Below, one piece after another: positions 1 to 63,863 of a DNA stretch of 63,863 nt. The stretch is taken from positions 1-63,863 of the forward strand of contig JAPOLY010000006.1 of the NCBI GenBank assembly GCA_029976805.1, in the 5' to 3' direction. A model generated the notes under the pieces. That model saw only the letters and a program-made list of their open reading frames with translations, had not been told where the DNA came from and made no database searches. The number at the start of each line of letters is the position of its first letter. Positions within the stretch are counted from its first letter, which is position 1. The DNA is from a bacterium. Lineage in GTDB: Bacteria > Planctomycetota > UBA8108 > UBA1146. Both the position numbers and the translations under genes were made by a program.

Positions 1-41
1 CAGGAGTTCTTTAGACCGTTCTTCATGGGAGGAACCCCTAC

Positions 42-1112
42 ATGTGCTTGCAACCCAAATTTTTGCTGATCACTCTCTTCGCTGCGATGTGCCTCACCTT
101 TTGGCAGCCTCTTCTCCTGGCCCAGGATTCCGGGGAGGCCGCAGAAGAGGAAGTTGCAGAAAGAGAGTATGAAACTCCACCCCTGCCTCCTCTCGACCTC
201 AATGACGAAAAGCTGAATCAGGATCTCGACCGCTACCGGGAGCATCTGGAAGCCAGAGAATTTTCCAAAGCTCTCGCGATTATCAAGAGAGTGAAATCCA
301 AAGTTAGAAAGCCGGAAGAATCCATCGCTGAGGTTATCGACCGTTATTTCAGGGAAGCGGAAGCCGGTACTGTTCTGGACAAAGCCGACCGTTACCACAA
401 GAAAAATCAGTTCCGTAAAGCCTTGAATGTCATCATTAAGGAAGACCCCAAAGAAGAGGCCTTCGAAGGAACACGCATCGGAGAAGAAGTCGCCGAACTT
501 CGGAAAACTCTTATCGATGAAATCTATCTTCTGATCGAGAACTTTGAAAATGAGCAAGCCTCAAACGATGAGGACTCGGAAGAAGAAGAGCAGGATCGAG
601 GAGGTCGGGGCCGGGGGCAAAATCAGGGCATGGGTGGAAACAGCAAGGTCGTCGGCGGCACACCCGAAGATGGGGATGTTCGCAGTGGAAAATTTGCACT
701 TCATTGGCAAACCAGCGAACGCCTCTCCTGGGTCACCATCGGCAACAAGGCCTTCAGCAAAATGATGGAGGAAGGTGAGAGCATGACTGATTACCGTTAT
801 CTCACCCTCTCACTCCGTTGTGAAAATCCATCCGCCAAACCCAATATTCTTGTGCTCTTTGACGTTGACGGTGCACAAGTGCGAGCTCCCAGAGGTGGAA
901 TGCGCAGAGGCGGCGCTCGTGCATGGCAGCGGGATGGATTCAATACCTCCGTCAACCCCAAGGGTGGCTGGAGAGAGTATCGCCTCGATCTCAAAAAGTT
1001 TACCCGCAAGGGTGAGGTGGACTGGGACATGGTTGAGGCCTTGCGCCTGATCTACACCGGCGGCCCGGATCACCTCATCATGATCGACGACGTACAACTC
1101 GAGAAACCGTAA
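42..1112 (+). CDS. Secreted or periplasmic protein of unknown function with a C-terminal beta-sandwich-like domain
   Basis: The gene encodes 356 residues. The ATG is preceded by GGGAGGA at a good distance. A hydrophobic signal peptide covers about residues 5-27 and ends near LLLAQ. Residues 35-170 are charged and probably helical, perhaps a TPR-like fold. An acidic then Gly/Arg-rich linker follows at about 175-200. Residues 205-356 look like a jelly-roll carbohydrate-binding-type domain, ending in a strand pattern (RLIYTGG, then MIDDVQLE) that is common in CBM11/CIA30-like modules. The domain assignment is inference from pattern only. The next gene, also secreted, begins 5 nt downstream, so the two are probably co-transcribed. 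Confidence 0.75.
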   Translation: MCLQPKFLLITLFAAMCLTFWQPLLLAQDSGEAAEEEVAEREYETPPLPPLDLNDEKLNQDLDRYREHLEAREFSKALAIIKRVKSKVRKPEESIAEVIDRYFREAEAGTVLDKADRYHKKNQFRKALNVIIKEDPKEEAFEGTRIGEEVAELRKTLIDEIYLLIENFENEQASNDEDSEEEEQDRGGRGRGQNQGMGGNSKVVGGTPEDGDVRSGKFALHWQTSERLSWVTIGNKAFSKMMEEGESMTDYRYLTLSLRCENPSAKPNILVLFDVDGAQVRAPRGGMRRGGARAWQRDGFNTSVNPKGGWREYRLDLKKFTRKGEVDWDMVEALRLIYTGGPDHLIMIDDVQLEKP

Positions 1113-1117
1113 ATCGG

Positions 1118-2398
1118 ATGCAACGACCTGAAATCGGCGTCAAGGGATTCATCCGCTTCCTGCTTCTGGTGCTAACCGTCACCAGCGCAGCCGGTTTCAG
1201 TGATCCGTTACACTCGCAGCCTCCACCAGGAATTCAGGAGTTCGTTTATGCCACGGTGGGAGGAACTCCCCTATGGCTCGACTTTCTGGCGGCGACAGAC
1301 GGCAGTCCAGGTCCCCATCCACTGATCATTTTCATTCATGGTGGAGCCTGGCAATCGGGGGTGAGACAAGCGGTGCCGGGGCCGATCCTCGGCTTTCGTA
1401 ACGACGGTTTTTCCATTGCCACCATCGACTATCGATTGACCTCCCAAGCGGGTGAGTTTGGCAATGAACCTGTCACGTGGCCTGCACAACGGGATGATGC
1501 CAAAGCCGCCGTACGCTGGCTTCGAGCTCACGCCAACGATCTCAACATTCGCCCGGATGCCTTTGTCGCATGGGGTCTTTCTGCCGGCGGACATCTGTCC
1601 GCGATTCTGGCACTGACCAACGATGCACCCGGCTCGGAGGGTTCTGTGGGCGACTGGACCCAGGTTTCTTCCGCGGTTCAGTTGGGAGTCAACTTTTACG
1701 GTCCTTCAGACCTGCTTCGACTCGATCTGGACGTGACCACCCCACCCGGTTCCACTCTCAATCATGAGGAACCCGGCTCCCCCGAATCCCTGCTTCTCCG
1801 CTGGCAGGATACCGGCATCTCCATGGGTGAAATCCTCGATAATGAGGATTCCAATCAGGCCCCCTGGCAGGAGTTGGTCGAACTCGCTCATGACGCCAGT
1901 CCCATCTTTGCGGTTCAACCGGCCCATGCAGTCCCGCTGATGATTGCTCACGGAACGATGGATACCGTCATCGCCTATCCCCAATCGGTCCGTTTGCAGG
2001 ACACGCTCACTTCTCTCGGTCTGGTCTCCACTTTGGAGACGGTCGCAGGTGCCGGCCATGGTCTTCCGCCTTCTTCTTTTTTCATGGCCCGGGATTGGAT
2101 TCTTGAACAGTGGCAGCAGCCCACATTTATTCGCGGGGATACCAACCAGGACAATTCCACCGACCTCGCCGACGTGATCGTGATCCTCGCGGTACTCTTT
2201 CAGGGTGGTCAGGGAGTCCCAGACTGTGGTCTGGCTCAGGATGTCAACGATGATGACAGCCTTGATATCAGCGATGCGGTTTACATGCTCTCTTGGCTAT
2301 TCAGCAATTCGGCTCCGATTCCTGCTCCTCATCCCCTCTGTGGAAACCAGGCAGCCCCCGGTAACCTGGGTTGCATCACCCCGCCTGTTTGTCCCTGA
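1118..2398 (+). CDS. Secreted alpha/beta hydrolase (esterase/lipase type) with C-terminal dockerin-like repeats
   Basis: 426 residues. A hydrophobic signal segment spans about residues 10-28. The hydrolase domain (about 35-340) shows the oxyanion-hole motif HGGAW, the nucleophile elbow GLSAGGH with catalytic Ser, and a late GAGHGLP that supplies the His; an Asp near HGTMDTV is the likely acid. This is the BD-FAE/esterase arrangement. The last 80 residues hold two calcium-binding-like repeats, DTNQDNSTDLAD and DVNDDDSLDISDAV, each followed by a hydrophobic LxxLF helix, as in type I dockerins. Known biology: dockerins bind cohesin domains. A protein with a cohesin-like N-terminus and similar repeats lies at 46104-47453. 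The substrate is unknown. Confidence 0.82.
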   Translation: MQRPEIGVKGFIRFLLLVLTVTSAAGFSDPLHSQPPPGIQEFVYATVGGTPLWLDFLAATDGSPGPHPLIIFIHGGAWQSGVRQAVPGPILGFRNDGFSIATIDYRLTSQAGEFGNEPVTWPAQRDDAKAAVRWLRAHANDLNIRPDAFVAWGLSAGGHLSAILALTNDAPGSEGSVGDWTQVSSAVQLGVNFYGPSDLLRLDLDVTTPPGSTLNHEEPGSPESLLLRWQDTGISMGEILDNEDSNQAPWQELVELAHDASPIFAVQPAHAVPLMIAHGTMDTVIAYPQSVRLQDTLTSLGLVSTLETVAGAGHGLPPSSFFMARDWILEQWQQPTFIRGDTNQDNSTDLADVIVILAVLFQGGQGVPDCGLAQDVNDDDSLDISDAVYMLSWLFSNSAPIPAPHPLCGNQAAPGNLGCITPPVCP

Positions 2399-2460
2399 GG
2401 GGACTTCTCTTCGTTGACCGCTTCGCAGGGTGCGGTTTAATGGGGCAAAGGGGAAATTCA

Positions 2461-3951
2461 GTGCTTCCGATTCGCAGACTGTCCACTCAGCATCCATTGT
2501 CTTTGATCCGCTCCTTCTTCGTGGGCGGCTGGCTCCTGTTCAGTGCACTGATTCCCACCACCGGTCTGCTGGCTCAGGAAGCGGAAGATCCGTTCGCCGA
2601 TCCCTTTGCAGAAGAGTCATCCCCCACACCGACACTGGATGACCCTTTTGGCGATCCCTTTGAAAACTCTGAAAACGATTCGGCCACATTTTCGACCGAT
2701 GAACGCCCTGGATCTAACCCCCGGGGATCCATCGAGTTCTCCCCCAACGGAAGACTGCAGATTCGTGGTCCGGGAGGGGTTCCCGAACTCTCGATCATCC
2801 CGACCCTGCGACTCGAACTGCTGCATACACCCGAAGATTTGGACAACCCCATCTTCACGACACGAGACAGTGAAATTCGCCTTGAAGGCCACATTCTTGG
2901 ACGGGACTCATTTCTGGCTCGACTGAACCTTGCAGGGGATCATGCGCATGGAGTCATCTCGGAACTGTGGTTCGACACTCCACTCAAGTATGGATTCCAC
3001 CTGACCACTGGACGCATCCCCGGAACTTTGGGGCTCGAGAGCTTCCCGGGTCAGGAGAGAAGAATCTCCATCTCTCCAGGGCTCGTCGATTGGGCGGGCG
3101 GAGGAACCGCCTGGGGAATACGCACCGGCGGCCGCTGGATCAAGGGAGCTCTCACAGGCGATCTCCAGTTGATGCTCGACGAACCCGTCGATGTGGATGG
3201 AGAAAAGTTCGGCGGCTACGGACTGTTGACCCGTCTCAGTATTCGGCCGCTTTCACGATTCCTCTTTGGAGGACCCGATGGAGCTCAGGAATCATGGAAA
3301 GACACCTCCCTGTTTCTCACCTCCCGTTGGGACTGGGAGGCGGATGGCATCTTCCGTATTCGATCAGCCGGAGAACAGGATCTCCTGCAAACCATTCCTC
3401 TTCATCATGACAATATCCGCTGGGTCAGAACAGGGTGGCGACTGCCACTCACTTCGAATCTTCAGTTTGAGAACGAGTGGTTGAGATGCGGATTTTTCGG
3501 GGTTGGCCCCGCCGACTTTGATATGCCAGGAGAAGTCACCGCATTCCAACTTGGATTGCGGGCCCAATTGGGATCCAACAACCCGCTTCCTATCGCACTT
3601 CCACACGATCTCCCGGGCAAAGTCTTCAAGGAGGAGGTCCCCTCTCCTTCATCCGGGGAACTCGCATCCGGGGAACTCGCTGAAGCCCGGAACGGTTATG
3701 ATCTCCTTCTCCGTTACGAACAACTGACGGTAAAGTCGGGCCTTTCTGAGCTCGGCTGGCTTTCTACCGGAGCGGGTTCCAACGACCTGGAAGCGGTCCG
3801 TTTGGCAGTGACCCGCAAGATGCGGCCCGGCCTTCGCTGGACCCTTGAAAGCGCATGGACCCGCAGTGACGTCCCCATTCTGTTGTCATCGGGTGGGTCT
3901 TCAGCCCAGAATCTGTTCACTTTCCGCTGCCTCGTGGAAATCGGGCTCTAA
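2461..3951 (+). CDS. Outer-membrane porin-like protein, phosphate-selective porin (OprO/OprP) type
   Basis: I place the start at GTG 2461, because AGGGG lies 7 nt upstream and a clean signal peptide follows (hydrophobic core at about residues 20-35, ending LLAQ). The frame is open further upstream to 2371. A Pro/Asp/Phe-rich linker with FADPFAEE and FGDPFE repeats comes next, then about 420 residues of alternating beta-strand pattern. That section includes a sequence resembling the OprP start (SPNGRLQIRG, then IIPTLRLELLHT), and the chain ends in FRCLVEIGL, an aromatic/hydrophobic final strand typical of beta-barrels. The predicted role is a passive outer-membrane channel. The family call rests on overall pattern; substrate specificity cannot be read. 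Confidence 0.68.
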   Translation: MLPIRRLSTQHPLSLIRSFFVGGWLLFSALIPTTGLLAQEAEDPFADPFAEESSPTPTLDDPFGDPFENSENDSATFSTDERPGSNPRGSIEFSPNGRLQIRGPGGVPELSIIPTLRLELLHTPEDLDNPIFTTRDSEIRLEGHILGRDSFLARLNLAGDHAHGVISELWFDTPLKYGFHLTTGRIPGTLGLESFPGQERRISISPGLVDWAGGGTAWGIRTGGRWIKGALTGDLQLMLDEPVDVDGEKFGGYGLLTRLSIRPLSRFLFGGPDGAQESWKDTSLFLTSRWDWEADGIFRIRSAGEQDLLQTIPLHHDNIRWVRTGWRLPLTSNLQFENEWLRCGFFGVGPADFDMPGEVTAFQLGLRAQLGSNNPLPIALPHDLPGKVFKEEVPSPSSGELASGELAEARNGYDLLLRYEQLTVKSGLSELGWLSTGAGSNDLEAVRLAVTRKMRPGLRWTLESAWTRSDVPILLSSGGSSAQNLFTFRCLVEIGL

Positions 3952-4088
3952 CGGCCATTTGCCGGGAATAAGTCCCCAAGCAGCCCTTCCCTCTCCCCCC
4001 GGTGATTTGCCGGGATTTCAGACCCTGTCGTAGTCTTCTCTGGAGCCTCATGGCCAGAGGTCTGTCGTGATTTCGATGGGAGAATTGA

Positions 4089-4538
4089 ATGGCAACACTG
4101 GAACACTCCAAATCTGATCCTTCAGCGGGATTCACCCTGCTCGAAGTGATGATCTCCATCGCCATTCTGGCTGTGGTCGGTCTCGCTTCCGCAATGGTGA
4201 TGATTCCCGTGATACAGGCCCAGAATGAATCCAGAGAGTTCACCCAGGCGACGGCGATGAGCCGTGCGGTTCTGGAAGAGCTCTACTCCCAGTCTTTGGA
4301 AGAACTGACCAACCCGGAAGATGGTTATCTGCTTTCAGCCAACTGGCCTCAAAAAGGAACACAGATCTACGGAGAAACTCCTACTGTTCTGGAGATGAGT
4401 GACCCGACGATTCCAACAGTTCAGGTTTCTACGACAGATCTGGAAGCGGACCCGGTCGAGGTTCTCGTCACGGTCAGCTGGACCGGTCGAGATTCAGGAC
4501 CGGTCACCCGTGAATTTTGGGTCGTCAGGACCCGATGA
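4089..4538 (+). CDS. Type IV pilin-like pseudopilin (PilV/GspI-like)
   Basis: 149 residues, with GGGAGA just upstream of the ATG. The N-terminus has a short leader ending in Gly, then FTLLEVMISIAILAVVG: a prepilin peptidase site (G|FTLLE) followed by the long hydrophobic alpha-helix with Glu at position +5. That is diagnostic of type IV pilins and type II secretion pseudopilins. The globular part is short and contains a typical minor-pilin region (FTQATAMSRAVLEELYSQ). It overlaps the next prepilin gene by ATGA, so the two are translationally coupled. With the two following genes it forms a minor-pseudopilin set (V-, W- and X-like). No peptidase or ATPase lies nearby. Confidence 0.88.
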   Translation: MATLEHSKSDPSAGFTLLEVMISIAILAVVGLASAMVMIPVIQAQNESREFTQATAMSRAVLEELYSQSLEELTNPEDGYLLSANWPQKGTQIYGETPTVLEMSDPTIPTVQVSTTDLEADPVEVLVTVSWTGRDSGPVTREFWVVRTR

Positions 4539-5230
4539 TGGAGATCACTTTGAAATCCCATGACCCAATTTCCGAATCGGGAGCCACACTCCTCGAAATC
4601 CTGATCGCCTCCGCAGTGTTTATCATCGTGTTGATACTGAGCCTCGGCGCAGCCACTGAATTTTCCGAATACGGGAATCAGGCCGACGCGGATGCCGGAA
4701 TCCAGCTCGACAGCCATCGGGCCTTTTCCAAGATGGAGCGGATTTTGCGACAAGGTTGGTCCACACCCATCGTCAATACCGAGGGAACTTCCGTAACGAT
4801 TCAGGTTCTCGGCTACTTTTTCAATACAGGGTCCCAGTCGTGGGAGCAGGTCGATCCTGCAACATGGAAAAGGGATTACGACCCTTTGACCTCTTCTTAT
4901 TACTTCGTGGATTCTTCAGACAATGCGCTCCCGGTTGCAGATTGCACCATCAGTTGGGATCGGCTCAGCAGTGACCCCAATGCAGAGCTGTACCACTTTG
5001 GAGACGTGAAGTGCACCCTGTCCACCGGAGCAAACTCGACTGAGTGGATCCTGGCCAAGCAGATCGGCACACATGAAACCGACAGTTCCGGACAGCGAAT
5101 GAAGGGGATGGAATTCTCGGTGAGCGGGAACTCCATTGAAGTCGAGCTGCACCTTCAAAGAGAAACGGAAGACCTCCCCTACTCGATCCGCAGCAGAATC
5201 CAGCAAAGAAACTACCTTGAGAGCCTTTAG
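4535..5230 (+). CDS. Prepilin-type minor pseudopilin (PilW/GspJ-like)
   Basis: 231 residues from the ATG at 4535, which overlaps the TGA of the previous gene. A second ATG follows directly. The leader ends in Gly before ATLLEILIASAVFIIVLILSL. This keeps the Glu of the cleavage motif but has Ala in place of the usual Phe at +1, which is tolerated. The rest is soluble and contains the PilW/GspJ-like stretch DSHRAFSKMERILRQGW. It acts in the cell envelope as a minor pilin or pseudopilin. The exact subfamily is uncertain. Confidence 0.83.
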   Translation: MMEITLKSHDPISESGATLLEILIASAVFIIVLILSLGAATEFSEYGNQADADAGIQLDSHRAFSKMERILRQGWSTPIVNTEGTSVTIQVLGYFFNTGSQSWEQVDPATWKRDYDPLTSSYYFVDSSDNALPVADCTISWDRLSSDPNAELYHFGDVKCTLSTGANSTEWILAKQIGTHETDSSGQRMKGMEFSVSGNSIEVELHLQRETEDLPYSIRSRIQQRNYLESL

Positions 5231-5268
5231 TCACTCTCTTCCAACGCTTCCGGCATAAAGGAGCAACT

Positions 5269-7071
5269 TTGACGATTTCCCTCAAAACTACAGATCAGTC
5301 TGAATCATTTGACTCGACTCGCGAAGAGTCCGGTCTGGCCATGTTCGTCACCGTCTTCATGGCTCTGGTCCTGGGAATGGTCAGTGCTGTCACGGTGACC
5401 ACGACCCTGACCCGCAACAAGGATTCGCGGTTTCAATTGGACCGATTGCAAGCGCGTGCCCTTGCTGAAGCGATTCTCGATGCAGCACAGAAACAGATTC
5501 TCCAACGCACCGCCAACTTCGATGATCCTTTCGCCGATTCTCTCACTGCCAGCGGAACCGTCACCATCGGCGGCGAGAACTACACATGGAATGGTGAAGA
5601 TCTGACTCCCACGGTGTACCCTGGGGAAGTGGACGAGAATGGCTGGCGACCCATCGAAGTGAATTATGACTCCACCGCAGGAAGTGCCTCGGACAAACAG
5701 GAGCTTTACACCCGGGTCGTGCAAATCTACCCCGGCGCTGAAAGTGATTCCGGCGTACTGATCGGCGAGGCTGCCAGTCGGCTGAAAAGAACCATCGAAG
5801 TGCAGAGAAATCCACTCTTCGACTTCGCCATCTTTTTTGACGACGATCTGGAATTACTCCCCGGGCCTTCGATGACCTTTTCTGGCAAGGTTCACGCCAA
5901 CGGAGACATCTATGTGGGTGTGGGAAGTAACAAAACACTCAGCATCGATTCTGATTACTTCCGTTGTACCGGCGAGATGTTCCGAGAGCGGAAGAACAAC
6001 GGCAGTACCACCGGTGGAACGGTTCGCATCAGAAATTCTGACGGAGACTACAAAAGTCTCAGAAATGACCGCGATTACGAATACTGGAATGATCCTGAAG
6101 CGTGGGCTGATTACGCTACCAATCGCTGGGGTGGGACAGTGCAAACCGGCAGTCATGGTGTGCTGACCCAAAACGCTCCAGAAATCGGATCGATTGCCAA
6201 TAACGGTCACTATCGAAACACTGCGGATCTCCTCTTCCACAACGATCGTGTGTATCACGTTCAAAACGGAGTTGAAGTCGACATCACAGCCCAAGTTTCC
6301 ACAGCGATCAGCGAATCTTCCACTGATATGTACGATGCGCGGGAAGAAACCTATGTGCCTCTGACCGAGATCGATTTGTCCGATTCCCTTCTGACCAACT
6401 ACATCGAAAGTGCCAATCAGGATTCGGATCCATCCAACGACATTCACCAGATCTACGCATACCGATCCCCCACACCGGAACCTGCCAATTGGGATCCTGG
6501 AAGTGCTTCAAACTGGTTTGAAGGGATTCGACTGGTCAATGGACACACCATCCCATCAGATATGCTCTTCGTCAGTGAAAACCCGATCTACGTTCAGGGC
6601 GATTTCAATACCACTGATTTCGGAACTTCGAATCAAAAGACGGTGGCTGTCATCAGCGATGCCGTCAATCTGCTCTCAAACACCTGGGATGACGACAGAG
6701 ACTCGGGCGACTCCGCCTCAGACATCGACAATGCGACGGAGACCACTTTCAATATGGCAATGATCACCGGGAATGTTCCCACTCCCGATGGTGGTGGTAA
6801 CTACTCCGGCGGTCTGGAAAACCTTCCCCGTTTCCATGAGCGCTGGTCCGGTGTCGACTGCAATATCAATGGAGCCTTCATCAATCTGTTCCAAAGCCGC
6901 CAGGCTACCGAACGCTGGGGCAAGTCCGGGGTCTACAATCCTCCGGTCAGGGCATGGGGTTACGACCAGGGGCTTCTCGATGCCAGTGTCCTCCGCGACC
7001 TCTTCCCCCAGGCCGTTTCCATCGATCGCCTCGTGTGGGAGGAAGGGCAGCCGATCCTTCCCGGAACCTGA
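5269..7071 (+). CDS. PilX-like pilus/pseudopilus assembly protein, large
   Basis: 600 residues. The start is TTG at 5269, supported by AAAGGAG 5-6 nt upstream; no ATG is nearby. After about 20 residues comes EESGLAMFVTVFMALVLGM, the pattern of PilX N-terminal domains (E-x-G-x-A then a transmembrane helix), followed by RNKDSRFQLDRLQARALAEA. The large C-terminal part contains TFSGKVHANGDIYVGVG, a beta-helix-like region seen in many PilX-like bacterial proteins. It is much larger than proteobacterial PilX (about 200 aa). It is third in the prepilin cluster and probably sits at the tip or assembly complex; that role is inferred. Confidence 0.78.
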   Translation: MTISLKTTDQSESFDSTREESGLAMFVTVFMALVLGMVSAVTVTTTLTRNKDSRFQLDRLQARALAEAILDAAQKQILQRTANFDDPFADSLTASGTVTIGGENYTWNGEDLTPTVYPGEVDENGWRPIEVNYDSTAGSASDKQELYTRVVQIYPGAESDSGVLIGEAASRLKRTIEVQRNPLFDFAIFFDDDLELLPGPSMTFSGKVHANGDIYVGVGSNKTLSIDSDYFRCTGEMFRERKNNGSTTGGTVRIRNSDGDYKSLRNDRDYEYWNDPEAWADYATNRWGGTVQTGSHGVLTQNAPEIGSIANNGHYRNTADLLFHNDRVYHVQNGVEVDITAQVSTAISESSTDMYDAREETYVPLTEIDLSDSLLTNYIESANQDSDPSNDIHQIYAYRSPTPEPANWDPGSASNWFEGIRLVNGHTIPSDMLFVSENPIYVQGDFNTTDFGTSNQKTVAVISDAVNLLSNTWDDDRDSGDSASDIDNATETTFNMAMITGNVPTPDGGGNYSGGLENLPRFHERWSGVDCNINGAFINLFQSRQATERWGKSGVYNPPVRAWGYDQGLLDASVLRDLFPQAVSIDRLVWEEGQPILPGT

Positions 7072-7104
7072 TGGGCCGTTGGCGAGCCGCAGTCGATTGA
7101 CTCC

Positions 7105-7148
7105 GGGTGCATTTCGGCACCCATGAGGTATCCTGTTTACCAACAGGA
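7105..7148 (+). other. Two small hairpins in the fdhD leader
   Basis: Seen directly: GGGTGC/GCACCC (7105-7110 with 7117-7122, 6-nt loop) and TCCTGTT/AACAGGA (7131-7137 with 7142-7148, 4-nt loop TACC). They lie between the stop of the PilX-like gene and the fdhD start. Neither is followed by a T-run, so they are not standard terminators. They may shape the fdhD leader; any regulatory role is a guess. Confidence 0.35.
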
Positions 7149-7165
7149 AGGGCAGGATCACGGCA

Positions 7166-8047
7166 ATGGCACCCGATTCACAAGATCAACCGACTCCCCG
7201 CAATGCCGCGGTCCATCGACCGACACAGAAACTCTCTGTCAAAAGGACACGTCCCGGTCGCTCCCCCCGAGGCCTCGATGAAATCGCCGTCGAGGAACCA
7301 CTCGAGATTCGCCTGCGCTGGTCCGAAGATGGGGAATCAAAAGATCAAAAAGTCGGCACGACGATGCGGACTCCCGGAGACGATTTCGACCTCGCTCTGG
7401 GATTTCTCACCGCCGAGGGAATCCTCGGTCTTTCAGAAAAGCCGGCAGGGATTTCCCATTGCACCGATGGTCAGGCAGAAGAACCCCTCAACGTGGTAAC
7501 CGTGACCCTCAGGGAGGGCTCGATCCCTGCGATCGAGCATCTGGAAACCCTGGGACATGGAACCAGTGCATGTGGCATTTGCGGGCGTACCCGACTCGAC
7601 GATGTGGTCCAGCGAGTTCCGGAGCGGGCAGAGTCCCCCACCCTGGATCCGGATTGGTTGTCGACCCTTCCCAATCTCCTGCGTGCGTCGCAAAGCCTCT
7701 TTGAATCGACCGGCGGCGTTCATGCAGCCGGTGCCTGGCCTGCCGGAGGAGAACTGATCACACTTCGGGAAGATGTGGGCCGTCACAATGCCCTCGACAA
7801 ACTGGTGGGAGCTCTGGCGACGCGAGAAATGTTGCCGGCAGATCAACTCGTGTGCACCGTCAGCGGACGGGCCAGTTTTGAGTTGGTTCAAAAGGCCGCC
7901 GTCGCAGGTTTCGCTGCCCTGATTGCGGTGGGTGCACCATCCAATCTCGCCGTGGAAACCGCCCGGGAGGCGGGAATGGTGCTGTGTGGATTTGCCGGAG
8001 AATCCGGCCTGAACTGCTACGCCGGATCAAAGTCGCTCGGACTTTGA
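7166..8047 (+). CDS. fdhD: Formate dehydrogenase accessory sulfurtransferase FdhD
   Basis: 293 residues. The family carries sulfur from a cysteine desulfurase to the molybdenum cofactor of formate dehydrogenase. Hallmarks seen are TMRTPGDDFDLALGFLTAEGI, the redox/transfer cysteines in ACGICGR (CxxC), the cofactor-binding region GGVHAAG, LREDVGRHNALDK, VSGRASFELVQKAA and VGAPSNLAVETA. Length and order are normal for FdhD, with an extra polar N-terminal stretch of about 35 residues. It stands alone here with no dehydrogenase gene nearby. Formate dehydrogenases are often selenoproteins, so the gene fits the selenocysteine evidence elsewhere in the window without proving it. The ATG at 7166 follows AGGA. 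Confidence 0.93.
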   Translation: MAPDSQDQPTPRNAAVHRPTQKLSVKRTRPGRSPRGLDEIAVEEPLEIRLRWSEDGESKDQKVGTTMRTPGDDFDLALGFLTAEGILGLSEKPAGISHCTDGQAEEPLNVVTVTLREGSIPAIEHLETLGHGTSACGICGRTRLDDVVQRVPERAESPTLDPDWLSTLPNLLRASQSLFESTGGVHAAGAWPAGGELITLREDVGRHNALDKLVGALATREMLPADQLVCTVSGRASFELVQKAAVAGFAALIAVGAPSNLAVETAREAGMVLCGFAGESGLNCYAGSKSLGL

Positions 8048-8101
8048 AACTCGTTCCCGGGACTCTGGAGCTCACAAGGATCCCCTCGCAGCCAAACCCT
8101 G

Positions 8102-8989
8102 TTATTCCCCGGTAAGTTCACCCTCTGTAACAGGAATCGCCTTGAAGCGCCCCTTCTCCTCGATGATCCGTGCCCAGGGGTGGACCGGGTCGTGCTCAAG
8201 GGCTAGCAAGGCTTGTTCTTCTGACGCCGCCTCGAGCAACTGACGCTTCTCCTCGACCACTTTCAGGGCATGAACGTCGTATCCCATCGTCCATGCGGCC
8301 CGAAGGTGATGAATCGTCGGGGCCAGATCTGCCAGATATCGGATCACCCGGCCTCCCCCTTCGATCCGAACCGTCTGCATTCCGGTCGTGTGACCATCCA
8401 CCTCTTCGACAGAGATTCCGGGCATGATTTCGCCCGGCCCATCGAGCAACTGCAGATCCGTTCCCTCGAGCGGCTCGATATTGGGACGAAGATAGGAAGC
8501 ACGCTCCCGAGGATTGGGTTGAAGCCCATTTTCCCAATTCCGCTTCTGAACCCAGTGCCGGGCATTGGGCAATACCGGTATCGAATTGCCGGAAGAGTCC
8601 AGGCGAGTTGCACCGCCGACATGGTCAAAGTGCAGGTGAGTGATAATGATGTCGGTCACCTGATCCGGATCGGTTCCTGCATTGCGAATCGCCCTTTCGA
8701 GGGGGCAATGCCCCTCACCGTCCGGCAATCGCACATCAAAACGCTCCCGAAAAGCTTCTTCCTCTTTGTCACCCACACCGGCATCGATGACGACGATCCG
8801 GTTCTCATCCGCGTTTTTCGCCAGCAGCAATCGAGTTGCGAGCGGGATCCTGTGTGCGTCATCCGGGGGAATGCACCCCTCCCAAACCACTCTGGGAACG
8901 GAGCCAAACATGGCTCCCCCATCGAGATACAATCCACCCCCATCGAGAGTGGTGATTTCCCAGTTGCCCGCCTGTGTTTTTGCAGTCAT
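8102..8989 (-). CDS. Metallo-beta-lactamase-fold hydrolase
   Basis: 295 residues from an ATG at 8989 that is preceded by GGGAGAG. The metal-binding signature HLHFDHVGG is present at mid-N-terminus. Further metal ligands are likely at DGHTTGMQ and at YLADLAPTIHH. The fold starts with a strand LLLAKNADENRIVVIDAGVG. This is the quorum-quenching-lactonase/AttM-like or general MBL hydrolase group; the substrate cannot be told. It converges on fdhD with a gap of 54 nt, and is divergent from the DUF2203 run across a 366-nt intergenic region. Confidence 0.85.
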   Translation of the reverse strand: MTAKTQAGNWEITTLDGGGLYLDGGAMFGSVPRVVWEGCIPPDDAHRIPLATRLLLAKNADENRIVVIDAGVGDKEEEAFRERFDVRLPDGEGHCPLERAIRNAGTDPDQVTDIIITHLHFDHVGGATRLDSSGNSIPVLPNARHWVQKRNWENGLQPNPRERASYLRPNIEPLEGTDLQLLDGPGEIMPGISVEEVDGHTTGMQTVRIEGGGRVIRYLADLAPTIHHLRAAWTMGYDVHALKVVEEKRQLLEAASEEQALLALEHDPVHPWARIIEEKGRFKAIPVTEGELTGE

Positions 8990-9355
8990 CAAAACTCTCC
9001 CCACGCAAGATGATTTTGTCCTGATTTATATCCCATCTTGACTCACCTGACCCCGATAATTCGCTGGTCCTGATTGCTTCCGCAGTCCCCCACTCCTAAC
9101 ATGAAACAGGGGAAAAATGACACCGGTTACCGGTGGACATTCGGTTGCCACTGGCCTTTCGGGGCCCGGTAGCCCGCTGTCGCACGGTATGCCGACTGTG
9201 GGGTCATCTTTCCACCGCCCATTCCGAATTTGTCTCCGGAAAGTGTACTGAAGTGACAGTGCACCGAAGAGACAAAGAAGGAATCGGTCGGAACCATTGT
9301 GAACCTGCATACGATTACCTGCGCACTTTTGACGATCGAAAGGATTCGAACCCGA
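8990..9355. other. Divergent intergenic region between the MBL-fold gene and the DUF2203 run
   Basis: I see no convincing gene here. It must hold the promoters for both flanking units. A perfect 7+1+7 inverted repeat (9121-9135) is the only clear structure. An AT-rich patch near 9015-9035 (TTTATATCC on the plus strand) may be a -10 for the leftward gene. No confident -35/-10 pair with correct spacing was found. Confidence 0.5.
9121..9135. repeat. Perfect palindrome CACCGGT-T-ACCGGTG, operator-like
   Basis: Seen directly: a 15-bp perfect inverted repeat with a one-base centre, placed about 130 bp upstream of one divergent gene and about 220 bp upstream of the other. The size and symmetry suit a dimeric repressor site. 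No regulator gene in the window is a candidate partner. Confidence 0.4.
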
Positions 9356-9805
9356 ATGAGTGACCAGCAAGCATCGATTCCGATTCTCGAACTCGACGAT
9401 ATTTCCGCCAGAATTCCCCTTCTGGAGAAGATCGGCACCGACGTTCTCAAACTGATCCAGAGACGCGATGAAATTCTGGGGCAGACCCGCTCACCAGGAC
9501 GTGGATTGGAAGAGAAATCCCCCACACTGGTCGAATTGAAGGAAGAATTGAGAAGACTGTCCAGAAAGCTCGAGGCCTACCGCGAAGAGGTCAAGGAGTT
9601 GGGCGGAATTCTGGCTATACCGGATGCTGCCACCATGGAGTTCCTTGGGGAAATCGACGGTTGCCTTGCATGGTTTTCATGGCAGCCGGGCGAAAATTCT
9701 ATCGACCACTGGCGCCCGGTAGACGGGGATCCTGGAGAAAGAATACCCCTGCTCGTCAAGCAGGATGATTTGGATACGGACGATTTGATTTACCCCCTCG
9801 ATTGA
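9356..9805 (+). CDS. DUF2203 family protein
   Basis: 149 residues from ATG 9356 (AAAGGA upstream; the frame is open back to 9299). The N-terminal half is helical (ISARIPLLEKIGTDVLKLIQ and a charged coiled coil, ELRRLSRKLEAYREEVKELG). It is followed by the DUF2203-type sequence with CLAWFSWQPGENSIDHWRPVDGD, which matches the family pattern of a W/E-rich strand then a histidine-Trp pair. The function of the family is unknown. It begins the long rightward run ending with the putative selenoprotein at 16212; the thioredoxin start lies 17 nt after its stop. Confidence 0.7.
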   Translation: MSDQQASIPILELDDISARIPLLEKIGTDVLKLIQRRDEILGQTRSPGRGLEEKSPTLVELKEELRRLSRKLEAYREEVKELGGILAIPDAATMEFLGEIDGCLAWFSWQPGENSIDHWRPVDGDPGERIPLLVKQDDLDTDDLIYPLD

Positions 9806-9822
9806 GGGAAGGGAGAAGAAGA

Positions 9823-10152
9823 ATGTCAGACAAACTGTTGAACATCGACGATACTAACTTCGAGACTGAGATTGCCAGCGGTGGACTGGCCATGCTCGAT
9901 TTCTACGCCACCTGGTGCGGCCCCTGCAAAACTCTGGAACCCGTGGTTTCTCAGTTGGCAGACGAGTACGCCGACAAGGGGATCAAAATCGGCAAGGTCG
10001 ACATCGAGCAGGCCGAAGGCCTCGCCGTCAAATACGGCATTCAGGGTGTTCCGACCCTGCTCTTTTTCAAGGACGGTGAAGTGGTGAACCAAATGACTGG
10101 TGCCCACCCCAAGCCGACCCTTGAGCAGGCACTCGACGCCATCAGCAGCTGA
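9823..10152 (+). CDS. trxA: Thioredoxin
   Basis: 109 residues, ATG preceded by GGGAGAAGAAG. It has the canonical active site ATWCGPCKTL at about residues 29-38, the cis-Pro motif GVPTLLFFKDGE and the C-terminal GAHPKPTLEQAL. Cytoplasmic by sequence (no signal peptide). It lies directly upstream of the cytochrome c maturation genes. In other bacteria thioredoxin drives DsbD/CcdA, which feeds reductant to apocytochrome thiols, so the linkage makes functional sense; that partnership is inferred here. Confidence 0.95.
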   Translation: MSDKLLNIDDTNFETEIASGGLAMLDFYATWCGPCKTLEPVVSQLADEYADKGIKIGKVDIEQAEGLAVKYGIQGVPTLLFFKDGEVVNQMTGAHPKPTLEQALDAISS

Positions 10153-10183
10153 TTTCGCTGCTGAAACCACCTGGAGGAGTAGC

Positions 10184-11305
10184 ATGAAAACCGGATCGAG
10201 ATCTTTCGCTTTCGAATCAATGTTTTCACGGATCACCGGCGTGATCTTGATTCTGTTTTCGTGCGGCTGCCTTTCAAACAGTGGCCCACCCCAATACCAG
10301 AATCGGGTCATCCCCGAGTCTGCCCATCCTGTTCTCGTCGACGCCGATCTCTCACAAAGGTTTGGAGCCCGCAGGGCACAACAGGAATCTTCTCCCTCGC
10401 CAGATTTGAGTTATCAACTTCCGAAAGGGTGGGTCGAACTTCCCGTGACCTCGATGCGTCGCATGAACTTGCGCATCGCCGGGAACCCGCAAACGGAATG
10501 TTACCTGACCGTCTTTCAGGGTGGCGGATCCCTCCGTGACAATGTCGACCGCTGGTGTCAGCAAATGGGAGTGGAACCGATCTCCAATGAAGCTCTGGCC
10601 GCTTTGCCAAAAGCCAATCTTCTGGGAATGGAGGGGGTTCGTTTTGAGATCGATGGTGATTTCGACGGCGGTATGAGTTCTTCTGCCGTCGCAGATGCCC
10701 GCATGATCGTCTACGTCCTCCCCCTCGGTGGAGCGACAGTCTTTCTCAAGGCGACAGGTCCCAGAGATCTCTTGATCGCTGAGGCAGACAACCTGAGTCA
10801 GTTTGTGGAAGGCCTGAGCCTTTCACAGGCGACCGCCGCACAAAATCCTGCACCGACCTCCTCATCTCCCCCGGCGGCTTCTCCCCTTTCATGGGAGACA
10901 CCCGAGGGCTGGACTGCGATGGGCAGGAAGCCGATGCGCGAAGTCACCTTTGCCGCAGGGACTGATGCCCGCTGCTGGATCACCATTCTCGGGGGCGATG
11001 GCGGCGGCACCCTCGCGAATGTGAACCGCTGGCGCAATGAGATGGGACAGCCTCCACTCAAGGAGGGTGACCTTGCCGGTTTGCCGACCATGCCCATGTT
11101 GGGTGGTCAGGCATACGTGGTCGAGGCAGAGGGCTCCTATTCCAGCATGGGCTCCGCTGCGGAATCGGATTGGGCCATGATTGGTCTGATTCGAAACCTC
11201 GATGGAAAAGCAGTCTTCATCAAACTGGTCGGGCCCAAGCCTGAGGTCGAAGCGGCCCGGGATAATATCCGGTTCCTGGCCCAGTCCCTGAAGGAGACAT
11301 CATGA
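10184..11305 (+). CDS. Lipoprotein with two copies of an unknown domain, linked to cytochrome c maturation genes
   Basis: 373 residues from ATG 10184 (GGAGGAG upstream). The signal sequence ends in a lipobox-like LFSC. Two tandem copies of the same domain are visible. Copy 1 is at about residues 60-210 (starts LPKGWVELP, then CYLTVFQGGG, NVDRWCQQMG, LGMEGVRFE). Copy 2 is at about 245-372 (starts TPEGWTAMG, then CWITILGGDGG, NVNRWRNEMG, LGGQAYVVE). The copies share the pattern W...R...C-x-T-x-x-GG...N-V-x-R-W...G. Each keeps a single Cys in its third strand. Its stop overlaps the resB start by ATGA. I do not recognise the family; a role in periplasmic cytochrome c or thiol handling is inference from context. 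Confidence 0.7.
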   Translation: MKTGSRSFAFESMFSRITGVILILFSCGCLSNSGPPQYQNRVIPESAHPVLVDADLSQRFGARRAQQESSPSPDLSYQLPKGWVELPVTSMRRMNLRIAGNPQTECYLTVFQGGGSLRDNVDRWCQQMGVEPISNEALAALPKANLLGMEGVRFEIDGDFDGGMSSSAVADARMIVYVLPLGGATVFLKATGPRDLLIAEADNLSQFVEGLSLSQATAAQNPAPTSSSPPAASPLSWETPEGWTAMGRKPMREVTFAAGTDARCWITILGGDGGGTLANVNRWRNEMGQPPLKEGDLAGLPTMPMLGGQAYVVEAEGSYSSMGSAAESDWAMIGLIRNLDGKAVFIKLVGPKPEVEAARDNIRFLAQSLKETS

Positions 11306-12513
11306 GTTCTTCCAACCCATCTTTTTGGGATTCCAGAATCATCAAATCTTTCGGTTCGCTGGGACTCGCGGCGCTGATGATGACGTTCCTTCTGATCCTG
11401 ACCTTTCTGGGAACGATGGATCAGACCAACATGGGCATCTATCAAGCCCAGAAGAAGTATTTTGAATCTTGGGTCGTCCTCGATGCCTGGGCTCCCTGGG
11501 GCCTGCCGATGATTCCCCTGCCCGGCGGAATGCTGTGCATGATCATCTTTACTGCCAACCTTCTGGTGGGCGGCATTCTGAGGTTGCGCCTGAACAAGAA
11601 CAATCTCGGTGTCTTTGTGATTCACGTGGGTATCGCCCTCATGATGAGCGCTGGTCTGGTGAAGCTGCTCGCAGGCCAGGAAGGCTACCTCCGTCTTTGG
11701 GAAAATCAGAAAGCCTCCGAATACATCAGTCATCACGAATGGGAAATCTCTGTCTTTGAGGCGGATACGGGCGAAGTGACTGAGAAGACCCTGCACGAGC
11801 GATTCTGGCGTGGGCGTGACACTCTCACCGTTGCTCCGGTTGATGGAGTCCCCTTCTTCCTGAACCTTGATTTCCTTCATGGAAACTGCAGGCCCCAACC
11901 AGTCACGGCCGGTGAGTCCGTTCCTGAGGGAACCGTGGTCATCGATGACTGGTATCTGAAATCAGAAACGATGGATCCGGAAAATGAACGCAATATGCCC
12001 GGATTGGTCGCCTGGATTCACAAAGGACCGGAAGACAAGGAAGCGGGCAGGGACCGCAAAACTTTCCTTTGGGGTGGCCAGAACTATCCCTGGGCTTTCC
12101 AGCATGAAGGCAAAACCTGGGTGGTGGCGATACGAAAAGTCAGGCACTCGATGCCCTTCACCATCCAACTCGACAACTTTGAGAAAGTGGATTACCCCGG
12201 CATCACCATGGCCAAGGAGTTCCGCAGCGATGTCACCCAGATCTCCGAGGGTGGCCGCCGAAATGTCCGCATCGAAATGAATGATCCCCTCAGGGATCAG
12301 GGGCTGATTCTCTTCCAATCTTCATGGGGCCCCCCGGACGCCAAACCCGGCGATGAACTTTTCAGTGTCTTCGCTGTCGTTCACAACCCCTCTGACCACT
12401 GGCCCCTCTATTCCTGCATCATCATCGCACTGGGAATGGGCCTTGCCTTCGTTCAGAAATTCCTCGCCTACGGGCGCAGGCAATCGAAGAGATTGCAACA
12501 GGAGGCCGCATGA
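11302..12513 (+). CDS. resB: ResB-like cytochrome c biogenesis protein (System II)
   Basis: 403 residues. ResB/Ccs1 works with CcsA to export and attach haem to apocytochromes c at the outer face of the inner membrane. Seen: transmembrane helices at about residues 17-37 and 70-92, then the ResB-type segment NNLGVFVIHVGIALMMSAG. A large periplasmic domain follows (about 130-370, with VFIKLVG-free beta-rich sequence and FQSSWGPP near its end). The last helix, SCIIIALGMGLAFVQKFL, closes the chain. It overlaps its neighbours on both sides by ATGA, so it is tightly coupled to the lipoprotein and to ccsA. The assignment rests on topology, context and weak motif similarity. Confidence 0.8.
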   Translation: MSSSNPSFWDSRIIKSFGSLGLAALMMTFLLILTFLGTMDQTNMGIYQAQKKYFESWVVLDAWAPWGLPMIPLPGGMLCMIIFTANLLVGGILRLRLNKNNLGVFVIHVGIALMMSAGLVKLLAGQEGYLRLWENQKASEYISHHEWEISVFEADTGEVTEKTLHERFWRGRDTLTVAPVDGVPFFLNLDFLHGNCRPQPVTAGESVPEGTVVIDDWYLKSETMDPENERNMPGLVAWIHKGPEDKEAGRDRKTFLWGGQNYPWAFQHEGKTWVVAIRKVRHSMPFTIQLDNFEKVDYPGITMAKEFRSDVTQISEGGRRNVRIEMNDPLRDQGLILFQSSWGPPDAKPGDELFSVFAVVHNPSDHWPLYSCIIIALGMGLAFVQKFLAYGRRQSKRLQQEAA

Positions 12514-14606
12514 ACATTTTCCTCCAAAGATCTATCCTGCTGATTCTTCTGGCCCTCTTGAGTCTGCCTGCAACAGCTTTCCCGGTTCTTGCACAGGACG
12601 CTTCAGCGTCTGACTCACAAGCCGCTGACCCACAAGCGCCTGCCAGCACCTATGGAGAACCCGCAGCTCCCACTGCCAAGCGAGCTGCATTGTCTCGTGC
12701 TCCATGGTCTCAGGAGATTCTGGATGAAGTGGCCCGCTGGCCAATCCAGCACGGTGGACGTGTGAAACCGTTCCAGACCTTCGCCGGCTTCCTGATGCTC
12801 AAGGCCAATGGCAGAAGAACCCTGAAACTGGAAGACGAAAAATTGGATCCGGTAGCATGGGCTCTGGATTTCATGTTTTACCCCGAAGTCGCCAAACAGT
12901 ACCGCTGCATTCACGTCCCCAATGCTGAGGTCCTTACCGGCATCGGTTTCGATACCACGAACTTCCGACGCAGTGATCGCTACAGTTTTGATCAGTTGGA
13001 GCCGGTCTTGCCGACACTCTTCGAAAGTGCCCGCAGAACCACTCAAGCGAAGCCGGAAGCCAAGGAATGGACTCTCGTCGAGCGTCAAACCATCCAGTTG
13101 ATGCAGGACATCCGAGAGTTGGAAGTCCTCCTTTACTCAATGGATTCAGCCCGCAAGACCTTTGGGCTCAATACCGTCGAAGAATTGACTGCGATCTTCG
13201 GCGAGAACCCGGCACCGGGATACTCCCCCATTCTCCAACACATCGATCAGATGGCAGAGTTGACCGATCGCGAAAATCTTCTCGCAATCCCAGAAGATCG
13301 TCGGCCTGCTGTCATCGAAGCCTTGCGCAGTCTGCAGGAAGACCTGATTCGTTCTCTGGAAATTTCAGGAATGGGATACAACTGGTTTCCTCCGGAAGAA
13401 GTGATTCAGACCGAGGAAAATCTGCCCGTCGTCTGGACCACTTCTTCGGAAGTCATCCAGGAAGCCCTGGTGATGAAAAACACCGAGGAACGCGGCAAGG
13501 CACTCTACAGTCTGGAAAGATTGCCCTACCTCCTCGATGACCGCCCCCAATTTCTGGCGGAGGCCACCAACTTTGGTGCAACCTTGAGAACTCTTGCCGT
13601 AACTCAGGACTCGGGAAAACACATCTCCACTGAAGTCTCCTTCTACAACATGGATTACTTCACCAAGGCACTGGTCCTCTTCCTCCTCGGCTTTATCGTG
13701 AGCTGCCTGGGCTGGCTTGCACCCCAGAGTCGAGCACCCAAAAAGTTGACATGGATTCTGAGCCTTTCAGGGGTGGGGATGCTGATCGCCGGGGTCACCA
13801 TCCGCTGCGTGATTCAGGGGCGTCCCCCAGTCACCACGCTGTACGAGACGATTCTCTTTATCACCGGCTGCTGCGTGCTCACGGCCCAAGCGCTCGAGTA
13901 CTACGATCGACGCAATATCGCCCTGACCGTCTCCACCTTTCTGGGAGCACTGGGCTGCTTCCTCAGCAACCGCTATGAGTTGAAGGAAGCGGTCACCGCA
14001 GGCGATACGATGCCGAGTCTGGTCGCGGTTCTCGATACGAACTTCTGGCTGTCGACTCACGTCACCACCGTGACCCTCGGATACGCCGCGGGATTGCTGG
14101 CTGCCGCCATCTCTCATGTGTGGATTTTCTCCAAGATGCTCGGTGTCAAAAAATCAGATCCGAGTTACTACAAAAGTCTGACTCGCATGGTCTACGGAAC
14201 ACTCTGTTTCGGTCTCTTCTTCAGTATCGTCGGCACGATTCTGGGTGGTATCTGGGCCAACTACTCATGGGGTCGATTCTGGGGCTGGGATCCTAAGGAG
14301 AATGGCGCACTAATGATCTGCCTTGCCGAACTGATCATTCTTCACCTCCGAATGGGTGGCTACATCCGTGACCGTGGTGTTCATGTCCTTAGTGTCCTCA
14401 ACGCCATGATCATCGCGTTTTCCTGGTGGGGCGTGAACCTGCTGGGGGTCGGTCTTCACAGTTACGGATTTACTGACGGTATCTTCAAGCTTCTAGCGGG
14501 CTTCTTTGCCCTCGAAATGATCGTCATGGGCATTGGCCTGTTGCAAAAGAGTGGCGGTGGCAAGGAACCCCCTGCCCCTCCTGCTGAATCCGCAGCCACA
14601 GGTTAA
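12510..14606 (+). CDS. ccsA: CcsA/ResC-like haem-handling cytochrome c biogenesis protein with a long N-terminal domain
   Basis: 698 residues. The C-terminal 330 residues are a multi-helix CcsA domain. It contains the haem-binding tryptophan-rich WWD-type motif WGRFWGWDPKEN (about residue 590) and conserved histidines in LSTHVTTVTLGYA and LGVGLHSYGF. The N-terminal 350 residues follow a signal-like segment and are mostly soluble and helical (start RWPIQHGGRVKPFQTFAG). This extension is absent from Bacillus ResC but is common in CcsA-type proteins of Planctomycetota and Bacteroidota, as I recall. With ResB it forms the System II synthetase. Confidence 0.9.
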   Translation: MNIFLQRSILLILLALLSLPATAFPVLAQDASASDSQAADPQAPASTYGEPAAPTAKRAALSRAPWSQEILDEVARWPIQHGGRVKPFQTFAGFLMLKANGRRTLKLEDEKLDPVAWALDFMFYPEVAKQYRCIHVPNAEVLTGIGFDTTNFRRSDRYSFDQLEPVLPTLFESARRTTQAKPEAKEWTLVERQTIQLMQDIRELEVLLYSMDSARKTFGLNTVEELTAIFGENPAPGYSPILQHIDQMAELTDRENLLAIPEDRRPAVIEALRSLQEDLIRSLEISGMGYNWFPPEEVIQTEENLPVVWTTSSEVIQEALVMKNTEERGKALYSLERLPYLLDDRPQFLAEATNFGATLRTLAVTQDSGKHISTEVSFYNMDYFTKALVLFLLGFIVSCLGWLAPQSRAPKKLTWILSLSGVGMLIAGVTIRCVIQGRPPVTTLYETILFITGCCVLTAQALEYYDRRNIALTVSTFLGALGCFLSNRYELKEAVTAGDTMPSLVAVLDTNFWLSTHVTTVTLGYAAGLLAAAISHVWIFSKMLGVKKSDPSYYKSLTRMVYGTLCFGLFFSIVGTILGGIWANYSWGRFWGWDPKENGALMICLAELIILHLRMGGYIRDRGVHVLSVLNAMIIAFSWWGVNLLGVGLHSYGFTDGIFKLLAGFFALEMIVMGIGLLQKSGGGKEPPAPPAESAATG

Positions 14607-15274
14607 TGGAGCGACTGTCGTTTTCACCGAAGCTCGTCGTTTTTGATCTCGATGGAACCCTCATCGATTCCATCGGCGACATCGCCTCGGCGGTAAATCG
14701 CTTCCGAAACTCCCGAGGTGGATCAGTTCTCACAGAGGAGAAGGTCAGAGGAGCAGTGGGGCACGGCGCCCGAGAGCTGTGCAAAGCACTTCTGACAGAC
14801 CTCGCCATGGCGGACGAGAGCACTGAAGATCTGTATCAGGCATTCCGGGCCATCTACATTGCAGAAGCGGGACTCCCAGATCACCAGATTCGCTGGCTAC
14901 CCGGGGCTCTCGAGTTGCTCCAGCATCTGAATCAGCGACAGATCGCCGGTGCCATTCTGACCAACAAGCCACGAAGGGTCACCGAAGTACTGAAGCCACA
15001 ACTGACGAAGGCTTTTGCGTGGAAACAGATCTTCTGTCCGGAGGATGCCGGTACTCCCAAACCGGACCCCGCGGGACTCCAACAGCTGATGGATTTGAAT
15101 CAGTGCCGGGCCGATCAGGTGATCTATGTCGGCGATTCTGCCGTCGATTTTTCAACCGGAAAAGCCGCCGGAGTCCTGACACTGGGTCTCCGGGGAGGTT
15201 ATGGTCAAATCACGCCTCCAGAACCGGATCACTGGATGGCCGAGATTTCAGAAATGATTCCGCTCATCGACTGA
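14606..15274 (+). CDS. gph: HAD-superfamily phosphoglycolate phosphatase-like hydrolase
   Basis: 222 residues. Motif I is VVFDLDGTLIDS (nucleophile Asp and acid Asp), motif II is ILTNKPRR, and motif III/IV is in the stretch PKPDPAGL...IYVGDSAVDFSTGKAAG. The helical cap lies between motifs I and II. This matches the Gph/PGP branch, which removes phosphate from 2-phosphoglycolate formed during repair of oxidised DNA ends. It shares one base with the ccsA stop (TAATG). The endonuclease IV gene follows 21 nt later, and its repair chemistry is a source of phosphoglycolate. Confidence 0.85.
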   Translation: MERLSFSPKLVVFDLDGTLIDSIGDIASAVNRFRNSRGGSVLTEEKVRGAVGHGARELCKALLTDLAMADESTEDLYQAFRAIYIAEAGLPDHQIRWLPGALELLQHLNQRQIAGAILTNKPRRVTEVLKPQLTKAFAWKQIFCPEDAGTPKPDPAGLQQLMDLNQCRADQVIYVGDSAVDFSTGKAAGVLTLGLRGGYGQITPPEPDHWMAEISEMIPLID

Positions 15275-15295
15275 CTTTCTGCGAAAGGAACGACG

Positions 15296-16204
15296 ATGCC
15301 CACCGCCACCGCTGGACAGAGAAAACTGCGCAAAAGCTTCAAGAACACTGAAGACCGGAATTGCCTTGGCAGCCATTTGTCAGTTTCCGGAGGTCCCTGG
15401 AAAGCCGTCGAGGAAGCGATCGAGCTGGAGATCCGGGCACTGCAGATCTTCACCAAAAATGCCAGTCGTTGGGTACAGAAACCCATCGACCCCAAGCATG
15501 TCGAGAAGTTTCATGCCGCCATCGAAGAATGGGGTGCCCATCCCCTCCTCAGCCACGACTCCTACCTGATCAATCTCGCCTCTCCCAAGGAGGAGCTGTT
15601 CCAAAAATCCATCGCCGCCTTCGCCGATGAATTAGAGCGGGCAGAGTTGCTCGGCCTCGATTTCCTCGTCATGCATCCCGGCGCCCATGTTGGCAGTGGA
15701 GTCGAAGCAGGCATCGAACGCATCGCTGCAGGCATGCGGGAAGCCTTTGATCGGGTCCCCCATGTCAAAACCCGGGTCCTCCTCGAAAACACCGCGGGTG
15801 GTGGGTCCACCATGGGAAGATCCTTCGAGGAACTGCGGGATCTCCTTGCCGCCATCGACACTCCAGAACGAACCGGAACCTGCATCGACACCTGCCACAT
15901 GTTTGCCGCCGGCTACGAACTGAGAACCGAAGAGGGCTATCAGGAAACGATGAAACAACTCGACAAGATTCTGGGGGCCCGCCGCGTCTTTGCGCTTCAC
16001 CTCAATGACAGCAAAGGTGATCTCGGCAGTCACCTCGATCGTCACATGCACATCGGTGATGGCCTGATCGGCAAAAAGGGGTTCCAGTTCGTCATGCAAG
16101 ACGATCGCTTCGCCGGTATTCCCAAGATTCTCGAAACTCCCAAGGTTGAAGACATGGATCAACAGAACCTTTCATTGCTGGAACAACTGGCGAAAAAGAA
16201 ATGA
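15296..16204 (+). CDS. nfo: Deoxyribonuclease IV (AP endonuclease, Nfo)
   Basis: 302 residues. It cuts DNA 5' to abasic sites in base-excision repair. Seen in order: GSHLSVSGG with the first metal His, ALQIFTKNASRW, HDSYLINLASP, LDFLVMHPGAHVGSG, VLLENTAGGGSTMGRSFEEL, CIDTCHMFAAGY, FALHLNDSKGDLGSHLDRHMHIGDG, and IPKILETPK. The zinc ligands of the TIM-barrel family (His, Glu, Asp, His) are all in place. Length is close to that of E. coli Nfo plus a short basic N-terminus. The gene ends TGA 7 nt before the start of the TGA-interrupted small gene. Confidence 0.95.
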   Translation: MPTATAGQRKLRKSFKNTEDRNCLGSHLSVSGGPWKAVEEAIELEIRALQIFTKNASRWVQKPIDPKHVEKFHAAIEEWGAHPLLSHDSYLINLASPKEELFQKSIAAFADELERAELLGLDFLVMHPGAHVGSGVEAGIERIAAGMREAFDRVPHVKTRVLLENTAGGGSTMGRSFEELRDLLAAIDTPERTGTCIDTCHMFAAGYELRTEEGYQETMKQLDKILGARRVFALHLNDSKGDLGSHLDRHMHIGDGLIGKKGFQFVMQDDRFAGIPKILETPKVEDMDQQNLSLLEQLAKKK

Positions 16205-16211
16205 GGCTTTC

Positions 16212-16538
16212 TTGAACCAGGAACTTCAACCGGAAGACTGGGTTCCCATCGGCAAAGGTGGCCCCTCCGAGATTCGAGCCCTTGCCCAGGCGCTCGAAAC
16301 CGCCGGTATCGCCCCCATGGTCCAGACGGTTCCCGGAGGCTGAGGAACCCAACTGATTCTCGCGGTCGCGAGAGCCGATCTTCCCGCCACCCAACAGGTT
16401 CTTGCAGCTCTCGCCGCTGAGAATGCTCCAGAAGGATCACACGAACCGGAAACTGACGGCTCTGCCTGCCCCGCCTGTATGACCAGTATTCCCGCAGAAG
16501 CAGAAGAGTGCCCCGATTGCGGGATTCGCCTTCGGTAA
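16212..16538 (+). CDS. Candidate selenoprotein: DUF2007-like domain plus C-terminal zinc ribbon, one in-frame TGA (Sec44)
   Basis: One continuous frame of 108 codons from TTG 16212 (GAGG 5 nt upstream) to TAA 16536. It is interrupted only by TGA at 16341-16343, codon 44. Residues 18-68 (S-E-I-R-A-L-A-Q-A-L-E-T-A-G-I before the TGA; TQLILAVARADLPATQQVL after it) match the shape of DUF2007/GlnB-like small domains: helix, strand, strand, helix. Sec44 falls in the loop PGG-U-GTQ between strands. The C-terminus has C86PAC89 and C100PDC103G, a zinc ribbon. A hairpin with a GGUC loop begins 14 nt after the TGA (16358-16373). The gene follows nfo by 7 nt, at the end of the thioredoxin-cytochrome c run. 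Alternatives: a pseudogene or a base-call error. Confidence 0.65.
16355..16380 (+). promoter_or_regulatory. SECIS-like hairpin downstream of the in-frame TGA
   Basis: TCTCGC (16358-16363) pairs perfectly with GCGAGA (16368-16373) around the loop GGTC (16364-16367). A lower helix GAT/ATC (16355-16357 with 16378-16380) may extend it across a four-base bulge. The apical loop starts 20 nt after the TGA, within the usual 16-37 nt of bacterial SECIS elements, and has G at its first two positions. GGUC is also part of the SelB-binding loop of E. coli fdhF. The structure is read by eye. Confidence 0.6.
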
Positions 16539-16573
16539 ACCTCTGCCGATGACATCCGATTCTTGCTGAAACT

Positions 16574-17932
16574 TCATTCCTCTTCCCCAGGTCCGTAAAA
16601 CTTCTCCCGGGTCCCATGGAATAAACCATGAGCCTGATTCAGCTGCTCTGGATTGACTCCGGAGAGTTGGGCTAACGCCGTCCACTCTTCTTCAGAGCGC
16701 TGCCCCCATCCCATGGCACACAAACGCAACGCCAGAAACCTCACTCCCTGGGATGGATCGAGCCGTGCCGTTTCATCAAGAGTCTGCATCCACTCCAAAG
16801 GATAGGTCCCCGAAGAATCTCTCCCACCCAAAGCCCCATAGAGAACCCACAACCGGTAGGACTCTGAACGGGCGTCGTCACCCCTGCGATAGAGGAGTGG
16901 TTTCAATCGCTGTTCTCTGGCTCGATGGAAAGCGGTCAGTAATTCACTTCCCCGGTATTCGTTGCGGATGAAGAAATCTGCCCATTCATCCAGTACCGCA
17001 GCCAGTTGCTCTCCGTCCGCTTGCAGAAGGATTCCTTTTCCGACTTCCAACTGAGTCGGGATGTCCCGGGTACCGATTCTGGAAAGCACCTTTTGACGGA
17101 AACTGAAATCTTCACTCGAGTACAAGTGGGCGACGATACCCTGAGCAATTTTTTGAAACTCAGCATCATCCGATTCCAGCCAGTCGAGAGTCCATTGCTC
17201 CAACCACGGTGGTGTTTTCTGACTCATCTCTGATTGCAGTCCGCGGAGAACCACCTCTCTCCAGCGGGTCCGTATTGCCGATTCCTCTGAGTATTTCTCA
17301 GGCTCCGACAAAAAGTCGTCGATGAGTGAGAAGGACAGATTCCCATCGATTCCCATCGTGGAATCGAACCAACGATCCAAATGACCGAAATCCTCTAAAC
17401 CCTCTATCCACAAATCCACTGCCCACTCGAGAACTCCACGACGATCGATCCAGATTCCGGAAGGAATCGGATCCATCGACAACGCCGTTCCCAGAGCAAC
17501 CAGCAGAGCTCTCTTCTCGTAGAGAGTTCCCTGCCCTTCTGCCAGCAGTTGCAGCAGTTGATCCCCGATTCCGTTTTGGCATTCGAAGAGGTTTGTCAGT
17601 TCCTGTGCCACATCCGAACTGTACTTGCCCTTCTCGATCAGTCGCTGAAGAGGTTCACTCCAGGGACCGCTTCTCAAGGTGGAAACTGCTGAGGGTTTCG
17701 GAGTCGGGGTGACGGGCCCACTGGGATCGGCTGATTCATTCTCTTCGAAGATCTGATTCCCGGAATTCCCCGAAGACTCCGCAGCGGGTTCACTCTGGAT
17801 CAGTTCAAGACTGCCTTCGGAAGGATTCGTCAAATCGGGTCCGATCCTGTCGTGATCCCGGCCGACGTCGATGAACATCCACAGTGCCAGAATCATCGCC
17901 ATTGTCATCAGCAGAAGGGGAAGCCGCTTCAT
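16574..17932 (-). CDS. Membrane-anchored protein of unknown function
   Basis: 452 residues from ATG 17932, which has GGGAGG upstream and overlaps the TGA of the preceding gene (ATGA). An N-terminal hydrophobic segment at about residues 3-22 (LPLLLMTMAMILALWMFI) is a signal anchor. A Ser/Pro/Glu-rich linker follows to about residue 75, then about 370 residues of helical, Trp/Leu/Glu-rich sequence without recognisable motifs. It could be an alpha-solenoid, because helix-length units end in patterns such as LESDDAEFQKIAQGIVAHL. I do not recognise the family. It converges on the small selenoprotein gene. Confidence 0.65.
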   Translation of the reverse strand: MKRLPLLLMTMAMILALWMFIDVGRDHDRIGPDLTNPSEGSLELIQSEPAAESSGNSGNQIFEENESADPSGPVTPTPKPSAVSTLRSGPWSEPLQRLIEKGKYSSDVAQELTNLFECQNGIGDQLLQLLAEGQGTLYEKRALLVALGTALSMDPIPSGIWIDRRGVLEWAVDLWIEGLEDFGHLDRWFDSTMGIDGNLSFSLIDDFLSEPEKYSEESAIRTRWREVVLRGLQSEMSQKTPPWLEQWTLDWLESDDAEFQKIAQGIVAHLYSSEDFSFRQKVLSRIGTRDIPTQLEVGKGILLQADGEQLAAVLDEWADFFIRNEYRGSELLTAFHRAREQRLKPLLYRRGDDARSESYRLWVLYGALGGRDSSGTYPLEWMQTLDETARLDPSQGVRFLALRLCAMGWGQRSEEEWTALAQLSGVNPEQLNQAHGLFHGTREKFYGPGEEE

Positions 17933-18444
17933 GGAGTCCTCCCGAGACAATCAGTGCTATCCCCGCTCCCTGGACAGGGCAAAGAGGTCCAATGATCGAC
18001 GCTGTTCCACTGAATCGCCTCTCCTGAAGGAAGGCAGGCCCGACTCCAGCAAAAGATAAAAAAGTTGGTGCACTCACAGTGCAGTTTTTGCTGAAGCACC
18101 GCACGGGTCTGCCTCTCGAACAGACAGCAGCCATTTCGGGGAGTCACGACCGCATGGGCCGGTGTCAGCAAGACCCACAGTGGACACTGGGGCTCGGGGA
18201 AGGTCACGGTGGATCCCCAACGCTCGAGCAGCAGTTTGAGTGGCATGTCAGAGCAGGGATTGCTGACCGGTGAAACCACCTGATCCACAGCAATCTGCTG
18301 CGTTCCCAGATTCGGACAGTCCTGCTGACAGTCCATTCCCACGGGAATCTGTCCCTCCAGCGGATCACACAAGACAAACAGGAATACGACAGCAACCAAA
18401 CCGGGAATGCCTCCCCGACCGCGAAAACTCATCACTTGAAACAA
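17929..18444 (-). CDS. Cysteine-rich exported protein of unknown function
   Basis: 171 residues if translation starts at TTG 18444, 7 nt after GGGAGGAG; an ATG five codons later at 18432 is the alternative. A hydrophobic signal-like stretch, LVAVVFLFVLC, is followed by a mature part with 15 or more cysteines (for example CQQDCPN, NGCCLF, HCECTNFF, WSRACLP). Many are in pairs, and CPLWVLLTPAHAVV recalls a thioredoxin-like strand-helix. This suggests disulfides or a metal site in the periplasm, next to the DsbD gene. Its TGA overlaps the next ATG. The ribosome-binding site is buried in the terminator-like hairpin just upstream. Confidence 0.55.
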   Translation of the reverse strand: MFQVMSFRGRGGIPGLVAVVFLFVLCDPLEGQIPVGMDCQQDCPNLGTQQIAVDQVVSPVSNPCSDMPLKLLLERWGSTVTFPEPQCPLWVLLTPAHAVVTPRNGCCLFERQTRAVLQQKLHCECTNFFIFCWSRACLPSGEAIQWNSVDHWTSLPCPGSGDSTDCLGRTP

Positions 18445-18487
18445 AAACAAACTCCTCCCTTCGGGCGGTACCGAGGGGAGGAGTTTG
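18441..18487 (-). terminator. Terminator-like hairpin after dsbD that also buries a ribosome-binding site
   Basis: On the minus strand a perfect 12-bp stem, CAAACTCCTCCC (18487-18476) with GGGAGGAGTTTG (18459-18448), closes a 16-nt loop and is followed by TTTTTGTTT. This is a textbook intrinsic terminator about 60 nt beyond the dsbD stop. The descending arm contains GGGAGGAG, the best Shine-Dalgarno for the next gene (TTG 18444), so the fold would also block its translation. Confidence 0.75.
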
Positions 18488-18549
18488 CAGGGAATCAAAT
18501 CTTCTGTCAGCGAAGAGATCGCATGGATCGTCCGTGTAAGGTCAGTGTT

Positions 18550-21450
18550 TCAGGATTCTTCCCGTTCATTTCCTTCAACATTGAGTCTCAACTTCAGGGG
18601 TATGGCAAAGGTGCGCAGACGGTCATCCCCGTCATAGATACCCCCGACCACCCGAGCTCTGAGAACGTACTCACCCTGCAAATCATCGCCGACCCGGAAG
18701 GTGGCAAAAGCGGAGAAATCTCCATTGAGTGCAGAGACTTCCGTTCCCTGATAGGTCGCCTTTTCTTCTCCCTGATAGGTCCAGGCACTCTCACGGGTCA
18801 GCACCGTGTAGTCCTTGCCCTTCTCGCGGATCTCCAATCCTTCGATCTGAATCCGACTCTCAAAAGCAGGGCGGTCCGTCAGGCCCTGATCGAGGAAGGA
18901 GATAAACTGCTCAGAACTATTGGTGAATGATTCCCGTGCCACTTCGAGCTGGTCACGACTGTCGAGCACGATGTAGGTCGGGTTCGCATAGTATCCGGTG
19001 ATGCGGATCTGCTGCTCCCGGTAGGTCGCCTCGATCTCACTGGTAGCGTCGTCGGTATAGATCTCAAAGAGTTCGTATTGGCTGAGCAACTGCTCAACTT
19101 CAGACTCGCGGAAAATGCCATTTTCCATGAGTCGGCAATTCTGTCAGGTATGCCCCGTGAAATTAAGGAACAGCGGTTTTCGCGGCCGCTCTCCTGACTC
19201 CATCTCCTGGCGGACTTTTTCGAGCTCGGCGACGAAGTCCACATCTCCTTCACGATCGAGGTGCTTCCACGGCAGGGAGGCTTTCTGGTGAAGACTGGGG
19301 ACCAGTAACTGGGCCTCAATGTTCTCGTTCATGCGCCAACCTGTGACCGCATAGAAGCAACTGCCCGCACCCAACAGGGTCAGCAACAGCAATCCGCCGC
19401 GACCCGCCGAAATCGATTTGACGGGAGAGTCGTGGGGAAAGCGCAACTTGCCGATGATGTTGAGCGCCATCGCGACCAGAGTGAGCCCCCAGATCGCCAT
19501 GATCACTTCACGGTTGACGACGTGACCAAAGCGCCAGTAGGTCGCCACGGCACTGAAGAACTTCCACGCCGCCAGCAGCTCGATGAAACCGAGGACCACC
19601 TTGACGGTGGAGAGCCAGCCGCCTGAGCGGGGCAAACCAGTGAGCATCTTTGGGAACAGGGCCAACAGCACAAAGGGGAAAGCAATCGTCGAGCTGAAGG
19701 CGAGCATCCCCACCGCGGCGAAACCGGGGCCCTCTCCTGCAGCCAGGGCCAACAGGGCGGCAACGATCGGTCCCACACAGGTAAAGGTGGTCACTGCGAA
19801 GACCAGTCCCATCACGAGAACACTGGCCGCACCTCCGCCCCCTCCTCCTCCACCCACACGGTTGCGGATGAAGGCCGGCAGCTGGATGTCGTAGTAACCG
19901 AACAAGCTGAACCCGAAGACGATGAAGAGGACACCGATGGCCAGATTGACGTAGCCATTGGTGGCCATGAAGTTGGCGCCTTCCTCACCGAGGAGAGCGG
20001 ACAACAGGAAACCGAGAGAAGTAAAGGAGACGACGATGCCTGCCCCAAACAGGGCGGCCAGACCGATGACCCGTGAGCGACTCTCATGGGCCTGTTTGGT
20101 GAACACGCTGACGGTGATCGGAATCATCGGATAGACGCAGGGAGTCACCAGTGCAAGGAACGCTCCACTGATGGCCAGCAGAATCACGCCCAGCAATCCC
20201 TGATCTTCAGTTTCAGACTGAATGTCCCCACGGAATGCGGGGATTCTCTTTTCCGGGGAAACCTTGCCATCGATCCGCAGGGTGACGATGTCTCCGCTTC
20301 CAATGGTGGAACCGGCTTCCAGAGTTGCGGTCAACTGCAAGTCATCATTGGCGAAGGTGGCCACGCGCGGGTCGCTCTCCTCAGCCAGCCCTGTAGCGGA
20401 ACTTTCCTCCGCCGCAGATCCGCTTCCCACAGGAAGGTCGAGGTTCAATCTCTCTTCAGGCAGACACATCATGGCGTCGCAGGACATCGACTCGACGATC
20501 AGCGGCAGAGTGCCCGAGGTCAGTTCTTCTTCGCCCTCATATTGGAGGGTGACCTCGAAGCGGGCCTTGCGCTGGTGCTTGATGCTGTTTCCACCGATCA
20601 GGGGATCAAAACCCTTGTAGGGTGCGGTCAGCTCCTTGACCTCGACCACCTTCAGGGAAGATCCATCGGCAGTGAGGAATCGGGTCGGAGTGCCATTTTC
20701 GGGATTCATTTCAAGGCCGTAGATGTGCCAGCCCCGTTCGATCTCCGCTCCGACTTCCACCTTGAAGGTTTCACCCGGGATCACTTTCCCGAGTGAGGGA
20801 ACGGTCCATTTCACGGGAGAATCATCCGCCTGGAAGGTCGCTGTCGCCGACTCTTTTCCGGGGGACTCGGTTCCCACTGTCACTTCTGTGCTGAGTACGA
20901 CCGTATTGGGCAGCAAGCACTCCTTGGCATCGCAGGCCTGGTAGGTCACGGAAACCGTTACCGTCCGCGGTCCCGGCTCCGCACCCTCCGGAGCACGAAG
21001 AGGGATCCTGAAGATCGTCTTTCCTTCGTGTTCGAGATAATACTCTTCACCCACTTCGCGCTCATGGGGCTCGGGTTCCGAGACCTCTCCGTCAAAGAGC
21101 AGGTCCTTCGATTCGAGAACCACGATGGAGGTGGCCACTCCCCACTCCGGATCCTGATTCAGGCCATAGATATGCCAGCCCCGCTCCATCGCGGCCTCGA
21201 GCTCCAGTTGGACAAGCCCACCCGGGGCCAGACCTTCTGCTTTTTTGAGGCTCACGGTGACCGGATTGTCCGATCCGAAGATGGCATCACCAAATCCACC
21301 GTCTCCAAATCCCCCAGCTCCCAATCCGTCCTGCTCCAATTGGTCGAGCAGCCCTCCTCCCGCCCCGGGCTGGGCCGGCAGGGTTTGATGGAAGCCTGGC
21401 AGGGTCAACATCGTGATCAGGGTCAGGATCCCCAGCAGGATATTTTTCAT
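18550..21450 (-). CDS. dsbD: Thiol:disulfide interchange protein DsbD, candidate selenoprotein with U-x-x-C active site (TGA at codon 769)
   Basis: 966 residues if the TGA at 19146-19144 is read through. Order: signal peptide (1-28); two DsbD N-terminal-type domains, each with its own cysteine pair (CDAKECLLP, CDAMMCLPEE); a CcdA-like membrane domain (about 430-700) with TPCVYPMIPIT and FTCVGPIVA; then a thioredoxin domain. The last begins KPLFLNFTGHT, then TGA, then QNCRLMENGIF. In DsbD homologues this position reads F-T-A-D/Y-x-C-x-x-C, so TGA replaces exactly the first active-site Cys and gives U769-Q-N-C772. The frame then stays open for 197 more codons, completing the thioredoxin fold (YELFEIYTDD...YANPTYIVLD) plus a beta-rich tail. 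DsbD passes electrons from cytoplasmic thioredoxin to periplasmic thiols. Start ATG 21450 has GAGGAG upstream. It is preceded by a glutaredoxin gene. Confidence 0.88.
19103..19133 (-). promoter_or_regulatory. SECIS-like hairpin inside dsbD, after the in-frame TGA
   Basis: In the mRNA sense, GACTC (19133-19129) pairs with GAGTC (19107-19103). A 3x3 internal loop (ATG/CGC) follows, then GAAAAT (19125-19120) pairs with ATTTTC (19116-19111) around the loop GGC. All eleven pairs are Watson-Crick. The apical loop starts 24 nt after the TGA, inside the 16-37 nt window for bacterial SECIS elements, and has GG at its first two positions. It lies wholly within coding sequence, as expected for bacteria. 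Confidence 0.78.
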
Positions 21451-21490
21451 CGGCGGAATCTCCTCAGAGTGATCTCGGATCGGCGGATTA

Positions 21491-21772
21491 TCAGCGGCTC
21501 GATTCGCGGGGGCCTTCGATGGCACGGACGATATCCTCCTCGGGGAATGCACCTCCACCGGGGGTGTAGGCACGGACCCATTGGTCACCGACGACGAGGA
21601 AGGGAATCCCCTTCTTGCCGGTTTCCTGCTCCAGGCGCTCGGCGGCACCTTCCACTTCGTCGATATTGACGACGTCGTACTCGACTCCGAGTCCGTCCAG
21701 AAAGCGGACAGCAACAGTGCAATCAGGGCACCAGGGGGCGCTGTACAACTGAATTTTGACGTGGTCACTCAT
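21491..21772 (-). CDS. Glutaredoxin-like protein
   Basis: 93 residues, ATG preceded by AAGAGG. Active site APWCPDCTVAVRFL (C-P-D-C), a cis-Pro motif KGIPFLVVGDQWV and a GG-type glutathione-site-like turn (YTPGGGAFPEED). Small cytoplasmic thiol oxidoreductase of the glutaredoxin/NrdH group. It ends with two stops in a row (TGA TAA) 41 nt before the dsbD start. The pair is very likely one operon and may share a redox task; that link is inferred. An extended -10 look-alike (TGCTAGCAT, minus strand, near 21846-21854) lies upstream. Confidence 0.88.
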   Translation of the reverse strand: MSDHVKIQLYSAPWCPDCTVAVRFLDGLGVEYDVVNIDEVEGAAERLEQETGKKGIPFLVVGDQWVRAYTPGGGAFPEEDIVRAIEGPRESSR

Positions 21773-22096
21773 CTCGGCCTCTTTTCAACACAAGGAATGC
21801 GGAAGAGGGCTCAATTCGACGTCGAGCCTGCCGCAACGGTCATGAAATGCTAGCACAACGGCCCCTCAAGGGCGACTAAAGGTGGTATGCCGCAATCCTC
21901 TCCAGCCCTGAAAAATCCTCTGAATTCGTTGCTCAGGCGACTTGGACTCCGGTGCTTGAGGACGATATCCTGACGCCAGAGGTGAGGCTTCGGTTCCCGG
22001 TTCACTTCAGACTCATAAATGATCGGGAAGAGCGCCCTTCCACCCCCGTGATGACCCCGTGATGACCCCACCATGAAAGGTGGTCCCTTGAGAGAC
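21773..22096. other. Divergent intergenic region between grx-dsbD and kdsA
   Basis: No gene is seen. It should carry promoters for both directions. A possible leftward extended -10 element is at 21846-21854. The kdsA-proximal end has an 11-bp tandem repeat (separate entry). Some upstream codons of the kdsA frame (from 22073) are open but are unlike the family. Confidence 0.45.
22044..22069 (+). repeat. Tandem 11-bp direct repeat upstream of kdsA
   Basis: CCCCGTGATGA occurs twice back to back (22044-22054 and 22055-22065), followed by a third CCCC. It sits directly before the kdsA start region. Each unit carries GTGATGA. It could be slippage or a protein site; no function is evident. Confidence 0.6.
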
Positions 22097-22927
22097 ATGC
22101 GACAGACTTTTCGGATCGGTGAGAAGGAATTCGCTGCTCCCCTGTGGATCATCGGTCCCGACGTCATCGAGGATGAAGGCTTCGCCGTCGAGGTCGCCCA
22201 CGTCATCGCCGAGGCGGCCCAGAGACGAAACCTTCCGGTCATCTTCAAGGCCAGTTATGAAAAAGCGAATCGTTCCAGTACCGATTCCTTCCGTGGTCCC
22301 GGACTGGAAAAAGGCTTACCCATCCTTGCTCGAATCCGGGAGGAGACCGGACTTCCGATCACCACCGACATTCACGATAATGAGCAGGCGCGACGCGCTG
22401 CAGAAGTGGTCGACGTCCTGCAGATCCCCGCATTTCTCTGTCGCCAGAACTCCCTTCTGGAAGCTTCTGCTGCCACGGGCAAAATCGTCAATCTCAAGAA
22501 GGGGCAATTTCTTTCCCCCTGGGACATCGCCAGCCGCGTCAAGGTTCTCAACTCCGCTGGAGCGGCAGACGTGTGGATCACGGAACGCGGATCATCTTTT
22601 GGCTACCAACGCCTGATCAACGATTTCCGGGCAATCCCCATCACTCAGGAAACCGGTGCAGCCCTGATCTTTGATGCGACACACAGCGTCCAGACACCCG
22701 GTGGTGCTGAAGGAGTCTCGGGAGGAGAACGTCACTTCATTCCTGTTCTTGCACGCGCTGCGGCAGCAGCAGGTGCCGACGGTTTCTTTTTTGAAGTTCA
22801 CCCGGATCCGGAGAAGGCTCTCTGTGATGGCCCCAATGCCTTGCCCCTGGATCAGCTCGATGGACTTCTCAATCAGTTGGAGCCGATCGCCCGGGTGACA
22901 CGGGAAATCCCTCCCCTGGACCTTTGA
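22097..22927 (+). CDS. kdsA: 3-deoxy-8-phosphooctulonate synthase (KDO-8-P synthase)
   Basis: 276 residues from ATG 22097; TTG 22088 (AAAGGTGG upstream) and ATG 22073 are in-frame alternatives. The enzyme condenses phosphoenolpyruvate with arabinose 5-phosphate for KDO in lipopolysaccharide. Conserved signatures: FKASYEKANRSS, DSFRGPGLEKGL, TDIHD, VLQIPAFLCRQ, NLKKGQFLSPWD, WITERGSSFGYQRLINDFRA, FDATHSVQTPGG, and FFEVHPDPEKALCDGPNALPL. Oddity: the loop that is GPC-x-IE in metal-dependent enzymes or GGMN-x-LE in metal-free ones reads GPDVIE, with Asp at the key position. The glycosyltransferase gene follows 4 nt later. Confidence 0.95.
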   Translation: MRQTFRIGEKEFAAPLWIIGPDVIEDEGFAVEVAHVIAEAAQRRNLPVIFKASYEKANRSSTDSFRGPGLEKGLPILARIREETGLPITTDIHDNEQARRAAEVVDVLQIPAFLCRQNSLLEASAATGKIVNLKKGQFLSPWDIASRVKVLNSAGAADVWITERGSSFGYQRLINDFRAIPITQETGAALIFDATHSVQTPGGAEGVSGGERHFIPVLARAAAAAGADGFFFEVHPDPEKALCDGPNALPLDQLDGLLNQLEPIARVTREIPPLDL

Positions 22928-22931
22928 TCCC

Positions 22932-23666
22932 ATGGTCGCTCCTCTGCGAGGGTGGAAGGTTCGAGTCGTCATCCCCGCATTGAATGAAGAACCCTCCTTG
23001 GGACAGGTCCTTCGAGCTCTTCCAGAAGATCAGGTGTCTTCCATTCACGTCGCAGACAACGGTTCTACGGACAGAACCGCAGAAATTGCCGCCGGGCTGG
23101 GCGCCAGAGTGGTTCATGAATCCCGAAAGGGATACGGATCTGCCTGCCTTGCTGCCCTCGAAGACGTGCGATCGGTCATCGAACACCCCGAAAACGAAAT
23201 CGTGGTCTTTCTCGATGGCGACTTTTCTGATGATCCATCCTGCCTGCCAATTCTGATCGCCCCCCTGATTCAGGGAGATGTGGATCTGGTCCTCGGCAAT
23301 CGCGCACACCGTGGAATCACCAAGGGAGCCCTGACCCCCCAGCAACGATTCGGGAATCGCCTTGCCACCCTTCTGATCCGTTTGATTCATGGTGTGAAAT
23401 ATCAGGATCTGGGTCCCTTTCGGGCTCTTCGTTGGGAAACTCTGGAACAAATGAAAATGCAGGACCCGGATTTTGGCTGGACCGTCGAAATGCAAATCAA
23501 GGCAGCTCGAATGAACTTGCGCGTCAGGGAAATCGATCTCCCCTACCGACCTCGAATCGGAACCTCAAAAATTTCCGGCACCCTGAAAGGCTCATTTCAG
23601 GCCGGAGTGAAAATCATGTCATGGGTTTTACGGGACCTCTGGGCAGGCCCTCGCAATCAAACTTGA
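22932..23666 (+). CDS. Family 2 glycosyltransferase, polyprenyl-phosphate sugar transferase type
   Basis: 244 residues. GT-A signatures: VRVVIPALNEEPSLGQVL, HVADNGSTDRTAE, KGYGSACLAAL, the metal-binding FLDGDFSDDP, and later LGPFRALRWETLEQM then GWTVEMQIKAA and YRPRIGTSKISGT. This is the DPM1-like/undecaprenyl-phosphate mannosyl- or glucosyltransferase group. No transmembrane tail is present. Coupled to kdsA, so a role in envelope polysaccharide or lipid-linked sugar synthesis is likely. The exact donor sugar is not readable. Confidence 0.88.
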   Translation: MVAPLRGWKVRVVIPALNEEPSLGQVLRALPEDQVSSIHVADNGSTDRTAEIAAGLGARVVHESRKGYGSACLAALEDVRSVIEHPENEIVVFLDGDFSDDPSCLPILIAPLIQGDVDLVLGNRAHRGITKGALTPQQRFGNRLATLLIRLIHGVKYQDLGPFRALRWETLEQMKMQDPDFGWTVEMQIKAARMNLRVREIDLPYRPRIGTSKISGTLKGSFQAGVKIMSWVLRDLWAGPRNQT

Positions 23667-23705
23667 ATCGGTGCACACTGCACCGTGAACATTGGGATTG
23701 TTTTC

Positions 23706-24044
23706 TTGAATCGGGGACTCTTGGACGGCATCTCCTGTGACCGCTGTGAAAAAAGCCTGCTGATCGACGAAGAGGTTCGTTATCAGGTCAAGATCGTCGT
23801 CCAGGCCGCCTATGATCCCATGGAAATTTCAGCGGAAGACTTGCAGGGCACCGGTCCCGAATCGTGGAAAAGCCTGATCAAATCCCTCGAAAATCTCAGT
23901 GCCGAGGAAGCACAGGATCAGGTCTACCGGGAGATTCGCTTCGACCTCTGTCCCCCGTGCCAGAAGATTTATCTGACCAATCCCATCCCCGGAACAGATG
24001 TCAGTGGGTCTTCCAGTTCCAGCGGTTCGGGGATTTCTACGTAG
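23706..24044 (+). CDS. Small four-cysteine (probably zinc-binding) protein of unknown function
   Basis: About 112 residues. The start is uncertain (TTG 23706, TTG 23721 or GTG 23685); the conserved part begins GISCDRCEKSLL. Cysteine pairs CDRC near the N-terminus and FDLCPPCQKIYL near residue 85 bracket a region with YDPMEISAEDLQG and LENLSAEEAQDQVY, consistent with a split zinc ribbon. I recall similar anonymous proteins in Planctomycetota genomes. It ends in a Ser/Gly-rich tail. Its last 76 nt overlap the 3' end of the asparaginase gene on the opposite strand. Confidence 0.7.
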   Translation: MNRGLLDGISCDRCEKSLLIDEEVRYQVKIVVQAAYDPMEISAEDLQGTGPESWKSLIKSLENLSAEEAQDQVYREIRFDLCPPCQKIYLTNPIPGTDVSGSSSSSGSGIST

Positions 24045-25036
24045 ATCTCTCCTACCTGTTTTCCCGCTACGTTTGACACGCGAGGAGGATGATCGGTGAT
24101 CCACCGATCAAAAGTGGTTTCGTCGATCCAGTGAGCTCTTTTGAGAAGGTGCGGAATCACGTGGATCAGCCCTCGATCTGCGCCGTCGTGACTCTTGATC
24201 ACGAGTGATCCTTTTTTGCCCCAGATCACCATGACGCCTTCCGCCCCTTCCTTGGCCCGCAACTTTCCGGCCAGATAGGGTCTCCAGAGAAGTGGAAGCC
24301 GTCCCTCGCCACTGAATGCCTTGGGGTGGGAATCGATGGCATCGTGAACCCGTTGCACCCTGTTTTCCAGGCCACAACCTTTGAGAAAATCCGTGTGATG
24401 AAGTCGATGGAACGCCCTTGCGATCGAAAGTAAAGGCATGTGGTAAGTGGGTGCTCCACAGCCGTCAGTTCCGTAACGCTCCTCTGTGAGAACCTCACCA
24501 CTGAAGAGTTCAATCATTGCACGAATCGCGCGCTGAAGGGGATGCCTGAACTCAAGGTAGTCTGCCAAGTCGTACTGTTGCTGGATGGCCGCCAGCAACA
24601 TGCCGCTGTGCTTGCCTGAGCAATTGTTGCAGGTTGCGTCCAGAGGTTCCTTCTCCGTCAACATCCGCTGCCTCTGTCTGCGTGAGAAGGGCGCATGAAT
24701 ACCACACTTCAGATGACTGATGGAAAGATCACCCTTGGCGAGGAGGCCTCTGACAAGGTCCCTGTGCAGCTCTTCTCCCGCATGACTGGCACAAATCACG
24801 GCCAACTCGCGAGGTGTCAGTGTGTAAGCCTCATCGATTCCGGCACGCAGAAGAGAAAGGGCCTGAAAGGGTTTCGCAACAGAACGGAGAAATGTCCCCC
24901 TGTCGGCGGCTCCAAACAAGAGAGGGCTGCCACCATGGGGATACATGATCGCAGTGGCCGAATGGCGGGATTCTTCACAGGTCCCCCTGCCAACGATCGT
25001 TTGAATCTGGAATACGTTTTCAGTGTGACCGGCCAA
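23969..25036 (-). CDS. L-asparaginase II family protein
   Basis: 355 residues from TTG 25036 (GGAGG 5 nt upstream). It matches the thermolabile asparaginase family (PF06089-type): RSVAKPFQALSLL, TPRELAVICASHAGEELH, LKCGIHAPFSRRQ, NNCSGKHSGMLLA, YGTDGCGAPTYHMPLLSIARAF, and a later GVMVIWGKKGSLVIKSHDGADRG. It hydrolyses asparagine to aspartate in the cytoplasm, by family. It is convergent with the C4 protein gene and overlaps its tail by 76 nt. Confidence 0.9.
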   Translation of the reverse strand: MAGHTENVFQIQTIVGRGTCEESRHSATAIMYPHGGSPLLFGAADRGTFLRSVAKPFQALSLLRAGIDEAYTLTPRELAVICASHAGEELHRDLVRGLLAKGDLSISHLKCGIHAPFSRRQRQRMLTEKEPLDATCNNCSGKHSGMLLAAIQQQYDLADYLEFRHPLQRAIRAMIELFSGEVLTEERYGTDGCGAPTYHMPLLSIARAFHRLHHTDFLKGCGLENRVQRVHDAIDSHPKAFSGEGRLPLLWRPYLAGKLRAKEGAEGVMVIWGKKGSLVIKSHDGADRGLIHVIPHLLKRAHWIDETTFDRWITDHPPRVSNVAGKQVGEIYVEIPEPLELEDPLTSVPGMGLVR

Positions 25037-25053
25037 TAGAGCCTCCGCGGCGA

Positions 25054-27663
25054 TTACTCCCTGACCGGCTCCTCACTGACTTCTTCGACAGGGGCCGGAT
25101 CGGTTTCTTTTTCAATAGGCTCCGATCGAGCTTCCAGCGCATCGATACGGTTCAGTATAGTTTCCCGTTCAGATCGCTCTTCCGCTAGCACTCTTAGGCC
25201 CCGAATCAACTCTGCTTCCGCAGTTTCGAGACTGTTTTGTTCCAATTGATCCAATAACCATGTCCACGGATCCCTGGAGAAATAGCTTTTCACTGCGGGA
25301 ACACCACTCTCGGTGGTGACGGCCTCGAGATAGACCGTGAAAGACTGGATGATTCTGGGAGCTGCGCCTGCCCCCAATGCTTCGGAGACCACTGCCCGTC
25401 CATCGATTTCTCTGGCCAGTTGGCGTAAACGGGCGACCGCTTCTGCATGGGAACCTGTGACGGGCTCGCTACCGATCAACGCCAGTGAATCGACCAGTTC
25501 CTGTTTCATGTCATTCCAGGCAACATCGTCAGCAGCCGCTTCCGACTGAATTCCAGCAGAGGTCCGTGCCAGATAATCCTGAACAAGGACTTCGAACCGC
25601 CTGGCCTGCAGTTGAATCCAACGCTGGAATCTCTGTGGATCACGATCGCGGAGATCGGTCGGCTGTACCTTCGCCCGCAGCAGGTCAATCAGCGAAGAGG
25701 ATTCCAGAAGTTTTGATCCCCAGGGATTCAGCTCGCCTTCGTCGTTGAGCAGGAAAACCTGGGCCAACTGCAAGGATTCATCTCCCACGACCTGTGTCGT
25801 CGCCAATTTGAGAGCGGACTCCCGGAGCGTATCGGAGGGTGAAATCTCTCCAAGAATCCTGACGATTCCACTCACGGCCTCACTTCCGCCAATCGAGCCA
25901 ATCATTGCCAGAGCAGCTCCGCGTTCCGCCTCACTCTCACCGGCCCCTTGCAGGACCATCGAGACGAGGATGGGAATCCCCTCCGGAACACCCAGTCGTC
26001 CGATGCCATTGATGGCCAATGAGCGAATGTTGGACTCTTTCGTCGCTTTGATCAGTTCATCGTAATACTGCAAAACCTGGCCCACAGAAGACTGCGGTAC
26101 CTGACCATAGACCAGAGCTTCCAGGACCACTGCTCCCAGAGGCGGACTCAGTCGGGCAACACGGAAGAGAATGCCCACCGTGTTTTCAGAGAACCCGATG
26201 GTTCGGGCAGCCCCTACCAATCGCCGGATTTCAGCACCGTCGACTTTTTTATCCACCCCCGGAATAAACCGGATGATGGCGGTATCCACTTCGTCGGAGA
26301 CAGGAGCACGCAAGGCCATCGCGGTACTCAAGGCCTCCCGAGCCAATCTTCGGGATCCGTTGGTCAGATCCGGGTTCAATCGGGAGATGTGGAATCGAAG
26401 GATCTGAACCAGATCCGATTCCTCCCTGAAATCTTCAAATTCCCTCAGGGCAGAGAGGCTCAATAGTGCGAGTTGCTGAAAGCGGGCAGTACTTCTGGCG
26501 GTGTTGGAACCCTCCTGAAGTACCGAGATCAAACGCTCGACGATGGGCCGAAAGAGGCGAACCCGGTTTTCACTTCCGCCGTTCGAGTCAGAGGAGGAAT
26601 ATTCCTTGGAAAATTCACCGGCTCGGCTGATCGCTGCAGACCGGATTCGATGGGTCTCGGCATTCGACATCGATTCGATCAGCCAATTCAGGTATCGCTC
26701 AGGGTTGCTTCCGGCGCGGAGATATTGATCCGCACGATTCCACATCGCCAATTCCCGCTCCTGGCCGGCCTCTTCAGTCCTTGCAACGATGCCATCCAGA
26801 ATCGGCAAATCACCATTGGCGTCCCACCAGGCAATCCAGCCCGCCTGATCGAGTTCCAGTTTCATGAACTCGCCCAATGACGACAAGATCGTTGGTGCAG
26901 CAGTTTCAGCAGAATCGCGCAGTCGATCAATGGCCGCCTCGATCACCGCTCGGGGGTCACCCACGGTCAAAACGTCAAAGAGACGTGCCACCTGCAGCGG
27001 GTCCGTGGCCACTCGAAACTCCGTGATCAATCGGTCTCGAACCACTTCATCCAGAGACCATTTGCGAAAACTGTTTTCGACTTCCTCAAGGAAGGGCCAA
27101 TTCGCTTCCTGCCTCAGCAAAACGGTCAGAATCAGAATCCCGGTGTTGCTGTTCGTGATCAGTTCATCCTGAAGGATTAATCGGGTGCGCACAGGATTTT
27201 CCAGTGCACGATCCGTCAGCATTTCAAGAATCAGGGGGTTAATCCATTGAGGTGGGTCTTCCCGCTCCAAACGGGCTCCAAGAAGCGTCATCGCCCGAAC
27301 CCAGTCAGAGGTTTCAGAAGAATCGAAGAAGCTGCGAACCTTTTTGAGCAACTGCTGGTCAGGATCTTCTTCGACTACAGGATCCTGGGGATCCTGCTTT
27401 TGACCCGACTCCACTGAGGGGATTGTGACCGGTGGATCCTGGACTTCCTGACTCTGGATCTCCTCGACAGGCAGAGCCTTCGCCGGTTCCACCTTGACGG
27501 GTGTCTCAAGGGAGACACCGTCGGCGGGTTCCTGAGAATACGAATGATTCGAAACCGAAATCAGTCCGAGGATCGAGAACACGTTCAGGAAAATGATCCA
27601 GAGCAAGAACACCCCGGGCACCGGTGCGCTTCTCTCTGACCTGGAATTACCCTTGTCATCCAT
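25054..27663 (-). CDS. Large membrane-anchored or exported alpha-solenoid-like protein of unknown function
   Basis: 869 residues from ATG 27663 (AAAGGAA upstream; the frame is open to 27708). A single hydrophobic segment at about residues 20-40 (FLLWIIFLNVFSILGLISV) is a signal anchor or signal peptide. A Pro/Glu/Val/Gln-rich linker spans about 45-110. The rest is helical with HEAT-like units, such as IRSLAINGIGRLGVPEGIPILVSMV in two adjoining stretches and ERGAALAMIGSIGGSEAVSGI. The C-terminus is acidic (PVEEVSEEPVRE). HEAT repeats usually act as protein-binding scaffolds; the partner is unknown. Confidence 0.7.
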   Translation of the reverse strand: MDDKGNSRSERSAPVPGVFLLWIIFLNVFSILGLISVSNHSYSQEPADGVSLETPVKVEPAKALPVEEIQSQEVQDPPVTIPSVESGQKQDPQDPVVEEDPDQQLLKKVRSFFDSSETSDWVRAMTLLGARLEREDPPQWINPLILEMLTDRALENPVRTRLILQDELITNSNTGILILTVLLRQEANWPFLEEVENSFRKWSLDEVVRDRLITEFRVATDPLQVARLFDVLTVGDPRAVIEAAIDRLRDSAETAAPTILSSLGEFMKLELDQAGWIAWWDANGDLPILDGIVARTEEAGQERELAMWNRADQYLRAGSNPERYLNWLIESMSNAETHRIRSAAISRAGEFSKEYSSSDSNGGSENRVRLFRPIVERLISVLQEGSNTARSTARFQQLALLSLSALREFEDFREESDLVQILRFHISRLNPDLTNGSRRLAREALSTAMALRAPVSDEVDTAIIRFIPGVDKKVDGAEIRRLVGAARTIGFSENTVGILFRVARLSPPLGAVVLEALVYGQVPQSSVGQVLQYYDELIKATKESNIRSLAINGIGRLGVPEGIPILVSMVLQGAGESEAERGAALAMIGSIGGSEAVSGIVRILGEISPSDTLRESALKLATTQVVGDESLQLAQVFLLNDEGELNPWGSKLLESSSLIDLLRAKVQPTDLRDRDPQRFQRWIQLQARRFEVLVQDYLARTSAGIQSEAAADDVAWNDMKQELVDSLALIGSEPVTGSHAEAVARLRQLAREIDGRAVVSEALGAGAAPRIIQSFTVYLEAVTTESGVPAVKSYFSRDPWTWLLDQLEQNSLETAEAELIRGLRVLAEERSERETILNRIDALEARSEPIEKETDPAPVEEVSEEPVRE

Positions 27664-27761
27664 CGATCGGATTCCTTTGATCGACAAAATCTTCCCCCTG
27701 AACTTCACTCGCTTGTGCCCTATCCTCTTGTGCCAGTCATCGGATTCCGAAAGGTCGATCC

Positions 27762-27784
27762 CTGAATCCCGAAGGGGGATTCAG
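27762..27784. repeat. 9-bp inverted repeat in the spoVG to repeat-protein gap
   Basis: CTGAATCCC and GGGATTCAG flank a 5-nt loop. No T-run follows on either strand, so it is a weak terminator candidate for spoVG at most. The 263-nt gap around it holds no gene that I can support. Confidence 0.4.
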
Positions 27785-27926
27785 AAGCAAACCCATGCTG
27801 AGAGAGAGACGGCGCCGCCAGTGGAAACGTGCCCCAGAAACACGAAGGTTCCTGAAACCCTGCTCAAGCATGAACAGTGTACTCCCTGACAGGGATCTTG
27901 ACTGCCTGATTCTCCGAAGAACCTGA

Positions 27927-28508
27927 TTAGAAAATGCCGGTACTGAAATTGTCATCCGGAGGAGGCATCAACTCTTCCGTCTCTTCCGATTCCGGCTTGT
28001 TGAGGAATTCAGCTTCGGAAGCTCTCTCGCGCTCCACATCCTCCAGGGGGCCCCGGGGTGCAGGCTGCTGGTGGCGTTCACGTTCCGGGGCTCGATTATT
28101 CTGCCTCTCGGTGGAGCGCTCCTCCTCGAAGTCATCCTCTTCGTCGAGGAAATTTTCATAGGCATCCAAAACCGAATCCTGAATCTCTTCACGGAATTCG
28201 GTCACGATGGGGTGGGCGATGTCTGCGTGCAGTTTGCTACGTCCCTGCTCGACCTGATCAGAAAGAGAGCGATCGATGGAATTCCCACACTGATTGCAAT
28301 AGTTACTGCGAACCACGTTTTTGAAATTGCACCCGGGACAACGAACCGTCAACTTCCGGCTCGGCATGGCTATGAACAGGCCCTTACTTCCTTCGATCAC
28401 GCGAATATCACGGACGACAAAACAATTATCGAATGTGACGCTGCAAAAAGCCTTGAGCTTGTCTTCCTTGGATCCCGCGGGACTGACTCGAATTTCAGTA
28501 ATTTCCAA
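27927..28508 (-). CDS. spoVG: SpoVG family protein with an internal four-cysteine zinc-finger insertion
   Basis: 193 residues. The N-terminus is clearly Spo[45 protein letters not shown], and later [22 protein letters not shown]. Between SRK and DIAHPI, where SpoVG has about ten residues, there are about 45 residues holding [11 protein letters not shown] and YCNQCGNSI, a CxxC-x12-CxxC zinc ribbon. The last 75 residues are an acidic, disordered tail ([25 protein letters not shown]). SpoVG proteins bind nucleic acid and act as regulators in Firmicutes; the zinc insert may add to that. It lies downstream of ispE, as in Bacillus. Confidence 0.9.
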
Positions 28509-28630
28509 GGGGCCTCACCTTCCTGTCTCCGACCGAACTGGTGGTCAACAAATTTGCAGGGCCAGTAAGTCTCAAAGAGCCGAGAAGACCGGGGTCTCAG
28601 CGACTCATTCCATGGCCAGGGGAAGACTTG

Positions 28631-29581
28631 TCAGGAACCGGTCAGCAACGAAACCACATGGATCTCGTCACCATGAATACCGTCAACTGAGGCGTCATCT
28701 CCCGCCCGGAATCTGGAAGCGATCAACCCTCTCAGAAGGGTGGCATCCGCCTCAGAAGCTTCAGGGCCAGTAGCAAAAATGACAAAACCAGAGCCACTTC
28801 CGGTCATGATCCAGCGACCGGAAAAATGATCTTCCAGCAGATCGGAGATCTGGGCGATTCTGGGATCCAGCAGCCTCGCTCCATCAAGGAGTCGATTGAA
28901 CAGATGCTGGAATCCTTCCTGCCCATGCCGGAAGTTCTTTATATTGAAATTGCGACACATATGGCCAGATGTCAAGAGACCGCTCAACTGCTGATAGACC
29001 TCCGCAGTACTGAGACCAAAGCCTGGATACCAGATGCACGCATGGGGAGAGAGTCCCGTAAACAAAGGCTCCTGTACGGCTTCGAGAATTTCTCCGCGAC
29101 CACGAACCACTGAAGGCCCATCTCCCAGAAAAAAGGAAATATCAGAACCCAGTGCCTCCGCATCCGCTAACACCCCTGTCCATCCACGGGGATCAGGATA
29201 CTGCCGATGGAGGCACTTCAGGATGGCTGCCGCATTTCCGCTTCCTCCACCCAAACCCGCCTGCGCCGGAATCCTTTTGATCAATTCCAACTGTACTGGG
29301 GGAATGGGTCGACTCTGGCGAGCGAGATGAAGAGCTTTGAGAACCAGATTGGAAGGGTCCGCAGGGGCTCCCCCTTCCGGTACTTCCAGCAGATCTTCCG
29401 GGGCGTCGAATGTCAGGGAGAGGTGATCCACCAACGTGGTCGGCACCATCAATGAGACCAGTTCATGAAAGCCATCGTCACGGCGCCCCAGTATTTCCAG
29501 CCACAGATTGATCTTTGCTGGGGAGGTGACGGTGAGTGTGTGTTCAGATTCTTTCACCACCGGAATCATGGGGGCATTCAT
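28631..29581 (-). CDS. ispE: 4-diphosphocytidyl-2-C-methyl-D-erythritol kinase (IspE)
   Basis: 316 residues from ATG 29581, which overlaps the panC stop (ATGA) and has GGAGTG upstream. GHMP kinase of the non-mevalonate isoprenoid pathway. Signatures: SPAKINLWLEILGRRDDGFHEL, the ATP-binding loop IPAQAGLGGGSGNAAA, the catalytic-base region LGSDISFFLGDGPSVVRGRGE, and near the C-terminus MTGSGSGFVIFA. Slightly longer than E. coli IspE (283). It sits between panC and spoVG on the same strand. Confidence 0.94.
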   Translation of the reverse strand: MNAPMIPVVKESEHTLTVTSPAKINLWLEILGRRDDGFHELVSLMVPTTLVDHLSLTFDAPEDLLEVPEGGAPADPSNLVLKALHLARQSRPIPPVQLELIKRIPAQAGLGGGSGNAAAILKCLHRQYPDPRGWTGVLADAEALGSDISFFLGDGPSVVRGRGEILEAVQEPLFTGLSPHACIWYPGFGLSTAEVYQQLSGLLTSGHMCRNFNIKNFRHGQEGFQHLFNRLLDGARLLDPRIAQISDLLEDHFSGRWIMTGSGSGFVIFATGPEASEADATLLRGLIASRFRAGDDASVDGIHGDEIHVVSLLTGS

Positions 29582-30471
29582 GAAAGACACTCCAGAGTGA
29601 TGTTGTCGATCAGGCGCACTTCACCGGCACGGGCTGCAATGCACACCGCCACATCACCGGTGGCTTCCTCTCCCTCAATCGGGGAAAGGTCGTTGCGGTC
29701 GACCAACTCGAGGTACTCCAGTTCCAGACCGGGATCGAGGATTTCAAAAGCCCCTTTCACCAGAGTCTGGACCTTGCGTTCTCCCCCACACCATGACTCC
29801 TCGATGGCAAACAGTGCCTTTGAAAGACTGAGAGCGCGTTGCCGGTCCTCGGGGGTCAGTCGAACGTTTCGGCTCGACATCGCCAATCCGTCGCCCTCTC
29901 GTACCAACGGACAGCGAACGATTTCGGTATCCACATGCAGATCAGCCACCATTCGTTCAATAATGGTCACCTGCTGAAGATCCTTCTCGCCAAAGAAGGC
30001 CTTTGTCGGTTGGAACAACTGAAAAAGCTTGAGCACGATGAGGCAGACTCCACCGAAGTGATGGGGTCTGGATTTTCCGCAAAGACGATCGGACAGCGCC
30101 GGTACCTCAACGATGGTGGCGAATCCGGAGGGATACAGGTCCAGAGAATTCCCCAGCCAGACCAGATCGACACCTTCCTTTTCCGCCAGTTGGAGATCGG
30201 AATCCAGCGTCCTCGGATAGGAGTCCAGATCCTCTCCCGGTGCAAATTGGGTCGGATTGACGAAGATGGTCAACGCCACGACGTCACACTCCTGGCGAGC
30301 CTGACGAATCAGGGACAAATGACCTTCGTGGAGAGCCCCCATTGTCGGAACGAGTCCAATGACCTTGTCCGAATCCTGTGATTTTCGCCATTTTTGCAGT
30401 TCTGCCACAATGCCGGTAGATGACGGCATTTTCTTTTCAGACTCTTGCAGATCTGCGCCGATGATCTGCAT
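29578..30471 (-). CDS. panC: Pantothenate synthetase (PanC)
   Basis: 297 residues from ATG 30471, overlapping the folK stop (AAGGGGA upstream). It joins pantoate and beta-alanine using ATP. Signatures: GLVPTMGALHEGHLSLIRQAR (split here as GLVPTMGALHEG then HLSLI), TIFVNPTQFAPGEDL, FFGEKDLQQV, and REGDGLAMSSRNVRL. These include the HxGH-type nucleotidyl-binding site and the KMSKS-like region. Normal length for the family plus about 15 extra N-terminal residues; an ATG at the 15th codon is another possible start. Confidence 0.94.
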   Translation of the reverse strand: MQIIGADLQESEKKMPSSTGIVAELQKWRKSQDSDKVIGLVPTMGALHEGHLSLIRQARQECDVVALTIFVNPTQFAPGEDLDSYPRTLDSDLQLAEKEGVDLVWLGNSLDLYPSGFATIVEVPALSDRLCGKSRPHHFGGVCLIVLKLFQLFQPTKAFFGEKDLQQVTIIERMVADLHVDTEIVRCPLVREGDGLAMSSRNVRLTPEDRQRALSLSKALFAIEESWCGGERKVQTLVKGAFEILDPGLELEYLELVDRNDLSPIEGEEATGDVAVCIAARAGEVRLIDNITLECLS

Positions 30472-30950
30472 CACGCAGTCCCCTTCAACGAAGAGGGCAA
30501 GGCAGCCAGCAAGTCGCCCACAGACCGGCCAAAAACTGGTACCACAAAGTCCGGCTCGAGATCCGCCCACGGTGCGAGGACGAAACTTCTTTCAGCCAAT
30601 CTGGGATGAGGGATCGTCAGCTTCGGCTCCGACACCTGCTGATCACCAAAGGTCAGAATATCGATATCGATACTCCGTGGCCCCCACTGCTCCATTCTTT
30701 CCCGCCCCATTTGCAATTCGATCCCCAGACAGATCTGCAAGGCTTCCAGAGCACCCACAGAAGATTCACCCCGGATAACCTGATTGAGATATCTTCCTTG
30801 CGGAGGACCGACAGGTTCGGTTTCGTGAATGGGAGAACAGCAAAGATTTGTGAGCAGTCGCTCTTCGATCAACTCCCTCGCCTGCTGTAACAAACGCTCC
30901 CGGTCACCAAGGTTGGAACCCAATGCGAGCCTGACGGGGGAGAGTTTCAT
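30471..30950 (-). CDS. folK: 2-amino-4-hydroxy-6-hydroxymethyldihydropteridine pyrophosphokinase (HPPK)
   Basis: 159 residues. Folate pathway kinase that pyrophosphorylates hydroxymethyl-dihydropterin. Seen: VRLALGSNLGDRERLL, the substrate stretch ETEPVGPPQGRYLNQV, IELQMGRER, the family signature WGPRSIDIDILTFGD, and IPHPRLAERSFVLAPWADL. ATGA overlap with pssA upstream, and its stop overlaps the panC start. A vitamin-synthesis operon segment. Confidence 0.95.
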   Translation of the reverse strand: MKLSPVRLALGSNLGDRERLLQQARELIEERLLTNLCCSPIHETEPVGPPQGRYLNQVIRGESSVGALEALQICLGIELQMGRERMEQWGPRSIDIDILTFGDQQVSEPKLTIPHPRLAERSFVLAPWADLEPDFVVPVFGRSVGDLLAALPSSLKGTA

Positions 30951-31849
30951 TCCGACTCCGGATCAGACGCGGCTGAAGAAGACAGGTTCTCATCTTCCAC
31001 TGACTTCTTGCGCGAAAATGGTCTCCACAGGAATGCAAGAATTGGCGAGATTCCATAAATCACGAATCCGAAAAGAATCACCGGTTCGGCAAAGAAAACC
31101 AGCAACGTTGCTCCGAAGACCATACTGGTGAAACGATCGAAGTTCATCCCCCGACGCATTAGAACCGTGCCCATGTGGGTGTAGCAGATCCGTTGCGACA
31201 CCATCAGGTATCCCAGCACAAAACAGGTCACCGGAAGATAGGAAGTCATCCCCTGAGTGAACAGGTCCACCCAGCCAGGTTTCTCTACAGCCAACAGCTT
31301 CAGATCCCATGACTGCCAATCCCGTAACCAGAAAAAACAGATGACCAGACCTGCGACCACTCCCGCAGCTCCCGGTGTGGGAAGACCCACGAAGGCTTCG
31401 GCTTCATCGGGATCATCCTTCTCCGCCTTGACGGAGTTGAAGCGAGCGAGACGAAGCAAGGCACCCAGGAAATAGGCCAACGAGAAGAGCCACATCATTC
31501 TGCCGAGCGGAGTCACGAAGTCATTGGCTTCTGAATGATGGAACATCGCCAGAGCAAGGCCTGCAGGGGCCAATCCGAAACTGACCAGATCCGCCAGAGA
31601 ATCCAGCTGTGCACCCAGAGTGGTTCCACCACCGGTAACGCGGGCTACCTTGCCATCAAAGACATCGAAGAGCATGCCTGCGAGAATAAACCAGGCCGCT
31701 TTCTCGAGTCGTTCGAGGGGATCAGATGACCCCCCCTCGAGGCTTCCGGCGATCAGGGTCAGTGCAATGAAGCCACAAACGGCATTGCACAATGTGATCA
31801 TGTTGGGAATAAAGGCGACTCGCCTCGCTGTCTCATTCGACCCAATCAC
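30947..31849 (-). CDS. pssA: CDP-diacylglycerol-serine O-phosphatidyltransferase
   Basis: 300 residues if started at GTG 31849, which overlaps the psd end by 17 nt; the frame is open to 31951, so the start is uncertain. The CDP-alcohol phosphotransferase motif D-G-x2-A-R-x8-G-x3-D-x3-D is present as DGKVARVTGGGTTLGAQLDS with LAD following. About eight hydrophobic helices follow. It makes phosphatidylserine in the inner membrane, which the psd product then decarboxylates. The psd-pssA order is common in bacteria. The C-terminus is short, charged and Ser-rich. Confidence 0.92.
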   Translation of the reverse strand: MIGSNETARRVAFIPNMITLCNAVCGFIALTLIAGSLEGGSSDPLERLEKAAWFILAGMLFDVFDGKVARVTGGGTTLGAQLDSLADLVSFGLAPAGLALAMFHHSEANDFVTPLGRMMWLFSLAYFLGALLRLARFNSVKAEKDDPDEAEAFVGLPTPGAAGVVAGLVICFFWLRDWQSWDLKLLAVEKPGWVDLFTQGMTSYLPVTCFVLGYLMVSQRICYTHMGTVLMRRGMNFDRFTSMVFGATLLVFFAEPVILFGFVIYGISPILAFLWRPFSRKKSVEDENLSSSAASDPESE

Positions 31850-32561
31850 CCAGCACCGTCTTTCCGCCGTGAACCTTGTCTCCAACTTTGACCGCAGACT
31901 TGAAAGCCACACCATCCCGCGCGGGAATAATGATCTCAGTCTGGGATCCAAAACGAATCATGCCAAAATCGAATCCCCGCTTCACCGACTCACCCACTTC
32001 CAGAGGGCAAACGATGCGTCGGGCAATCAATCCGGCAATCTGACGAACGAGGATGGGAACACCCGAGGTGCTTCGAAGGCCTATTTCCTGGCGTTCGTTA
32101 ACCTCCCGGGCCTCTGCTCCCACCGCATTGCGAAACTCACCGGGGATATAACGCAAATGCTCGATCTCTCCATCCACGGGAATGCGATTCACATGGACAT
32201 TGAAGACGGACAAAAAGATGTGGATTCTCAGGGCTTGCCCATCGACATAGTTTTCGTCGTCGACCACATCGACTCCGATGACCTTGCCATCCGCAGGAGA
32301 AATTGGTTGATCCCCTTCCGGGGCAACCCTGCAGGGATTGCGGAAGAAGTTCAGGCAGAAAAGCCACAAACCGCCGAACAGCGCCCAACCGCCTATGCGA
32401 ACCTGCTCATTTTGCAGGAGAATCAAAGACAGGGATCCAGCGACACAGAAAAATGTGATCCAAGCGATGACAGGGGTGCCATGCCGGGTCAGTCGATTAC
32501 CGAACCAACCCCTTGCGGAGCTGCGATTTCCGGATGTGGTTTCGCTCACTTCAGTTTCCAA
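31833..32561 (-). CDS. psd: Phosphatidylserine decarboxylase, short (PSD-A-like) type
   Basis: 242 residues. One or two N-terminal transmembrane helices (VIAWITFFCVAGSLSLILL and WALFGGLWLFCLNFF) are followed by FRNPCR, ISPADGKVIGVDVV, the HIFLSVFNVHVNR segment with family His residues, and near the C-terminus IRFGSQTEIIIP. In that last motif GS is the self-cleavage site whose Ser becomes the pyruvoyl group. The length suits the short class that forms alpha and beta chains. It makes phosphatidylethanolamine. First gene of the leftward lipid-vitamin run. Confidence 0.94.
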   Translation of the reverse strand: METEVSETTSGNRSSARGWFGNRLTRHGTPVIAWITFFCVAGSLSLILLQNEQVRIGGWALFGGLWLFCLNFFRNPCRVAPEGDQPISPADGKVIGVDVVDDENYVDGQALRIHIFLSVFNVHVNRIPVDGEIEHLRYIPGEFRNAVGAEAREVNERQEIGLRSTSGVPILVRQIAGLIARRIVCPLEVGESVKRGFDFGMIRFGSQTEIIIPARDGVAFKSAVKVGDKVHGGKTVLGDWVE

Positions 32562-32712
32562 TCTAGAAACTCCTGACTGCCCGATCGGTTGACATGTGGG
32601 GTCCCGGACAAGGACAATCCACTGCCTCCATCGTGAAGCATCCCGAAGGTGGAGGCAACTGACCCGAAGAAGTGGGAATCGGCATTTTCCGGCCGCTGGA
32701 ATGGAAGATCAG

Positions 32713-33981
32713 ATGAGCAATATCGCACAACTCCATGGACGAATGGCCCTCGACAGTCGTGGATTTCCCACAGTCGAAGCGGAGTGCATTCTTGAGGATG
32801 GCAGCCGTGGGGTCGCCCTGGTGCCTTCCGGAGCATCGACCGGAGAAGCAGAAGCGCTCGAACTCCGGGATGGTGGCAATGAGTGGGCCGGCAAAGGCGT
32901 CGAAAAAGCGCTCGGTCACCTGCGCGGTGAAATCGGCGAATTGCTGAGCGGGCAGGATGCCCGTGATCAGGAGGGGATCGATCGCCGACTTTGTGAAGCG
33001 GACGGTACCGAGAACAAGGCCCGACTCGGAGCCAACTCCATTCTCGCAGCCTCGATGGCGGTCTGCAGGGCCGCCGCCCAAAGTTGTCAGTTACCCCTCT
33101 ACCGTTACATCGGTGGTCCATCATCCGTACGCCTGCCGATCCCCCTGCTCAATGTGGTGAACGGCGGAGCACATGCCGACAACTCCGTCGATGTGCAGGA
33201 ATTCATGCTCGCCCCCACCGGCTTCAGTGATTTCACCTCCGCCCTGAGAGCCGGAGTCGAGGTCTACCACATCCTGAAGAAGAGATTGAAAGGGGCAGGA
33301 CTCGTCACAGCGGTCGGTGACGAGGGCGGATTCGCACCCGACTTTGACAGTGACGTACAGGTGCTGGAAGAACTGAGCGCCGCCATTCGCGAAGCGGGTT
33401 ATACCCTGGGCCATGATGGTGATTTCACCTTCGCGCTCGATGTCGCTGCCAGTGAACTGTTTCAGGGAGGCAGCTACAGCATGGGAGGGTCGGGTGAATC
33501 CCTGACCTCCTCCCAAATGGTCGACCATTGGGTTCAGTTGGCGAGCCAGTTCCCCTTTACCAGTATCGAGGACGGACTCGATGAAGAGGACTGGTCCGGC
33601 TGGAGCCAATTGACCGCTGCTCTTCCGCAGATCCGCATGGTAGGAGATGACCTGTTTGCAACCGACCCCAAACGGATTCACCGTGGGGTAACAGAGGGTG
33701 CTGGCAGTGCTCTTCTTGTCAAACTGAATCAGATCGGAACCGTCTCGGAAACTCTGCAGGCCATCGACATCGCCTCCGAAGCCGGCTTCCGGATCATCGT
33801 TTCCCATCGCTCCGGTGAGACCGAGGACGACTTCATTGCTGATCTCGCAGTGGCCACCGGCGCCGGTTGGATCAAGACCGGGGCTCCTTGCCGATCGGAG
33901 CGAAATGCCAAATACAACCGGCTCCTGAGGATTGAAGAAGAGCTCGGTTCCTCGGCAGTTCTGGGACCCTTGAAGTTTTGA
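32713..33981 (+). CDS. eno: Enolase
   Basis: 422 residues from ATG 32713 (GGAAG upstream; the frame is open to 32596). Glycolytic conversion of 2-phosphoglycerate to phosphoenolpyruvate. Seen: ALDSRGFPTVEAE, VPSGASTGEAEALELRD, GANSILAASMA, PLLNVVNGGAHADNSVDVQEFM, VGDEGGFAPDF, SIEDGLDEEDWSGW, VGDDLFATD, LVKLNQIGTVSETLQA, IVSHRSGETEDDFIADLAVATGAG (two adjoining runs) and KTGAPCRSERNAKYNRLLRIEE. All catalytic and magnesium residues are present. It is transcribed away from psd. Confidence 0.98.
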   Translation: MSNIAQLHGRMALDSRGFPTVEAECILEDGSRGVALVPSGASTGEAEALELRDGGNEWAGKGVEKALGHLRGEIGELLSGQDARDQEGIDRRLCEADGTENKARLGANSILAASMAVCRAAAQSCQLPLYRYIGGPSSVRLPIPLLNVVNGGAHADNSVDVQEFMLAPTGFSDFTSALRAGVEVYHILKKRLKGAGLVTAVGDEGGFAPDFDSDVQVLEELSAAIREAGYTLGHDGDFTFALDVAASELFQGGSYSMGGSGESLTSSQMVDHWVQLASQFPFTSIEDGLDEEDWSGWSQLTAALPQIRMVGDDLFATDPKRIHRGVTEGAGSALLVKLNQIGTVSETLQAIDIASEAGFRIIVSHRSGETEDDFIADLAVATGAGWIKTGAPCRSERNAKYNRLLRIEEELGSSAVLGPLKF

Positions 33982-34049
33982 GCCAATCCTGATCTACTGC
34001 GGCTGTCGGATTCGTCCGCCTGCCCAGCAGAGTAAGGAGCTCGGAGCTT

Positions 34050-34424
34050 TTGTTCGCAACGATCACTGCCCGCATACACGCTTTTACATTACCGATGATT
34101 CGATGGGCTTCTTCACCACTGAAGAATCTGGGGTTCAACACCCTGCAGATACAACTCACTTGCATCGGTTTATCTCTGGTTTTTTTTCACCAGATTGCTG
34201 CTCCTCGAATTGACCAGATGAATCAGCTGAGAAATCAGGTTGAAGAGATTAGTAGTGATATCCAGGTACAGGAACTGAGCAATGAACAACTGGCAGAGTG
34301 GAATCGCCTGCTGGAAGAAGATCCCCACTTCCGTATGGTGCAGCACCGAAAACTGACCGGTTTCAGGAAATTCGAACAGCACACCCTCGAAGAGTTCCTT
34401 CAGAGCCAGACCCCCCAATCCTGA
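34050..34424 (+). CDS. FtsB/DivIC-like septum-formation protein
   Basis: 124 residues from TTG 34050 (GGAG upstream). One transmembrane helix at about residues 32-50 (LQIQLTCIGLSLVFFHQIA) is followed by a coiled coil (IDQMNQLRNQVEEISSDIQV). A C-terminal segment with EEDPHFRMVQHRKLTGFRK recalls the D/NP-x-x-I-E-x-x-AR-x-x-L-x-x pattern of FtsB/DivIC. The position directly after enolase matches eno-ftsB linkage in many bacteria, which supports the call. It would act in the divisome with FtsL and FtsQ. Planctomycetota often lack classical division genes, so this assignment is worth testing. Confidence 0.5.
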   Translation: MFATITARIHAFTLPMIRWASSPLKNLGFNTLQIQLTCIGLSLVFFHQIAAPRIDQMNQLRNQVEEISSDIQVQELSNEQLAEWNRLLEEDPHFRMVQHRKLTGFRKFEQHTLEEFLQSQTPQS

Positions 34425-34493
34425 ACAGAGGGTCTCCTCTAGACCCGATCTCCAACGACCGTGTGATTCACGTTCAAAGTCCGAACCCGGTAC

Positions 34494-34532
34494 AAAAAAG
34501 GCAGGCCCACAGTTTTTGGAACTGCGGGCCTG
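34494..34532 (-). terminator. Intrinsic terminator for the LysM gene
   Basis: A 13-bp stem, CAGGCCCGCAGTT with AACTGTGGGCCTG on the minus strand (one G-U pair), has a 5-nt loop and is followed by CCTTTTTTG. It lies 30 nt after the stop of the leftward LysM gene. On the plus strand one pair becomes A-C and no T-run follows, so it is mainly leftward. Confidence 0.85.
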
Positions 34533-34562
34533 AGGGATGACTTTGTTGAATCGCTCGTTCGA

Positions 34563-35426
34563 TCACTGCTTCGGAAGCTGGATCACCTTGCCGATACTCA
34601 GGACCTGAAGGTTGACCCCGGGATTGGCGCTCTCGATTTCTTTCCAGCGCGTTCCGTCTCCCAACTGGTCACTGGCAATTCTCCAAAGAGAATCACCATC
34701 CTGAATTTGGTAACTGCGCCCACTGCGTGCGACAGCAGGTGCGGCGGCAGCGGCAACACTCTTCTTTGCCACTCCCAACGGAATCTTCAGAACGAGACCG
34801 GCGGAAAGAACCGTGTCCTCTGTCAGTCCCTTGTTCGCCTCGATAATTCTCTTGTAGGCGATTCCTGAACCGAGGTGACGCTCAGCGAGCCTCCAGAGAC
34901 TGTCCCCTTCTTCCACGACCACTTTGTTGAACTCTCTCTTGGGAGCCACCGGTCTGGGAGGCGTTGTCGTATTTCGGCGAATCGAAGAGACATTCCCCTC
35001 GGAGGTCCGCTGTCCCACAGGATCGTTGCTCAGGACTCCAGTGGTTCGTTGGATATCCACACTTTCGAGACGGGCCGTCGCTCGGCGAGGTTGCCCGGCA
35101 ATTGGCGGGTTGCCCGAGTTGGATTCCGTGACTGCAACCTTGTTCCCGGAGGGAGTGAGCGGAGTCTTCTGATTTCTGACAGGACGCTGCAACCTTCCGG
35201 TTGAAGTCCCCGCCACAGGCCGAGTTGATTCCTTGTTCACCGCAGGGACCGATTTGACCTTGCCGATGCCTTTGGAAGTTTTGTTGGAAGTAGATCTTCC
35301 GGTGACCTGCTCTGCCCCGCTTGGACCATCCTGAACCTTGTTATCCAAGAGGTTCGCGATAACGATCACTACGAGGATCGATATCAGAATGAAGCCGATT
35401 TTTGTGCCTGTTCCCATGCCACTCAT
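34563..35426 (-). CDS. LysM-domain envelope protein with two LysM repeats
   Basis: 287 residues from ATG 35426. An N-terminal transmembrane segment (IGFILISILVVIVIANLL, about residues 7-24) anchors the protein. A long Ser/Thr/Arg-rich disordered linker comes next, to about 160. Two LysM domains follow: VVEEGDSLWRLAERHLGSG with AYKRIIEANKG, and IQDGDSLWRIASDQLGDGT with RWKEIESANPG. LysM binds peptidoglycan N-acetylglucosamine chains. The linker would let it span the periplasm; that role is inferred. It is followed by a strong terminator and is monocistronic by appearance. Confidence 0.88.
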   Translation of the reverse strand: MSGMGTGTKIGFILISILVVIVIANLLDNKVQDGPSGAEQVTGRSTSNKTSKGIGKVKSVPAVNKESTRPVAGTSTGRLQRPVRNQKTPLTPSGNKVAVTESNSGNPPIAGQPRRATARLESVDIQRTTGVLSNDPVGQRTSEGNVSSIRRNTTTPPRPVAPKREFNKVVVEEGDSLWRLAERHLGSGIAYKRIIEANKGLTEDTVLSAGLVLKIPLGVAKKSVAAAAAPAVARSGRSYQIQDGDSLWRIASDQLGDGTRWKEIESANPGVNLQVLSIGKVIQLPKQ

Positions 35427-35639
35427 GGTGTGTTCCCCCTGTTCCCGAATCGTCCTTCCAGAGTGCAAGTCCCCCGACCTGTTGGATCACTCTGGTGAGC
35501 GGATTCTCGTCCAGCTCGAAGTTAGATTGGGCGAGCTGAATGCCGTTGCCGGAGGATAACCCGGAAAAAATCGTGAAGCCACGACCCGTTACCGGATTTA
35601 CAAGGGATTTACGAGGTTTGAGTCCACTTTTGCCAGGGC

Positions 35640-35677
35640 AAGAAAACAGGCCCGCACCCCAAAAGGGTACGGGCCTG
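35640..35677 (-). terminator. Intrinsic terminator downstream of secDF
   Basis: On the minus strand CAGGCCCGTACCC (35677-35665) pairs with GGGTGCGGGCCTG (35659-35647), including one G-U pair, around a 5-nt loop, and is followed by TTTTCTTG. It starts 26 nt beyond the secDF stop. Its stem shares CAGGCCCG/CGGGCCTG with the terminator at 34494-34532. Confidence 0.85.
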
Positions 35678-35702
35678 AAGTGACTCTGCTGAAAATGCGA
35701 AA

Positions 35703-38438
35703 TCAGGCCTTTTTGGCCAATGCGGTCTCCACACGGGCTTTTTCGATTCTTCGACGTGCCGCTTCCTGAAGTCGGATCAGGGTCGGACTGGCGACGAAAA
35801 TCGAGGAGTAGGTACCGATGAGGACACCGACGCAGAGGGCAAAGGCAAAGGAGTGCAGTGCTTCACCGCCGAAGACGAGCAGAATCACGACCACGACAAA
35901 GGTGGTCAATGAGGTCAGAATCGTGCGGCTCAGGGTCTGGTTGATGGACTTGTTGACCAGTTCGACGTAGTCCGCATCCCGCCGTGCATCGCGAAGATTT
36001 TCACGAATCCGGTCGAAGATAACGATGGTGTCGTTCAAGGAATATCCCACCACCGTCAACAATGCGGCGACCACCGGCAGGTTGATCTTCAGGGAGAGCG
36101 CATCTCCCAGAAGGAAATCTCCCAGGGCCAATGCACCGAGGGTGAAGCAGATATCGTGAACCAGCGCCGTAATCGCGGCGGCACCGTAACTGAACTCAAA
36201 GCGGATGCTGATGTAGAAAATGATCGCCAGGAAACTGATCATCAATGCGATGATGGTGTTCCCCTGCATGTCCTTCGCAACACGGCCACTGATACTGCTG
36301 ACTTCCGGGAAGGGCTCCGAGAAATCGAGTCCATCGACATTCTTCAGTGCCAGACTCAACTGGGACTGCAATGCCAAGGCCGCTGCCTGATCCAGTTGCG
36401 GATCACTGACCAGTTCAAAGGAAACGATGCCGGCTGATTCTCCGGGTCCCCCACTGATCTCGCGGATCTCTCCCACCGGGAAATCGGTTGCAAGCAGACG
36501 ATCCTTGACAGAACTGCTGGTCACTCCGACGTCTTCAGTGGTGCCAAGACCCTTAATGACGTGAACGTTGGCATTGAAGAGGTAGGTGCTGATTCCATCC
36601 TGGACATTGTCGGTGATCTTCACTTCTGTGAACGCGTTGGGAGCCAGAATGTTGGCTGCACCAATCACACTCTCCAGTTGCGACTTGAACTGCTCCGTCT
36701 GCTTTTCCCCTTCGATCAGGGTACTCGTACGGATCGAATAGCGGGCAGCTCCTGCCTCGCTGAGTTCACCCACAGCCTGCAACTGGAGATCCGCATACTC
36801 GAAGGCATTCGGATCCGCTGCGACTCCGTCGGTGATGATCTTGCGAATCTCCGATTCCTGAGTCGGCTGGGAAAGATTGACCGTCAGGCGGGTTCCACCG
36901 GTGAAGTCGATACCGAGGGCATCAGAACCACGCCAGCCGAGAACGCCGATCCCACCGACCACGAAGACCCAGAAGAGAACCCGGGTCGCCTCACGCAACT
37001 CCATGAAGTTGATATTCGGCTTCTGAATGATTCGGCCCATGCTCAGGTCACTGATAATTCCCTTCGAGATCAGGAAGGAAAGAACCATGCGACTGAAGAA
37101 GACGGTCGAGAAAAAGGAGGTCAGAATACCGATACTGAGTACAACGGCGAAGCCCTTGACCGCACCGGTTCCGAACTGGAACAGCACGAAAGCGGTGATC
37201 AGCGTCGTCAGGTTGGCATCGAAGATGGTCCAGAAAGCTTTCTGGAAACCTACTGAGAAAGCAGCAGGCAATGCCTTGCCCCGATCCCTCTCTTCACGGA
37301 TTCGTTCGAAGATCAGAATGTTGGCATCGACCGCCATACCCACCGTCAACAGCAGACCCGCCATTCCCGGGAAGGTCAGGGTGTTGCGGAAGATGATCAG
37401 CAGGGTAACCACCAGCATCAGGTTCATGATGAGGGACAGATCTGCGACGATTCCTGCCGCCCTGTAGTAGAGCAGCATGAAGATGGCCACCAGCATCAAT
37501 CCGAAGATCATCGCCTGGGTTCCACGATCGACCGACTCTTTACCCAACAGCGCTCCCACCGTTTGCTGATTGACCAGGAACGGTTTCGCGGGCAGGGATC
37601 CTGCTCTCAGGATGGAGACCAGGTCGTTCACCTCATCGTTGGTAAAGTTGCCCTCGAGGATTCCGTTGCGGGAGATCCGTGCATTGATGGTTGCGATACT
37701 GCTCGCCTTGCCATCGAGGACGATGGCCATGCTGCGATTGATGTTCTCGCCGGTCATATCGGCGAAAAGGGTCGCTCCCTTGCCACCAAACTCGAATCCC
37801 ACCGCAGGCTGTCCCGTTTCATTGGTGGTCGGGAAGCTGTTGCTCAGAAGAGAGGCACTGACCAGATTCGGAGCACGGTTTTCCACCACCACCTTGCCGG
37901 CGGTCAGGGTGTCATCGGCACTGGGACGCTCAACCACAATCTGACGCGGGGATTCGGGAGCCGTTTGTGAACCACGTTCCGCATCGGACATGCTGTTGAA
38001 GGCGATGAGGGCCTGCTCATACTGAACCGTTTCCGCCTCGATACGGACGATATTGGCTTCAGTCTGCTCCGAATCGGGTGCCACGAGCTGGAAGTTCAAC
38101 TCACCGGCACGCTCGATCTGCCCCTTCAGTCGCTCCAGTTCGTCATTGTCAGATCCCGGCAGCTGAATCAGCAGTCGGTTGCGGCCGGAGATGGCCACAC
38201 TGATCTCTTTCAGACCGTAGTTGTCGAAACGGCGAGAGATGACGTCCTTGATGTCTGCGGCCACAGTCGATCTCTGACTCGGATCGATCTGATCAAGGGG
38301 AATCTCGTAAAGCAGTTCAGTACCGCCCTCGAGATCGATGCCCTTCTTGATGTCGTTCTGGTAGTCCTGAAGGGCCCAAACACAGGCTGCAATGAGGAGG
38401 GCGATAAAAACAAATCCCCTACCGAAATTCTGCATCAT
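35703..38438 (-). CDS. secDF: Protein translocase SecD-SecF fusion
   Basis: 911 residues. The SecD half (1-480) has KKGIDLEGGTELLYEI, VVVENRAPNLVSASL, the substrate-region FEFGGKGATLFADMTGENI, and TVGMAVDANILIFERIREE in the membrane domain. The SecF half (490-911) has LGIDFTGGTRLTVNLSQ and VVGYSLNDTIVIFDRIREN. It carries twelve membrane helices and uses the proton motive force to help protein export through SecYEG. A fused SecDF is known in several phyla. Its ATG overlaps the yajC stop (ATGA), so yajC-secDF are coupled. Confidence 0.97.
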   Translation of the reverse strand: MMQNFGRGFVFIALLIAACVWALQDYQNDIKKGIDLEGGTELLYEIPLDQIDPSQRSTVAADIKDVISRRFDNYGLKEISVAISGRNRLLIQLPGSDNDELERLKGQIERAGELNFQLVAPDSEQTEANIVRIEAETVQYEQALIAFNSMSDAERGSQTAPESPRQIVVERPSADDTLTAGKVVVENRAPNLVSASLLSNSFPTTNETGQPAVGFEFGGKGATLFADMTGENINRSMAIVLDGKASSIATINARISRNGILEGNFTNDEVNDLVSILRAGSLPAKPFLVNQQTVGALLGKESVDRGTQAMIFGLMLVAIFMLLYYRAAGIVADLSLIMNLMLVVTLLIIFRNTLTFPGMAGLLLTVGMAVDANILIFERIREERDRGKALPAAFSVGFQKAFWTIFDANLTTLITAFVLFQFGTGAVKGFAVVLSIGILTSFFSTVFFSRMVLSFLISKGIISDLSMGRIIQKPNINFMELREATRVLFWVFVVGGIGVLGWRGSDALGIDFTGGTRLTVNLSQPTQESEIRKIITDGVAADPNAFEYADLQLQAVGELSEAGAARYSIRTSTLIEGEKQTEQFKSQLESVIGAANILAPNAFTEVKITDNVQDGISTYLFNANVHVIKGLGTTEDVGVTSSSVKDRLLATDFPVGEIREISGGPGESAGIVSFELVSDPQLDQAAALALQSQLSLALKNVDGLDFSEPFPEVSSISGRVAKDMQGNTIIALMISFLAIIFYISIRFEFSYGAAAITALVHDICFTLGALALGDFLLGDALSLKINLPVVAALLTVVGYSLNDTIVIFDRIRENLRDARRDADYVELVNKSINQTLSRTILTSLTTFVVVVILLVFGGEALHSFAFALCVGVLIGTYSSIFVASPTLIRLQEAARRRIEKARVETALAKKA

Positions 38439-38836
38439 TTTGTGATTTCCTCTTCCTGAATGCTGGAAGGCGTATCCTTGTTTTCTGAGGCACTGCTAAC
38501 CGTCGACACAGAGGTCAAGGCGACCTTCATGCGAACTCCCTTGGACTCGTCGATCACCAGCACCACATGCCCATGATCCCGATCCACCAATGCCACCTTG
38601 CCGATGATTCCACCGGCTGTTCTGACTTCATCATGTTTGGACAACCCTGCGATCAGGTTGTCATGCTCTTGCATCTGCTTTCTCTGGGGCCGGATGACCA
38701 TGAGGTACATCACGAAGAAGATGATTCCCATCAATGGGAGAAAGTCCAAAAACCCCGGAGGCTGGGGAGCACTTCCCCCAGCTGCAGCGGCCCAGAAAAT
38801 CAGGGCATCAAAGATTCCATTTACAAACGTTGTCAT
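38435..38836 (-). CDS. yajC: Preprotein translocase subunit YajC
   Basis: 133 residues. A single transmembrane helix (FLPLMGIIFFVMYLMVIRP) is followed by the family signature RPQRKQMQEHDNLIAGLSKHDEVR (read as two stretches), then TAGGIIGKVALV. The C-terminal tail is polar. It belongs to the SecDF-YajC complex in the inner membrane. Immediately precedes secDF with overlapping stop and start codons. Confidence 0.95.
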   Translation of the reverse strand: MTTFVNGIFDALIFWAAAAGGSAPQPPGFLDFLPLMGIIFFVMYLMVIRPQRKQMQEHDNLIAGLSKHDEVRTAGGIIGKVALVDRDHGHVVLVIDESKGVRMKVALTSVSTVSSASENKDTPSSIQEEEITK

Positions 38837-38988
38837 CGGTCATCCTGCTCCCTGACACGCCGATTCAATTCCATCCCACCCGGGAGGGGCTGAAGTCGAC
38901 GTGGATGGGGCCCTTTCTTACGGCCGGTAAAACCGCAAGGTGTGCCCATCAGCCAAGTTGCGGATCTTAGTCCGATGGCCCTCGGGAT

Positions 38989-40155
38989 TCAACCGGACCG
39001 GGAGGATAATGCCCCCAGGAACTGGTCCCTGAATCGGCTCCAATCGCCGGATATGATCGCTTTACGGGCCTTTTCAAGAAAGCGATGAAAGACCCGAATG
39101 TTGTGCAGGGAACCCAGTGTGTAGGCGAGAATCTCTTTGCGCTGGTACAGATGGTGCAGGGTTCCACGGCTGTATTTCTGGCAGGCGTAGCAATCGCACC
39201 CCTCCTCAATGGGACCCGCATCCTGTTTGTGGCGGGCATTTTTCATGTTGAGACTGCTTCCATCACTCAGGAACAGGCTCGCGTTGCGAGCATTTCGGGT
39301 CGGGATGACACAGTCAAACATGTCGATCCCCTGATCGACAGCAACGACGAATTCCTCCAGTCCCCCCACCCCCATCAGATAACGGGGCCGATCGAAAGGA
39401 AGCATCGGTGCACTGATCCCGATGGTCGACAGCAGAGCATCTCTGCCCTCACCGACACTCACCCCACCGACGGCGTAGGCATCGAATGGCAACTCCAGAA
39501 GTTGCTGTGCCGATTCCCTGCGCAGATCTTCATGGGTTCCCCCCTGCATGATTCCAAACACCGCCATCGGTTCAAACAACTCGAGTCGCTGGCGATGTTC
39601 GTGGGCACGCAAGGCCCACCGATGAGTTCTGACCACCGCCTTTGCGACCTCGTCTCGCGAGACTCCGCCTGCCGGACATTCATCGAGAATCATGGCAATC
39701 GTCGAACCCAGTTGTGCCTGAATGTCGAGAACCGATTCGGGTGTCAGCAACAAAGGACTGCCATCGATGTGGTTGCGGAACTCCACGCCCTGCTCACTGA
39801 TTCGGTTGCGATGACCGAGGGAGAAAACCTGGAACCCACCGGAGTCTGTCAGAATCGGTCGATCCCAACCCATCACCTGATGCAGACCACCCAATTTTCT
39901 GACCGTATCCACTCCGGGCCTTACCGCGAGATGGTAAGTGTTGGAGAGGATGATCTGTGTTCCACAATCGGTGAGCTGATCAGGGGTCACTCCCTTGACC
40001 GTTGCCTGGGTTCCCACCGGCATGAAGACCGGAGTCTGAATCTTCCCGCGCGGAGTCGTCAGCAGACCGGCGCGGGCGGAGTCGCAGGACGCTTCGACTT
40101 TGAAATCGAAGCCCTCCGTCATGGGGTGACGGGCCATTACTTCCGAATTCACCAC
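38989..40155 (-). CDS. tgt: Queuine/preQ1 tRNA-ribosyltransferase (Tgt)
   Basis: 388 residues. The start is GTG 40155 or the adjoining GTG 40152 (GAGGA upstream), overlapping the SpoIID-protein stop. It exchanges guanine-34 for a queuosine precursor in tRNAs. Seen: TPVFMPVGTQATVKGVTPDQL, LSNTYHLAVRPG, LTDSGGFQVFSLG with the catalytic Asp region, MILDECP, LMGVGGLEEFVVAVDQGIDMFD with nucleophile Asp in the following DCVIPTRNARNA, and the zinc site CDCYACQKYSRGTLHHLY. Complete and normal. Position near yajC-secDF matches the classical tgt-yajC-secDF order. Confidence 0.97.
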   Translation of the reverse strand: MVNSEVMARHPMTEGFDFKVEASCDSARAGLLTTPRGKIQTPVFMPVGTQATVKGVTPDQLTDCGTQIILSNTYHLAVRPGVDTVRKLGGLHQVMGWDRPILTDSGGFQVFSLGHRNRISEQGVEFRNHIDGSPLLLTPESVLDIQAQLGSTIAMILDECPAGGVSRDEVAKAVVRTHRWALRAHEHRQRLELFEPMAVFGIMQGGTHEDLRRESAQQLLELPFDAYAVGGVSVGEGRDALLSTIGISAPMLPFDRPRYLMGVGGLEEFVVAVDQGIDMFDCVIPTRNARNASLFLSDGSSLNMKNARHKQDAGPIEEGCDCYACQKYSRGTLHHLYQRKEILAYTLGSLHNIRVFHRFLEKARKAIISGDWSRFRDQFLGALSSRSG

Positions 40156-41375
40156 AAAGTCCTCAATTCAGTCCCGCGGTAGTAATGCTGGAGAATCTGC
40201 TCATAAGTCTTGGACTTGGCATAACCCTTGGCTCCGTGCTGGCACATGCCAACCCCGTGTCCCCAACCGCGGCCATGGAAGACAAACCTCTTCTTTTCAA
40301 GGGAGACTTCGAAGGCGGACGAGCGCAAGGTCACTTTGGGCGTCAGTTTCCCCAGGCTCGCTCGCAATCGACGGGTATTGATCTCCAGAGACCCCCCGTC
40401 GTGAACGATTCGCAAATAGGGCACGTATCCGGAATCAGACACGTCCACGGGAATGACCTGGCGAATCGTCCCTACACGGATGCCGCTTTGCCCTGCCACC
40501 CGTGCGACCGCCGACCTCAAGACCGGTTCAGCCAGTTCGAGTTTCCAGCGATAGAAGGGGGCCTTCCTGCAACCATCGCAATCGACACTGCTGAGAGCAC
40601 TCATGGGAATCAGGTTGTACCCCGTTTCTCCGGAACAGGTCACTCCCCCACAGGTGGAATGAAAGAAACATTCGAAGACAGCACCGCCGGTCATCAGAGC
40701 CTGGCCACGGGTTTCTTCGACCGCTTCCAGGATCTTCGGATCAATGCCCCCCACACCCTGGTAGACCTGACTGCGCGTCGAAGAGTGGACATGCCAGCGT
40801 CTACCGGGACGTGTCAGAATCTGGAAGAGGGCGTAGGTTCTCGCGGCAACCGCTTGAGCTTTCAGAGCCGCCATGGGAAAGGAGTTCGCCGAGACTTCTT
40901 TGTCGACAACACCCGGAAGATACTTTTCCAGCGAAGTCCGCTCGAACAGATCCCAACCTTCATTGGCATTCTTCCAGCACTCTATCTTTCCGGCGAGCTC
41001 CATCCCTTCACAAAAGAGAGCTCCCGACTCGGCATGGAACCGGATCTCCGTATCAAAACTCCGACCAGAAACCTTGATGACACCCTCACGGGCCTGAACA
41101 ACGATGGGTGAAGGCAGGGACCACTGTTCGGTCTTGGTCTGCAGGCGAATCTTTTCCCCCGCTTTGGTGGCAAAGGTCATGTCCCATTGGCCGGTGGCAA
41201 ATCGGATGCCGACCATCGGTCCATCTTCCCCCGTCTCCGCAAGGCCTGCTGTTGAGGAATTGAACGCTGTCTCTGAGTTGAGAGCTGGGGAAAGCCCCAA
41301 AGAGGGTTCGTTCGGGAACAGTCCCGAAAACATTCCCAGAAGAAGCATGAACCGGCACGCAGCAGTAACCCTCAA
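40149..41375 (-). CDS. SpoIID/LytB domain protein
   Basis: 408 residues from TTG 41375, overlapping the ruvB stop (TTGA). A signal sequence at about residues 8-22 (FMLLLGMFSGLF) suggests export. The SpoIID domain shows LEKYLPGVVDKEVSANSFPM, ALKAQAVAARTYAL, SSTRSQVYQGVGG, VFECFFHSTCGGVT, and RGWGHGVGMCQHGAKGYAK with the catalytic-type residues of the family. SpoIID is a lytic transglycosylase that acts on peptidoglycan in sporulators; the domain is common in non-sporulating bacteria, where it probably remodels the wall. Next to ruvB and tgt, probably by operon convenience. Confidence 0.9.
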   Translation of the reverse strand: MRVTAACRFMLLLGMFSGLFPNEPSLGLSPALNSETAFNSSTAGLAETGEDGPMVGIRFATGQWDMTFATKAGEKIRLQTKTEQWSLPSPIVVQAREGVIKVSGRSFDTEIRFHAESGALFCEGMELAGKIECWKNANEGWDLFERTSLEKYLPGVVDKEVSANSFPMAALKAQAVAARTYALFQILTRPGRRWHVHSSTRSQVYQGVGGIDPKILEAVEETRGQALMTGGAVFECFFHSTCGGVTCSGETGYNLIPMSALSSVDCDGCRKAPFYRWKLELAEPVLRSAVARVAGQSGIRVGTIRQVIPVDVSDSGYVPYLRIVHDGGSLEINTRRLRASLGKLTPKVTLRSSAFEVSLEKKRFVFHGRGWGHGVGMCQHGAKGYAKSKTYEQILQHYYRGTELRTLW

Positions 41376-42439
41376 ACGGAATCCTCCAGATCGAGGGAAC
41401 CCTGCTGACGTCCGCCCGTGGCGCCGTCCACCACTTTGTCAGCCGCGGGACCGAGGACTCTTCCGCGGGTGGTTTTCTCAATGAAACCGGCACGGATCAG
41501 ATAAGGCTCATGGACATCCTCGATGGTCCGCTCTTCCTCACCGACAGTGACAGCGATGGTTTTGACTCCGACAGGAGTTCCATCCGCTCTGGCCACCACT
41601 TCGAGGATCTTTCTGTCCACAGTATCGAGACCAAATGGATCCACACCCAGACGATCCAGTGCCGCACGGGCACACTCTTCATCGATCCTGTTGCTTCCAT
41701 CGACGTCGGCGAAATCACGAACCCTGCGCAGATATCGATTGGCGATGCGTGGAGTTCCCCGACAACGACTGGCCAACACACGTGCGCCCTCTTGATCGAT
41801 TTCAACACCCAGAATTCTCGCACTGCGTTCGAGGATCCGGATCAGATCCTCCACCTCGTAGGGTTCCAGCTTCTCATGGATGCCAAACCGGGCACGGAAT
41901 GGAGAAGTGAGATTGCCTTCCCGGGTAGTCGCGGCGACCAGGGTGAATTTTGGCAGGTGAATCCGCATCGATCGGGCATTGGGGCCCGAGTCGATCAGAA
42001 TATCGATCTGGAAATCCTCCATGGCGGTGTAGAGGTACTCTTCGACCACCCGGCTGACGCGGTGAACTTCATCGATAAAGAGGACATCCCCCTCCTGAAG
42101 CTCTGTCAAAAGACCGACGAGATCCTTGGCCTTGTCGAGTACCGGACCACTGGTCGCCCGGAAATTGACGCCCATTTGAGCGGCAATCAGACTCGAGAGT
42201 GTCGTCTTCCCCAATCCCGGCATTCCGGAGAAAAGGGTGTGATCCAGGGAATCGCCCCTCTTTTTGGCCGCCTCCAAATAGACCTTGAGATTATCCACCA
42301 CGGCTCCCTGACCGACAAATTCCGTCAGGTCACCCGGGCGAATCTGCTCTTCCACCGCGGAGGAGTCTCCGGGAATGGCGGCAGGCTGGGTCTGGCGTGT
42401 GGGGTCCGAACCACTGCTCATCGGTTCATCCGTTTCCAA
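41372..42439 (-). CDS. ruvB: Holliday junction DNA helicase RuvB
   Basis: 355 residues from TTG 42439 (GAGGGA upstream), or ATG 42421 six codons later. AAA+ motor that drives branch migration with RuvA. Seen: LTEFVGQGAVVDNLKVYLEA, Walker A SGMPGLGKTTLS, Walker B DVLFIDEVHRV, sensor 1 FTLVAATTREGNLTSP, arginine finger FRARFGI, RYLRRVRDFAD, and the winged-helix C-terminus with EPYLIRAGFIEKTTRGR. ruvA and ruvC are not adjacent. The stop overlaps the next gene. Confidence 0.97.
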   Translation of the reverse strand: METDEPMSSGSDPTRQTQPAAIPGDSSAVEEQIRPGDLTEFVGQGAVVDNLKVYLEAAKKRGDSLDHTLFSGMPGLGKTTLSSLIAAQMGVNFRATSGPVLDKAKDLVGLLTELQEGDVLFIDEVHRVSRVVEEYLYTAMEDFQIDILIDSGPNARSMRIHLPKFTLVAATTREGNLTSPFRARFGIHEKLEPYEVEDLIRILERSARILGVEIDQEGARVLASRCRGTPRIANRYLRRVRDFADVDGSNRIDEECARAALDRLGVDPFGLDTVDRKILEVVARADGTPVGVKTIAVTVGEEERTIEDVHEPYLIRAGFIEKTTRGRVLGPAADKVVDGATGGRQQGSLDLEDSV

Positions 42440-42642
42440 TAAATCCCTCAGATCTCAAGGCGCACCTCCAGCATAGTCGAATCCCCGATCCGGTGAAATG
42501 ATGCGGCGGGCGGAGAAGATTTTTTCCAGCTTCTTTTCGCCGGAACTGAATCCTCCGTGAAATTGCCGAATCATTGGTTAGGCTGTCGTCAACTCAAATG
42601 AAGAGCCGGGGGTCTCCACCCCCCCGGGAAGGGACGACGGGG

Positions 42643-43983
42643 ATGCCATCTCAGGCAGGGGAAAACACTCCGCCACCGGAGCAGGGAAAATCAGCAGACT
42701 CTGCGGGGAATCGCCGTCCCCTCGGTGCTGTATTGCTGACCCTGTTTCTCGATCTGGTCGGATTCTCCATCATCTTCCCCCTGTTCCCTGCGATCCTCGA
42801 CTCGTATCCCGATGATGATCTGCTCAAGGGCCTGCTCAGTTTCCTGCAGTCCCTTTCGCCGGAGATCGGGTTGGATGACCCGCGACTGATCACCCTCTTC
42901 GGCGGAGTGCTGGGATCCCTTTATTCCCTGTTACAGTTTTTGATGAGCCCTTTCTGGGGCAGTCTTTCCGACCGTATTGGTCGACGACCCGTCCTGCTGC
43001 TGACGATCGGCATCAATATGCTCGCAGCCCTGTTGTGGGCCTTCAGCGGTACTTTTCTGATACTGGTCCTGTCGCGCATACTCTCAGGAGCGGCCGGTGG
43101 CAACATCGCGACCGCCACCGCTGCGGTGGCGGATGTGACTCCCGGAAAAGAACGCGCACGGGGTATGGGTCTCGTCGGCGCTGCCTTTGGTCTCGGGTTC
43201 ATTCTCGGTCCCGCAATCGGTGGATACCTGTCTCTCTTTGACCTCTCCCACCTCGGCTCACTCCCTCTCTTCGGTGGACTCGCCTTTACCCCCTTCACGG
43301 TGGCGGCACTGGGTGTGGTGTTGCTTCACTTCATCAACCTGTTGTGGGTTTTCAAGGCACTGCCTGAGACGCGTCCCCCGTCAACGGAACCCAGACCGAT
43401 TCAATGGTCCGTCTCACTCGGAGGCCGCTGGGGCAACACCGTGCGCAACACCAACATGGCCAATCTTGTTTACCTGCTCGCATTCAGCGGCATGGAATTC
43501 ACACTGGCATTTCTGGTGCGTCAAAGACTCGACTTTGGAACGACAGAAACCGCCACGATGTTTGTCGTCATCGGTCTCATCCTCGCCCTCGTTCAGGGGG
43601 GCCTGACCCGCAGACTCGCCCACTCCTGGGGACCGGAGAAGACGGCGATTCGGGGAATGGTTCTGGTGGCACTCGGCCTCGTCGGTATCGCCTGGACCCG
43701 CGAGGATTGGCACCTCTGGGCCTCACTCCTTCCCCTGAGTGCCGGTTCGGCGATGGCGATGCCGATGCTGTCGACCATTGTCAGCAGCAATGTTTCCAGT
43801 GGGGAACAGGGAGCCGCATTGGGGGTCTTCCGCTCGTTGGGCAGTCTTTCCCGGGCGATCGGCCCCTTCGCTGCCGCCATCCTCTATTGGCAAATGGGTT
43901 CTTCTGCGCCCTATTTGGCTTCAGCACTCCTGTTGTTGATCCCGATGGCCCTGCTCTCGGGTGCTCTTGCCAGAAAAGGCTGA
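42643..43983 (+). CDS. MFS transporter, TetA/drug-efflux-like
   Basis: 446 residues from ATG 42643 (GGGAAGGGA upstream; the frame is open to 42574). About 35 polar residues precede the first helix (GAVLLTLFLDLVGFSIIFPL). The MFS A-motif GSLSDRIGRRPVLLLTI lies between helices 2 and 3, and a G/A-rich helix 5 region reads LVGAAFGLGFILGPAIGGYL. The second half has the repeat RSLGSLSRAIGPFAAAILY. Twelve helices in all. Resembles TetA-type proton antiporters; the substrate is unknown. Divergent from ruvB. Confidence 0.88.
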   Translation: MPSQAGENTPPPEQGKSADSAGNRRPLGAVLLTLFLDLVGFSIIFPLFPAILDSYPDDDLLKGLLSFLQSLSPEIGLDDPRLITLFGGVLGSLYSLLQFLMSPFWGSLSDRIGRRPVLLLTIGINMLAALLWAFSGTFLILVLSRILSGAAGGNIATATAAVADVTPGKERARGMGLVGAAFGLGFILGPAIGGYLSLFDLSHLGSLPLFGGLAFTPFTVAALGVVLLHFINLLWVFKALPETRPPSTEPRPIQWSVSLGGRWGNTVRNTNMANLVYLLAFSGMEFTLAFLVRQRLDFGTTETATMFVVIGLILALVQGGLTRRLAHSWGPEKTAIRGMVLVALGLVGIAWTREDWHLWASLLPLSAGSAMAMPMLSTIVSSNVSSGEQGAALGVFRSLGSLSRAIGPFAAAILYWQMGSSAPYLASALLLLIPMALLSGALARKG

Positions 43984-44037
43984 ATTTCCTAACATCTCCT
44001 TACGCCGCGCGATCCTGGCCCGGGAAGGGGCTTCGTC

Positions 44038-44859
44038 GTGCTTCACCAAAAACCAACCACCTCCCCCCGGGGGTGTGCTCATGCTTCAGCCTGCAGATCT
44101 GATGGCCCTCAGTTGCTGTCGTGGATCCCTGTGTCGCTGGCGTGGATTGCTGGGCTGCTCCTCCTGCCGATCATCGGTTGCAGCAGCGCTCCTGCTCCCC
44201 GTGGAGAAAGCATCTCCCAGGATGAATCGATGACCCCCGCGGATGTGGGCGCGATGATGACGGGCAGCTGGTATGTCGAAAATGAGGAACGAAGGGGAAT
44301 GGCCACTCTGGGCGGACTCCTCTCCTATGATATGACCACCTCACAGCATGTCGGCGGTCAAAAGGTGGGCGAAGAAAGAGTCACGGCCGGACCACTGTGG
44401 ATCGCAGGCAGAACCGAAAGCCGGGCAACCACTTCCCAGGGAAGCGAGGGCCGCAGCAATTGGTTCTTCCCCTTCTGGCGCTATCGAGAGGTGGACGGCC
44501 AGAAAACCCTCTACCCGCTGATGGTGATCCCGATTCCTCTGGGTTCGGTCGAAACGACAGATTTCGCACTGACGGATGATGAGTTCGATCCCTGGGCCGG
44601 TGTCAGTGACAACACCACTGTCACCGAGGTACTGGAAACTCCGGTGACAGATCCGGACCCCATCGAACCTGTCATTTCCGAAGCGATCGCACAGGCCCCC
44701 ATGACTTACCAGATACGCAAGGGGGACACCCTGTGGTCATTGGCAGTGCGCTTTTATGGAGACGGTCATCGTTATCCTGACCTTCTCTCCGCCAACCGCG
44801 GAACCCTTGCGGACCCAAGCCAGATGACGGTTGGCAGCACCATCGTGATTCCGAACTAG
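44038..44859 (+). CDS. LysM-domain lipoprotein
   Basis: 273 residues from GTG 44038 (GGGAAGGGG upstream). The N-terminal 30 residues are polar, then LAWIAGLLLLPIIGC forms a signal with lipobox (I-I-G-C). The middle part contains SWYVENEERRGMATLGGLLSYD and WFFPFWRYREVDGQKTLYPL, a soluble domain I do not recognise. The C-terminal 50 residues are a LysM domain: YQIRKGDTLWSLAVRFYGDG then HRYPDLLSANRG. Likely an envelope protein bound to peptidoglycan. Confidence 0.82.
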   Translation: MLHQKPTTSPRGCAHASACRSDGPQLLSWIPVSLAWIAGLLLLPIIGCSSAPAPRGESISQDESMTPADVGAMMTGSWYVENEERRGMATLGGLLSYDMTTSQHVGGQKVGEERVTAGPLWIAGRTESRATTSQGSEGRSNWFFPFWRYREVDGQKTLYPLMVIPIPLGSVETTDFALTDDEFDPWAGVSDNTTVTEVLETPVTDPDPIEPVISEAIAQAPMTYQIRKGDTLWSLAVRFYGDGHRYPDLLSANRGTLADPSQMTVGSTIVIPN

Positions 44860-44867
44860 GGATTTGT

Positions 44868-45908
44868 CTATCCTGCGGCGGGGGCCTCCACCAGGCTCCC
44901 GCCGCAGGAGGATCCCTGACCGGCGGTGCAGCCATAGCAGTGCTGTCCCGTGGCGATTTCCCGATCCCTCAGCTGTTCCTCGGTCACCGTCCACAAATCG
45001 GGAACCTCTCCACTCTCCGAATCTGCAGTCAGCCCCATCGACAGCATCTGATTGAAATCGCAATCATGTAATCTGCCGGTGTATTCGACGGACAGGGTGT
45101 CTCGACACATGAGGCCGGGAAGCGTGGCCTCATTGAAAGACTGTTCCAGCAACTGTCGGTACTCCTGCTCCTTGCCTTCCTTCCGCAGCTGACCCAGAAA
45201 ACGGGAGATAGGCATGTTGGTGATGGTGATCAGTCGGTCGAAAACGATGCCCAGGTCCTGCTTCAGAACCCTGCGGTAGTCTTCTTCCAACACATGGGCT
45301 GCGGGTGGCAGAGTCGCCCCTCCGGGATTGAACACCAGATCGAGTTGCAGGTTGGATTCGTGATCTGATCTTCCCTCGGCGGCCCCATAGCCGAGGTGGT
45401 TCAGTCGTTTCAGGCCGCGAATGCTGGTCTCAAAAACACCTTCACCTCTTTGGCGATCCACATTGTCTCGGGAATAACAGGGCAAGCTGGCGACGACATG
45501 AACTCCCTGTTGAGCGAGGAATTCTGCCAGGGATTCCTGCCCCTTCTCTTCCAGAATTGTCAGATTGCAACGGTCGATCACTTCCAGACCACGGGCTCTC
45601 GCCTGAACGACCAGATCCCGAAATCTGGAATGCAACTCTGGCGCTCCCCCGGTCAAATCGACCACTTGCAAATGAGGCAGTCTGTCCATCAGCGACAGAC
45701 AACCTTCGACCCCCTCTTCTGACAGCCTTTCAGATCTCGTCGGACCGGCACCGACATGACAGTGACGACACGACTGATTACAGACTCGGCCCAGATTGAT
45801 CTGCAGAACCCGAGTCCTGCCCCGCGTCAGTGATCTGCCCAATTTTTGCCGAAAACAACCGGATTCGATGCTCTTCAAAAGGTGATGCCTCCCGTGGATG
45901 AATGTCAT
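44868..45908 (-). CDS. Radical SAM protein of the ArsS (arsenosugar biosynthesis) family
   Basis: 346 residues from ATG 45908 (the frame is open to 45974). The radical-SAM cluster motif is GRVCNQSCRHCHVGAGP (CxxxCxxC). Then follow VVDLTGGAPELH, a cysteine in ASLPCYSRDNVD, LVFNPGGATLPP, ITNMPISRFL, and a cysteine-rich C-terminus: MCRDTLSVEYTGRLHDCDFNQ and HCYGCTAGQGSSCGGS. This is the TIGR04167 pattern, named arsenosugar biosynthesis radical SAM (seleno)protein ArsS because some members carry Sec. Here the C-terminal codons are ordinary TGC. No partner arsenic genes are nearby, so the actual product is uncertain. Confidence 0.88.
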   Translation of the reverse strand: MTFIHGRHHLLKSIESGCFRQKLGRSLTRGRTRVLQINLGRVCNQSCRHCHVGAGPTRSERLSEEGVEGCLSLMDRLPHLQVVDLTGGAPELHSRFRDLVVQARARGLEVIDRCNLTILEEKGQESLAEFLAQQGVHVVASLPCYSRDNVDRQRGEGVFETSIRGLKRLNHLGYGAAEGRSDHESNLQLDLVFNPGGATLPPAAHVLEEDYRRVLKQDLGIVFDRLITITNMPISRFLGQLRKEGKEQEYRQLLEQSFNEATLPGLMCRDTLSVEYTGRLHDCDFNQMLSMGLTADSESGEVPDLWTVTEEQLRDREIATGQHCYGCTAGQGSSCGGSLVEAPAAG

Positions 45909-46001
45909 ATCAGGCAATTTAGTCGGGTTTTGTCCCCAACGGAAACGCTTACAAAAATATTCCAACCTGAACACTACACAACACTTTGTTAATCAATAGA
46001 A

Positions 46002-46047
46002 TGTATTTACATACAGGAAGACGACCCTGTCCCGATTTTTGATCGGG
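46002..46047 (+). promoter_or_regulatory. AT-rich leader with two small hairpins before the cohesin/dockerin gene
   Basis: TGTAT/ATACA (46002-46006 with 46011-46015) and CCCGAT/ATCGGG (46031-46036 with 46042-46047, loop TTTTG) lie 60-100 nt upstream of the start. The preceding 60 nt are the most AT-rich stretch around and probably hold the promoter; no clear -35/-10 pair is assigned. Confidence 0.3.
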
Positions 46048-46103
46048 TCAGATTCAGGCCCAGTCCCACGGCTTGGCCCAACGGCGAGAAAGGAATCCCA
46101 TCC

Positions 46104-47453
46104 ATGTCCCTTCGTACCTATCTTGGTCTGTTCATGGCACTGCTTTGCGTGCTTGCCCCCACTGCGGATGCACAGACCAATTACAAACTGAGTGCTCCCA
46201 ATACCAGCAGTCTCCCCGGTGGAACGCTGGCTGCGGACATTCTGATGGCCAACCAGCCGGATCCCGCACAGGGATTCCAGTTTGGTCTCACCTACGACCC
46301 GACCCTGCTGACTCTCAACACTGTCATTCAGGGTGCCAATCTTCAGGCCCTTCGCAATGGTCAGGGTGCGGAATACTTCTTCTCCTCCGAGCCTGCCGGT
46401 AGTGGCGGAGTGACGGTCGGCGCCATCGTCAGCCTTTCTCCTCCCCTGCTTTCGATTCCTGCCGGAGAAGACTTCAGCGTCGCTCGCCTCGAGCTTTCGG
46501 TCTTGCCGACCGCTCAGCCTTCCCAAATCTCAGGATTGACCTTCACCAACACTCTCGGATCTCCTCCGGTCCTCTGTGTGATCTCGGTCAGTGGTGTTTC
46601 CCAGAGTCCGATCCTTGAGCACGGATCCGTGACTATCGAAACCCCGGCTCCCTCCGGACTTCAGGTCGTCGTCGATGACGCCTGTACCTGCAGCGGAACG
46701 GTTTCCTGGACCAATGGTGGAAGCTACGACTCGGTGATTGTCACCGTCGACGGAATTTCGTCTTCTTACGCGGGCGACACCCAGAGTCTCGCTCTCAATC
46801 TGAATGACGGTGCTCCGACCAACGTCGAAGTGTACGGAACCAGCAATGGCCAGAACTCCTCTGCCACCTCGACTTCCTACACTTGCAACACCACTCCGGC
46901 GAACGCTCCGATCTCTGATCTGTCCTGTTCCATCGATCACGAGACCTGCACCGCGACCCTGAGCTGGATCAACAACAGCCCCAACTACCAGGCACTGGAA
47001 CTGCGTGTGGACGGCCAGCTGGTGGCGACTCTCGCCGGAACTGATTCCACCACCACCTACGTCCTTCCCGCTGAAATGACCCCCTACACCCTCGAAATCT
47101 CCGGAATCGGTGAGTGTGGTGAGAGTCTTGCCGGAATGGGCTGCACCCTTGAGTGCCTTCCTGAGCGCTTCCGCAGAGGTGACGTCAACTCCGATACTCT
47201 GGTGGATATCTCCGACGCTATCGGAACCCTGTCATACCTTTTCCAGGGAATCCCCATGGTATGCCTGGACGCCATCGACACCAATGACGACGGCACCATC
47301 GACATTTCGGATGCGATCTCCACTCTCAGTTACATCTTCGGTGGCGGAACTCCTCCCGCCGCTCCGGGACCCACCACTTGTGGCGTCGATCCGGACAATG
47401 GCAATCCCGACAGTCTGGATTGCAGTGATTACAACACCGGTACCTGTAACTGA
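46104..47453 (+). CDS. Secreted protein with a cohesin-like domain, two Fn3/Ig-like domains and dockerin-like repeats
   Basis: 449 residues; ATG preceded by AAAGGA. Signal peptide to about residue 23 (ends TADAQ). Residues 25-175 resemble a cohesin-type beta-sandwich (YKLSAPNTSSLPGGTLAADI, QGFQFGLTYDPTLLTLNTV, EDFSVARLELSV). Two Ig/Fn3-like repeats at about 185-265 and 270-350 each contain a C-x-C/C-T-x-x-x-S-W core (CTCSGTVSWTN; CTATLSWINN). The C-terminus has two EF-hand repeats (RGDVNSDTLVDISDAIGTLS; DTNDDGTIDISDAISTLS) and a Cys-containing end. Such proteins are abundant in Planctomycetota; the role is probably extracellular adhesion or assembly. Confidence 0.8.
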   Translation: MSLRTYLGLFMALLCVLAPTADAQTNYKLSAPNTSSLPGGTLAADILMANQPDPAQGFQFGLTYDPTLLTLNTVIQGANLQALRNGQGAEYFFSSEPAGSGGVTVGAIVSLSPPLLSIPAGEDFSVARLELSVLPTAQPSQISGLTFTNTLGSPPVLCVISVSGVSQSPILEHGSVTIETPAPSGLQVVVDDACTCSGTVSWTNGGSYDSVIVTVDGISSSYAGDTQSLALNLNDGAPTNVEVYGTSNGQNSSATSTSYTCNTTPANAPISDLSCSIDHETCTATLSWINNSPNYQALELRVDGQLVATLAGTDSTTTYVLPAEMTPYTLEISGIGECGESLAGMGCTLECLPERFRRGDVNSDTLVDISDAIGTLSYLFQGIPMVCLDAIDTNDDGTIDISDAISTLSYIFGGGTPPAAPGPTTCGVDPDNGNPDSLDCSDYNTGTCN

Positions 47454-47475
47454 TTCTCGCCAGAACAAAGCGAAA

Positions 47476-47510
47476 TAAAAAGGGCCCGCAGGGTAATCCC
47501 CTGCGGGCCC
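47476..47510 (-). terminator. Strong hairpin between convergent genes, terminator of ribBA
   Basis: A perfect 12-bp stem GGGCCCGCAGGG with CCCTGCGGGCCC and a 5-nt loop. On the minus strand it is followed by TTTTTATTTCG, an intrinsic terminator about 60 nt after the ribBA stop. On the plus strand only CTCCTTTG follows, so rightward termination is weaker but possible. Confidence 0.88.
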
Positions 47511-47572
47511 GCTCCTTTGATTGAAGAGTTACGCGTGATCGGTCTCACCCATTTTCGAACGATCCTCTCGAA

Positions 47573-48799
47573 TCAGATCGTTTCAAAGGTGTGACCAAAT
47601 TTGGTCTTCTTCGTTTTCAAATAGTTGATGTTCACAGGTCCGACCCCCAACTCCAACGGGACTCTCTGGGTGACCTGAACACCATTCTCTTCCAATCCCT
47701 CGACCTTGCCGGGATTGTTGGTCAGCAGACGCACCTGCTTCACGGACAACGCCCTGAGGATCTTTGCCGCAGCTGAGTATTCGCGCAGGTCTGCCTCGAA
47801 GCCCATGTGTTCATTGGCTTCAACGGTGTCCATCCCCTCGGATTCCATCAGGTGGTAGGCCTCAATCTTTTTGGCGAGGCCGATTCCGCGTCCCTCCTGG
47901 GGAAGGTAGATCAAGGCGCCACGCTCTTTGGCACCGATCATCTTGAGGGAGTGATCCAACTGCATTCCACAGTCACAACGCAGGGATCCAAAAACATCCC
48001 CTGTCATGCATGCACTGTGCACCCGGACGAGAGGATCATTGTCCCCTTCACTCAGATCCCCCATGCGCAGCACGGTCACCGGGTCATCGTCAGCGGTCTT
48101 CCAGCACTCCAACTCAAAGACTCCATAGGGAGTGGGCAAGTGGGCAGCACTGAGCCTGACCGGAACTTCTGGTGCGGCTTCTTCAATCGTCTCACGCTCG
48201 CGGCGGTACTCCACAAGGCTGTCGATGGTCCCCAACAACAGTCCATGTTTCTCTGCAAAGACCTCCAGCTCGGGAAGACGGGCCATGGTGCCATCGTCAT
48301 TCATCACCTCGCAGATGATGGCCGCGGGCTGCAAGCCGGCCATGCGCGCCAGATCGACCGAAGCCTCGGTGTGTCCTGTGCGGCGAAGTACTCCCCCAGG
48401 CTTGGCTTTGAGGGGGAAGAGGTGACCGGGACGATTGAACTGATCCGGCCGGGCGTTGGGATCGGCAAGAAGACGAGCCGTATGAGCACGGTCTGCAGCG
48501 CTGATCCCGGTAGTGATGCCTTCGGAAGCATCCACCGAAACAGTGAACGCACACTCCCCGGGCAGGGTCGGGCGGTCGCTCATCGGCGGAAGATCGAGTC
48601 TCTCACAGAACTCGGCGGCCATCGGTGCACAGATCAGGCCTCGCCCCTCGAGGGCGCAAAACTTGATGTGTTCGTCGGTGACCAACTCTGCCGCCATGAC
48701 GATGTCACCCTCATTTTCGCGATCCGGGGCATCGATCAAAATGACCATGCGCCCCTTGGCGATCTCCTGTACCAATTCCTCGACTGTGGCAAATGCCAT
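47573..48799 (-). CDS. ribBA: Bifunctional DHBP synthase / GTP cyclohydrolase II (RibBA)
   Basis: 408 residues, with GGGAGC before the ATG. The N-terminal half makes 3,4-dihydroxy-2-butanone 4-phosphate: VILIDAPDRENEGDIVMAAE, GLICAPM, FTVSVDASEGITTGISAADRA (two adjoining runs), RPGHLFPLKAKPGGVLRRTGHTE likewise split, and VDLARMAGLQPAAIICEVM. The C-terminal half opens GTP: VRVHSACMTGDVFGSLRCDCG with the zinc cysteines, YLPQEGRGIGLAKKIEAY, and LTNNPGKVEGLEENG. Both active sites look intact. It supplies riboflavin precursors. No FMN riboswitch is visible in the 136-nt upstream gap. Confidence 0.97.
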   Translation of the reverse strand: MAFATVEELVQEIAKGRMVILIDAPDRENEGDIVMAAELVTDEHIKFCALEGRGLICAPMAAEFCERLDLPPMSDRPTLPGECAFTVSVDASEGITTGISAADRAHTARLLADPNARPDQFNRPGHLFPLKAKPGGVLRRTGHTEASVDLARMAGLQPAAIICEVMNDDGTMARLPELEVFAEKHGLLLGTIDSLVEYRRERETIEEAAPEVPVRLSAAHLPTPYGVFELECWKTADDDPVTVLRMGDLSEGDNDPLVRVHSACMTGDVFGSLRCDCGMQLDHSLKMIGAKERGALIYLPQEGRGIGLAKKIEAYHLMESEGMDTVEANEHMGFEADLREYSAAAKILRALSVKQVRLLTNNPGKVEGLEENGVQVTQRVPLELGVGPVNINYLKTKKTKFGHTFETI

Positions 48800-48935
48800 C
48801 GACGGCTCCCATCAAAACTCAGGTGTCCCGAAAGGTCGATCTGGACTGGATCTTCCCTCTTGATCACTCAGGGGTATGGACACCATTGTCCCTATTTTAG
48901 AACCGATTGGGGTCCCTTGGCACTGATTCCAGCCG

Positions 48936-49574
48936 TTATTGAGGAAGGAATTCCACACCTTCGAGTCGACCTCCCAAGCGCTCCCCTGCCTCCGAGACCT
49001 GTTTGAGGAGTCTCCGGGTGACCTCAGGGGCCTCCAGAGTGCCCCATAACTGGATCAGGCAACGACGGGTCTGGGGGGCAGTTTTCGTTCTCTGGGAGTC
49101 TTTGACGGCATTGGCACAGGGCCCCAGCGAATCCGCGAGGCAGATCAGGCCTGCGATATCGATCTCCTGGCCCGAAGCGTTGAAAACATATTTCTGCCCC
49201 GATTCCCCCATGCCGATGGAAAGCTCTCCTTCCACCCGGTCCAGATCGACCACGCTGAGTGGCAAGCCGGAGATTCTGGAGGCCGAATTACCGAGATCAA
49301 CCAGAGGATAAATGGACGTCAGTTTGCCCTCGGCTGCTGCTTTCTGAAGCCACTCACTGGAAGGCTTGCCCCTTCCAGCCGGCCGATACCCCCCATGTCG
49401 AAGCAGGGAACGGACCGCCTTGCGCAACTCTTCCGTCATCGGATCACAGGGAAACTCGGCTGAAATCATCTCCTGCAACCAGGGAGGACTCTCTTCTCCT
49501 TGCGGACCGGGAAGCTCAATCACCACCCCCGCGGCATCGAGCAACGGATGCTCTTTGACATGGATCTGTAACAT
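48936..49574 (-). CDS. B3/B4 domain protein (PheRS beta-like tRNA-editing domain)
   Basis: 212 residues. The B3/4 domain (about 50-205) shows LLRHGGYRPAGRGKPSSEWL, YPLVDLGNSASRISGLPLSV, VDLDRVEGELSIGMG, VFNASGQEIDIAGLICLAD, and SLGPCANAVKDSQRTKT. Stand-alone B3/4 proteins resemble the editing site of phenylalanyl-tRNA synthetase beta and are thought to bind or clear mischarged tRNA or related molecules; the function is not settled. It lies upstream of ribBA on the same strand with a 136-nt gap. Confidence 0.88.
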   Translation of the reverse strand: MLQIHVKEHPLLDAAGVVIELPGPQGEESPPWLQEMISAEFPCDPMTEELRKAVRSLLRHGGYRPAGRGKPSSEWLQKAAAEGKLTSIYPLVDLGNSASRISGLPLSVVDLDRVEGELSIGMGESGQKYVFNASGQEIDIAGLICLADSLGPCANAVKDSQRTKTAPQTRRCLIQLWGTLEAPEVTRRLLKQVSEAGERLGGRLEGVEFLPQ

Positions 49575-49666
49575 TCGCTTACCCCTCTTCAGTCAACGTC
49601 ACTCAAAAGGGCAGGCTGTGGCCTCACTTGCCCGACTGAGGCTCCCCGATATCATCCCTGGGGAGA

Positions 49667-50641
49667 TTGGATTTTAAAGTCACACCTTGGCAGGGGGCCA
49701 GATTGCCACGGGATACTTCACCCGTCCACGGGAACATCTTTGTTGCTCCCGATATCGATTCCCGACTGGCTCATCAACTGCTGGACACTCCTGCCCAGCG
49801 CGTCATTGCTGAGGGCCGACGGGGACGGTTGGAAGAGGTCCGATTCGAAGGGATCTCCTACGCCCGCAAAGTCTACCGTGTCACCAAAAAGTCGATTCAC
49901 GGGACTGCTGTGAGCTGGCTGCCGGCTTTCATGCGCTGGGGGCGGGTTCGCAGATCATGGAAGGCGATGCTTGAGGGAAAAAAGAGAGCACTGCCTTTGC
50001 CCAGAGTCCTTTGCCGTAGCGAAAATCGTCGCCAGGCAAGGCTGATCACAACCTGGATTCCCGGAGAACCCCTTCACCATTGGCATGCCCGCCAACTGCA
50101 ACAGTCCGATGACGATCGCTGGGAGCGGTCCTTTGCCGAGTGGATCGGTCCACAGTTGTATCAGTTGTTCGCTGCGGGCATGACCACCCGGGACCTGTCT
50201 CCCAACAATGTACTCATCACGGGTCCGACCCATGGTCCCTGGCAGTTCCATCTGGTCGATCTCGACGAAGCCCGGCTCCAGCGCTTTACCGAAGGGGATT
50301 CCTTCACCGATCAGGTGATCTATTCCCTCTCCCAGGTTGGACATTTGCCGTCAACGATTTCACCCAAGATAAAGTTGCGGGCTCTCATGGCATTTCTCGA
50401 TGCTGGCGGTCAGCGTTGGGCTGATGGACAAGCCGAGTTCGCACCCCGCTCCACTTCCTTCACCGATCGCAGGGCCGCTCGCAAAAAATTCATGCGACAG
50501 GTGATCGATGGGGTTCTGCGATTCGACCGGCGGAAAGAGAAACATTTGAAGAAGGCCGGGAGAAACGGCCGCTATGCCGGGTGGGGTCTCGACGATAACG
50601 GTCTTCCGGTTCCCTTTGACGGAGCCAGAGACGAAACCTGA
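49667..50641 (+). CDS. Lipopolysaccharide-core kinase-like protein
   Basis: 324 residues from TTG 49667 (GGGGAGA upstream). The fold is protein-kinase-like: a Lys-containing strand YARKVYRVTKKS, basic helices (KAMLEGKKRALPLPRVL), RQARLITTWIPGEPLHHW, the catalytic-loop equivalent MTTRDLSPNNVLITG, and the metal-binding equivalent FHLVDLDEARLQ (D-L-D in place of DFG). This matches the Kdo/WaaP/RfaP kinase group that phosphorylates core sugars in the cytoplasm. The C-terminal 90 residues are very basic. With kdsA in the window it supports a lipopolysaccharide-bearing outer membrane. Confidence 0.75.
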   Translation: MDFKVTPWQGARLPRDTSPVHGNIFVAPDIDSRLAHQLLDTPAQRVIAEGRRGRLEEVRFEGISYARKVYRVTKKSIHGTAVSWLPAFMRWGRVRRSWKAMLEGKKRALPLPRVLCRSENRRQARLITTWIPGEPLHHWHARQLQQSDDDRWERSFAEWIGPQLYQLFAAGMTTRDLSPNNVLITGPTHGPWQFHLVDLDEARLQRFTEGDSFTDQVIYSLSQVGHLPSTISPKIKLRALMAFLDAGGQRWADGQAEFAPRSTSFTDRRAARKKFMRQVIDGVLRFDRRKEKHLKKAGRNGRYAGWGLDDNGLPVPFDGARDET

Positions 50642-50642
50642 A

Positions 50643-52904
50643 TCAGCTCTCCTGATCCGCAGATCTGCTCGACACTCCGGAACGGGGATTCAGCAGATCG
50701 AGTTCCACCGTCACCCCGTCCCGTCCCATTTTCCCAAACCGGAGAACATCCGTAGGGCAATCGTGGACACAGGCACCACAACGAACACATTGGGGGTCGG
50801 CCATGGGAAGTCCCTGGCGAGCAAAGGTCATGACGTCGATGCCTTGATGACATTGGGTGGTGCAAACGTTGCACGAGATACAGCGGGATTTGTCAGCGAA
50901 GATCCGAAAGCGGGAAAATCGGGCATAGATGTTCATGAGGGCGGCAAGCGGACAAACGAAGCGGCACCAGGTTCTGCCCGAAAAATGCCAATAAAGACCG
51001 ACTCCCAGAATCCCCGAGAGAAACAGATCCACAAACCATTCATAATTGATCAGTGGAATGCCCTTTTGAATTCCGAGAGCCAAAGCTTGTCCCCACTGAC
51101 CGATGGTCGACTCCGGAAGAGTCCATGACATGACTCTTCCCACCAACATCAACAGACACAGCAGGAGCATCCCCTGACCGATGAGATTCCAACTTTTCGG
51201 CCGATCCCCCCTTGGCATCTTGTGCCGGTGATCATCGCCGAGTGTTTCTGCCAGCGCACCGCAGGAACAAATCCAACCGCAGTAGACTCCCTTGCCCCAC
51301 CGATGAATCGCCCAAGGCAACAGGACAAAGGTCTGAATCACTGAAATCACACACCAGACGATCAGTGGCTGGTCAGTAAAGATGTTCCAGAAGAAGAGAG
51401 GCCAGGCGAGGATCAAACCGAACGCACGCCAATACTCCCGACTATCCCCTGAGAACGGAAAGAGTGCGTCCGCCACGGATTGCCCAACCCCTGCATCGAA
51501 GATTCCCTGCGTGCCCAACCAGGGCAGAATCCAATACGGCAACAGAAACAGGGGGATCGCCTGAATCCAAAACAGGCACCAGGTCTGTCTGCGAATGTAG
51601 GGGGACGGCCTCTTGCGCATTCGGCGCAAACCGAAAATCAAAACCAGCAAAGTATAGAGAAGACTGTACCAGAACCCGGGCTGGTCCATCGCCGGAGTCA
51701 AAGACCCCAGAAGACTGCTTCCCTGCGGAAACCACTCACTCCACCAACGGTCCAGACCCGCGGGGAAGCCGCCGATGGATCGCCACTTCTCAGCGATGGG
51801 AATCGCCACTCCGGTGCGTTTCCAATGGTAGAGCAAAAAGAAGAAGACCATGCAGCCCACCAGGGAAGCCCACCAGAACGCACCCCGGTCTCCGTGCATC
51901 TTCAATCCGCAGCGTCGTAACAATTCGACGGGAGGTTTGCGCCCGATCAGGGTGAAGACGGAGGTGGCAGGAAGGGTAATTCGTTTTCTGTCTGTCCCCA
52001 TCAACTCAACTTCTGATTCCCCGATTTTCTGGATGGTGGTCTCTGGCAAAACGGTGAGGGATCCCCTAGCTGTGACATTCGCCACCCGCTGCTGTTGTGT
52101 CGCAGAGGCGCTCTTGAGGGTCGGTGACCGATGGGAGAGATGAACTTTCGCTCCCCCTTCTGCCAAAGCGATTGCCACTTCACAGGCACTGTCCCCACCA
52201 CCAACGACGAGAACATCCCGGTCCCGGTAAGCCCCCGGGTCATGGCAGATGGGACTGACGTGATCCAGGTCTTCACCGGGCACTTCCAGACGGCGGTGTT
52301 CACCACTGCGCCCGAGTGCAAGAACGACGCGATGTGCGCGAATTGATTCCCCATGACTCCAATTCAGTTGCAGGCTTTCGCCCTTCCGCTGAATCGAATC
52401 AAGAATTGCCAACTGCGGTTTCAGATCCCGATCCAGCGCCTGCTTTTGCAGAGATTCCAGCAGCCCTTCACGACTGAGTCCCGCCTCAGAAGGAAGTTCG
52501 AGGGTGGATTGGGGAGAATGCCCCGGAGGATCGGTGAAGATCGGCTTTCCGATGGGATAGTTCTCCACCGTCTCCAACATGCGGGCGGCTTCAAACCACT
52601 GAAAATCGATCCCGAGACGACGCGCTTCCACCGCCGCTGAAAGACCGGAGACACCTCCGCCGACGATCACCAGCGGAACGATTCCCTCCGGACTCTGTTC
52701 ACACTCCGGGAGGAGACGACGGGCCACGCGGGCCCCCGAATCGACCGCATGTTTGAGCAGCGGGATTCCCGTCAGCTCACCCACCACGAAGAGACCGGGA
52801 ACGTCGGTCGAGAAATCAGCCTCCACCCGGGGAAGCGGTTCTTCCGATCCCCCTGGCCATTGCAAGTGAAGCCAGTCGACATATCGATTCAGCAGCGACA
52901 GCAA
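50643..52904 (-). CDS. Fusion of a thioredoxin-reductase-like flavoprotein with a NapH/CcoG-like membrane ferredoxin
   Basis: 753 residues from TTG 52904. Residues 30-75 carry a flavoprotein segment (VPGLFVVGELTGIPLLKHAV). Then come a Rossmann FAD site VIVGGGVSGLSAAVEARRLG and an NAD(P) site VLVVGGGDSACEVAIALAEGG, ending near SVFTLIGRKPPVELLRRCG. About six transmembrane helices follow (350-640), including WICSCGALAETLG. The C-terminus has CRFVCPLAALMNIYARF and two 4Fe-4S motifs, CISCNVCTTQC and CVRCGACVHDCPTD. There is no CxxC redox dithiol of thioredoxin reductase; it is nearer YpdA-type enzymes. It probably moves electrons from NAD(P)H to membrane iron-sulfur centres; the acceptor is unknown. 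Confidence 0.85.
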   Translation of the reverse strand: MLSLLNRYVDWLHLQWPGGSEEPLPRVEADFSTDVPGLFVVGELTGIPLLKHAVDSGARVARRLLPECEQSPEGIVPLVIVGGGVSGLSAAVEARRLGIDFQWFEAARMLETVENYPIGKPIFTDPPGHSPQSTLELPSEAGLSREGLLESLQKQALDRDLKPQLAILDSIQRKGESLQLNWSHGESIRAHRVVLALGRSGEHRRLEVPGEDLDHVSPICHDPGAYRDRDVLVVGGGDSACEVAIALAEGGAKVHLSHRSPTLKSASATQQQRVANVTARGSLTVLPETTIQKIGESEVELMGTDRKRITLPATSVFTLIGRKPPVELLRRCGLKMHGDRGAFWWASLVGCMVFFFLLYHWKRTGVAIPIAEKWRSIGGFPAGLDRWWSEWFPQGSSLLGSLTPAMDQPGFWYSLLYTLLVLIFGLRRMRKRPSPYIRRQTWCLFWIQAIPLFLLPYWILPWLGTQGIFDAGVGQSVADALFPFSGDSREYWRAFGLILAWPLFFWNIFTDQPLIVWCVISVIQTFVLLPWAIHRWGKGVYCGWICSCGALAETLGDDHRHKMPRGDRPKSWNLIGQGMLLLCLLMLVGRVMSWTLPESTIGQWGQALALGIQKGIPLINYEWFVDLFLSGILGVGLYWHFSGRTWCRFVCPLAALMNIYARFSRFRIFADKSRCISCNVCTTQCHQGIDVMTFARQGLPMADPQCVRCGACVHDCPTDVLRFGKMGRDGVTVELDLLNPRSGVSSRSADQES

Positions 52905-52910
52905 CGTGGA

Positions 52911-54440
52911 TCAGACTCCATGGATGGATTGGACTTTACGATCGAGGTGATCCACAAAGATGGCGGGATCGAGTCCCTTGCCCACCGCTCTCTCGAGCAG
53001 GTCGAGGGGCATGAACTGCCGTCCCGGCCGGTGAATCCGCTCCCGCAGCCAGTCGAGGATTTCCCCGAAACGCCCGGCGGCCACTTCCTGATCGATGTCG
53101 ATCTCTTCAGAAATCGCCTGATGGAACTGGGCAGAGTAGAGCGATCCCAAGAGGTAGGTGGGGAAATATCCAAAGGCACCGAAGCTCCAGTGGATATCCT
53201 GCAGCACACCATCCTTGAAATTGGGCGGAGTCAGTCCAAGGTACGACTCCATCTTTTCATTCCACGCGGAGGGCAGATCGGCCACTTGCAAATCCCCGCT
53301 GAAGAGGGCCTGTTCCACTTCAAAACGGAGTGCGATATGCAGACCATAGGTGACCTCATCCGCATCCACTCGAATCAGTGACGGCTTTACAGGATTTACC
53401 GCGAGAGCCATGTCATTCGCGCTCACGTCTTCGAGAATCCTTGGGAAGTACTTCTTCATCAGTGGCAGGAAGTGAACCCAGAATGCTTCTGTCCTGCCGA
53501 TGTCATTTTCCCAAAATCGTGATTGCGATTCGTGGATTCCCAGTGAAATCGCGTCGCAGAGGGGCGTGTGTACCCACTTTTCTTCAAAACCCTGTTCGTA
53601 CATGGCGTGACCGGCCTCATGAATCACTCCGTAAAGGTTACTCGTGAAGTTGTCTTCGTAGACCCGGGTCGTGATCCTTACATCAAAGGGTGCCACGGGG
53701 GAGGTACAGAAGGGGTGAGACGTCAGATCGAGCCCTCCCTTGTCGAGGTCATATCCCAATTGGGTGGCCACCTCTTTGGAGAACTCCAGCTGCTTGTTCT
53801 TTTCCCAGGGTCCTCGGAAAAACTCTGGCTCCGGCAGTGCACGAGCAACGACCCGATCGATGATCTCCTTGAGTCCGGGAACGACCTGACGACAAATCTC
53901 ACTGAAGTTTGCACTGGTCATGCCACGCTCGTATTTGTTCATCAGTACGTCATAGAGACAGTCTTCATCATCGCGCAGGTATTCTGCTTCTGCTTTCTGA
54001 AGTTCAATCTGTCGCGACAGCATCGGTTCAAAGGCGGAGAAATCGTCCTGCTCCCGCGCCGCTTGCCAAGCCATGATGGACTTTGAATTCACTTCTGCAG
54101 ATTCGGTTGCATGCTGCACAGGAATTCTCAGGGATCGCTCATAGTCATGGCGAACCTCACGCACCAGCGCCTGAAGAGTCTCGTCCCCGGAAGAAAAAGC
54201 CGCTTCCTCTGCTCTTTCGATACATTCTCCGAGGGCCGGTTGCTGGGATCGTTCATGGGCAATCCCCGCCAGCTCGCCGAGAGCTTCAGCCCGCACTCCC
54301 CCACCACTCGATGGCATATGGGTTTCCTGATCCCAGGAGAGCACCGTCGAGGCATGGCTGATGAGGGCAATCTTTCTCAGGTGCTCACGCAGATCGGTGA
54401 TGGCTTCATGTTCGGTTTCGGTCACGTTTTCGGTGGTCAT
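52911..54440 (-). CDS. Metallocarboxypeptidase, peptidase family M32
   Basis: 509 residues. Family M32 (Taq carboxypeptidase) signature: the zinc motif GVIHEAGHAMYEQGF (HEAGH), preceded by HPFCTSPVAPFDVRITTRV and followed by ISLGIHESQSRFWENDIGR. Other family stretches are STVLSWDQETHMPSSGGGVR and DVQWSFG-like DIHWSFGAFGYFPTYLLGS. Cytoplasmic; removes C-terminal residues from peptides. ATGA overlap with tdk upstream; the flavoprotein gene begins 6 nt after its stop. Confidence 0.95.
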   Translation of the reverse strand: MTTENVTETEHEAITDLREHLRKIALISHASTVLSWDQETHMPSSGGGVRAEALGELAGIAHERSQQPALGECIERAEEAAFSSGDETLQALVREVRHDYERSLRIPVQHATESAEVNSKSIMAWQAAREQDDFSAFEPMLSRQIELQKAEAEYLRDDEDCLYDVLMNKYERGMTSANFSEICRQVVPGLKEIIDRVVARALPEPEFFRGPWEKNKQLEFSKEVATQLGYDLDKGGLDLTSHPFCTSPVAPFDVRITTRVYEDNFTSNLYGVIHEAGHAMYEQGFEEKWVHTPLCDAISLGIHESQSRFWENDIGRTEAFWVHFLPLMKKYFPRILEDVSANDMALAVNPVKPSLIRVDADEVTYGLHIALRFEVEQALFSGDLQVADLPSAWNEKMESYLGLTPPNFKDGVLQDIHWSFGAFGYFPTYLLGSLYSAQFHQAISEEIDIDQEVAAGRFGEILDWLRERIHRPGRQFMPLDLLERAVGKGLDPAIFVDHLDRKVQSIHGV

Positions 54441-55075
54441 GCCAACTCCATGTCTTGCTCCCGTTGTGAATCGGAAGTTCCACTGCGGCCACCCAGTTCC
54501 TCATAGGATCCGAGTGACAATTGTTCCGTAAAGTGCACCGAACAAACGGGCTGGAAGGTTTCATCCCCTCCGACCTGCTGACTTGGTCCATCCAGATAGG
54601 CCACACCACCGATGGATTTGAGATTGAAGATGGCTTTGCTGTTGCACTGGTGGCAGGTCGTTTTGACTTCTTCGATGGAATCCGCCAACTCCAAAAGGCG
54701 ACGACTCCCCGGGAACAGTTGGGTTCGGAAATCGCTGCGCAATCCGTAGCAGATCACCGGCACCCTTTTCTGGTCGACCACATCCCTGAGTTGGTCGATG
54801 TGCTGGGGATGGAAAAATTGGACCTCATCGACGAGGACACAGTGAACCCCATCGAAATCTTCGATTTCAATCCGATCGCCATCACCGATGACCATGTGGG
54901 CTTCACGGGTCAATCCCGCTCTGGAGGCAACGTCCTTTTCACCGTATCGATCATCAAAACCGGGTTTGATGACAACGATGCGTTTTCCCTGACGTTCATA
55001 GTTGTGGGCAACGGCAAGGAGATTGAGGGTCTTGGCGCTGCCAACCGTCCCATGCCTGAAATAGAGTTTTGCCAA
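54437..55075 (-). CDS. tdk: Thymidine kinase, type II
   Basis: 212 residues. Salvage kinase that phosphorylates thymidine. P-loop YFRHGTVGSAKTLNLL, where the usual GK[S/T] reads AKT. Then NYERQGKRIVVIKPGFDDRY, CVLVDEVQFF (Walker B and catalytic Glu), ICYGLRSDFRTQLFPGSRRLL, and a zinc ribbon with TTCHQCNSKA and PVCSVHF. The P-loop Gly-to-Ala change is seen by me in the codons (GCC) and is probably tolerated in this branch. Its stop overlaps the M32 gene start. Confidence 0.93.
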   Translation of the reverse strand: MAKLYFRHGTVGSAKTLNLLAVAHNYERQGKRIVVIKPGFDDRYGEKDVASRAGLTREAHMVIGDGDRIEIEDFDGVHCVLVDEVQFFHPQHIDQLRDVVDQKRVPVICYGLRSDFRTQLFPGSRRLLELADSIEEVKTTCHQCNSKAIFNLKSIGGVAYLDGPSQQVGGDETFQPVCSVHFTEQLSLGSYEELGGRSGTSDSQREQDMELA

Positions 55076-55140
55076 AATGCCTCCATCCGGGATTTCCCTG
55101 ACTCGCAGGGTAAACCCGGATGGAGGGTCATTCCATGCCC

Positions 55141-56232
55141 CTAGCCTTCTTCTGCAGGAATCGGCACTGGTATGGGGGTGGGAGCAACAGGGGTGGGAGC
55201 CGGAATCGTGGGCTCGACCGCCTTGAGTTCCTCAAGACCCTTGATCAGACCGTCGCGAACCCAGTCGCTACAGACCACAATCCGCTCATCCCCCCGTAGT
55301 CTGGCGGAGACACCCTCTCCTCCCAGAGGAAGGGGCTGAACCGCACCAAAATCGAGAATGATGCGCGAGTCATCGACCAAGACGACTTCGATGGAGGCAG
55401 ACGGCTCCTCCAGACCCGCTCCTGCCGCATCCGCGGGATCCATCGGCGCTTCGCAACGGACGTTTTTCAGCGAAGAGAGCAGTCCCCGAACCGTGTTGGT
55501 ATCCGCGCGGACATTTTCCGGTTCACGGATCCACCACTCGGGGTCGGTCCCCGACTTGACCAGTTCTCCCGACTCTCCCGTCGCCGTCTCAGCAGGAGCA
55601 CCCGGCACCCACTCAAGAACGATGCGCTCGTCACCCCTGGTCAGGATCACTTCACGGGCTTCCGCATCCCCGGGCAGTTGAAAGAGCACCTTGTGAAACC
55701 ATTGTTGGGCGGAAAAGGTGTCCCCCCCCAGGGCCGGTCTGCGCTTGAGATTCGGCAAAATGCTGAAGACCCGATCCTGATCCGCCATGCGGATGAAGTT
55801 GCGGCCGGTTCCATCCGCCTTGCCGACTACCAGATCGATAAAGGGAGCCATATCCATATCCTTGAGGGTGATACGAATTCCCTGTTCGGCATCGACTTCA
55901 AAAGTCTTGTGACTGGCGGCGCTTTCCCCGCGTTTCTCGGCTCCGGAAACCGTCTTGAGATCATCGAGAAAACGAATCACCTCATCCCGATCGGCAGCGG
56001 AATCCCACAGATTGGGCAGGAACCACTCACGTCCCTTGCGTCGGATCTGATAGGACTCCCCCCCTTTCTGAAACTCGATGGCATCAATCATCTCGGGATT
56101 GATCCCTGCAAAGCGGTTCAACTCAACCGGGGTTTCCTCGATCGCGGTGTAGTCCTCCTGCTGATTGACGAAGAGCAATCCTCCGGCTGCGAGGATCAAC
56201 AGGACCATGACCGTGAGACTGTTGCCTTTCAA
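55141..56232 (-). CDS. DUF4340 domain protein, partner of the Gld-like ABC system
   Basis: 363 residues. An N-terminal transmembrane segment (LTVMVLLILAAGGLLFVN) is followed by a DUF4340-type region: FAGINPEMIDAIEFQKGGES, GREWFLPNLWDSAADRDEV, RFLDDLKTV, LVVGKADGTGRNFIRMADQD and VFSILPNL. The C-terminus is Pro/Thr/Val-rich. DUF4340 proteins commonly lie next to GldG-type auxiliary proteins. Here its start overlaps the GldG-like stop (ATGA), so it is probably part of the same envelope complex; its task is unknown. Confidence 0.85.
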   Translation of the reverse strand: MKGNSLTVMVLLILAAGGLLFVNQQEDYTAIEETPVELNRFAGINPEMIDAIEFQKGGESYQIRRKGREWFLPNLWDSAADRDEVIRFLDDLKTVSGAEKRGESAASHKTFEVDAEQGIRITLKDMDMAPFIDLVVGKADGTGRNFIRMADQDRVFSILPNLKRRPALGGDTFSAQQWFHKVLFQLPGDAEAREVILTRGDERIVLEWVPGAPAETATGESGELVKSGTDPEWWIREPENVRADTNTVRGLLSSLKNVRCEAPMDPADAAGAGLEEPSASIEVVLVDDSRIILDFGAVQPLPLGGEGVSARLRGDERIVVCSDWVRDGLIKGLEELKAVEPTIPAPTPVAPTPIPVPIPAEEG

Positions 56233-58058
56233 CTGGCCTCCTTCTTCTCGCCTGCATCGGCAGGAACCTTGAGCATGTGCAACGCCTCGTGATGACGTGC
56301 ACCGGAACGACGACTTGCAGAGATCAACCCATAGATCACCAGCAATAGCAGTGGGACACCGGCCATGTTGCCGTAGGTCACCAGAGTTCGTTCATCCCGG
56401 GTCGTCTCCCGAAGGGCACTCGCCAATTGAACCTTGCCACGGATCTTGGCCAGATCCGGGTCGAGGGCGAGCGCTTCGATGGAACCCATGAGGAAGCCCA
56501 CATTCTGGCGATACATATTCAGGGAGGTGTACTTGGCCATGTCAGCTGAAGCGATCAGCAGAATCCGGGATTCGACCGACTCCGATGCTTCCACCAGGGG
56601 TGCTCCATCTTCTCCCCCTGCGACCTCGAGAGTCGGATCCCACGAAGGAATCTTTGAGCCGACTTCAAAGCTGGAAGGAAACTCAGCCTCTGCAACCAAC
56701 GCCAGCACCCGGCTCTTCTGCATCCCCGGATCCTTAGGCGGGGTCACCATCGGTGCCGTGACTGCCGGCCCAAAGGGAGTCAGCCACGCATCGCTGTCCG
56801 ACTTGGCCAGAGGTGTAATCTTGACTCCCGCCGCTTCTGCCACCGCTTCATTGATGATCAACGGACTGGCGAAGGGGAACACCAACGCTTGCAATCCGCG
56901 AGTGAAGGGAGAGGTGCCATCCAGGTTGTTTCCGGCGGCTCCCGGGCTGACCGGGAACGGCTGCGGGATGCGCATGCGCATGCCGAGTGGACCTTCGGTC
57001 ACCGTTTCGATGCTTCCACACTGGCGTTGACTGGAAACGATCATGTTCGGCTGGATGTCGATGCCCCATTTTCCAAAGCTCTCGGAGAAGCCGGGATTCA
57101 ACGGCGTCAGTTGGAAGCCGCGATCCATGCTGCCCGAGGTGGTCGAGGCGAGAATCATTGCCGGTCTGCCGGAACGAATCGAGCTCTCGATTTCATAACG
57201 CTGACGCGGAGTCGTCCCGTCCGGTTCAGCGATGATCAACAACTGGGCCTCATCGGGAATCAGGGACTCTTCCGTGAGCAAAATCTTGCGCACTTCAAAG
57301 CGGTCTCCCAATGCATCCAGCAAGGGGTCAAAACGACTCATGGGAGCCGGCAAGGGCGAGCCATCCGGCCCCTGGGTGATCATGTCATCCGCTCGGCCCT
57401 GATAGAAAGCCAGCACCGGTTTGCTTTCGAGGGTGAGCTTGGCGATGCGGCTGACCAGTTCGTACTCAAGACCCTCAAGGGTGGTATGGACCGGAATCCC
57501 CTCCGATTCACGATCGAGATATTTGAGCACGATGGCACTGAAGAAGGGCACGACTTCGATGCCGTCTTCCTTGATGGAACGTCCCTGAAGCTCAGGGATT
57601 CCCTGCTGGGCCAACTCCGCTTTCTTGGTGTCCGCCGGTGAAGTGGGGCCACCCATGAAGGCTGCCATCGGATCCGGCTCTTCTTCTTCCCCTTCTCCCG
57701 CTTGCTCCTTGACGTACTGCTCAATCACACGAGCGGGGTCGATCACCTTGACCTCGATGCGCCCACCGGCATCGGCAGCAGCCCGCTGGAACTCATCGAG
57801 ATAATCCACGGTATCACGACGAAGATTTTGCAGCCCGGACGGCAATTTTTCACTGACCCAGTACTCAAGGATCACCGGCTCCTGAAGCCTCGACAGAATG
57901 TTGCCGGTCTCCGGGCTGATGGTGTGGGTGCCGGCGGCGGTCAGATCAAGACGTCGATCAAACTCCCGCGAGACACCATTAACGAGGACCAACAACACGA
58001 CGAGCACGATGATGAAGATGATCCAGCGCACCAGAAATTGTCTTTTTCTTTCGACCAT
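56229..58058 (-). CDS. GldG-like auxiliary component of a gliding-type ABC transporter
   Basis: 609 residues from ATG 58058 (GTAGGGGG upstream). A transmembrane helix at about residues 10-30 is followed by REFDRRLDLTAAGTHTISPE, the conserved start of the ABC-transporter auxiliary domain (PF09822-type): D-L-T-x-x-x-x-x-x-L/I-S. Then EPVILEYWVSEKLPSGL, a long periplasmic part with KYLDRESEGIPVHTTLEGLE and YELVSRIAKL, and a final transmembrane helix (VPLLLLVIYGLISAS) near the C-terminus. In Bacteroidota GldG works with GldA and GldF in gliding; in other phyla similar systems exist without known gliding. Confidence 0.88.
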   Translation of the reverse strand: MVERKRQFLVRWIIFIIVLVVLLVLVNGVSREFDRRLDLTAAGTHTISPETGNILSRLQEPVILEYWVSEKLPSGLQNLRRDTVDYLDEFQRAAADAGGRIEVKVIDPARVIEQYVKEQAGEGEEEEPDPMAAFMGGPTSPADTKKAELAQQGIPELQGRSIKEDGIEVVPFFSAIVLKYLDRESEGIPVHTTLEGLEYELVSRIAKLTLESKPVLAFYQGRADDMITQGPDGSPLPAPMSRFDPLLDALGDRFEVRKILLTEESLIPDEAQLLIIAEPDGTTPRQRYEIESSIRSGRPAMILASTTSGSMDRGFQLTPLNPGFSESFGKWGIDIQPNMIVSSQRQCGSIETVTEGPLGMRMRIPQPFPVSPGAAGNNLDGTSPFTRGLQALVFPFASPLIINEAVAEAAGVKITPLAKSDSDAWLTPFGPAVTAPMVTPPKDPGMQKSRVLALVAEAEFPSSFEVGSKIPSWDPTLEVAGGEDGAPLVEASESVESRILLIASADMAKYTSLNMYRQNVGFLMGSIEALALDPDLAKIRGKVQLASALRETTRDERTLVTYGNMAGVPLLLLVIYGLISASRRSGARHHEALHMLKVPADAGEKKEAS

Positions 58059-58066
58059 GTTTCCCC

Positions 58067-58801
58067 CTACTGCTTTCTCAACTCGACCTGAAACACGCAC
58101 AGTGTCAGGAAGAGTGTGGTGCCAGAAAGGAAATAGACGACGTCGCTCAATGCGAGCACTCCCCGTTCTATGGCCTGGAAATGCGATTGAACTCCCAGAG
58201 ATTCAATCACCCTTGCCAAGACTGGCTGTGAAGAGGAGACGTAGGACGCGAAATCAGGACTGAGGGCCAACACCAGCAGGATGCCGACCGTCACGCCCAC
58301 CAAAAGGGAGACGACCTGATTGCTGGAAAGGGCAGAGACCCAACAGCCGAGTGCAAGAAACATCATGCCCGCGAGAACAGTGCCGATGTATCCGCCGATG
58401 ATCGGTCCCCAATCGACAGGACTGGACGCAAGCCAACCCAGAGTCGCAGGAATACCGAGGCTTGCAGCGACACTGGCGAGCAGGACGATAACAGCGGCCA
58501 ACCATTTCCCGATGACCAGATCACGGGACTCCACCGGCAATGACAGCAAGACTTCCGTACTGCCGGTTCGAATCTCCTCGGACCAGAGGCGCATCGTGAC
58601 CGCCGGAGCGAACACCATCATCATGAAGGGGGTCAATCCGAACCAGACTCGCATGTCGGCACTCTCAATGATGAAGAAAGGCGAGTACTGGAAAAAGAAG
58701 AAGGACATGATCGCCATTTGCAGGGCGATAAAGATCCACGCGATGGGGGTGTGAAAGTAGGCTCCACATTCCCGTCGCATGACTACCAGAATCGAACTCA
58801 T
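58067..58801 (-). CDS. ABC transporter permease, GldF/ABC-2 type
   Basis: 244 residues and about six transmembrane helices. N-terminal MRRECGAYFHTPIAWIFIAL, then MRLWSEEIRTGSTEVLLSLP and LVIGKWLAAVIVLLASVAAS, all typical of GldF-like ABC-2 permeases (the EE-x-R-GT-x-E-x-L-L motif is clear). The last helix ends LFLTLCVFQVELRKQ. It pairs with the ATPase upstream (ATGA overlap) and the GldG-like protein downstream (8-nt gap). Confidence 0.92.
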   Translation of the reverse strand: MSSILVVMRRECGAYFHTPIAWIFIALQMAIMSFFFFQYSPFFIIESADMRVWFGLTPFMMMVFAPAVTMRLWSEEIRTGSTEVLLSLPVESRDLVIGKWLAAVIVLLASVAASLGIPATLGWLASSPVDWGPIIGGYIGTVLAGMMFLALGCWVSALSSNQVVSLLVGVTVGILLVLALSPDFASYVSSSQPVLARVIESLGVQSHFQAIERGVLALSDVVYFLSGTTLFLTLCVFQVELRKQ

Positions 58802-59784
58802 CGCTGACCTCCTCTCGCACCGGTCAGGCGCAGATACACTTGCTCCAGTGTTTCACGGGATCTCTCGACACTGATCAGCATGCCTCCTGCGGATTCAATC
58901 CCCGAAGTCAGCCCAGCAATGTCAGGAGTTCCCTCGCCATTCCATGCGTGCACCGTTTCTCCCGGTGCTCCGGAGATTCCCTGGCCGAGACCCAGATTTC
59001 CACAGGCGTCGTCGTCGAGGGCCTTGCCCGCAGTCACGACTTGCCAACCTCCCTGGTCATCTCCCGTCAACTCTTCAGGGGTGCCATCTGCGATGAGACG
59101 CCCTGAGTTGATGACGATGATGCGAGTACAGATGGCTGCGATCTCCTGAAGAATATGAGTACTGAAGATGATCGCCCTCTCCTTGGCGAGGTCCGTGATC
59201 AGATCCCTGACCTCGATGATCTGACGTGGATCCAGTCCATTCGTCGGCTCATCTAGAATCACCACTTCCGGATCATGGATCAGTGCCTGAGCAAGACCGA
59301 CCCGCTGACGGAAACCCTTTGAAAGAGTTCCGCAGCGACGGCGCAACATCGGACTGAGACTGAGCCGATCAGCCAGGCTGGCGATCCGGTCTTCAAGATC
59401 CCGGCCCGACAACCCGCGGGCTCCGCCGATGAAGCGCAGGTAATCGATCACTTCCATCTCATCGTAGAGTGGAATGCTCTCGGGAAGGAAACCGAATCCC
59501 TGACGGGCACTCTGCGGATTCTCACTGATTTCAGTCCCCTTGATGCGGGCTTCACCGCGATCGGGGGCAATCAGTCCAGTGATCATTCTCAGGGTCGTAC
59601 TCTTGCCGGCTCCATTGGGGCCGAGGAAACCGAGAATTTCTCCGCGGTGAACATTGAAGGAGACATCGTCCACCGCCAGGGTCGCACCAAAGGTGCGACG
59701 CAAGCCGTTGGCTTCGATGAGGGGTGCCAGATTTCCCGGCGAACGAGTCGGTGCCGGAGAATCGACTGGGAGTTCCGTCGACAT
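58798..59784 (-). CDS. ABC transporter ATP-binding protein, GldA-like
   Basis: 328 residues. Walker A FLGPNGAGKSTTLRM, Q-loop GFLPESIPLYDEM, signature LSKGFRQRVGLAQALIHDP, Walker B VVILDEPTNGLDPRQI, and the switch His in IIFSTHILQEI. The C-terminal 80 residues are an accessory region typical of ABC-2 ATPases. First gene of the four-gene leftward operon with permease, GldG-like and DUF4340 proteins. Confidence 0.95.
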   Translation of the reverse strand: MSTELPVDSPAPTRSPGNLAPLIEANGLRRTFGATLAVDDVSFNVHRGEILGFLGPNGAGKSTTLRMITGLIAPDRGEARIKGTEISENPQSARQGFGFLPESIPLYDEMEVIDYLRFIGGARGLSGRDLEDRIASLADRLSLSPMLRRRCGTLSKGFRQRVGLAQALIHDPEVVILDEPTNGLDPRQIIEVRDLITDLAKERAIIFSTHILQEIAAICTRIIVINSGRLIADGTPEELTGDDQGGWQVVTAGKALDDDACGNLGLGQGISGAPGETVHAWNGEGTPDIAGLTSGIESAGGMLISVERSRETLEQVYLRLTGARGGQR

Positions 59785-59884
59785 GGAGGGACTCTTCCTT
59801 TCAGCAAAACAGACCCATCACAGGGCCTCTTCGAGTGCTACAGGATGAAAGAAAGAGTGGTCTAAAATCAAGTGTTCCCGAGTG

Positions 59885-60367
59885 TTACGTGACCCACTTC
59901 TGCAGTTCTGACAGGTTTCGGATATCACGACCGTAGAGCAGGGCCCGGGCCCCCACCCGTTTGGCCTCAACCAGATTGGCTACCGCGTCATCCACCAGAA
60001 GTACTTCTTTGGGTGAGATCACCACTCCAAGCCTCTTGTGAATCTCGGCAAGGATCTCGAGGATCGCTTCGCCCTTTTCCTGTAATCCATAGCGGGGATA
60101 AAAAAAGCGGTCGCGAATTCCGAAGATTTCGAGGACTTCGTTGCACGTCTCCTCCTGGGATCGGCAAACCAGAGAGACGAGACCTCCGCTTCGGTGGATC
60201 GCACGCAACAACCTGCGAATCCCCGGTCTGAGTTCAACCGTGGACTTCTCGCTGCGTGCAAGATGGGAGCCCTCGAGCTCAAAGGGGCCCTCGAAAGGAT
60301 CGACTCCCACCTGATCGACGCACCACAGGGTTTCATCGAGATCGAAAACGAAGAGACGAAACGACAT
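59885..60367 (-). CDS. HAD-superfamily phosphatase, MDP-1-like
   Basis: 160 residues. Motif I FVFDLDETLWCVD is the form typical of magnesium-dependent phosphatase-1 (D-x-D-x-T-L-W). Then RPGIRRLLRAIHRSGGLVSL, VCRSQEETCNEVLEIFGI, and motif IV LLVDDAVANLVEAKRVGARALL. No large cap domain, as expected. The substrate is unknown; eukaryotic MDP-1 acts on protein tyrosine or glycation products. It stands alone between the ABC operon and a coiled-coil gene. Confidence 0.85.
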   Translation of the reverse strand: MSFRLFVFDLDETLWCVDQVGVDPFEGPFELEGSHLARSEKSTVELRPGIRRLLRAIHRSGGLVSLVCRSQEETCNEVLEIFGIRDRFFYPRYGLQEKGEAILEILAEIHKRLGVVISPKEVLLVDDAVANLVEAKRVGARALLYGRDIRNLSELQKWVT

Positions 60368-60513
60368 CGGATCCCCCTTCCGGCATGGCCGAAAAGGTCC
60401 TGCAAATCAGGGATCCTGAAAATCGCTGGCATGAAGGATGGTCTTCCGGCTTTATCCTGTGGAATCCGGATCAGGATTCCTGTCGGACCGGTTTTTTAAA
60501 TCCGAAGGAAAGC

Positions 60514-61032
60514 CTAGAGGGTAAAGCCCTGGTCGTAGGTGTCATCTTCCTGAACAGATGCTTCTGACTGCTCGACCCAACTGCGGGTCCCCGGACTCAG
60601 GTAGACTTCGACATGCTCGAACACCTGGCCATGAAGCATTTCGGAAAGACGATTCTGTGCGCGCAGTTCACAGGACTGCTGACGCAGTTCATCGCGCAGG
60701 TAACGGAACCGCAGAGCCACATCTTCGTCCACGTGTGGAACCAGATCCTCTACCGTCCACTCGGAAGGCACATCGAGACCGAGAGCATCACCGAGTTCCT
60801 CACCGATGATCAGGCGCTGGCGCTCCTCATCGATCAAGCGCGAGAGAATACGGTACTCACGGTTCCCGTGCTGGGCGACGGCGTCGTAATCGGCCTGCAT
60901 GCGGGCCTCGTCCAGATCGACCATCACCTGGCCCAACTCCTCGTGCAGCTGGTGCAAGCGATCCATGATCCCGGAGAGTTCACCCGCCAACTGACGGATT
61001 TCCACTTTCTGGCGCTGATCGTCGTTCAACAT
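60514..61032 (-). CDS. Coiled-coil protein of unknown function
   Basis: 172 residues, nearly all helical. Two long amphipathic stretches (IRQLAGELSGIMDRLHQLHE; LRDELRQQSCELRAQNRLSE) suggest a helical hairpin. The spacing of LIDEERQRLIIGEELGDALG and QNRLSEMLHGQVFEHVEVYL weakly recalls FlgN-type flagellar chaperones, but no flagellar gene is near and I do not assert it. Between this gene and the HAD gene lie 146 nt with no supported gene. Confidence 0.6.
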   Translation of the reverse strand: MLNDDQRQKVEIRQLAGELSGIMDRLHQLHEELGQVMVDLDEARMQADYDAVAQHGNREYRILSRLIDEERQRLIIGEELGDALGLDVPSEWTVEDLVPHVDEDVALRFRYLRDELRQQSCELRAQNRLSEMLHGQVFEHVEVYLSPGTRSWVEQSEASVQEDDTYDQGFTL

Positions 61033-61221
61033 CGTCTTCCATGCCTTTCGGGGGCTCTTCTGATAGGGATGACATCGGCCGTTGAGGGGTCTGACTGGAG
61101 GATTCTCCGAAATTTCCCTGAAATTGGCTGAGGAAGGCGATCTGGAGGGATTCCGACGCCCCTGAGGCGGTGACGGGTCCGATTGCCGGGGATCCCGGAA
61201 CGGGTTACGGTTCGACAGTAT

Positions 61222-61303
61222 GGGCGGGTGGCGGAACTGGCAGACGCGCCAGATTTAGGTTCTGGTCCCGCAAGGGGTGGGGGTTCGATTCCCCCCTCGC
61301 TCA
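61222..61303 (+). tRNA. tRNA-Leu (anticodon TAG)
   Basis: An 82-nt cloverleaf. Acceptor GGGCGGG/CTCGCTC (two G-U pairs), D-stem GCG/CGC, anticodon stem CCAGA/TCTGG with loop TTTAGGT (anticodon TAG), a class II variable arm TCCCGCAAGGGG, and T-arm GGGGG-TTCGATT-CCCCC. The discriminator base is A at 61303. CCA is not encoded. The long variable arm and UAG anticodon identify leucine. Confidence 0.95.
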
Positions 61304-61341
61304 TTCTCTTTCTTTCCCGCCCATTCTGTCGCGCGGGATGC

Positions 61342-62499
61342 CTACGACCCGTTTGCGGAAGCCAACTCCTCCAGCGCAGAACACACCGGGTCGATGACGT
61401 CCGCCTTCGTCTCCTCACCGGGAGCGATACGCAGCGTCCCCCCCGCTTCGAGGGTTCCCAGATGTTGATGAGCCAGTGGAGCACACTGTAATCCGGAACG
61501 GCAACGCACTCCCAGACGGGCATCCAATTCTGCGGCCAGCTCTTCAGGAGGCTTTCCGGAAACATGCAGGGGGATCACCGGAGTTCGGGGAGCAGTCCCC
61601 GTCTCGCCAGGGATCTCAACCCCTGGGATGTCTCGCAGTGCTTCGACCCACTTCTGTCGTTGGGCATGACCGGCACTGAAGCGATCACTGACGGCATGGT
61701 CATCGAAAAATTCGAGGGCTTTGGCGAGACCGGCGATACCGGGAAGATTCGGTGTCCCCGATTCAAAACGACCCGGGCCCGATTCGGGAACTTTGGGTAA
61801 GGCACTGTCGATGCCATTACCGCCAATCCACAACGGCTCCGGTTCATAACCGGGAGCCATCCAACAGGGACCGATGCCGGGAGGACCTCCCAGATGCTTG
61901 TGCCCGGCCATGGTGTAGGCCTTCAGTCCCGGACAACGGGAAACGGAAAAGGGAACCAGACCAGCAGCCTGTGCGCCATCGACGATGAAGGGGATGCCAT
62001 GTTGGTGGCACCACGCCCCGACCTCTTCCACCGGTTGTAAAATGCCGGTGACATTGCTGGCGTGCTGGAGTACGACACCGAGAACTCTGGATGCATCGAG
62101 CTCCCCGAGTTTTTCCGGGATCACGCGGCCGTCGGCATCGGAGGGCAGAAAGCGCACCCGATCCTCTCCCCCACTTCTCACCGCGGGTCGCCAGACCGCG
62201 TTGTGCTCGAGGACTCCCATGTAGAGGTGGGAATCACTCTCCGAACCCCTCAACAGGTCGGAGATCAGCGTCGAGAGCGCCAGCGTGGAAGAAGGGAAGA
62301 GACTGATCCGTTGTTCATCGACAGCACCCAGCAAATCTGCCAGACGTCCGCGACAATCGCCGACCAGATCTCCGGCAACCCGAGCCCCGGCGTGCCCCCC
62401 GCGACCGACACTGCCGGCCACTTCCAATGCCTGCATCATCGCCTCGGCCACTCCGGGATGACGGGGATAGGCAGTGGCGGCATGGTCGAGATAGATCAC
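61342..62499 (-). CDS. Cysteine desulfurase-like aminotransferase class V protein
   Basis: 385 residues. PLP fold type I: start YLDHAATAYPRHPGVAEAM, FPSSTLALSTLISDLL, LEHNAVWRPAV, VVLQHASNVTGILQPVEEVG, FIVDGAQAAGLVPFSV (PLP Asp), AYTMAGHKHLGGPPGIG with the Schiff-base Lys, FESGTPNLPGIAGLAKAL, and RCRSGLQCAPLAHQHLGT with the likely catalytic Cys. This is closest to the EF2568-type cysteine desulfurase family, which in several bacteria clusters with selenium genes. It could supply sulfur or selenium; that is inference. The gene converges on the tRNA-Leu gene. Confidence 0.88.
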   Translation of the reverse strand: MIYLDHAATAYPRHPGVAEAMMQALEVAGSVGRGGHAGARVAGDLVGDCRGRLADLLGAVDEQRISLFPSSTLALSTLISDLLRGSESDSHLYMGVLEHNAVWRPAVRSGGEDRVRFLPSDADGRVIPEKLGELDASRVLGVVLQHASNVTGILQPVEEVGAWCHQHGIPFIVDGAQAAGLVPFSVSRCPGLKAYTMAGHKHLGGPPGIGPCWMAPGYEPEPLWIGGNGIDSALPKVPESGPGRFESGTPNLPGIAGLAKALEFFDDHAVSDRFSAGHAQRQKWVEALRDIPGVEIPGETGTAPRTPVIPLHVSGKPPEELAAELDARLGVRCRSGLQCAPLAHQHLGTLEAGGTLRIAPGEETKADVIDPVCSALEELASANGS

Positions 62500-62641
62500 G
62501 GGTCTTCCCTTTCAGGTTTCAGTTTCCATGCTATCGCCGACGACGGGAAGAGAAAGCGGTCACCTGCGGGAGAGGATTCCTTTTCCTCCTTGCCCCGGAA
62601 CTCCTCTGAAGTCACCATCCGGATGGAGGAGGAGAGAAATC

Positions 62642-63259
62642 ATGTCCCGATCGATGCGTCAGTGGCGACCGGAAGATCTCGACAAGGCGGGTCGCTATCA
62701 CCTGATGACCGCTTGCGTCGTCCCGCGCCCCATCGCCTGGACTTCGACGATCTCTGCCGAGGGCGTCACCAATCTCGCACCCTTCAGCTTCTTTGGCGGA
62801 GTCAGCAGTGATCCCTGGACCGTCATGCTCAGTGTGGGCCGTCGCCGCGATGGCTCCCACAAGGATACTGCTCGCAACATTCTCGAATCGGGTGAAGCGG
62901 TGATCCACATCTCCACCCGGGAAAATGAACAGTGGATGGTCGCCAGCAGTGCAGGGCTCGATCCGGATCAAAGTGAAATTGATCACCTGCAAATCGCCAC
63001 CGAGCCCGCCCTCGAAGTTGCTCCCCCCCGTGTTGCTGAAGCGGCCATCGCCCTTGAAGCCCGGCGGGTTCACCATCAGGAAGTGGGCCGCACTCCCGTG
63101 GACCTCTTCCTGCTGGAAGTGGTCCGCGTTCACGTTGCGGAAGATGTCCTTGAGGGTGATCTTCCCGACGCGGCCAAACTCGGTGCGGTGGGACGCCTGG
63201 GTGGAACCGGATACTGCACCACTGACCAGACCTACGAAATCGACCGGCCCCGGGAATGA
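62642..63259 (+). CDS. Flavin-reductase-like (FMN-binding split barrel) protein
   Basis: 205 residues from ATG 62642 (GGAGGAGAG upstream). Family pattern PF01613-type: YHLMTACVVPRPIAWTST, GVTNLAPFSFFGGVSSDPWT, VMLSVGRRRDGSHKDTARNI, AVIHISTRENEQWM, and a late VGRLGGTGYCTTDQTYEI. It binds FMN and probably acts as a flavin reductase or an oxidoreductase of the DIM6/NTAB group. ATGA overlap with the next lipoprotein gene. Confidence 0.88.
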   Translation: MSRSMRQWRPEDLDKAGRYHLMTACVVPRPIAWTSTISAEGVTNLAPFSFFGGVSSDPWTVMLSVGRRRDGSHKDTARNILESGEAVIHISTRENEQWMVASSAGLDPDQSEIDHLQIATEPALEVAPPRVAEAAIALEARRVHHQEVGRTPVDLFLLEVVRVHVAEDVLEGDLPDAAKLGAVGRLGGTGYCTTDQTYEIDRPRE

Positions 63260-63863
63260 AGCGCCGCTGTCCATCATCACGGATCGTGGGTCTTTTGACG
63301 ATACTGGGTCTGTTGGTCCTGGTGTCTTGCCAACAGGGCAGTCGCTTTGAAGGTCCCGCTCCCGGTGAGGTGGTGCCCATCGAGGATCCCTGTGAAACTT
63401 CACCGGAGACGGTCTACCCCCCGCAGTACCCGCTGACCCTTCTCATCGCGGAAGCCGGAATCGTCATCGATCCGCTGATTCCGATCCTCCCCGAAGGCAA
63501 CATCTGTCTTCCCTATCAGTACTCCATCGATCCACCCCTTCCGGATGGGCTCGTTCTCAATCCCGCGAGTGGTCGCCTCTATGGGGCTCCGCTCTATGCG
63601 GATTCCGTGACGAATCACACCATCACGACCCAGTTCCCCATCGAGTCATCATCTTCTTCCCTGCAAATCATCGTTCCCGCAGCCCCCCCGGCCTTTGAAT
63701 ACCCCAGTGCAAGCATCGAATTGGATCCCCTTGAACAATTCTGGATGGTGCCCCTGCAACTGCCCGGTTCCGGTGCAGTCGAGGTCTGGTCCAGTCCCAC
63801 GGACGACGCTCCCATCGGTGCTTTCCAACTCAATGCACAGAATGGCACCCTGACCCTTCACGG
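63256..63863 (+). CDS. Partial lipoprotein with a putative Ig-like (He_PIG) domain, cut by the window end
   Basis: An open frame from ATG 63256 (overlapping the flavin-protein stop as ATGA) to the last base, at least 202 codons without a stop. A signal sequence with lipobox LLVLVSC falls at about residues 14-24. Then follow YQYSIDPPLPDGLVLNPASG with RLYGAP, the signature of putative-Ig (He_PIG) domains, and a Pro/Ser-rich stretch (IIVPAAPPAFEYP). It is probably a surface lipoprotein. The 3' end is missing. Confidence 0.8.
   Translation, partial: MKRRCPSSRIVGLLTILGLLVLVSCQQGSRFEGPAPGEVVPIEDPCETSPETVYPPQYPLTLLIAEAGIVIDPLIPILPEGNICLPYQYSIDPPLPDGLVLNPASGRLYGAPLYADSVTNHTITTQFPIESSSSSLQIIVPAAPPAFEYPSASIELDPLEQFWMVPLQLPGSGAVEVWSSPTDDAPIGAFQLNAQNGTLTLH

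What the first reader, a model, noticed from the sequence alone, without database searches (positions are those of the whole stretch)
16212..16538. Second candidate selenoprotein: small DUF2007-like plus zinc-ribbon protein with Sec in a PGG-U-GT loop
A short gene that ordinary callers would likely drop is one clean frame across an in-frame TGA. Reading through joins a strand-rich half to a helix and a CPAC/CPDCG zinc ribbon. The TGA is followed at 20 nt by a perfect 6-bp hairpin with a GGUC loop. It is not a CxxU motif, so the chemistry would be unusual: Sec between two strands of a GlnB-like fold. I know no described selenoprotein of this architecture, though I cannot search. Its place at the end of a thioredoxin-cytochrome c maturation run hints at redox work.
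Basis: partly seen in the sequence, partly recalled or inferred. Interest (0 to 1): 0.9.

Follow-up and report, generated by a model that had tools for sequence, protein, structure and literature searches.

The report
Selenoprotein related to selenium-carrier proteins
A short gene that standard annotation would cut off at a stop codon is, by strong comparative evidence, a genuine selenocysteine protein found across many planctomycete bacteria; it is a divergent branch of a selenoprotein family predicted in 2025, and its selenium sits where the key cysteine lies in proteins thought to carry selenium or sulfur inside cells.

Summary
In 34 homologues from six Planctomycetota families the TGA lies in the same alignment column. 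Exactly 15 nt after it, all 34 carry the same 12 nt, CTCGCGGTCGCG, including all four wobble positions, while every other wobble position nearby varies. This forms a CUCGC-GGUC-GCGAG hairpin that fits the bacterial SECIS model, and its outer pair covaries. Cys homologues (anammox Brocadiales) have Cys in that column and lack the element. The genome has selA, selB, a Sec-type selD and tRNA-Sec.
It is not wholly new. The protein is a short, divergent relative of 'zinc ribbon-containing (seleno)protein DG' (NF049953), predicted in 2025 in Desulfobacterota. It scores 45 bits against a cut-off of 130 and lacks DG's N-terminal zinc ribbon. A bona fide Desulfobulbaceae DG has Sec in the same column.
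The domain is closer to DUF3343 (putative Se/S carrier) than to DUF2007, and Sec falls on DUF3343's invariant Cys. A Se/S-carrier or selenol-transfer role is the best guess and is unproven. The redox-operon hint does not hold outside its own family.

The parts
16212..16538 (+). Selenoprotein CDS (DG-like, short form), TTG start, UGA = Sec at codon 44, TAA stop; 108 aa
16203..16206 (+). Shine-Dalgarno-like GAGG, 5 nt before the TTG start, overlapping the stop of the upstream gene
   Evidence: read in the sequence; the start agrees with ATG starts of relatives
16236..16424 (+). beta-alpha-beta-beta-alpha domain related to DUF3343 (PF11823, Se/S carrier) and DUF2007
   Evidence: hhalign 93% / E 2.7e-7 to DUF3343, 58% / E 1e-4 to DUF2007, controls; AlphaFold model
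16341..16343 (+). Sec codon TGA, at the tip of the beta2-beta3 hairpin (PGG-U-GT)
   Evidence: TGA in 34/34 Sec-type homologues, Cys in Brocadiales and L067
16358..16373 (+). SECIS hairpin UCUCGC-GGUC-GCGAGA; loop 20 nt after the UGA
   Evidence: core 16359-16370 invariant in 34/34; outer pair G-C 17, C-G 5, U-A 2, A-U 1, G-U 1
16467..16520 (+). C-terminal zinc ribbon CPAC-x10-CPDC
   Evidence: all four Cys invariant in A1; weak matches to zinc-ribbon families
15296..16204 (+). neighbour: AP_endonuc_2 family (Nfo-like); upstream gene conserved only within family f1
14606..15274 (+). neighbour: HAD hydrolase
11302..14606 (+). neighbours: ResB and cytochrome c assembly (CcsA-type) proteins

Best explanation
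16212-16538 encodes a real selenoprotein, a short, divergent member of the DG (NF049953) superfamily. Shown by comparison: the UGA is read as Sec; a SECIS hairpin just downstream is held by selection; Sec44 replaces the Cys of other members; the genome has the Sec machinery. Predicted: Sec44 sits at the tip of the beta2-beta3 hairpin of a small beta-alpha-beta-beta-alpha domain, exactly where DUF3343 proteins (putative Se/S carriers) have their one invariant Cys, next to a C-terminal zinc ribbon. Inferred: the exposed selenolate acts as a nucleophile that picks up and hands on sulfur or selenium (as a selenenylsulfide or perselenide), or exchanges with thiols, with the zinc ribbon docking a partner. 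Most Sec forms have no second Cys in the loop, so the adduct would have to be resolved by another molecule (a partner protein or thioredoxin), not inside the loop. The confidence below is for the selenoprotein and family claims; for the Se/S-carrier role alone it is about 0.4.
For: TGA in one column in 34 homologues of widely differing identity to the window protein (26-96%), with the frame open beyond it. 12 invariant nt, including four wobble positions (one base each) where the neighbouring wobble positions show three or four bases. Covarying outer pair, 26/27 paired, score above all 500 shuffles. Cys in that column in Brocadiales and L067, with the element absent. selA-selD(Sec)-tRNA-Sec cluster and full selB in this genome. 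tRNA-Sec in 33/34 TGA genomes against 15/27 with a stop-free homologue, p = 9e-5. NF049953 matches all 34 members of A1; a bona fide DG at 179 bits (L110) has Sec in the same column. DUF3343 homology E 2.7e-7, Cys on Sec; score 40 against at most 15.7 in 100 shuffles, still 31 with the Cys-Gly masked. Model: strand, Sec, strand.
Against: No protein or mass-spectrometry data. Single-sequence folding energy is not unusual. One homologue (L068) has TGG with the SECIS intact, and one (L016) has lost both the site and the element, so the residue is dispensable in some lineages. The carrier role of DUF3343 is itself only a published proposal (PMC5322559). No neighbour is shared across families. This genome has no canonical DUF3343 gene to compare with. 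Model confidence is moderate (pLDDT 77, pTM 0.50).
Confidence: 0.93

Rival explanations
1. Same selenoprotein, but its work is thiol-disulfide or peroxide redox chemistry: Sec44 as a redox nucleophile reduced by thioredoxin, not a Se/S carrier.
For: Most selenoproteins are thought to be redox proteins (PMC13188914). About a third of the Sec forms have a Cys shortly before Sec (e.g. CGTG-U, CSS-U), and Cys forms have CxxxxCxC. A thioredoxin gene, ResB/CcsA and a DsbD-like gene lie within about 6 kb.
Against: The second Cys is missing in the window's whole family and in many others; no thioredoxin fold; the neighbours are not conserved outside family f1.
Confidence: 0.35
2. Metal or metalloid binding: Sec plus nearby Cys and the zinc ribbon form a site for a soft metal (Hg, As, Cu) or a regulatory metal.
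For: Cys-rich loop CxxxxCxC in Brocadiales Cys forms; small size; some listed selenoproteins bind or act on metals (PMC13188914).
Against: Most Sec forms have Sec alone in the loop; no metal-resistance genes found beside the genes examined.
Confidence: 0.12
3. Not a selenoprotein: the TGA is a real stop, and the downstream part is a decayed or separately translated zinc ribbon, or the TGA is an assembly error.
For: A 43-codon product could end at the TGA; the hairpin is not unusually stable on its own; one relative has TGG.
Against: Downstream frame conserved in 34 genomes; the 12 invariant nt occur in the TGA forms and the one TGG relative and not in the Cys forms read; Cys in homologues; Sec machinery present.
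Confidence: 0.02
4. UGA is read through as an ordinary amino acid (e.g. Trp) by suppression, not as Sec.
For: L068 has TGG at the site.
Against: Other genes end in TGA; the other lineages that replace the TGA while keeping the site use Cys; SECIS-like invariant hairpin; genomes with the TGA form carry tRNA-Sec and selB.
Confidence: 0.02

Closest known systems
NCBIfam NF049953 'zinc ribbon-containing (seleno)protein DG' (hypothetical protein DG, deep-Sep, PMC12013277; listed in PMC13188914)
   Same: All 34 aligned members match the model. Sec is in the same column as in a bona fide DG (L110, Desulfobulbaceae, 179 bits, SGCGGG-U-GG). C-terminal CPxC...CPxC ribbon and DUF3343-like domain.
   Different: Window protein scores 45 bits against a cut-off of 130 and matches only 57-171 of 172: no N-terminal zinc ribbon. 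Planctomycetota, not Desulfobacterota. SECIS differs (loop GGUC at 20 nt; L110 has loop AGUU at 16 nt).
PF11823 Se_S_carrier (DUF3343)
   Same: Profile-profile E 2.7e-7, Cys-Gly on Sec-Gly, similar length of the domain; some members of the family match Pfam directly (e.g. L020, E 2e-4).
   Different: Sec instead of Cys, a C-terminal zinc ribbon, no 'PR.lSSDCG' motif, below Pfam's cut-off.
PF09413 DUF2007 (GlnB-like)
   Same: Distant profile match; hhalign 58%, E 1e-4.
   Different: No conserved Cys; the weaker of the two matches. DUF2007 and DUF3343 are themselves related.
Bacterial SECIS (bSECIS) consensus
   Same: Stem-loop after UGA, loop at 20 nt (model 16-37), loop begins GG, stem of 4 bp or more (PMC13188914).
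   Different: The primary sequence of the core is invariant in this gene across the families seen, so strict that it fixes the peptide L-A-V-A.

Membership tests
Selenoprotein | in-frame UGA conserved in homologues | tested here: met
   34/34 Sec-type homologues, one column
Selenoprotein | Cys at the Sec position in other homologues | tested here: met
   Brocadiales Cys clade and L067
Selenoprotein | SECIS 3' of the UGA fitting the bSECIS model | tested here: met
   model from PMC13188914
Selenoprotein | SelA, SelB, SelD, tRNA-Sec in the genome | tested here: met
Selenoprotein | selenium detected in the protein | not testable with these tools
   no expression or mass-spectrometry data
NF049953 DG | score over the curated cut-off (130 bits) | tested here: not met
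   45.4 bits, E 8e-12
NF049953 DG | N-terminal zinc ribbon | tested here: not met
   match starts at model position 57; the upstream gene ends 8 nt before the start
NF049953 DG | Sec/Cys column and C-terminal zinc ribbon | tested here: met
PF11823 DUF3343 Se/S carrier | score over Pfam cut-off (25 bits) | tested here: not met
   window protein has no direct match; the best of ten relatives scanned one by one reaches 21.2 bits
PF11823 DUF3343 Se/S carrier | invariant Cys-Gly after the second strand | tested here: met
   Sec-Gly aligned on it; homology holds with that pair masked
PF11823 DUF3343 Se/S carrier | binds or delivers Se/S | not testable with these tools
   only proposed in PMC5322559
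PF09413 DUF2007 | direct Pfam match | tested here: not met
   no match for the window protein; distant profile match only

The most novel reading that the evidence does not exclude
A selenium- or sulfur-trafficking protein that is itself a selenoprotein: a DUF3343-type carrier whose carrier Cys has become Sec, working beside a Sec-type SelD. A minimal ribbon-less copy with the same Sec and SECIS exists in one genome (G240:C75), so the bare carrier-like domain may stand alone.
Probability: 0.35. Interest if true: 0.85.

Novelty: new variant of a known kind. Interest (0 to 1): 0.6.

Why it matters
It extends a thinly described selenoprotein family to many Planctomycetota lineages and gives its domain a first credible relative, the putative Se/S carrier DUF3343, with Sec exactly on the carrier's invariant Cys. 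That makes a testable link between a Sec protein and selenium delivery, an open question (what hands selenium to SelD). It is also an unusually clean natural case of an RNA signal dictating a protein sequence: the SECIS core is the same 12 nt in every Planctomycetota Sec gene of this family examined and fixes the peptide LAVA, while Cys relatives without the signal mostly read LLLV or LLLT. The pattern TGA-N15-CTCGCGGTCGCG finds this selenoprotein in Planctomycetota genomes by nucleotide search alone.

Tried and rejected
A first scan with the full alignment had no conserved block, and a narrower one worked. The Rfam tRNA-Sec model also rings on ordinary tRNAs, so only E <= 1e-11 was counted. 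Searching PDB sequences with the family and with DUF3343 found no solved homologue of the domain. Fold comparison gave only common half-ferredoxin-like folds: EscJ/PrgK rings (Z about 9), RPA1041 (2hfv, Z 6.5), SPOR and GlnB/PII types, with nothing pointing to a function. Gene neighbourhood across families showed no shared partner. Four of the five non-family hits of the SECIS pattern were read and show no related protein; G306 was not fetched; the number fits chance (9 in the control). Supplementary tables of the DG paper could not be read, so whether its authors already listed planctomycete copies is unknown. I considered and rejected sequencing error, a pseudogene, and genome-wide recoding of TGA.

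Full report
Observation. Window 16212-16538 is a single frame, TTG to TAA, broken only by TGA at codon 44 (16341-16343). GAGG at 16203-16206 is a fitting ribosome-binding site for the TTG, and relatives begin at the matching place with ATG. Taken alone its stability is ordinary (z -0.19), so its meaning has to come from comparison.

Homologues. A six-frame search of 392 Planctomycetota genomes found the joined protein, with exactly one in-frame TGA, in all seven genomes of the genus sampled, in two further genera of the family, and in five other families of the phylum (f35, f59, f70, f49, f86; mostly 30-40% identity). After extraction and alignment all 34 Sec-type genes carry the TGA in one column. 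Homologues without a stop mostly have Cys there: the Brocadiales (Kuenenia, Brocadia, Scalindua, Loosdrechtia; named) with PGC-STGK-C-GC, and L067 with CDTG-C. Two exceptions: L068 has TGG (Trp) with the RNA element intact, and L016 has lost both. A tree gives one strong Brocadiales Cys clade and a second Cys protein (L067) inside the Sec group (moderate support), so Sec and Cys have probably been exchanged more than once.

RNA element. In all 34 genes the 12 nt CTCGCGGTCGCG begin exactly 15 nt after the TGA. They encode Leu-Ala-Val-Ala, each with one codon only (CTC, GCG, GTC, GCG in 34/34). Among 28 less redundant genes every other wobble position from the TGA to +60 shows three or four different bases, and these four show one. 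The core forms CUCGC-GGUC-GCGAG. The next pair outward is G-C 17, C-G 5, U-A 2, A-U 1, G-U 1, unpaired 1 of 27, and the covariation score exceeds all 500 shuffles. Six of 27 lack pair 19-32; in several of these a bulged A restores the stem. Loop distance (20 nt) and a loop starting GG fit the published bSECIS model (PMC13188914). Cys relatives mostly read LLLV or LLLT with varied codons and lack the element. So LAVA in the Sec forms appears to be imposed by the RNA signal. A search of 392 genomes for TGA-N15-CTCGCGGTCGCG gave 43 matches against 9 for the reversed control. Of the 43, 37 are this gene (adding G092, G350, G378), one is a ribbon-less Sec copy in G240, and of the remaining five the four that were read are unrelated.

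Sec machinery. This genome has selA, a selD that is itself a Sec gene (ASCAG-U-AAKL) and tRNA-Sec together on contig 61, and a full selB on contig 157. tRNA-Sec at E <= 1e-11 is present in 33 of 34 TGA genomes against 15 of 27 genomes with a stop-free homologue (counted; Fisher p = 9e-5). The single exception, G030, has selB over the cut-off, so its tRNA gene is probably in an assembly gap. Eight genomes with the Cys form and no strong tRNA-Sec hit (f93 and f47 genus g89) have no selB over the cut-off.

Identity. NCBIfam NF049953, 'zinc ribbon-containing (seleno)protein DG', matches all 34 aligned members of A1. It comes from a 2025 deep-learning prediction in Desulfosediminicola (PMC12013277) and is listed with motif GUxG in a 2026 review (PMC13188914). 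The window protein scores 45 bits (cut-off 130) over positions 57-171 of 172, so it lacks the N-terminal ribbon. A Desulfobulbaceae gene, L110, scores 179 bits with SGCGGG-U-GG; its Sec is in the window's column, and it has its own hairpin with loop AGUU 16 nt after the UGA (read by eye). The window gene is therefore a short, divergent branch of a known predicted family.

Fold and relatives. Pfam's Se_S_carrier (PF11823, DUF3343) hits eight members (best E 2.6e-5). A DUF3343 alignment built from 12 Planctomycetota copies and one clostridial copy matches the family at 93% probability, E 2.7e-7, with its invariant Cys-Gly on Sec-Gly. The score is 40 against at most 15.7 for 100 column shuffles, and 31 when Cys-Gly is masked. 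DUF2007 matches less well (58%, E 1e-4) and is itself related to DUF3343. Published work proposes DUF3343 as a small Se/S trafficking chaperone with one highly conserved Cys, next to YedF and Sec lyase genes (PMC5322559); this is not experimentally shown.

Function. Shown by comparison: selenoprotein, SECIS, Sec/Cys exchange, shared descent with DG and DUF3343. Predicted: Sec at the hairpin tip. Inferred: the selenolate is a nucleophile for Se/S transfer or thiol exchange, with the zinc ribbon as a docking part. A second Cys in the loop is present in only about a third of the Sec forms and not in the window's family, so a built-in Sec-Cys couple cannot be the general mechanism. The surrounding thioredoxin, ResB/CcsA and DsbD-like genes keep company with the gene only within family f1, so they are weak evidence for a redox role. 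The stated confidence covers the selenoprotein and family claims; for the carrier role alone I would put 0.4, for redox 0.35.

Verdict. By comparative evidence this is a true, conserved selenoprotein that normal gene calling would cut or miss. It is a new variant of a recently predicted family; what is new here, as far as the searched literature shows, is its distribution over several Planctomycetota families, an invariant SECIS core that dictates part of the protein sequence, and the link to a putative selenium/sulfur carrier fold.

Noticed in passing
   Followed up: partly
L079 11087-12138 (own genome, contig 61): selD is a Sec form (ASCAG-U-AAKL) next to selA and tRNA-Sec; a hairpin GGACCU-GGUCG-AGGUCC follows, again with a loop starting GGUC.
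   Followed up: partly
L179 3850-4029 (G240:C75): A second, zinc-ribbon-less Sec copy of about 59 aa, GGCPPTA-U-RPYVELAVAS, with the same invariant SECIS: the bare carrier-like domain standing alone.
   Followed up: partly
L068 298-615 (G125): TGG (Trp) at the Sec codon while the SECIS core CTCGCGGTCGCGAGC is intact, in a genome with selB and tRNA-Sec: a very recent loss or a base error.
   Followed up: no
L016 1501-1806 (G246, same order): Homologue that has lost both the Sec/Cys residue and the SECIS but keeps the zinc ribbon, in a genome that still has tRNA-Sec and selB.
   Followed up: no
L110, from the TGA of the match 1133-1456 onward: Bona fide Desulfobulbaceae DG uses a different hairpin (GACUUCC-AGUU-GGAAGUC, loop 16 nt after the UGA), so the two lineages share the Sec column but not the RNA element.
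   Followed up: no

Follow-up and report, generated by a model that had tools for sequence, protein, structure and literature searches.

Two in-frame TGA codons of the analysed DNA, one in a gene for a short zinc-ribbon protein and one in dsbD, are read here as selenocysteine (Sec) codons, with a probability of about 0.95. Both would be decoded by SelB and a Sec-tRNA(UCA), directed by a stem-loop whose apical loop, beginning with GG, lies 20 or 24 nt past the TGA. The DNA (the window) is a stretch of 63,863 nucleotides from a marine member of the Planctomycetota. Computation established that the Sec machinery is present, that the TGAs are conserved, that Sec aligns with Cys and that the hairpin is under constraint. 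The actual insertion of Sec at both TGAs and the biochemical roles of both proteins are presumed. The features of the locus are given in the table.

Table. Features of the locus that carries the two in-frame TGA codons. Coordinates are those of the window; +, forward strand; -, reverse strand.
Feature	Coordinates	Strand	Description	Basis
nfo	15296..16204	+	endonuclease IV; plain-stop TGA; just upstream of the zinc-ribbon gene	
Zinc-ribbon gene	16212..16538	+	108-aa zinc-ribbon (seleno)protein, relative of NF049953 (DG); TTG start, GAGG 5 nt upstream, stop TAA	
In-frame TGA	16341..16343	+	read as Sec, residue 44 (PGG-U-GT) of the zinc-ribbon protein	TGA conservation, aligned Cys
SECIS-like hairpin	16357..16374	+	7 bp, apical loop GGUC at 16364-16367	folding, conservation
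Zinc ribbon	16467..16520	+	CPxC...CPDC (C86, C89, C100, C103)	invariant Cys columns, weak Pfam zinc-ribbon matches
ORF	16574..17950	-	458 aa; lies between the zinc-ribbon gene and dsbD; conserved in the family	
Cys-rich protein gene	17929..18498	-	probably secreted product; between the two selenoprotein genes, adjoins dsbD	
dsbD	18550..21450	-	DsbD_N, DsbD_TM, C-terminal thioredoxin (gamma) domain, extra beta-rich C-terminal domain; TGA plain stop	predicted ATG start at 21450
SECIS-like hairpin	19103..19133	-	apical loop GGC at 19117-19119	folding
In-frame TGA	19144..19146	-	read as Sec (T-U-Q-N-C, UxxC) in dsbD	alignment with first Cys of E. coli DsbD-gamma CxxC

The earlier note on this DNA had placed two in-frame TGAs on opposite strands in convergent frames, each followed by a hairpin with GG at the start of its loop. 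The positions and orientation of the TGAs were found again, and folding gave the same loops, which begin 20 nt (GGUC) and 24 nt (GGC) past the TGA. The note had also supposed that the lineage decodes Sec through SelB. This agrees with the gene content of the genome, which carries SelB (365 bits, cut-off 242), SelA (528 bits), a tRNA-Sec with anticodon UCA and a SelD whose gene contains a TGA. The genes selA, selD and selC are clustered on one contig (C61). The selD gene (L086; G000:C61:11104-12027) has one in-frame TGA, in the motif CAGUAAK. All of selA, selB, selC and selD are found, so the genome has the bacterial Sec-decoding trait. The absence of selB and selC from closely related complete genomes had been named beforehand as evidence against Sec; SelB and tRNA-Sec are present.

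The machinery is also found in the genomes that carry related genes. SelA scores over its cut-off in 38 of the 41 genomes with a TGA in DsbD and in 37 of the 57 others (Fisher P 0.0014, uncorrected for kinship). SelA or SelB is over its cut-off in every tested genome with a Sec form of the zinc-ribbon protein, and SelB is present in 7/7 more distant genomes tested with such a form. Three drafts with a TGA in DsbD (G015, G023, G087) have no SelA or SelB match over cut-off, which may reflect draft incompleteness.

TGA is used as a plain stop elsewhere in the window, as the earlier note had said. It ends nfo (16202-16204), gph (15272-15274) and also dsbD itself (18550-18552). Since dsbD has both an in-frame TGA and a terminal TGA stop, one mRNA would use UGA both ways. 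This bears on two alternatives. The first, that TGA is decoded as another residue (e.g. Trp or Cys) through reassignment of the code or unspecific readthrough, is the least probable of those considered here and is given hardly any weight. It could draw on one relative, L105, with TGG (Trp) where other relatives have TGA; against it, TGA works as a stop for neighbouring genes and for dsbD, the genome has tRNA-Sec, SelA, SelB and SelD, and other homologues have Cys at the aligned position. The second takes the two TGAs for ordinary stops or sequencing errors and the frames downstream for remnants or separate genes. The normal use of TGA as a stop in the window and the frequency of bSECIS-like hairpins by chance would fit it. 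It is nevertheless very improbable: many genera, assembled independently, share the same TGA and have a conserved protein downstream of it, and a thioredoxin domain broken at its active-site Cys, where aligned homologues have Cys, is the classical signature of Sec.

The conservation that favours Sec codons was followed in both genes. The zinc-ribbon gene has matches in 16 of 98 planctomycetotal genomes, and 14 of these matches contain a single TGA. The TGA is kept in 14 of the 15 full-length relatives; L031 is the full-length relative without it, and the match of L034 covers the zinc ribbon only. A profile search of 199 genomes with NF049953 added Sec forms from further genera, and also Cys forms with Cys at the Sec column. 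The TGA is likewise kept in distant families, at 27-36% identity. The Cys columns of the zinc ribbon are invariant in 23 sequences, and an orthologue (L107) has ATG at the place aligned with the TTG start of the window gene. In dsbD, U stands at UxxC in 27/27 inspected TGA-bearing loci, and Cys stands there in two others.

Two relatives of the zinc-ribbon gene are recorded separately. In L105:1501-1818 (-), genome G147, TGG replaces TGA, the codons CTC-GCG-GTC-GCG are intact and SelB is encoded in the genome; this is either a fossil SECIS or a base-call error. L088 and its relatives (family f47) are Cys homologues in which a second Cys-pair region, absent from the window protein, is present at the N-terminus.

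The claim that such pairs of TGA and hairpin exceed chance stood in part only. The bSECIS model requires an apical loop of 3-9 nt, with G in its first two bases, 16-37 nt after the UGA (PMC13188914). Both predicted hairpins satisfy it. The chance rate was taken from all TGAs of the real window, on both strands, in place of shuffled coding sequence. The loose bSECIS test is passed by 475 of the 2514 TGA triplets (18.9%, both strands), and the strict test (GG loop and at least 5 bp) by 42/2514 (1.7%). Hairpins are thus common after arbitrary TGAs and alone prove little; this part of the claim fell. It is the joint conservation of TGA, downstream protein and hairpin across genomes that goes beyond chance.

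The two hairpins differ in the signals that they carry. The zinc-ribbon hairpin has an unremarkable stability against composition-matched shuffles (z -0.5). The codons beneath it, CTC-GCG-GTC-GCG, are identical in 19/19 Sec genes; 18 other codon columns with a conserved amino acid have synonymous diversities of 0.28-0.77 in 17 cases and 0.12 in one (Gly43). The two outer pairs of the stem are changed on both sides in 13 cells, a score reached by 0/500 shuffles, which do not preserve relatedness; versions of the structure that were slid along the sequence also score lower. The dsbD hairpin is unusually stable for its composition (z -3.5 against shuffles). A hairpin is predicted in most dsbD loci, the stems being unlike each other, and covariation within the family is slight. 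No Rfam SECIS family matches in the window.

Every TGA in the window was checked for coding potential on its two sides, and no third Sec site emerged; the best non-overlapping junctions looked like the ends of genes or like non-coding frames lying upstream. The largest junction, at 52911 (-), is the end of a gene, presumably for an M32-type carboxypeptidase, followed by a separate oxidoreductase gene, and was rejected.

The identity of DsbD is given by Pfam matches (DsbD_TM PF02683, 3e-23; DsbD_N PF11412, 1e-11) and by a profile match of its C-terminal part to the DsbD gamma domain 1UC7 (E 1.3e-5). In the alignment with E. coli DsbD-gamma, the Sec column coincides with the first Cys of the CxxC. 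Foldseek matches of the predicted fold (mean pLDDT 81) are 2FWE and 1UC7, both C-terminal domains of DsbD. In the gamma thioredoxin domain, which is periplasmic, Sec would thus stand in for the first Cys and act as the attacking residue of the redox pair. By analogy with E. coli DsbD, the Sec-Cys pair would accept electrons from the membrane domain and hand them to the N-terminal domain, from which they would reach clients in the periplasm. Past the thioredoxin domain, an additional beta-rich domain (18550-18850, -) is conserved in the family.

The zinc-ribbon protein is modelled (mean pLDDT 77) with a predicted beta-alpha-beta-beta-alpha domain that would lie beside the four-Cys zinc ribbon; Sec is placed in the turn that joins two strands of this domain. 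Foldseek gave no match at E <=0.001 with this model. Weaker fold matches are to common alpha/beta arrangements (PII-like domains, a T3SS ring-building motif) and, being weak, no function was taken from them; that the protein acts in redox reactions or binds metal is no more than a guess.

The Cys-rich protein encoded between the two genes has many invariant Cys and is conserved beside dsbD across the family; it is a possible client of DsbD. The closest named records are marine Planctomycetota metagenome bins (84-99% identity). The convergent arrangement of the zinc-ribbon gene and dsbD recurs in several genera of the same family, so the closeness of the two genes is an inherited order. The earlier note had taken this nearness as mutual corroboration, which is superfluous: within one family the genes are syntenic, and a more distant genome (G057) has them on separate contigs. 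It is improbable that, in addition to Sec decoding, the two genes work as a single selenoprotein module and lie near each other because they share a pathway. The convergent placement retained in several genera would suit such a module, but the genes are on opposite strands with two others in between, G057 has them on different contigs, and many genomes with a Sec DsbD have no detectable zinc-ribbon partner.

Both Sec codons, on the reading adopted here, are best filed under kinds of selenoprotein already recorded, a Sec DsbD-gamma and a relative of DG; 119 selenoprotein families or subfamilies are listed in a review (PMC13188914). No planctomycete with either selenoprotein is mentioned, and Planctomycetota are not named as carriers of Sec DsbD, in the main text (figures and supplements apart) of the selenoprotein papers compared. 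The locus thus gives two well-supported selenoprotein genes, with a constraint on the SECIS at the DNA level, for a phylum scarcely mentioned in that literature, and Sec in the DsbD gamma domain is widespread among Planctomycetota. Standard gene calling with TGA as a stop would cut both genes: DsbD would lose its catalytic domain, and the zinc-ribbon protein would be reduced to 43 residues.

Selenoprotein DG, described in the deep-Sep paper (PMC12013277), corresponds to NF049953; its founding member is a Desulfosediminicola protein. The window protein matches this profile (E 8e-12, model positions 57-171) over the Sec region and the C-terminal zinc ribbon. Unlike DG, it lacks the N-terminal ~50 positions and scores 45 bits against a curated cut-off of 130 bits, which is reached by no planctomycetotal genome of the 199. 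Its motif is GUGT, against GUxG in DG (PMC13188914). Judged by sequence, the window protein is related to DG but divergent, and falls below the cut-off. A tentative and rather doubtful alternative is that the planctomycetotal zinc-ribbon protein represents a separate selenoprotein family, distinct from DG, whose peptide LAVA has been fixed across families by the SECIS stem (CUCGCGGUCGCG); if this were true, an RNA decoding signal would dictate protein sequence.

The hairpins resemble the bacterial SECIS of E. coli fdhF and fdnG in having a stem-loop just past the UGA with a G-rich apical loop within 16-37 nt; they differ from it in the length and the sequence of the stem. The window DsbD and E. 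coli DsbD (1UC7, 2FWE, 1VRS) share the order of domains, the thioredoxin fold and an aligned catalytic position, which is occupied by Sec, not Cys, in the former. A known counterpart of this Sec form belongs to cd02953, which we take to be the DsbD-gamma family. It was reported from GOS data in 2008 as "Trx-like 2 (Thiol disulfide interchange protein)", cd02953, with UxxC (PMC2398784); a thiol-disulfide interchange selenoprotein is also entered as PF13098, UxxC (PMC13188914). The window form is like the cd02953 selenoprotein in having Sec first in the CxxC of a domain of the DsbD-gamma type. It differs in that this domain is part of a complete DsbD, in which the DsbD_N region is duplicated and a further beta domain stands at the C-terminus, and in its wide occurrence in Planctomycetota.

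Follow-up and report, generated by a model that had tools for sequence, protein, structure and literature searches.

Does an in-frame TGA truncate a DsbD-like thiol reductase in a marine planctomycete, or does it place selenocysteine (Sec) in the active site of the enzyme? The question is raised by a contig stretch of 63,863 nucleotides, analysed as a whole and called here the window, from a genome of 2.88 Mb in 171 contigs that is 91% complete. With the internal TGA read through, the minus strand from 21450 to 18550 encodes 966 residues followed by a terminal TGA (18552-18550), and codon 769 (TGA, 19146-19144) is the sole internal stop of this frame. Retranslation reproduced the joined frame exactly, down to the coordinates and the residue number given in the original prediction, which had interpreted the gene as a UxxC selenoprotein of the DsbD type. 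Upstream of ATG 21450 the open frame continues to a GTG at 21768; we infer that translation starts at ATG 21450, which would give a signal-like N-terminus. In its context (NFTGHT-U-QNCRLMENGIF), codon 769 takes the place of the first Cys of the thioredoxin CxxC motif. Judged from sequence comparison, the gene almost certainly encodes a DsbD-like transmembrane thiol reductase with Sec instead of the first active-site Cys of its C-terminal periplasmic thioredoxin domain. The UxxC selenoprotein interpretation is supported by the conservation of the codon, by the sel genes of the genome, and by a selected hairpin after the TGA. The features of the locus and of the Sec machinery are collected in Table 1.

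Table 1. Predicted features of the DsbD-like locus and genes for Sec insertion in the same genome.
Feature	Position	Strand	Basis or detail
DsbD-like gene, predicted to contain Sec	18550..21450	-	966 codons + terminal TGA; N-terminal signal-like segment MKNILLGILTLITMLTL
In-frame TGA, codon 769, predicted to be read as Sec; first position of UxxC (UQNC)	19144..19146	-	
First DsbD_N-like domain (about aa 61-186), redox pair C173/C178	20893..21270	-	Pfam DsbD_N, 9.5e-12
Second, tandem DsbD_N-like domain (about aa 206-330), pair C324/C329	20461..20835	-	Similarity to first copy
Transmembrane domain (aa 427-633), redox pair C438 + C558	19552..20172	-	Pfam DsbD_TM, 3.2e-23
C-terminal thioredoxin-like domain (about aa 748-858), DsbD-gamma equivalent	18877..19209	-	Thioredoxin_7, AlphaFold model
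Resolving cysteine C772 of UxxC	19135..19137	-	Invariant in 135/135 homologues
Beta-rich C-terminal extension (aa 859-966)	18553..18876	-	Model strands at aa 866-958
SECIS-like stem-loop after TGA	19103..19133	-	Outer stem GACUC/GAGUC (5 bp)
Apical stem UGGAAAAU/AUUUUCCG, 8 bp	19127-19109	-	Loop GGC at 19119-19117
Probable transcription terminator	18449..18486	-	11-bp perfect inverted repeat AAACTCCTCCC/GGGAGGAGTTT then T-rich tract; read from sequence
selA	C61:9839-10933		Window's genome
selD	C61:11104-12027		Window's genome
tRNA-Sec (selC), anticodon tca	C61:12236-12329		Window's genome
selB	C157:2307-4187		Window's genome

Codon 769 was compared among planctomycetes by searching 392 genomes and retrieving the best matches that span it. 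This yielded 135 loci, with TGA in 92, TGC or TGT in 43, and TAA, TAG or any other codon in none; since these loci are the strongest matches and not a random sample, the resulting 68% of Sec forms applies to well-matched homologues and not to the phylum. Most of the planctomycete homologues examined have the Sec form. The TGA had been predicted to stand at the first active-site Cys of DsbD, and every homologue has either a Cys or a Sec codon there. C438, C558, and C772 are each found in all 135 homologues, so that residue 769 is the single active-site position that varies, exchanging between Cys and Sec codons only. In the family of the window's genome (f1), all 14 genes that reach codon 769 have TGA there, at identities of 44-100%, as do the one representative of a second family in the order and the named planctomycete MAG records of f1 relatives. 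Named relatives at 56-99% identity are nearly all Planctomycetota MAGs, and more distant Bacteroidales homologues have Cys at this codon.

Because the TGA recurs in 92 separate genomes, a base-calling error is excluded. An ordinary stop followed by a decaying pseudogene, or some other sequencing error, would fit the observation that TGA is the commonest stop in the window (27 of 37 long ORFs), but it has to contend with a codon that is never TAA or TAG in any homologue, with the invariant resolving Cys, and with strong selection on the downstream part. Beyond the TGA, dN ranges from 0.007 to 0.55 and dS from 0.2 to 2.3; in a relative of 84% identity the downstream values are 0.07 and 1.34, and dN stays well under dS before as well as after the TGA. 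By these rates, strong purifying selection acts on the part beyond the TGA, which belongs to a working protein; an ordinary stop is refuted by the conservation and has a negligible probability. Stop usage also bears on a general reassignment of TGA to another amino acid, e.g. tryptophan. A conserved gene that tolerates an in-frame TGA would be compatible with this, whereas those same 27 long ORFs and the DsbD-like gene itself end in TGA, and relatives invariably have Cys, never Trp, aligned with codon 769. Stop usage and the aligned residue thus exclude tryptophan, and a general reassignment has a vanishingly small chance of being correct.

The Sec machinery is complete: all four genes to which the original prediction had looked for confirmation (selA, selB, selC, and selD) were found in the window's genome. 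Its selD has an in-frame TGA of its own in the motif CAGUAAKL, which is a well-known selenoprotein site and serves as an internal positive control. Across genomes, a strong selA match was found in 87 of the 92 with TGA versus 35 of the 43 with Cys (Fisher p = 0.026), and the association gives p = 0.033 with selB and selD added, these two having been checked solely in genomes without strong selA. Taken alone, this association is weak, as the Sec trait persists in most Cys genomes too, and selA presence by itself was rejected as a discriminator between TGA and Cys forms for its poor separation. Among the five TGA genomes without strong selA, G004 has selB, and G221 and G284 have selB together with a TGA-containing selD; in G220 (77% complete, about 760 contigs) and G075 (90% complete), both with the TGA form of DsbD, no selA, selB or over-cut-off selD was detected. 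Four genomes with a completeness estimate of 100% (G372, G223, G323, and G287), of which all except G223 are assembled in one or two contigs, carry the Cys form and no over-cut-off selA, selB or selD. As to gene order, selA, selD, and tRNA-Sec are grouped on one contig of the window's genome (C61:8000-14274), and selB lies on another.

Decoding of UGA as cysteine by an unusual tRNA, at least in part, would also account for Cys being the aligned residue in homologues, and cysteine tRNAs that read UGA are reported from some bacteria. Such decoding is nevertheless very unlikely in view of the complete selA/selB/selC/selD set with a normal tRNA-Sec, of the use of UGA as a stop elsewhere, and of a SECIS-like structure selected after the TGA. 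A hairpin with a GG loop had been proposed at the appropriate place, and folding bears this out: the stem-loop has an MFE of -15.5 kcal/mol (z = -2.8 versus dinucleotide shuffles), and the GG of its apical loop lies 24 bases downstream of the UGA. The corresponding range in bacterial SECIS elements is 16-37 bases.

Selection on the RNA was separated from selection on the protein by resampling synonymous codons according to the codon usage of each gene. The excess of the best in-place hairpin over these controls has a mean z of 1.55 in TGA genes versus 0.39 in Cys genes (Mann-Whitney p = 1.5e-7), and total folding energy points the same way (p = 6.5e-4); Cys genes, too, are mildly more structured than their controls. 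The position of the hairpin is not fixed phylum-wide, as its inner stem shifts among clades, and a single fixed stem for the whole phylum was tried and abandoned. Watson-Crick pairs at fixed positions number 4.34 in TGA genes versus 3.66 expected, and 3.52 versus 3.56 in Cys genes. The stem bases covary in several clades, as in GGACCG.UGGAA.CGGUCC (G116), GAACCG.UGGAA.CGGUUC (G222), and GUCUCG.UGGAA.CGAGAC (G099). At codon +7, Glu is encoded by GAA in 44 of 82 TGA genes versus 14 of 40 Cys genes, the gene-wide frequency being near 0.33-0.35. At gathering thresholds, Rfam reported tRNA-Leu alone in the whole window and no SECIS match.

Partial termination is general at Sec codons, which lends some plausibility to a programmed truncation. 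In this scenario the main product, a membrane protein, would end at the UGA and lack the thioredoxin domain, and ATG 19128, in frame and six codons downstream of the TGA, would start separate translation of the remainder. However, this ATG is swapped for GTG, CTC or other codons in many relatives, the separate product would, according to the structural model, be devoid of the active site and of the first strands of the fold, and the Cys-form genes are continuous. Programmed truncation is thus highly improbable, and insertion of Sec into a single DsbD-like polypeptide is the preferred reading.

The domain architecture of this polypeptide comprises, in Pfam order, DsbD_N, DsbD_TM, and Thioredoxin_7, the last at an E-value of 1.1e-4 and 22.7 bits (cut-off 27). 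The name DsbD given by the original prediction holds in so far as all three modules (DsbD_N, DsbD_TM, and a C-terminal thioredoxin domain) are present, with a sub-cut-off thioredoxin match, and each has its redox pairs: C173/C178 and C324/C329, C438/C558, and U769/C772, respectively. Yet the protein scores 131.4 bits against the NCBIfam model of classical DsbD (PRK00293), whose cut-off is 330; for this reason it is filed as DsbD-like, the safer name, and not as classical DsbD. Like the E. coli enzyme, it combines DsbD_N, a DsbD_TM domain with two redox cysteines, and a C-terminal thioredoxin domain with a pair spaced by two residues. It differs in its Sec, its two tandem N-terminal domains, where E. 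coli DsbD has one, and its beta-rich C-terminal extension.

The two DsbD_N-like copies share 29% identity across 121 columns (E 6e-14), and both contain a C-x4-C pair. Among homologues aligned at these positions, C173 is kept in 32 of 33 and C178 in 33 of 33; C324 and C329 are each found in 33 of 34, with one gap. In G004, three separate upstream matches to N-terminal query segments were observed, suggesting further N-terminal repeats in that relative. At the other end of the protein, Thioredoxin_7 is matched by 31 of 31 aligned relatives, the window protein alone lying below the cut-off, and PF13098 gives weak matches in 28 of 31 relatives and 21.4 bits (cut-off 27) in the window protein. An AlphaFold model of the C-terminal 266 residues, built with 31 relatives, has a mean pLDDT of 83. 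It matches the Bacteroides DsbD-like C-terminal domain 3f9u and, with TM values of 0.74-0.79 by target length, the E. coli DsbD gamma structures 1uc7, 2fwf, and 1vrs; a profile search against PDB sequences found the same families. A BLASTP comparison of the extension, about 108 residues long, with the rest of the protein gave no significant similarity. The distance between TGA and gene end is 190-198 codons throughout the f1 loci.

Column 769 was left out of the maximum-likelihood tree, which was built from the membrane and thioredoxin parts and gives no direction of gain versus loss. At least 10 changes of the U/C label are needed on this tree, 6 of them forced by well-supported branches, whereas shuffled labels need 36. 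Because of these changes, Sec and Cys have replaced each other repeatedly, which is the classic mark of a genuine selenoprotein. We also put forward, as a tentative idea with somewhat less than an even chance of being right, that planctomycete DsbD normally carries Sec, perhaps as its ancestral state, so that the periplasmic reducing pathway of the phylum would run through a selenylsulfide. If true, this pathway would help to explain why the Sec trait is so widely retained in Planctomycetota, where Sec and Cys have changed places repeatedly.

How new is such a protein? The original prediction had raised the possibility of a new selenoprotein family member, and this is only partly upheld. The literature and NCBIfam yielded neither a description of a full-length Sec-DsbD nor a curated family model; NCBIfam 20.0 shows none for a UxxC DsbD. 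Since we take the conserved domain cd02953 to be the DsbD gamma domain, fragments of Sec-DsbD, or of a similar family, had probably been seen already in the ocean data of 2008. The GOS survey of that year listed 22 Sec sequences as 'Trx-like 2 (thiol disulfide interchange protein)', cd02953, with UxxC (PMC2398784). UxxC thiol:disulfide interchange proteins had already entered computational lists of selenoproteins, and they share with the window protein the thioredoxin fold and Sec as the first residue of CxxC (Zhang 2006; PMC2398784, PMC1794560, PMC13188914). In contrast, the sections of these papers that concern them name ocean reads and a few Deltaproteobacteria, with no planctomycete, and describe no transmembrane or N-terminal DsbD domain. 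A GOS Prx-like protein resembles the window protein in joining a UxxC domain to PF11412 (DsbD_N), but its domain is peroxiredoxin-like and no DsbD membrane domain is described for it (PMC9402790). The genome paper on planctomycetes from Porphyra reports Sec machinery and selenoproteins in two strains, DsbD being unmentioned in its main text (PMC4807772).

A review of 2026 recognizes 119 prokaryotic selenoprotein families and subfamilies, a list from which a full DsbD with UxxC is absent (PMC13188914). Closest to the window protein in this list are the UxxC 'thiol:disulfide interchange protein' (PF13098, WP_011366075.1) and TsoB, a rhodanese/DsbD fusion-like selenoprotein (PMC13188914). TsoB shares with the window protein a DsbD-type membrane and thioredoxin part, but has two Sec residues in UxxxxU (PMC13188914), where the window protein has one in UxxC. 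Membership in TsoB (NF045694) was considered and rejected, with 116.5 bits against a cut-off of 805 and a single TGA; the profile matches the window protein best over its membrane part. None of the sampled planctomycetes passes this cut-off. Some of them (L176-L179 and others) have a DsbD-type protein in an uninterrupted frame that reaches up to 334 bits with the TsoB profile, also below the cut-off. The novelty is moderate, and lies in a full-length Sec form of a DsbD-like reductase that is widespread in the phylum and labile in evolution, allowing for the fragments recorded earlier.

In E. coli DsbD, cytoplasmic thioredoxin donates electrons to the membrane cysteines; from there they reach the C-terminal thioredoxin domain, next the N-terminal domain, and finally the periplasmic clients. 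In the planctomycete enzyme, SelB with Sec-tRNA-Sec would bind the hairpin and insert Sec at the UGA, where a fraction of ribosomes may halt and release an inactive product of 768 residues. By analogy with E. coli, cytoplasmic thioredoxin would reduce the membrane pair C438/C558, which would in turn reduce the U769-C772 selenylsulfide; the selenol could then reduce the N-terminal disulfides C173/C178 and C324/C329, from which electrons would pass to periplasmic clients. U769, as first residue of the thioredoxin site, would be the nucleophile, and Sec probably speeds the step of the thioredoxin domain or hardens it against inactivation by over-oxidation. Such an enzyme would tie selenium supply to periplasmic disulfide reduction in a large environmental phylum. 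With at least ten exchanges between them on the tree, the naturally occurring Sec and Cys forms of one three-module enzyme also make a good test of the benefit of Sec to a thiol relay. Because gene callers normally stop at TGA, dozens of genomes probably list this core redox protein of the envelope as a truncated membrane protein that lacks its catalytic domain.

No redox partner was found among the neighbouring genes, which encode a DAHP synthase, a glycosyltransferase, a xylose-isomerase-like protein, and unknowns. Downstream of the DsbD-like gene, two ORFs of 458 and 189 aa without Pfam match occupy 16574-18498 on the minus strand. A promoter-like match over the TGA was dismissed, as the scan yields equally many in shuffled sequence. 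The probable terminator is absent from the output of the consensus scan, its loop exceeding the limit of that scan.
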